Of a stretch of DNA of 16,373 bases, positions 1-16,373 are shown piece after piece. Each line of letters opens with the position of its first letter. Position 1 is the stretch's first letter. The translations under genes and the position numbers were made by a program. Origin of the DNA: Candidatus Aegiribacteria sp. (GTDB taxonomy: Bacteria; Fermentibacterota; Fermentibacteria; Fermentibacterales; Fermentibacteraceae); NCBI GenBank assembly GCA_021107345.1, contig JAIOSX010000073.1, forward strand, positions 1-16,373, given 5' to 3'. The notes under the pieces were generated by a model, which saw nothing but the letters and a program-made list of their open reading frames with translations, was not told the origin of the DNA and ran no database searches.

Positions 1-218
1 ACCAGAGAAGCTTCAAGCTCCTCTATCGTTTCCGCCCGGAAAAGCTCTACAACTTCAAAATCATCGTAATCAGTAAGTGGAACCACCGGAACGGTGGATT
101 CCGGAATGTACTCACTCTCCCAGGCCTGCTGCCTGAGGGATTGTATCGTATCAATAAGATCGGAAGCACTCATGGAAGATGCCAGAAGGCATACAATTCC
201 TGCAATTAATATTCTCAT
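1..218 (-). CDS. Exported protein, N-terminal part only (runs off window start)
   Basis: The minus strand is open from an ATG at 216-218 to the window edge, giving 72 codons. The protein begins MRILIAGIVCLLASSMSA, a short basic start plus a hydrophobic stretch ending in small residues, which is a classic Sec signal peptide with likely cleavage after S-M-S-A. The mature part starts SDLIDTIQSLRQQAWESEY and continues acidic and helix-prone, with many Glu. A purine-rich AGGGG lies about 7 bases upstream of the ATG and supports this start. No family can be named from 54 mature residues. It is exported to the envelope or outside; whether it carries a C-terminal sorting domain like its neighbours cannot be seen because the 3' end lies outside the window. 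Confidence 0.7.
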   Translation of the reverse strand, partial: MRILIAGIVCLLASSMSASDLIDTIQSLRQQAWESEYIPESTVPVVPLTDYDDFEVVELFRAETIEELEASL

Positions 219-529
219 TTTTGACCCCTGTCTAAAAGTTATTCAGAATTATCTCTTAACCTGGAATATCGGCGGAGGACGGATGGGTGAGTAATGTAGA
301 GTTACCCCCCCCCAGCTATAATAAACAGTATCTGTGTTGTATTGAGCTAATTTGTTTTGGTTGGATGGTGTTATAAACAGACAGGTTGAAGTAATCTGAA
401 CTGTCCGCAGATATGGAGGTTATTGTTTTGATCTGTTTCTGATTGAACCCCTGAAATGAATCGTATAATCTCATTCAAAAATTATAATTACCTGCCTCAG
501 CAAATCAAGTGGGGTTTTATTATGCTGCT
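219..529. other. Intergenic stretch without a gene
   Basis: No convincing coding region is seen here on either strand. It lies upstream of the minus-strand exported gene at 1-218 and beyond the terminator of the 581-1213 gene, so it should hold the promoter of the former. A TATTAT box (minus strand) lies directly before a run of nine G (C on the plus strand, 305-313). I cannot find a good -35 partner. The plus-strand open frame at 94-294 is antisense to the exported gene and is not taken as real. Confidence 0.5.
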
Positions 530-559
530 AAAAAAAGGACCCGCCGGATTGACGGGCCC
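530..559 (-). terminator. Rho-independent terminator of the 581-1213 gene
   Basis: Read on the minus strand, GGGCCCGTC (559-551), loop AATCC and GGCGGGTCC (545-537) form a 9-bp stem with two G-T pairs. Seven T follow at 536-530. It starts 21 bases after the TAG stop of the acidic two-domain protein, exactly where an intrinsic terminator should be. Confidence 0.9.
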
Positions 560-580
560 TCTTATTTCTTTGTGCTGGCT

Positions 581-1213
581 CTAGTCCAGATCTCCCAGAT
601 CTACAGGGAGATAGAGACCGTCGGAACCTACCCACATTTCCCAGAAGGTGTAGGTGTCGCCGTCTTCGTCCTCACACTGGATATCGTAGTAATCGCCGCC
701 ATCAACCCAGAATGTGTATTCATTACCGGAGTAAAGGATATCACTGCCCAGGCGATCATTTCCCCATTCAGAGTAGTCGGAAGGGTTGGCATAGATGTAC
801 CAGATATCATAGCCGCCGGTGTCGTTGTAGATGGTTACCGGAGTGTTGCCGTAAACGGTGTCATCTCCGCCGGAACTACCACTGCCGACATCGTATTCTC
901 CGAGGTCGTCAAGCGTTACATACCATTCGTAGTAACCGCTTACGTTAACTCCGTACCTGATGTATTCGTCGTCGTCTTCATCAACGAGTTTGATGTCGTA
1001 TACATTGTTGTTAACGGTGAACGCGACCGAACTACCGGATGGAAGAACCTCGGTTTCGTTAAGCCAGTCGTCGCCCCATGAATCACTGGTAGATGGGCTT
1101 ATGTAGATGTAATAGATATCCCATCCACCGGTATCGTTTATGATCTCGACCGTACCGGCTGAAAGAGATGTGAGAAGTCCTATTGCTGCCAGCAAAAGGA
1201 TTATCTTTTTCAT
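581..1213 (-). CDS. Small acidic exported protein with two tandem copies of one beta-rich domain
   Basis: The 210-residue product starts with a signal peptide (MKKIILLLAAIGLLTSLSAG, residues 1-20). It then has two homologous domains, at about 22-106 and 126-210, joined by a Gly/Ser/Asp linker (GSGSSGGDD). Each copy opens V-x-I-x-N-D-T-G-G-(W/Y)-D-I-x-Y-I-Y and then S/N-P-S, W-G-(D/N)-D and a hydrophobic-Leu stretch. Later comes Y-D-I followed by an Asp/Glu run. The protein is strongly acidic, and the Asp-rich loops could bind calcium. I recognise the domain style from uncharacterised exported bacterial proteins but cannot give a function. The start is fixed by the strong AGGAGGT at 1218-1224. 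It is transcribed alone: a promoter candidate lies upstream and an intrinsic terminator downstream. There is no sorting domain, so it may stay periplasmic. Confidence 0.85.
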   Translation of the reverse strand: MKKIILLLAAIGLLTSLSAGTVEIINDTGGWDIYYIYISPSTSDSWGDDWLNETEVLPSGSSVAFTVNNNVYDIKLVDEDDDEYIRYGVNVSGYYEWYVTLDDLGEYDVGSGSSGGDDTVYGNTPVTIYNDTGGYDIWYIYANPSDYSEWGNDRLGSDILYSGNEYTFWVDGGDYYDIQCEDEDGDTYTFWEMWVGSDGLYLPVDLGDLD

Positions 1214-1248
1214 TTCTACCTCCTCATTTGTTGGTAATACAGAATAGA

Positions 1249-1277
1249 AGTTAAACCATTGCCTTACCTTTTGTCAA
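1249..1277 (-). promoter_or_regulatory. Candidate sigma-70-type promoter for the 581-1213 gene
   Basis: On the minus strand a perfect TTGACA (1277-1272) is followed after 17 bases by TTAACT (1254-1249), a weaker -10. Transcription would start near 1242, giving a leader of about 28 bases that includes the AGGAGGT ribosome site. Confidence 0.4.
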
Positions 1278-1289
1278 TGCCGATAAACG

Positions 1290-1317
1290 GTGACATCGGA
1301 TCGCAATAGTGTATATT
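1290..1317 (+). promoter_or_regulatory. Candidate promoter for the 1366-4761 peptidase gene
   Basis: GTGACA (1290-1295) and TATATT (1312-1317) are separated by 16 bases, ahead of the ATG at 1366. The box continues as TATATTTG, which also fits the TAnnTTTG form of the Bacteroidetes -7 element, but no matching -33 TTG was found at the right distance. Confidence 0.35.
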
Positions 1318-1365
1318 TGAAATGTAACTATTTAAGATAGAGTTAAATACACAGGCAGGTGGATT

Positions 1366-4300
1366 ATGTTTAAAGCTCTCCTTGTTTCCATATTAATTCT
1401 GGCAGCTGTCTCAGCTGAAACGATAACAGCGGATCTTATCCCCAGGCTCGGTGGCCGGATACGCCTGAATGAAACTTCCAGGGGATCCGTACCGGAGTTA
1501 CCTGGAAGCTACGCTGCAACTGAAGAGGGCTTCCCGATGCTTCCTCAATTCCCCATGACGGTAGAACTTCCTTCAGGGTCGGGTGCTGTTTCAGTTTCTT
1601 CATCCGAGAGCTGGGAAACCGTTGCAGCATCGGTGTTCATCCCCCCTCTTTCAAGGCCGCTTCCGCTTATCTTTGAACAGGCTGATAATGTTGCTGCACA
1701 GAACAATGATGTGTACGGTTCAGACAGCTTCTGGCCATCAGAACCGGTTGAACTTACCGGAACGGGCTTCATGAACGGATCACCGGTAGCGGAACTAGCG
1801 GTAACTCCAATGAGATGGAACCCGGCAACAGGTGAGCTTCAGAGGCTTTCTTCCCTTGAGGTACATATCGAAACGGCACCGCTTTCTGCCAGCCCCCTGC
1901 CATCGGTAGATTCAGGAGCGGCCAGAAGGATGCTGATAGTTACGGATGCCTCCTTTGAGTCAGCTTTCAGTGACCTTGCGGATAGGCGAAACGACCAGGG
2001 CATCCTTACCGAGATATACACAATGGACGAGATTTACCTTTCTGCTTCAGGGCGTGATAACGCTGAAAAACTCAGGAACTTCGTCATAGATTACTACACC
2101 ACAAATGGCCTTGATTTCCTTCTTCTGGGTGGAGATACAAATGCAGTACCCCTAAGGTACGCCTACGCCATGACCTGTGAAGCGGGATTTCACGTACGTG
2201 AGGACAGTCTGCCATGTGACCTCTACTTCTCAGACCTTGACGGAACCTGGGACGCGAACGGCAATGACATCTTCGGCGAAGTTTCGGACAATGTGGATCT
2301 TCATCCTGATATTTTCGTAGGAAGGGCCACGGTCGAGAACGTTACCGAGGCGGAAACCTTCGTGGCCAATATCGCCGCCTACGAAGACTGCGTTCAGGAC
2401 GATCATCTCCAGAAGATACTGTTCCTGGCAGAGATTCTATGGATGAATCCCTATACCAATTCCGCTGAAAGCAAGGATTATATCGACGAGGAGTTCCTTC
2501 CCGATTTCCTTGATATTACAAAACTTTACCAAGCCCTCGGGAACGAGAACCTGAGCACAACAATGGCAGCATTGAATGAAGGGCAGAATTTCATCAATCA
2601 TGACGGGCACGCGTGGTACTCAGGCATAGGAGTTGGCGATGATTTCATGGGAATCAGTGATGTGAACGCTGTAAATTCCGACGGAAGGTTCACCGCTTCA
2701 ATGTATTCCATCGGATGCTGGAGCGCGGCATTTGATTTTGACGCCATAGGCGAGCATTTCGTAACAAATCCGAACGGATGCACAGTGGGATTCATCGGAA
2801 ATTCGAGTTACGGGTGGGGTTCACCGGGAAACCCCTGCTACGGGTACTCAGACGCACTCGATCATCTGTACCATGATTACCTTTACAGTGACCGGAGCCT
2901 GACAAACGGAGAACTGCTGGCTCTTACCAAAGAGTATTTCATACCTTACAGCCAGTGGGAAAATGTTTACAGATGGCACCAGTACGATGTGAACCTTCTT
3001 GGTGACCCTTCTCTTCGTTCTTACAGGAAATATCCTGTGGCGATAACCGTCGACTGCCCGGATATAATCACTGTGAATACATCGCTCATACCGGTACATG
3101 TTTCCGGAGCTAATCCTGCAGGGCTGATCGTCTGCGTTCATGATGAGGGAACTAACTGGGATGTAACGAAGCTGGACGCATCCGGAGCGTATACTTTTGT
3201 TTTAGGAAGCCCCGTTACCGGGAATGTAAGAGTTACCGTAACCGGACCGGATGTAAGAAGAACCACTGTTGATATACTCCAGGCAACCGGACCTGACCCG
3301 GTAATTTCCCAGCTTATCATTGATGATGACATGGGGTACGGACAGCTTTCTCCCGCATGCACCGCCGAACTACACATCACCCTTCTCAACCAGGGAAACG
3401 AAAACCTAACAAACGTAGAGCTTGTAATAGATACGGTGACCGGACCGGGAGCTGTCATTCAGAATTCAAGCTTATTCGGTAGTATCGATGCCGGAAATGA
3501 ATCCACAGGATCACCATCCCTCTCTATTCAGGTGGATTCTTCAGCAGTAAATGGTAATGTGATTGCCCTTAAGGGTGAAATACAGTCAACTCAGGGAAAC
3601 TGGGACATCAATATTTCTTTACTTGTGTATGCGCCAGGTCTCTACTTCGCAACTTACAGCGTAGATGACAGTACATCCGGTAACTCGAACGGTATTCCGG
3701 AACCGGGGGAAACCTTCGATCTGATAGCTTCTATAGCAAACGTGGGAATGCTGAATGCATCATCTGTATCCTGCGTAATGACCGGATATCCAAGTGACGT
3801 AACATGGTTATCTGATTCGGCTTTTGTCGACTCGATTCCACAGGGCTCCACTGAAACCTTTACCTTTGTCTGTCAACTGAACCCGGGTACTCCCTCTCCC
3901 TCTTTCCCGTGGCTCTTTTTCGATATCCTTTCTGTGACTGCTGATTATCAGTCTTGTGATTCGCTTAGGCTGACGGTAGGCGAAACCGGAATCTCCAACG
4001 ATGTAGAATCCGGAGTCGCAGGATGGATACACTCCGGTACCGGTGACCTGTGGAACATCTCCACATCTGACAATCATTCCCCCGACCACTCATGGCATTG
4101 CGGTGATTCAGAAGGATACGACCCGAATATGGACTGCAGCCTGTTTTCACCGGAATTGATACTGGCCCCCGATGCCCAGCTCAGTTTCTGGGCAACTTTC
4201 GATGTTGCCATTTACGGTACAGACGGACTGTACATTATAATAAACGACCTTGATGACATTTCATCTGATACTCTTGATTACATCGGGTCCGGTGGCGCTC

Positions 4301-4761
4301 TTGGAAGTGATTTCCGGGGAACCGGAACAGGATGGTGTGAATGGAGCTACGACCTGAGCAGCTGGGAAGCAGGCGACAACATCCAGGTGGAATTCAGGTT
4401 CTGCTCCGATGACGATTCATCTACCGGTTCCGGCTTTTATATCGACGATATTTCTATTCAGGGAGCCTATGTAGGTTCAACGGGAGTTTCAACTCGACCT
4501 CATGTAATCCCTGTTCTGGGTCTTCCCTCCCCTAATCCCGTTTCAGATTGCTTCTCGATACCTCTTAATATCACAGCTCAGGGAAGCTGGAACCTTACTC
4601 TGTACGACATTTCGGGACGGATGGTTCTTTTGAGAGAAGGCCAATCACCATTTCTGGATGTGATTGAGATGGATGTTTCACACCTCTCTTCAGGTGTTTA
4701 CTTCCTCAGGCTTTCAGGCTCTGCGGAAGCTGCGGGAAGGCTGGTGCTGCTGAGAGAATAG
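1366..4761 (+). CDS. Secreted gingipain-type peptidase C25 with C-terminal type IX sorting domain
   Basis: This is a 1131-residue multidomain secreted cysteine peptidase. Residues 1-18 are a signal peptide. About 20-185 resemble the C25 propeptide (G-F-P-M-L-P and V-E-L-P-S-G motifs). About 188-555 form the C25 catalytic domain, with the His in INHDGHA (H415) and the Cys in YSIGCWS (C451) as the expected catalytic dyad, 36 residues apart. The typical closing motif LLGDPSL is at 544-550. Two or more Ig/CARDB-like beta domains follow (about 560-870). A jelly-roll/MAM-like domain of the kind attached to immune-inhibitor-A peptidases is at about 875-1035 (ends FYIDDISIQG). The type A sorting domain at about 1052-1131 has P-S-P-N-P, L-Y-D-I-S-G-R and S-S-G-V-Y-F-L-R-L. 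The family cleaves proteins at the surface or outside the cell; substrate specificity is not readable here. AGGTGG lies just before the ATG. It ends 12 bases from the convergent neighbour, with no terminator between. Confidence 0.93.
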   Translation: MFKALLVSILILAAVSAETITADLIPRLGGRIRLNETSRGSVPELPGSYAATEEGFPMLPQFPMTVELPSGSGAVSVSSSESWETVAASVFIPPLSRPLPLIFEQADNVAAQNNDVYGSDSFWPSEPVELTGTGFMNGSPVAELAVTPMRWNPATGELQRLSSLEVHIETAPLSASPLPSVDSGAARRMLIVTDASFESAFSDLADRRNDQGILTEIYTMDEIYLSASGRDNAEKLRNFVIDYYTTNGLDFLLLGGDTNAVPLRYAYAMTCEAGFHVREDSLPCDLYFSDLDGTWDANGNDIFGEVSDNVDLHPDIFVGRATVENVTEAETFVANIAAYEDCVQDDHLQKILFLAEILWMNPYTNSAESKDYIDEEFLPDFLDITKLYQALGNENLSTTMAALNEGQNFINHDGHAWYSGIGVGDDFMGISDVNAVNSDGRFTASMYSIGCWSAAFDFDAIGEHFVTNPNGCTVGFIGNSSYGWGSPGNPCYGYSDALDHLYHDYLYSDRSLTNGELLALTKEYFIPYSQWENVYRWHQYDVNLLGDPSLRSYRKYPVAITVDCPDIITVNTSLIPVHVSGANPAGLIVCVHDEGTNWDVTKLDASGAYTFVLGSPVTGNVRVTVTGPDVRRTTVDILQATGPDPVISQLIIDDDMGYGQLSPACTAELHITLLNQGNENLTNVELVIDTVTGPGAVIQNSSLFGSIDAGNESTGSPSLSIQVDSSAVNGNVIALKGEIQSTQGNWDINISLLVYAPGLYFATYSVDDSTSGNSNGIPEPGETFDLIASIANVGMLNASSVSCVMTGYPSDVTWLSDSAFVDSIPQGSTETFTFVCQLNPGTPSPSFPWLFFDILSVTADYQSCDSLRLTVGETGISNDVESGVAGWIHSGTGDLWNISTSDNHSPDHSWHCGDSEGYDPNMDCSLFSPELILAPDAQLSFWATFDVAIYGTDGLYIIINDLDDISSDTLDYIGSGGALGSDFRGTGTGWCEWSYDLSSWEAGDNIQVEFRFCSDDDSSTGSGFYIDDISIQGAYVGSTGVSTRPHVIPVLGLPSPNPVSDCFSIPLNITAQGSWNLTLYDISGRMVLLREGQSPFLDVIEMDVSHLSSGVYFLRLSGSAEAAGRLVLLRE

Positions 4762-4773
4762 GATCCAATCGTA

Positions 4774-5658
4774 TCAATTCAGTACGACCACGCTCCGGGA
4801 AACAGTTACTTCCCCTGCGGAACAGACGTACAGATAAACTCCTGCCGGTACATCCCTGGCGTCCATCTGAAGCAGATGTACACCGGAATCCAGAATACCG
4901 ATCCATTCCGTACACTGCAGCCGACCGTCAATTGAGTAGAGGGCAGTTGAGACTTCTCGGGAACTCCGCAGTTCTATGGATGCCCGAATAATACCAACAG
5001 CAGGACTGTTAAGGCTGAGCTGGAGTGAGCATGCGACTTCAGCCTCCTCAACTCCCGTAGAGGGTTCTCCCAGAAAGAGGAAAATCGAACCGGTATAGTC
5101 ACCGACGAGTATATCCGGAATCCCATCCTCGTTCCAATCGCATATGGAGGGTCTTACATAGGAAAAGAAATTGATGACATCACCATCGGCTGTCAAATCC
5201 TCATACTTCTCAAAAACCGGATTATCGGCGCTTCCACAATTTATATAGCATGGTATCCTGCCCGTCGTTGAGCCCACAATAAGGTCAAGAAGCCCGTCAT
5301 TAGTTAAATCACCGAAATCAGGATACGAGGCATACAGATGTATAGGCTCACCTGAACAGAAAACGGTATCCGTCTCATTGAAAAGAGGTTCACCTGTAAC
5401 ACTTTCATTGATGTATAGATACAAACAGGTTGGGATTCCCTCCAACCTGCCTGTAACAAGATCCGGAAGACCATCGTTATTCCAGTCGACAACGCTGGGT
5501 GCTGAATTATGACCGACCGAAATCGGTTTCCCTGCAACTGTAACCTTCGGTTCAGCTATAAGAAAAATATCGCCGAAGGATAGTCTGCTGAAGTAACTCA
5601 CATTGCCGAGCCTGTCACCTACGATAATATCGAGCCTGCCGTCATCATCCCAGTCCAC
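4774..5658 (-). CDS. FG-GAP/VCBS repeat secreted protein, C-terminal part after the in-frame TGA, with sorting domain
   Basis: This is the larger piece of an interrupted gene whose first part is at 5686-5979 in the same frame. The 294 codons from the GTG at 5658 contain four calcium-loop repeats of the D-W-x-x-D-G-x-x-D type: VDWDDDGRLDIIVGD, VDWNNDGLPDLVTGR, GDLTNDGLLDLIVGS and CDWNEDGIPDILVGD. These are blades of an FG-GAP/VCBS beta-propeller. The last about 85 residues form a divergent type IX sorting domain (ALYSIDGRL, then VPAGVYLYVCSAG). The GTG at 5658 lies inside the first repeat motif, has no signal peptide and no good ribosome site, so it is not a credible real start. The piece makes sense only as the continuation of the upstream segment. 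Such propellers in surface proteins usually mediate binding. It may be a recent pseudogene or a sequencing error. Confidence 0.75.
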   Translation of the reverse strand: MDWDDDGRLDIIVGDRLGNVSYFSRLSFGDIFLIAEPKVTVAGKPISVGHNSAPSVVDWNNDGLPDLVTGRLEGIPTCLYLYINESVTGEPLFNETDTVFCSGEPIHLYASYPDFGDLTNDGLLDLIVGSTTGRIPCYINCGSADNPVFEKYEDLTADGDVINFFSYVRPSICDWNEDGIPDILVGDYTGSIFLFLGEPSTGVEEAEVACSLQLSLNSPAVGIIRASIELRSSREVSTALYSIDGRLQCTEWIGILDSGVHLLQMDARDVPAGVYLYVCSAGEVTVSRSVVVLN

Positions 5659-5685
5659 AGCCTGTGGATTCGTCGCACCGGTGCA

Positions 5686-5688
5686 TCA
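5686..5688 (-). other. In-frame TGA interrupting the VCBS repeat gene
   Basis: The reading is TAC GGT TGA TGC ACC GGT GCG on the minus strand. Both sides are in one frame and both encode parts of the same repeat array, so one base change (for example GGA or CGA to TGA) explains the break. TGA serves as a normal stop for neighbours (ends at 4774, 7138 and 9688), so a recoded genetic code is unlikely. Confidence 0.75.
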
Positions 5689-5979
5689 ACCGTATGGTAC
5701 GGACAGGTACCCGGCTCCATCCAGCAGGTAGAAATATTCCTCAAAGACGGGAGCGCTGTTGGTGCCGACATTAGGATAAAACCTAATTCTCCCATATTCA
5801 TACTGGCCGCAGATGAGATCCTTTTTCCCGTCTCCGTTCCAGTCCACTGCAAGAGGAGCCGCATAACTTCCAACATCTATCTTGAAGCCATCGCACAGAA
5901 GAACACCCGATGCGGTGAATTCAATCAGTTCAGCGGAAAGAACGGCAGCACATAGGATCATTGAGATAAAGAGTTTCAA
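5686..5979 (-). CDS. FG-GAP/VCBS repeat secreted protein, N-terminal part ending at the in-frame TGA
   Basis: The best start is a TTG at 5979-5977. GGAGGT (5990-5985) sits six to seven bases upstream, and the product begins MKLFISMILCAAVLSA, an ideal signal peptide. An ATG further up at 6033 would place hydrophilic sequence first and fall upstream of the candidate promoter. The mature part holds one VCBS repeat (VDWNGDGKKDLICGQ, then P-N-V-G-T-N-S-A-P-V-F-E-E-Y) and stops after VPYG at a TGA. Translation continues in the same frame with CTGATNPQAVDWDDDG, leading straight into the next repeat at 4774-5658. The whole gene would be 402 codons with signal peptide, five visible repeats and a sorting domain, so this is one gene interrupted by a single stop codon. 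Confidence 0.7.
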   Translation of the reverse strand: MKLFISMILCAAVLSAELIEFTASGVLLCDGFKIDVGSYAAPLAVDWNGDGKKDLICGQYEYGRIRFYPNVGTNSAPVFEEYFYLLDGAGYLSVPYG

Positions 5980-6012
5980 AACCAACCTCCAGTACCCTGT
6001 CAACAATAAATG

Positions 6013-6030
6013 AATATACTTCAGCTGAAG
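6013..6030 (-). promoter_or_regulatory. Palindrome and TATATT box upstream of the VCBS repeat gene
   Basis: The perfect 12-base palindrome CTTCAGCTGAAG (6019-6030) abuts TATATT on the minus strand (6018-6013). The predicted transcription start is near 6006, about 27 bases before the TTG start at 5979. The -35 at 17 bases (TTTTCC) is weak, which would fit an activated promoter. The divergent promoter at 6060-6090 has the same arrangement of a dyad directly before TATATTCA. Confidence 0.35.
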
Positions 6031-6059
6031 CATCCGGAAAACTTTCTGTACATATCAAA

Positions 6060-6090
6060 TTGGTGCTGCCTGATAATCAGACAGTATATT
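6060..6090 (+). promoter_or_regulatory. Operon promoter with a dyad filling a 19-bp spacer (MerR-type geometry)
   Basis: TTGGTG (6060-6065) and TATATT (6085-6090) are 19 bases apart, longer than the optimal 17. The spacer 6066-6084, CTGCCTGATAATCAGACAG, is itself an inverted repeat: CTG-n-CTGAT around a central A with ATCAG-n-CAG, with only the one n pair mismatched. A dyad operator inside an over-long spacer is the hallmark of promoters controlled by MerR-family activators. No MerR gene is in the window, so the regulator is an inference. Confidence 0.45.
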
Positions 6091-6112
6091 CAGGCTTACT
6101 CTGAGGGGGATT

Positions 6113-7138
6113 ATGAAAGTTTTCTATGCATCAACCTCTGGTGGTGTGCAACGTGCCGTTGCAGATCTGCTTGATGCCGCTGACTGGAAGAAACTGCTTC
6201 CCCGTAAAGAAGACATTCTGATAAAGATTAACCTCACCTGGGATTACGTAAGACCGGGAGTTGATACCTCACCGTGGGTTGTTGAAGCGTTCGCCAAAAA
6301 AGTAAAAGATCATGTTGGACAGATTTACCTTGGTGAATCAAGCCAGATACTGGTTGATGCAACCAGAGCTTATACTGTGACCAGAATGAAAGAGGTCGCC
6401 GAAAGAGAGGGATTGATCTGGCACAATTTCTCGGAGAACAGTTGGATCCCCAAGGTGGTGGGTGATCTGCGGTTCAGCATACCGGAGATATGCACGAAAA
6501 TGCCTGTAGTTTCAATTCCGGTTGTAAAAACTCATTACAGATCCGTTATCTCCATCGCGATGAAACACCTTTACGGCTGTCTTGATGACAACAGGCACAA
6601 CTACCATTACAGGCTTGCGGATTACGTTGTAGCTGTAAATTCGTTGATACCTGTTATCTTCACTCTTGCGGACGGTACGGTATCACTTGAGGGAAACGGG
6701 CCGAAACCCGGTATTCCCAAACAGACTGATTTCCTGGCGGCATCAACCGACAGGATAGCCCTGGATTATTCCGTTGCGGAAGTAATGGGCATTGATCCCC
6801 TTTCTGTTTCAACAACAGTGAAGGGAAACGGTGTGTCAGGTTCATATGAACAGATTGAAAACGTATGCGTACCTCCCCTGTCACACCGCCCATCTTTCTC
6901 ATTCAAGAAGGCTGCTCCCAATTTCGTGGCAAAGGTCGAGAAAAGATTCCGTGATAAAAAGGAGCAGACGGGTCCCGGGACCGACAGTCCTCTCTTGGGA
7001 ATAATGAAAACAGGCGCGAAGTGCTGGTACAATCTGGCATATTACCTTTCAGGTCAGAATCGAGAAGCAAGACATTTCATGGATAACAACATATACGGAC
7101 CACAATGGAAGGGCCTGCCCGAGGAAGCTGAACAATGA
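6113..7138 (+). CDS. DUF362 family protein
   Basis: This 341-residue cytoplasmic protein has the features of the DUF362 family (PF04015). The N-terminal part carries ILIKINLTW. In the middle is VVKTHYRSVISIAMKHLYG, with K139-T140-H141 followed by the conserved M-K-H-L-Y-G-C. The family's D-G-(x)n-G-x-G-P stretch follows as LADGTVSLEGNGPKPG. Then comes F-L-A-A-S-T-D-R-I-A-L-D, which ends the core near residue 235. The last about 100 residues are less conserved. Unlike many DUF362 members it has no C-terminal ferredoxin CxxCxxCxxxCP motif, only scattered cysteines. The biochemical role of the family is not established; members often sit beside iron-sulfur or radical enzymes, as here. It is the first gene of the operon, with a GAGGGGG ribosome site. 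Its stop overlaps the next start as ATGA, implying translational coupling with the radical SAM gene. Confidence 0.85.
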   Translation: MKVFYASTSGGVQRAVADLLDAADWKKLLPRKEDILIKINLTWDYVRPGVDTSPWVVEAFAKKVKDHVGQIYLGESSQILVDATRAYTVTRMKEVAEREGLIWHNFSENSWIPKVVGDLRFSIPEICTKMPVVSIPVVKTHYRSVISIAMKHLYGCLDDNRHNYHYRLADYVVAVNSLIPVIFTLADGTVSLEGNGPKPGIPKQTDFLAASTDRIALDYSVAEVMGIDPLSVSTTVKGNGVSGSYEQIENVCVPPLSHRPSFSFKKAAPNFVAKVEKRFRDKKEQTGPGTDSPLLGIMKTGAKCWYNLAYYLSGQNREARHFMDNNIYGPQWKGLPEEAEQ

Positions 7139-8175
7139 ACCTGGCCGGTCAGATAAGTATGGGAATGGATGCCGCACTAGGTCTTTTTGGACGAAGAAGA
7201 CCGGTCAATGTGATGGTGTCCATAACAGACAGATGCTGCAGCCGATGCAGCTATTGCCAGATCCCCGAACAGGGACGACCCGACCTTACAACAGACCAGT
7301 GGAAAGAGCTGTTCCGGCAGATGGCGGATGCTGGAACCCGTCGCATCGGTGTATGGGGCGGAGAACCGCTCATGCGTGATGATATCTGCGACCTTTGCGC
7401 ATTTGCCGGATCCCTCGGAATGTACGTCAGCCTTGATTCAAACGGTTACCTTATACCATCTAAAAGTGAGATATTGAATGACATAGATCATCTGGTACTT
7501 GCCTACGACGGACCGGAGGAAGCCCACGACACGAACCGCGAAGGCGGCAGCCATGAAAAAGTCATTAAAGCGATGGAAACGGCGAACGGCAGGGTCAGGT
7601 TATGGACCATAACTGTTCTGACCAGACATAATATGAACCATCTTGACCACATAATGGAAACAGCGGTCAGATACGGATTTCAGACCACTTTCCAGACCCT
7701 TCACCATAACGAGAAACTGGGGGGTGATACATCGAACATGATGCCTTCGAATGAGGAATACTCGAAGGTCTACAAAAAACTCCTTGAACTTAAAAAGAGC
7801 GGGGCTCCTATCGCCAATTCAACCAGGTATCTTAAGAGTCTCATGAACTGGCCCGATTCCTCGATTACAAGGATGAAGGAGAAATATCACGGTGTCTCAT
7901 GCAGAGCCGGAAGAATGTACTGCAATATAGATACCGACGGAATGGTTTACCCCTGTTCCCTTCTCATAAGCCTTTATCCTGCAGCCATAAACGCCCTGGA
8001 TGCAGGGTTTTGGGAATCGTTCAACAGAACAGCTCAGCTTCCATGCCAGTCATGCACCGCAAGCTGCTATACCGAATACAATTACTTATACGCCCTCAGA
8101 CCCTCTGTGGCCCTGCAATGGCATAATGCAGTGAGGGAAACAGACAGGATGATGAAAGAAAGATCAAAGTCATAA
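7135..8175 (+). CDS. Radical SAM enzyme with SPASM-like C-terminal cysteine cluster
   Basis: This is a 346-residue radical S-adenosylmethionine protein. The [4Fe-4S]-AdoMet motif C-x3-C-x2-C is C34, C38 and C41 (in DRCCSRCSYCQ). The SAM-binding WGGEPLM follows, as expected for the GGE motif. The barrel has the usual LDSNG stretch. After the barrel there is a six-cysteine tail: C256, C263 (MYCNIDTDG), C274 (VYPCSLL), C304, C307 and C311 (LPCQSCTASC). This matches the SPASM/twitch type of extra cluster found in peptide-modifying enzymes and in MoaA-like proteins. The reaction and substrate cannot be told. No small precursor peptide gene is visible nearby, so peptide maturation is not favoured; a small-molecule or cofactor role fits the metabolic operon better (inference). 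It overlaps the DUF362 gene by four bases. Confidence 0.9.
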   Translation: MNLAGQISMGMDAALGLFGRRRPVNVMVSITDRCCSRCSYCQIPEQGRPDLTTDQWKELFRQMADAGTRRIGVWGGEPLMRDDICDLCAFAGSLGMYVSLDSNGYLIPSKSEILNDIDHLVLAYDGPEEAHDTNREGGSHEKVIKAMETANGRVRLWTITVLTRHNMNHLDHIMETAVRYGFQTTFQTLHHNEKLGGDTSNMMPSNEEYSKVYKKLLELKKSGAPIANSTRYLKSLMNWPDSSITRMKEKYHGVSCRAGRMYCNIDTDGMVYPCSLLISLYPAAINALDAGFWESFNRTAQLPCQSCTASCYTEYNYLYALRPSVALQWHNAVRETDRMMKERSKS

Positions 8176-8191
8176 CATACGGGAGAGTGTA

Positions 8192-9688
8192 ATGTCATCA
8201 TTGCCGGAATATCGAACCAGAATTCTTCTTGAACGTGAGAATGTACCGCTTGTAAAGGGAGTCTTCGTCAGCCCGGGTGAGGAACATCCATCCTATCTGC
8301 CGGAAATGCCTCTTTATCTTAAAGCACAGATCCCTGGAGCCACCAGCAGAAAGAAACAAGGCCTTGTCCGCAGGATTGAAACGAACGAAGAGCTTGAGGA
8401 GAATCTGGATATTCTTCTTTCTCCGGGAGAGTGGGGACAGACGGAAGGTGTTCTCATTACAGAAGGGCTCGATCTAAGGTCTGAGTACTATGCAGGCTGC
8501 ATGCTTGATTTCGGCTCAAAGGAGAGGCTTCCCGGAGGTATGCTTCTTTTCAGTACCGAAGGCGGTTCCGGCGTTGAAGGCCGCTCCGGAACACTTCTTA
8601 AAATGTATTTCTCCCTTCTGCAGCCCCCTGCAGCAGAAGAAATAGAGATGGAATTGAAAAACCTTGAAGGCATGAAAGAACATGCTGCTGTTGCCAGATG
8701 CCTGAAAAGAATGATCAGTACCTTTATAGGGTACAAACTTAATGTGTTGGAGATCAATCCATTGGGTGTACTGAGAGATGGCACGGTCGTTGCGGTTGAC
8801 TGCAGGGCTGAATTTGAAAAGTCCGCTGTCAGGAAAGGTGATATGGATGTTTTCTTTCCACCCGGAATTAAGTCATCAAGGGATCTTACGAAGCTTGAAG
8901 AAGTTGTCGAGCTTATCAATAGAGATGATCCCTCCGGTACCGGTTTTTTCAGGCAGAACAGAGAAACCCCGTCTGAAGGAGCTCTCAGAGTTGCCACCAA
9001 CCTTTGCGGCGGTGGAGGTAAAATGCTCTGGGAGATGACCACAGGTTCAAGAACGGACATTTTCACAATGAACGAATCTGATACTTCCGGTGGGCTTTCA
9101 GCATTCAAGAGCTACCGCATTCTAAGGGCTATACTTGCACAGAAAGAAGCTCAGGTTCTTCTACTCACCGGTTCGGGAATGGCTTTTCAGAATCAGCATC
9201 ACCTTGCTGCTGCGGTATGGAAGGCACTCAGGGAAAGCCCCACTCCCCTTCCCTCACTCCTGCGGTTCGGCGGAACAGATGAGGCTAAAGCCAGTAAACT
9301 CTTTGAAAGGGTTACGTACACTCTGCCTGTTCCTGTAAAAACCTATCCTGCTGTTATTTTCCCCAACGCCATGGTTGATGACATCATGGATATGGCCAAC
9401 AGATCGAGGAAAGCAATCGAAGGATACATCCCTCCAGGGGGGAAACCTGCCATAACAGTTGAAACCCCTCCCGGTAAGATATTTTTCTACCCGGAAAGAT
9501 GGCAAAAGGATGAAATCCCTCCATCGGTGAGCGCATGTCCAACAGGATTTCTGAAATGGAGTAGCAACGGATTGACCACAGATCCTGAAGCAAGGTGTAT
9601 AGGCTGCCTCATGTGTGAGACAGCTGCATTGCTCGATGGAAACGGTGAGATTCTGATTGACCTTGAAATGCCGGAGGAGGTGGACTGA
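8192..9688 (+). CDS. Acyl-CoA synthetase (SucC/ATP-citrate lyase-type) beta-like subunit with C-terminal [4Fe-4S] domain
   Basis: The 498-residue protein is the ATP-grasp/beta-like partner of the next gene. The ATP-grasp part (about 1-235) keeps FSTEGG and LEINPL (187-191 carry the Mg-binding Glu and Asn of SucC). The glycine-rich ATP loop of SucC is replaced by PGATSRKKQG. A flavodoxin-like ligase domain follows (about 260-410), with CGGGGKMLWEM and TGSGMAFQN, reminiscent of ATP-citrate lyase (G-G-G-A and G-G-S-I-A-N-F-T). Unusually, a tail of about 85 residues ends the protein with C449-P and C469-x2-C472-x2-C475, the arrangement of FixX-like single [4Fe-4S] ferredoxins. SucC has about 390 residues and no such tail. 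The expected reaction is acyl-CoA + ADP + phosphate to or from acid + CoA + ATP; the substrate is unknown. A cluster-bearing ligase may couple to or be sensed by electron carriers (inference). A GGGAGAG ribosome site precedes the ATG, and the stop overlaps the next start by one base. Confidence 0.85.
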   Translation: MSSLPEYRTRILLERENVPLVKGVFVSPGEEHPSYLPEMPLYLKAQIPGATSRKKQGLVRRIETNEELEENLDILLSPGEWGQTEGVLITEGLDLRSEYYAGCMLDFGSKERLPGGMLLFSTEGGSGVEGRSGTLLKMYFSLLQPPAAEEIEMELKNLEGMKEHAAVARCLKRMISTFIGYKLNVLEINPLGVLRDGTVVAVDCRAEFEKSAVRKGDMDVFFPPGIKSSRDLTKLEEVVELINRDDPSGTGFFRQNRETPSEGALRVATNLCGGGGKMLWEMTTGSRTDIFTMNESDTSGGLSAFKSYRILRAILAQKEAQVLLLTGSGMAFQNQHHLAAAVWKALRESPTPLPSLLRFGGTDEAKASKLFERVTYTLPVPVKTYPAVIFPNAMVDDIMDMANRSRKAIEGYIPPGGKPAITVETPPGKIFFYPERWQKDEIPPSVSACPTGFLKWSSNGLTTDPEARCIGCLMCETAALLDGNGEILIDLEMPEEVD

Positions 9689-10656
9689 TGGCCGGAATAC
9701 TGAAATACATTGCAGGAGTAGAAACACCAAGAACCCTTGTTTTCGGAATAACAGGAAAGCAGGGCAGGAGCAAATCCCGTCTCATGAGAAAATTCGGTAC
9801 CGAGATAATCGCAGGATGCACTCCCGGAAAAGGTGGCCAGGAGGTTGACGGTGTCCCTGTATTCAATTCCGCTGCCGAGGCCGTCAAAGCATTCCCGCAG
9901 CTGAACTCTGCCGTTCTCTTCGTTCCAGCCGGTGCCGTCAGAAAGGCTGCCATGGATGCAATGGACGCGGGACTGAAATTCCTTGTTCTCACAGCTGACG
10001 GAGTCCCAACTCATGATGAGATAATCCTGAAGGAATACGCTTCCACGAAGGATTCTGTATACCTCGGTCCCAATACGGTGGGTCTGCTTGATACGGAGGG
10101 TTACCTTTTCGGGCTGATAGGAGGCAGCGCCACCTGGGCCAAGAAGAATTACAGACCGGGAAAAGTTGGCGTTATATCGCGCTCGGGGGGGCTTTCACAG
10201 CTTCTGGGGGCTTTCCACTGCAGACCGGACCTTCCGGGGCCAAAGCCAGACGGTTCGTACGGTCCTTTGTGGGGAATGGATTATCCGGGGCTGTCAGCTG
10301 TCGTATGTGTCGGCGGAGACCCGGTTCCCGGAATATCAATGCTGGACACCGCAGCGGCTTTTGAGAAGGATCCCCGAACAGAAGTGATGGCTGTATACGG
10401 CGAAACCGGCACAACACAGGAGAACGATCTGGCCGAGGCGGTGATGAACGGTGAGATAAAAAAACCGATTGTTGTCTTCCTCGGAGGTAAATTCACTAAA
10501 GCAGGTGTTTCCCAGAGTCATGCAGGAGCGATGATAAGGAATGAGAATGAAACCTGGGAAGCCAAGCAGAAAGCTCTTCTTGATGCCGGTATAACGGTTG
10601 TTGAAAGACCGGATGCCGTATTCAGCGCAGTTCTGAGGAAATTGAAGAACTCCTGA
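9688..10656 (+). CDS. Acyl-CoA synthetase (SucD/ATP-citrate lyase-type) alpha-like subunit
   Basis: The 322-residue protein has the CoA-binding Rossmann domain (GITGKQG at 20-26), GPNTVG where SucD has GPNCPG, VGVISRSGG, and VGGDPVPG. The phosphorylated histidine of this enzyme class is present: H278 in QSHAGAM. After it the succinyl-CoA synthetase loop GGKGTA is absent and N-E-N-E-T-W-E-A-K-Q-K-A-L-L-D-A-G is found. That resembles ATP-citrate lyase (H-A-G-A, then N-Q-A-S-E-T-A-V-A-K), so the subunit seems closer to the citrate-lyase/citryl-CoA synthetase branch than to housekeeping SucD. There is no C-terminal citrate-synthase-like lyase domain, so cleavage of citryl-CoA would not be expected from this protein alone. 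About 20 extra residues (around PGPKPDGSYG) lie in the middle. It is translationally coupled to the beta-like gene (TGATG), consistent with a 1:1 complex in the cytoplasm. Confidence 0.88.
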   Translation: MAGILKYIAGVETPRTLVFGITGKQGRSKSRLMRKFGTEIIAGCTPGKGGQEVDGVPVFNSAAEAVKAFPQLNSAVLFVPAGAVRKAAMDAMDAGLKFLVLTADGVPTHDEIILKEYASTKDSVYLGPNTVGLLDTEGYLFGLIGGSATWAKKNYRPGKVGVISRSGGLSQLLGAFHCRPDLPGPKPDGSYGPLWGMDYPGLSAVVCVGGDPVPGISMLDTAAAFEKDPRTEVMAVYGETGTTQENDLAEAVMNGEIKKPIVVFLGGKFTKAGVSQSHAGAMIRNENETWEAKQKALLDAGITVVERPDAVFSAVLRKLKNS

Positions 10657-10682
10657 CGAAATACATGTACTGAAGGAAACTT

Positions 10683-11825
10683 ATGAAATACAGAAAATTC
10701 GGTGAACTGGACTGGGAAGTATCCATTCTGGGTTTCGGGATCATGCGCATGCCGCACAAGGAGAAGGAATACTCCGTTATCCTTGAGGACGAGGCCTCGT
10801 CATTGCTTCATCACGCAATTGACAACGGCGTGAATTACCTTGACACCGCATGGAATTACCATGGGGAGGAAAGTGAGTCATTCCTTGGAAGAGCGCTGAA
10901 AGGCGGATACAGGGAGAAAGTGAGGATAGCTACAAAGCTTCCGAGCTGGAAAATCGAGAAAAAGGATGATTTTGACAGATACTTCGATGAACAGATTGAG
11001 CGCCTTCAGACCGATTCCATTGATATCTATCTTCTCCACGCCCTTCAGAGCGACTGGTGGGACAAGGTTAAAAACCTTGGATACCTGGACTGGGCCGAGA
11101 AGAAGCTGGCCGACGGCAGCATAAAGCACCTCGGATTCTCATTCCACGATAAATTCCCCCTCTTCAAGAGGATAGTTGACGAATACGACAACTGGACCAT
11201 GACCCTGCTGATGTACAACTACATGGACGTGGATTTCCAGGCGGGGACAGAAGGTGTTAAGTACGCTGCCGATAACGGCCTTGCGGTTGTAGCTATGGAG
11301 CCTCTACGTGGTGGTCTTCTTGCAAAGGAACCTCCCGCATCAGTGAAGAAGATCTTCGACGAATCAGAGGTTCAGAGAACCCCGGCGGACTGGTCTCTTC
11401 AGTGGCTGTGGGACAAGAAGGAAATAGCTTCTGTCATAAGCGGAATGAATACCATGAAACAGCTTCAGCAGAACATCGCCAGTGCCTGTAATTCGAATAT
11501 CGGAAGCATGACAGAGTACGAAGAGCATCTTCTTGTGAGAGTCCGGGAGGAATACAGGAATAAGGCATCGATTCCCTGTACGGACTGCAGGTACTGCATG
11601 CCCTGCCCCGAAGGGGTTTCCATCCCCTGGATCTTCGAGTACTACAATATGAGCGAAATGTACGAAGCCCCGGAGACAGCCAGGGCATACTACGCCTTCC
11701 TCGACGAAAAGAACAGAGCATCCGGATGCACGGAATGCGGCAAATGCATGGAGCATTGCCCCCAGCACATAGATATCATCAGTTCACTTAAGAAAGCCCA
11801 CGAACTGCTTGATCCTTCAAATTAA
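10683..11825 (+). CDS. Aldo/keto reductase with two C-terminal [4Fe-4S] sites (COG1453 type)
   Basis: The 380-residue protein has an aldo/keto reductase barrel (residues 1 to about 280). The full catalytic tetrad is present: D54 and Y59 (in LDTAWNYHG), K85 (ATKLP) and H119 (LLHAL). The C-terminal 100 residues hold C299-x2-C302-x2-C305-x2-C308-P and the classical C349-x2-C352-x2-C355-x3-C359-P. Each can ligate a [4Fe-4S] cluster. This architecture is known as the ferredoxin-containing COG1453 group of anaerobes. It probably reduces or oxidises a carbonyl/alcohol in the cytoplasm, with electrons passing through the clusters as well as or instead of NAD(P)H; the substrate is unknown. It is the last gene of the operon, 26 bases after the alpha-like subunit, with an AAGGAA ribosome site. 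Its TAA overlaps the convergent channel gene's stop. Confidence 0.92.
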   Translation: MKYRKFGELDWEVSILGFGIMRMPHKEKEYSVILEDEASSLLHHAIDNGVNYLDTAWNYHGEESESFLGRALKGGYREKVRIATKLPSWKIEKKDDFDRYFDEQIERLQTDSIDIYLLHALQSDWWDKVKNLGYLDWAEKKLADGSIKHLGFSFHDKFPLFKRIVDEYDNWTMTLLMYNYMDVDFQAGTEGVKYAADNGLAVVAMEPLRGGLLAKEPPASVKKIFDESEVQRTPADWSLQWLWDKKEIASVISGMNTMKQLQQNIASACNSNIGSMTEYEEHLLVRVREEYRNKASIPCTDCRYCMPCPEGVSIPWIFEYYNMSEMYEAPETARAYYAFLDEKNRASGCTECGKCMEHCPQHIDIISSLKKAHELLDPSN

Positions 11826-12457
11826 GTCAGGTCCCCGAGAACGTGCTTGGTCCTTTTCGCAATTATGGATGTCAGAAATGGTGCAAGAACGTAAACAACC
11901 AGGCTCCATGGTGGTGAGAAGAGGGCGATGAGTATTCCGGTGACAGCAAGTATCGGAACGACCAGGTTGATCTTTACTATACGCATGGCTGCCTTTCTGG
12001 ATACATCCTTTTTCAGAATATCCGGAAACCTCAGCAGCAGCGTACATTGAAAAAGAAAGAATACTCCGATAAGGAGAATATTCATATGAAAGATAAAACT
12101 CGCCGTGAAGTAGTTCAAATGATCCCCTATGAGCCCTGACGAAAACGGAATGACGCATACCAGCAGAAGCTCGCCCAGATTGGTCCATAAATGGTGTGTA
12201 CAGGTGTTGTTCACGTACTTGAACAGTTTCTGCTGGTTAATCCAGAAGTATCCCAAAAGGAGAAAACTTAGTGCATAGGTCCAGAACAGCTCGGAATATT
12301 CCAGAAGATGGTTCAACAGGTCATCGTCTGAACCGATGTTGTGATGTGCTTCGGGAAGCGGAAGGCCCAGCACCATCAGTGTCATGGCAATGGCAAATAT
12401 GCCGTCCGTAAGCCCCTCAAGGCGATGAAGCGGCAGTACATTCGGTCTTTTACTCAA
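11822..12457 (-). CDS. TMEM175/DUF1211 family potassium-channel-like membrane protein
   Basis: This 211-residue integral membrane protein has about five or six hydrophobic segments. The first helix has the family signature R-L-E-G-L-T-D-G-I-F-A-I-A-M-T-L-M-V-L, matching the R-x3-(F/L)-(S/T)-D-G-(V/I)-F-A-I-A motif that forms the pore of TMEM175 channels. Bacterial TMEM175 proteins of about 200 residues have one six-helix repeat and form tetrameric, weakly selective potassium channels; length and motif fit. The start is a TTG at 12457-12455 with GGGAGG about nine bases upstream; the next in-frame Met is inside the first helix, so TTG is preferred. It lies 27 bases after the sorting-domain fragment on the same strand and may be transcribed with the peptidase gene upstream. 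Its TAA shares the bases TTAA (11822-11825) with the stop of the reductase gene on the other strand. Confidence 0.88.
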   Translation of the reverse strand: MSKRPNVLPLHRLEGLTDGIFAIAMTLMVLGLPLPEAHHNIGSDDDLLNHLLEYSELFWTYALSFLLLGYFWINQQKLFKYVNNTCTHHLWTNLGELLLVCVIPFSSGLIGDHLNYFTASFIFHMNILLIGVFFLFQCTLLLRFPDILKKDVSRKAAMRIVKINLVVPILAVTGILIALFSPPWSLVVYVLAPFLTSIIAKRTKHVLGDLT

Positions 12458-12484
12458 CTTGTTGTTCCTCCCGCGTAGATTACG

Positions 12485-12781
12485 TTAGTCCTGTATTATA
12501 AGTTTTGCCGTCTGTCGAATGTTACCAGATCCGGAAGCTTCAATCAGGTACAGTCCCGAAGGTATACCAATAAGATCAAGAACCCTCTCCCCTTCAGAAA
12601 GGCTCCAATCCAGCAGTTTTCTGCCTGAAAGGTCATAAAGCCCTACATGTAAATCCGATTCCGCCATTCCGCTCCAGTGCAGTACTGTTGACATATAAGC
12701 GGGATTAGGAGCGATATTAAATGCAACCGCCCTATCCATTGGTGGGATAGGGCGATCGCTAATCACTGTCACCTGAAACAC
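12485..12781 (-). pseudogene. Orphan type IX sorting domain, in frame after the stop of the C25 peptidase
   Basis: About 98 codons carry a full type A sorting domain: A-P-N-P, V-G-L-Y-D-L-S-G-R-K-L and I-P-S-G-L-Y-L-I-E-A, ending K-L-I-I-Q-D. There is no signal peptide and no ribosome site, and the only nearby start is a GTG at 12781. The frame is the same as that of the peptidase gene at 12785-14797: its TAG is followed directly by AAA GTG TTT CAG and on into this domain. Base composition resembles the GC-richer surroundings rather than the AT-rich peptidase gene. The likeliest reading is the 3' remnant of an older secreted-protein gene whose body was replaced. The alternative is a TAG read-through extension. 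As a separate protein it would have no route out of the cell. Confidence 0.6.
12728..12754. repeat. Perfect 10-bp hairpin shortly after the C25 peptidase stop
   Basis: CGCCCTATCC (12728-12737) and GGATAGGGCG (12745-12754) are exact inverted repeats around a 7-base loop. On the minus strand it begins about 30 bases past the TAG of the 12785-14797 gene. It lacks a T-run, so it is not a standard intrinsic terminator, but it may protect or end that transcript. It lies inside the orphan sorting-domain frame. Confidence 0.55.
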
Positions 12782-12784
12782 TTT

Positions 12785-14797
12785 CTATTTTAATATCATA
12801 ACTCGTTCTACTTTTGAAGCACCAGTATTATCAGTTAACCTAATCATGTATAATCCCTGAGGGAAGATCTCATTATCCCAAGTAAATGAATTGTTACCCT
12901 CGGAAACCTCTCCGGTATGTATAGTATCTATTTTCCGCCCTGAAATATCGTACACTGATATGTCTATTTGAGAAGATTCATGTGCAGATACTTCGATATA
13001 TACACTTGAATATGAAGGATTAGAACCTATTGATATACTTTCTATATTTTCAAGCATTACATTATCGGACAAATCCAAATCAGCATCGGATCCAAATGAA
13101 GCAGTACTATTCTTGGATTGAATTGATTCTTCAGTCCATAACCTTTGTCCTGGATCACCGAACCATGTATAACGATAGAGATTAATATCTGATGCCCAAC
13201 CTGGGTGAATATCTGTTACCTTAAAAAGTACATAATATACTTTGCTTGCAATCAACTGTGGATGTGAATAACTGATCCAGAACAATTGATGAAATATATT
13301 AAGTCCTGTAATATAATTGGAAGGATTATATGTATTCCCAGTAGCTGCTAGGACACCGGATGCCCCGCCATCTGGATTATGAAGCCATCCTTCAGCTTGA
13401 CAAGCATTCTGAAAATGCCTTCCTGTCGCGCAAGTAAGATTTAACACTACAGGATGGTAGTTGTTTTCCAGATTTAACATATCATCATAATGGTAAAATT
13501 CCGGCACATTCCATGAATAACCAGAACGTTCTGCATGTCCAAGATACGTTATCATCCCAACTCCCGAATTGATCGTATTCCTAATATCTTCCCCAGCAAT
13601 CGGTCCATCTTCTCGGAAGTATGTGATAAAACCAAGGTCAGTTCCATAGCCAAATAACCCATCCATTATTGCTTCACAGTAGCCTTTGAATGGAGAATCC
13701 TCATGTGCCATCAGTACCATTTCATTAACAAATAATCTTTGTGGTCTACGTACGCCTGAGAAGTATTCCTCATATTCCAGAATTTTGCTGACAGCAAATC
13801 CAATTTTCGCCGGACTTCCTGGGAATCTACCGATTATGGGACCAAATCGTCCATACTCTTCAATATACCTAGTATCACTGTGAATTTCTTCACTACCATA
13901 GTTAAACGTCCATAATGGAACTCTTGTATGCTGACCTAGTAGTATAATATTCGTAATATCAAATATTTGCATATAACAATCTATAACATTTTTAACCTCC
14001 GCACTTGTCGCTTCTGGTGATACATAAGCCCATCTGATATTATATCCTTGACTTTCTCTATAGTCCATTAAAGGCATGAGTGCGTCTTTATATTCCGTTA
14101 AATTAGCGGGAGGTGCTTGCGGTTTTCCTAAATCTTCATGTGAATAGATAACCAGATAATCCCCTAATCCAGAATCTAATATATTCATCTTCCTCTCAAT
14201 TGTCTCATAATTAAAACACAATGCTTCCAAATCGTCTGCATATCTACTATCGATAGTGAAATTTGAACCAGGAGTTATGTTTATGGAGAAAACACATTCA
14301 TTCAGAGAGAATAATTCATTATTCGATCGATTGTATTGAAATGGGAAAATAAATATCGGAGTAATACCAAATGATCCAGAATTATCTGTTTCTCCTAAAA
14401 ACACTCCCGGTTTCCAGAAAGGTGTTTCTCCTGATTCAATTGGATAATAGAAATCCTCTTCAAAAATCTCTTCAACGGCTGGGAGTTCAACGTTACCCTC
14501 ATACACCCAATTGAGATTATCCAGATCAAGTGACACATTCGAGCCAGGTGGACTAAGGATAAACTTACATATGTATGGATATGAAGGATAAGTCTCAAGA
14601 TAAGTGCGCAAATCACTTTCAATCTCAAGACATATATATTGCGAACCATCAACACCGTTAATAACACTCTGAGTGTAAGAATCAAGACTTATACTTATCA
14701 CAATCTCATCTACAGATTCAGAGATTACCTCAAAATTGACTGATGACGCTATGGCAATAATGGATAAAACAATCAATACTAAAAATGCTGTTTTCAT
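12785..14797 (-). CDS. Secreted peptidase C25 (gingipain-type) with type IX sorting domain, AT-rich
   Basis: The 670-residue protein begins with a signal peptide (MKTAFLVLIVLSIIAIASS). About 20-215 are a propeptide-like beta-rich region with an F-G-I-T-P-I-F-I-F-P-F-Q-Y stretch. The C25 catalytic domain follows (about 218-565): the His is H421 in ITYLGHAERSG, the Cys is C456 in LNLTCATGRHF (gingipains have C-N-T-G), 35 residues apart, and WFGDPGQ closes the domain. The sorting domain (about 585-670) has S-N-P-S, V-Y-D-I-S-G-R-K-I and F-P-Q-G-L-Y-M-I-R-L. It is more compact than the peptidase at 1366-4761, with no Ig or jelly-roll domains between the catalytic and sorting parts. AGGAGGGGG precedes the ATG. 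The gene is visibly AT-richer than its neighbours, suggesting transfer or recombination. Confidence 0.92.
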   Translation of the reverse strand: MKTAFLVLIVLSIIAIASSVNFEVISESVDEIVISISLDSYTQSVINGVDGSQYICLEIESDLRTYLETYPSYPYICKFILSPPGSNVSLDLDNLNWVYEGNVELPAVEEIFEEDFYYPIESGETPFWKPGVFLGETDNSGSFGITPIFIFPFQYNRSNNELFSLNECVFSINITPGSNFTIDSRYADDLEALCFNYETIERKMNILDSGLGDYLVIYSHEDLGKPQAPPANLTEYKDALMPLMDYRESQGYNIRWAYVSPEATSAEVKNVIDCYMQIFDITNIILLGQHTRVPLWTFNYGSEEIHSDTRYIEEYGRFGPIIGRFPGSPAKIGFAVSKILEYEEYFSGVRRPQRLFVNEMVLMAHEDSPFKGYCEAIMDGLFGYGTDLGFITYFREDGPIAGEDIRNTINSGVGMITYLGHAERSGYSWNVPEFYHYDDMLNLENNYHPVVLNLTCATGRHFQNACQAEGWLHNPDGGASGVLAATGNTYNPSNYITGLNIFHQLFWISYSHPQLIASKVYYVLFKVTDIHPGWASDINLYRYTWFGDPGQRLWTEESIQSKNSTASFGSDADLDLSDNVMLENIESISIGSNPSYSSVYIEVSAHESSQIDISVYDISGRKIDTIHTGEVSEGNNSFTWDNEIFPQGLYMIRLTDNTGASKVERVMILK

Positions 14798-14820
14798 AAT
14801 CTACCCCCTCCTTATATTGT

Positions 14821-14842
14821 TTTGTGTAGCCATTTACACAAA
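14821..14842. promoter_or_regulatory. Perfect 22-base inverted repeat in the leader of the AT-rich C25 gene
   Basis: TTTGTGTA (14821-14828) and TACACAAA (14835-14842) are exact inverted repeats around the 6-base centre GCCATT. On the minus strand the element lies just after the expected transcription start (near 14846) and before the ribosome site at 14803-14811. This suits either a repressor operator or a leader hairpin. Confidence 0.5.
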
Positions 14843-14852
14843 TATTATATTT

Positions 14853-14881
14853 ATTATAGTATTTTCTTAAGCTGATATCAA
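14853..14881 (-). promoter_or_regulatory. Sigma-70-type promoter of the AT-rich C25 gene
   Basis: On the minus strand TTGATA (14881-14876) is followed after exactly 17 bases by a perfect TATAAT (14858-14853). The ATG is at 14797, so the leader is about 50 bases. It is the best match to a housekeeping promoter in the window. Confidence 0.65.
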
Positions 14882-15021
14882 CTTTTGCGGATGAGCGAAT
14901 CCTCCAATGCTTCTTATCACATGCCTGAAACCTTGATTCCATATCTTTTTTCAGACATTCAGTCGCTCGTGGATATTGCGCTATTTCCAAAAGACCGTGC
15001 CTTATTGAATATTCCTTCTTA

Positions 15022-15050
15022 TTGCAAACGTTAACACATTCTAGTATTGT
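15022..15050 (+). promoter_or_regulatory. Candidate promoter of the first lipoprotein gene
   Basis: TTGCAA (15022-15027) and TATTGT (15045-15050) are 17 bases apart. Transcription would start near 15057, which places the first in-frame ATG (15047) upstream of the RNA start and supports the start at 15080. Confidence 0.5.
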
Positions 15051-15079
15051 ATTATTTACTTGAAAGAGGTAAACTTGGA

Positions 15080-15655
15080 ATGGACATTAATCATTATAAA
15101 TTTCATATAATATTATTGTTTTGTTTAATATCTTCAATTGTAGCATTAGTTGCCTGCAACCCGACAGATTTCACCTCTCCTCCAATTTTTCACAGTCCAG
15201 TGGACGCTGCGTATAAGGCAATAGAGAATTTAAAGGTGTCATATTATTGGAGAGTCATGGATGAATACATGAACTGCTTCAGAAATGATTATGAATTCAA
15301 TTACATTTCAGATAGTGATACTCTCAGCTGGGGCTTCGATACTGAAGAGAGTATTCATATCTCCATGTTCGACCAGGTTCGCAGAATGGATCTTACACTT
15401 TCAGGATCTGAAGAATACCCCTGGAGCGGTGATACAACGGGTTCTACGCTGGTTCTTCCACGGGAATACGACCTGAAGGTTTACATGGTACCTGACTCTG
15501 CGGAATACCGGGCGTTAGGTACCGCGCATTTCATCTGCCGCCAGGATTCCATGGAAGAATGGTATGTATGGCAATGGTGGGATTTTCCCGACACTGGAAA
15601 AGAAGGCTGGGGTGACATAAAGGTTCTCTTCATGACTCCCCCCTCCACTCACTAA
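15080..15655 (+). CDS. Uncharacterised lipoprotein, first of a tandem pair
   Basis: The product from the ATG at 15080 has 191 residues. It starts MDINHYKFHIILLFCL and reaches a lipobox L-V-A-C with C26 as the lipidation site, so it is a membrane-anchored lipoprotein. An upstream in-frame ATG at 15047 would add 11 residues but lies before the predicted transcription start and lacks a ribosome site; AGAGG lies about ten bases before 15080. The mature part contains P-V-D-A-A-Y-K-A-I-E-N-L, an aromatic stretch, DTLSWG, YPWSGDTTG and a Trp-rich end (EEWYVWQWWDFPDTGKEGWGDIK). I do not recognise the family. It resembles small lipoproteins with a C-terminal NTF2-like or lipocalin-like fold only in a general way, so no function is assigned. 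A paralog follows at 15838. The first third is AT-rich, the rest is not. Confidence 0.8.
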   Translation: MDINHYKFHIILLFCLISSIVALVACNPTDFTSPPIFHSPVDAAYKAIENLKVSYYWRVMDEYMNCFRNDYEFNYISDSDTLSWGFDTEESIHISMFDQVRRMDLTLSGSEEYPWSGDTTGSTLVLPREYDLKVYMVPDSAEYRALGTAHFICRQDSMEEWYVWQWWDFPDTGKEGWGDIKVLFMTPPSTH

Positions 15656-15703
15656 CACTGAATAATCTGGTAAGTCTGCAAAGCACCTACATTCAATGTA
15701 TTT

Positions 15704-15717
15704 ATCCTGTACGGGAT
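15704..15717. repeat. GTACGGGA-type palindrome, copy 1
   Basis: ATCCTGTACGGGAT is a 14-base inverted repeat with one mismatched pair (T-G). It shares GTACGGGAT with a second copy 49 bases downstream. Both lie upstream of the second lipoprotein gene. Confidence 0.5.
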
Positions 15718-15753
15718 ATTTGAACCATTTTTTACGATTATATGTAGTATTAT

Positions 15754-15765
15754 TCCCGTACGGGA
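15754..15765. repeat. GTACGGGA-type palindrome, copy 2
   Basis: TCCCGTACGGGA is a perfect 12-base palindrome. With copy 1 at 15704-15717 it forms a spaced pair typical of a dimeric DNA-binding protein with two sites. The palindromes have no loop and no T-run, so a terminator is not likely. Confidence 0.55.
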
Positions 15766-15788
15766 TTACTGTAACTTAAGTGCCGCAT

Positions 15789-15817
15789 GTGACGTCCGGT
15801 CCCCACGAACCTATATT
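15789..15817 (+). promoter_or_regulatory. Candidate promoter of the second lipoprotein gene
   Basis: GTGACG (15789-15794) and TATATT (15812-15817) are 17 bases apart, ahead of AGGTGG and the ATG at 15838. The -35 is imperfect. The same GTGAC/TATATT combination is seen before the peptidase gene at 1366. Confidence 0.35.
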
Positions 15818-15837
15818 TTCTTATTAGGTGGTGAGCA

Positions 15838-16373
15838 ATGAAAATCCTCACAAGTCAATTCAGAAATTGTACGAAACTACTATTACTTATGGTTCTTATC
15901 TTTATATTAATATTAGCCTGCAATCCTGTTGAACAGCCCTATAACCCTGTTAAATACTTTTCTCCCGTTGATATCGTATGGAAAAGCATCGCAAATCTAG
16001 AGCTTTCATATCACTATTTAAACCTCAACGAATATATTCGTTGCTTCAGAAGTGATTTTGAGTTCAACTATAAATCAAACGGAGATACCCTCAGCTGGGG
16101 CTATGATACTGAACAGGAAATCCATCAATTAATGTTTAATCAGGTGGATGAGGTATGGCTTACGGTATTAGGTAATGATCAATACCCATGGAGCGGTGAT
16201 ACTACAGGTGCTACCCTTGTTCTACCTCGAGATTACTATCTCAGAATTTTCATAGACCATGATGACTCAACAGGCACTCCTGCATACGGTACTGCGCATT
16301 TCATCTGCCGCCAGGATTCCATGGAGGAATGGTACATATGGCAATGGTGGGATTTTCCCGACACTGGAAAAGA
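15838..16373 (+). CDS. Uncharacterised lipoprotein, second of the tandem pair (cut by window end)
   Basis: From the ATG at 15838 the frame is open to the window edge (178 codons). It begins MKILTSQFRNCTKLLLLMVL and reaches a lipobox L-I-L-A-C, so it is a lipoprotein. It is a clear paralog of 15080-15655: shared stretches include YFSPVD against FHSPVD, FEFNY, DTLSWG-(F/Y)-DTE, YPWSGDTTG-(S/A)-TLVLPR and GTAHFICRQDSMEEWY. The last 80 bases in the window match the first gene at 77 positions, while the 5' half is much more diverged. AGGTGG about six bases before the ATG supports the start. Function is unknown, as for the first copy. Confidence 0.82.
   Translation, partial: MKILTSQFRNCTKLLLLMVLIFILILACNPVEQPYNPVKYFSPVDIVWKSIANLELSYHYLNLNEYIRCFRSDFEFNYKSNGDTLSWGYDTEQEIHQLMFNQVDEVWLTVLGNDQYPWSGDTTGATLVLPRDYYLRIFIDHDDSTGTPAYGTAHFICRQDSMEEWYIWQWWDFPDTGK

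Follow-up and report, generated by a model that had tools for sequence, protein, structure and literature searches.

We found that an acyl-CoA ligase beta subunit related to SucC carries a ferredoxin-like domain at its C terminus; the fusion is a real, conserved domain variant of a well-known enzyme superfamily, undescribed as far as our searches reach. It is encoded in a 16,373-nucleotide contig of a Candidatus Aegiribacteria sp. genome, which we analyzed over its full length (the window; Table 1). As a sequence-only reading had proposed, ligase and tail occupy a single uninterrupted 498-residue frame (8192-9688), and the tail cysteines do not belong to a separate downstream gene: the frame is continuous, and the SucD-like alpha gene begins on the stop codon of the fused gene, at position 9688 (TGATG). 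A gene-prediction artifact or misassembled fusion was rejected, because the matches span the family's last residues in 28 of the 30 Fermentibacterota genomes that have them; the two partial matches end at, or no more than 60 bases from, a contig end.

Succinyl-CoA synthetases (SCS) and their relatives are the textbook enzymes of substrate-level phosphorylation and, to our knowledge, work without redox cofactors. Here, the cell's electron carriers may connect to, or gate, an ATP-linked enzyme. A conserved ferredoxin-tailed branch in several phyla would make redox control of substrate-level phosphorylation, or its physical coupling to ferredoxin chemistry, testable, and such a ligase could help account for energy conservation in uncultured anaerobes such as the Fermentibacterota. 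The titles and abstract beginnings of the open-access literature searched do not describe the fusion. Automatic annotation has met it, since JGI product names include "succinyl-CoA synthetase beta subunit/ferredoxin-like protein FixX"; homologue names appear machine-assigned or are simply "hypothetical protein."

Table 1. Features of the window and, in the last three lines, tails with two cluster sets at other loci (prefixed by locus)
Feature	Position	Strand	Remark
DUF362 protein	6113..7138	+	overlaps radical SAM gene; in 21/32 loci
Radical SAM protein	7135..8175	+	near pair in 27/32 loci, all Fermentibacterota
SucC-like CoA-ligase beta subunit with C-terminal ferredoxin-like domain, 498 aa	8192..9688	+	
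ATP-grasp_2 domain, residues 4-192	8201..8767	+	38 bits vs cut-off 29.5
Second (CoA-ligase) domain, residues 249-389	8936..9358	+	family-invariant NESDTSGG, TGSGM-FQ, RFGGT motifs
Ferredoxin-like domain, residues 421-491	9452..9664	+	
C449, first putative cluster ligand (Cys-Pro)	9536..9538	+	Cys in 119/120 best homologues
C469, putative cluster ligand	9596..9598	+	Cys in 119/120 best homologues
C472, putative cluster ligand	9605..9607	+	Cys in 118/120 best homologues
C475, putative cluster ligand	9614..9616	+	Cys in 118/120 best homologues
SucD-like alpha subunit, 322 aa	9688..10656	+	
Aldo/keto reductase with C-terminal 2[4Fe-4S] domain	10683..11825	+	next gene after pair; 7/32 loci
Two-cluster-set tail	L029:4298-4594		
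Two-cluster-set tail	L030:2938-3237		
Two-cluster-set tail	L053, tail of frame starting at 8195		

Judged by sequence scores, the fused family is remote from canonical SucC. The beta-like protein scores 55.2 bits against TIGR01016 (SucC), far short of the curated 375.55; this score, and the coexistence of canonical SucC in the same genomes, rule out a plain SucC. The ATP-grasp model PF08442 scores above its curated cut-off in the window protein, below it in two other family members (21.0 in L012 and 21.9 in L029), and is unlisted for L030. The second domain has weak similarity to SCS beta (E 0.0024) and to ATP-citrate lyase (E 0.023). ATP-site residues K44, E187, N189, and D203, aligned to SCS, are kept in 119 to 120 of the 120 best homologues; the nearest named protein, from Candidatus Aegiribacteria, is 86% identical. 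SucD-like genes were found in 30 of the 32 loci. The alpha subunit in the window, which does not reach the curated SucD cut-off (204.7 versus 336 bits), retains the SHAGA phosphohistidine loop (H278, 10519-10521) and GETG (E239, 10402-10404), and both residues are invariant in 25 of 25 alpha sequences. The pair resembles SucCD (3ufx, 2scu) in its ATP-grasp and ligase fold over beta residues 2-403, ATP-site residues, phosphohistidine loop, and adjacent alpha gene, but differs in its remodelled second domain, in approximately 100 additional C-terminal residues bearing the ferredoxin-like domain, and in a family-specific FHCRP...W insertion in alpha.

Cysteines outside the tail are also conserved in the family: C272 (9005-9007), C103 (8498-8500), and C204 (8801-8803) of beta in 120, 118, and 116 of 120 sequences, respectively, and, in alpha, C178 (10219-10221; in the family-specific insertion) and C207 (10306-10308) in 25 of 25 SucD-like sequences. 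These beta and alpha cysteines could conceivably form a second site, for a metal or for redox chemistry, where the subunits meet.

The tail has the FixX-like ligand order anticipated from the sequence, C449-P followed by C469xxC472xxC475, which is a ligand set for one cluster; we infer that these four residues bind a single [4Fe-4S] cluster. They are conserved, as the sequence-only reading required: each is Cys in 118 or 119 of the best 120, the exceptions being one truncated sequence and one with an altered tail. Structure prediction of the fused protein (pTM 0.59) suggested a possible ferredoxin-like fold for the tail. Cysteine order is shared with the FixX/EtfX ferredoxin (7koe_D) and other [4Fe-4S] ferredoxins, but FixX/EtfX belongs to an Etf complex, whereas this tail is fused to a CoA ligase. 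Ferredoxin subunits of the pyruvate:ferredoxin and oxalate oxidoreductase class belong to the oxidoreductase itself and, as a rule, hold two clusters; compared with such small chains (9bt4_G, 5exd_K), the domain here sits on a ligase and mostly has the ligands of one cluster.

Three divergent members, all from Fermentibacterota (L029, L030, and L053), have both CxxCx4CxxxCP and CxxCxxCxxxC in their tails, matching the ligand sets of two clusters; Pfam ferredoxin models match the L029 and L030 tails below their cut-offs. We compared 119 full-length members, a set made by removing 9 of 120 listed proteins (unsuitable length or no anchor motif) and adding 8 locus proteins, some perhaps duplicates. 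The second-cluster set, with Cys-Pro, -Ser, or -Lys allowed, is kept in all 119, and the complete extra set occurs in 3; within the 14 residues before the CP, two cysteines are found in 3 members, one in 75, and none in 38. Loss versus gain of the first cluster was not settled by a SucC-rooted tree, which has a long stem and comprises the 38 family rows left once near-copies were removed from the 119, plus 4 canonical SucC outgroups.

A profile search for the fusion matched 30 of the 42 Fermentibacterota genomes; other phyla contributed single genomes. Outside Fermentibacterota, only the seed genomes matched in the groups searched. For G006 (a record titled Myxococcota), this meant 1 of 282 genomes at phylum level and 1 of 96 at class level; for G008 (Phycisphaerae), 1 of 294 at phylum level and 2 of 114 at order level; and for a Riflebacteria genome, 1 of 39 at phylum level. 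The homologue list also includes proteins named Deltaproteobacteria, Proteobacteria, and Myxococcota. A close relative lacking the tail was not found at E ≤ 1e-60 in these overlapping groups (282, 294, 42, 114, 96, and 39 genomes), a soft result in that some initial candidates went unscored in the phylum and class searches for G006 and the phylum and order searches for G008. Absences from genomes are likewise soft because the named records are metagenome-assembled genomes.

Of the 42 Fermentibacterota genomes, 18 had a canonical SucC match (E ≤ 1e-20): 14 among the 30 fusion-bearing genomes and 4 among the 12 others. Two of the 18 matches are fragments (in G602 and the fusion-bearing G001). 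This distribution suggests that the fused enzyme neither simply replaces SucC nor depends on it. In other phyla, the fusion-bearing genomes G006, G007, G008, and G011 have canonical SucC too, and 16 of the 30 fusion-bearing Fermentibacterota genomes had no canonical SucC match.

In the Myxococcota (L012) and Phycisphaerae (L015, in G008) loci, the genes upstream of the pair encode isocitrate-dehydrogenase-like, HD, aconitase, LeuC/LeuD-type, and citryl-CoA-lyase/citrate-synthase-like proteins; the small LeuD-type frame of L015 was identified as an ORF of fitting size rather than by domain scan. The layout of the Riflebacteria locus (L019) differs. The G008 operon opens with KorA and a KorB-gamma fusion, genes of 2-oxoacid:ferredoxin oxidoreductase type, and ends with the SucC-like/SucD-like pair; its candidate enzymes would cover each step that links acetyl-CoA plus oxaloacetate to succinate, whichever way the pathway runs. 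Across this 14.3-kb stretch, the sole CxxCxxC in the operon-strand frames, all three of which were read, is that of the fused gene, which suggests that the operon has no separate gene for a small ferredoxin subunit. The operon represented by L015/L080 and L012/L081, with its two aconitase-type hydratases, is possibly an undescribed (reductive) TCA module. Among the scanned genes upstream of the pair in G006 (L081), no kor gene was recognized, and kor genes adjoin the pair in one genome only. NuoE/NuoF-like genes with a ferredoxin domain (L081:7803-10129, minus strand) lie divergent from the Myxococcota operon. POR_N was found in all 46 genomes tested; since these include 12 of 12 Fermentibacterota genomes without the fusion, its presence is no specific link and supports partner availability only.

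Gene neighborhoods differ in Fermentibacterota, where radical SAM and, often, DUF362 genes lie beside the pair. Neither is an obligatory partner: the radical SAM gene is absent (E ≤ 1e-30) from the fusion-bearing genomes G006, G007, G008, and G011, and 7 of the 12 fusion-free Fermentibacterota genomes have it; DUF362 was rejected alongside it. In 4 of those 7 genomes, DUF362 adjoins the radical SAM gene. The aldo/keto reductase gene does not appear to be core because it is near the pair in so few loci; some of the 32 loci end before reaching it.

Our preferred reading, which we hold tentatively, places the pair in 2-oxoacid/TCA metabolism as an NDP-forming CoA ligase, with a tail at which ferredoxin-dependent partners would dock and through which electrons would be relayed. 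The two genes (8192-10656) would encode an active nucleoside-diphosphate-forming acyl-CoA synthetase of the SCS superfamily, with alpha His278 as the phosphate relay that links the acyl/CoA site to the ATP-grasp site. The tail, with one [4Fe-4S] cluster presumably assembled on its four cysteines, would dock with these partners and pass electrons to or from them; the best candidate would be a 2-oxoacid:ferredoxin oxidoreductase that makes or uses the acyl-CoA on which the ligase acts, in a reaction that could run in either direction. The observations behind this reading are the fusion itself, its conservation, the kept catalytic residues, and the one operon that combines a 2-oxoacid oxidoreductase with the lack of any other same-strand CxxCxxC. 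Against it stand the kor adjacency in a single genome, the lack of a recognized kor gene upstream in L081, and the radical SAM and DUF362 neighbors in Fermentibacterota. The sequence-only reading had suggested redox control or coupling to electron carriers; our data partly support this.

Other roles for the tail have to be weighed against electron relay. Its cluster might only hold the domain or the subunit assembly together, the role suggested for a ferredoxin-like domain in subunit D of archaeal RNA polymerase, a cautionary case. We consider such a structural role, a main rival of the relay, doubtful, given that all 119 full-length members examined retain the four-cysteine set, that three divergent members have the cysteines of two clusters, a feature of many electron-transfer ferredoxins, and that one operon includes a ferredoxin-type oxidoreductase. 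The cluster could instead be a redox gate, responding to oxygen or to the ferredoxin pool by activating or silencing the ligase with no net electron flow. Such a gate would suit a tail fused in cis to an ATP-linked enzyme where every genome carries 2-oxoacid:ferredoxin-type oxidoreductases, and would also fit the lack of a constant redox partner gene adjoining the fusion; we regard it as unlikely. That the tail has decayed and lost cluster binding is very improbable: first-cluster cysteines are indeed incomplete in 116 of 119 members, but even at 36% tail identity the second cluster's four cysteines are unchanged. Also rather unlikely is an extension of the electron-relay reading in which the ligase chain carries the ferredoxin subunit of the 2-oxoacid:ferredoxin oxidoreductase itself. 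The same protein would then receive both the acyl-CoA and the electrons that a turnover of the oxidoreductase releases or consumes. Within such a physical complex, ATP formation would be tied to ferredoxin reduction, and a two-cluster wire in the ancestor may have shrunk to a single cluster in most lineages.

As for the acid activated, we lean toward succinate as the most likely acyl group, although citrate or another acid is possible. SCS is nearest by sequence score in both subunits, ahead of citryl-CoA synthetase, and 16 of the 30 fusion-bearing Fermentibacterota genomes have no canonical SucC match; canonical SucC in the other 14, and in the four fusion-bearing genomes of other phyla, argues against succinate, since a plain succinyl-CoA role would be redundant in those 14. 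Under any of the tail roles above, the pair might instead be a citryl-CoA synthetase that, with the neighboring citryl-CoA-lyase-like protein, constitutes a split ATP-citrate lyase, which we think improbable. The L015 neighbor is nearer citryl-CoA lyase than citrate synthase (125 bits with the Hydrogenobacter lyase versus 66; NCBIfam, 185 versus 111, both below cut-offs), its L012 counterpart is 83% identical to it, and G006, with canonical SucC like G008, has two more citrate-synthase-family matches. Yet a citrate-synthase-family gene occurs in only 4 of 30 fusion-bearing Fermentibacterota genomes, and citryl-CoA lyase had strong matches in 3 of 17 genomes tested (G007 among them) and in none of the 13 from Fermentibacterota. 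The fold resembles those of ATP-citrate lyase and of the citryl-CoA synthetase and lyase pair (6hxq, 6hxj, 6hxp), and the SG and GS positions of the second domain are shared with human ATP-citrate lyase, but no citrate-binding-domain model is among the Pfam matches. Of what we take to be the six citrate-binding residues of the human enzyme, the one sequence compared for this site, G309 and S343 alone are the same and four differ, in a weak alignment (E 0.023) that places family R358 one position from the citrate contact R379; a small shift could restore that contact.

Elsewhere in the window, two C25-family peptidases with Por_Secre_tail (type IX secretion) sorting domains are encoded at 1366-4761 (plus strand) and 12785-14797 (minus strand). 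Phage families gave no match, and a TMEM175-like potassium channel protein is encoded at 11822-12457 (minus strand).
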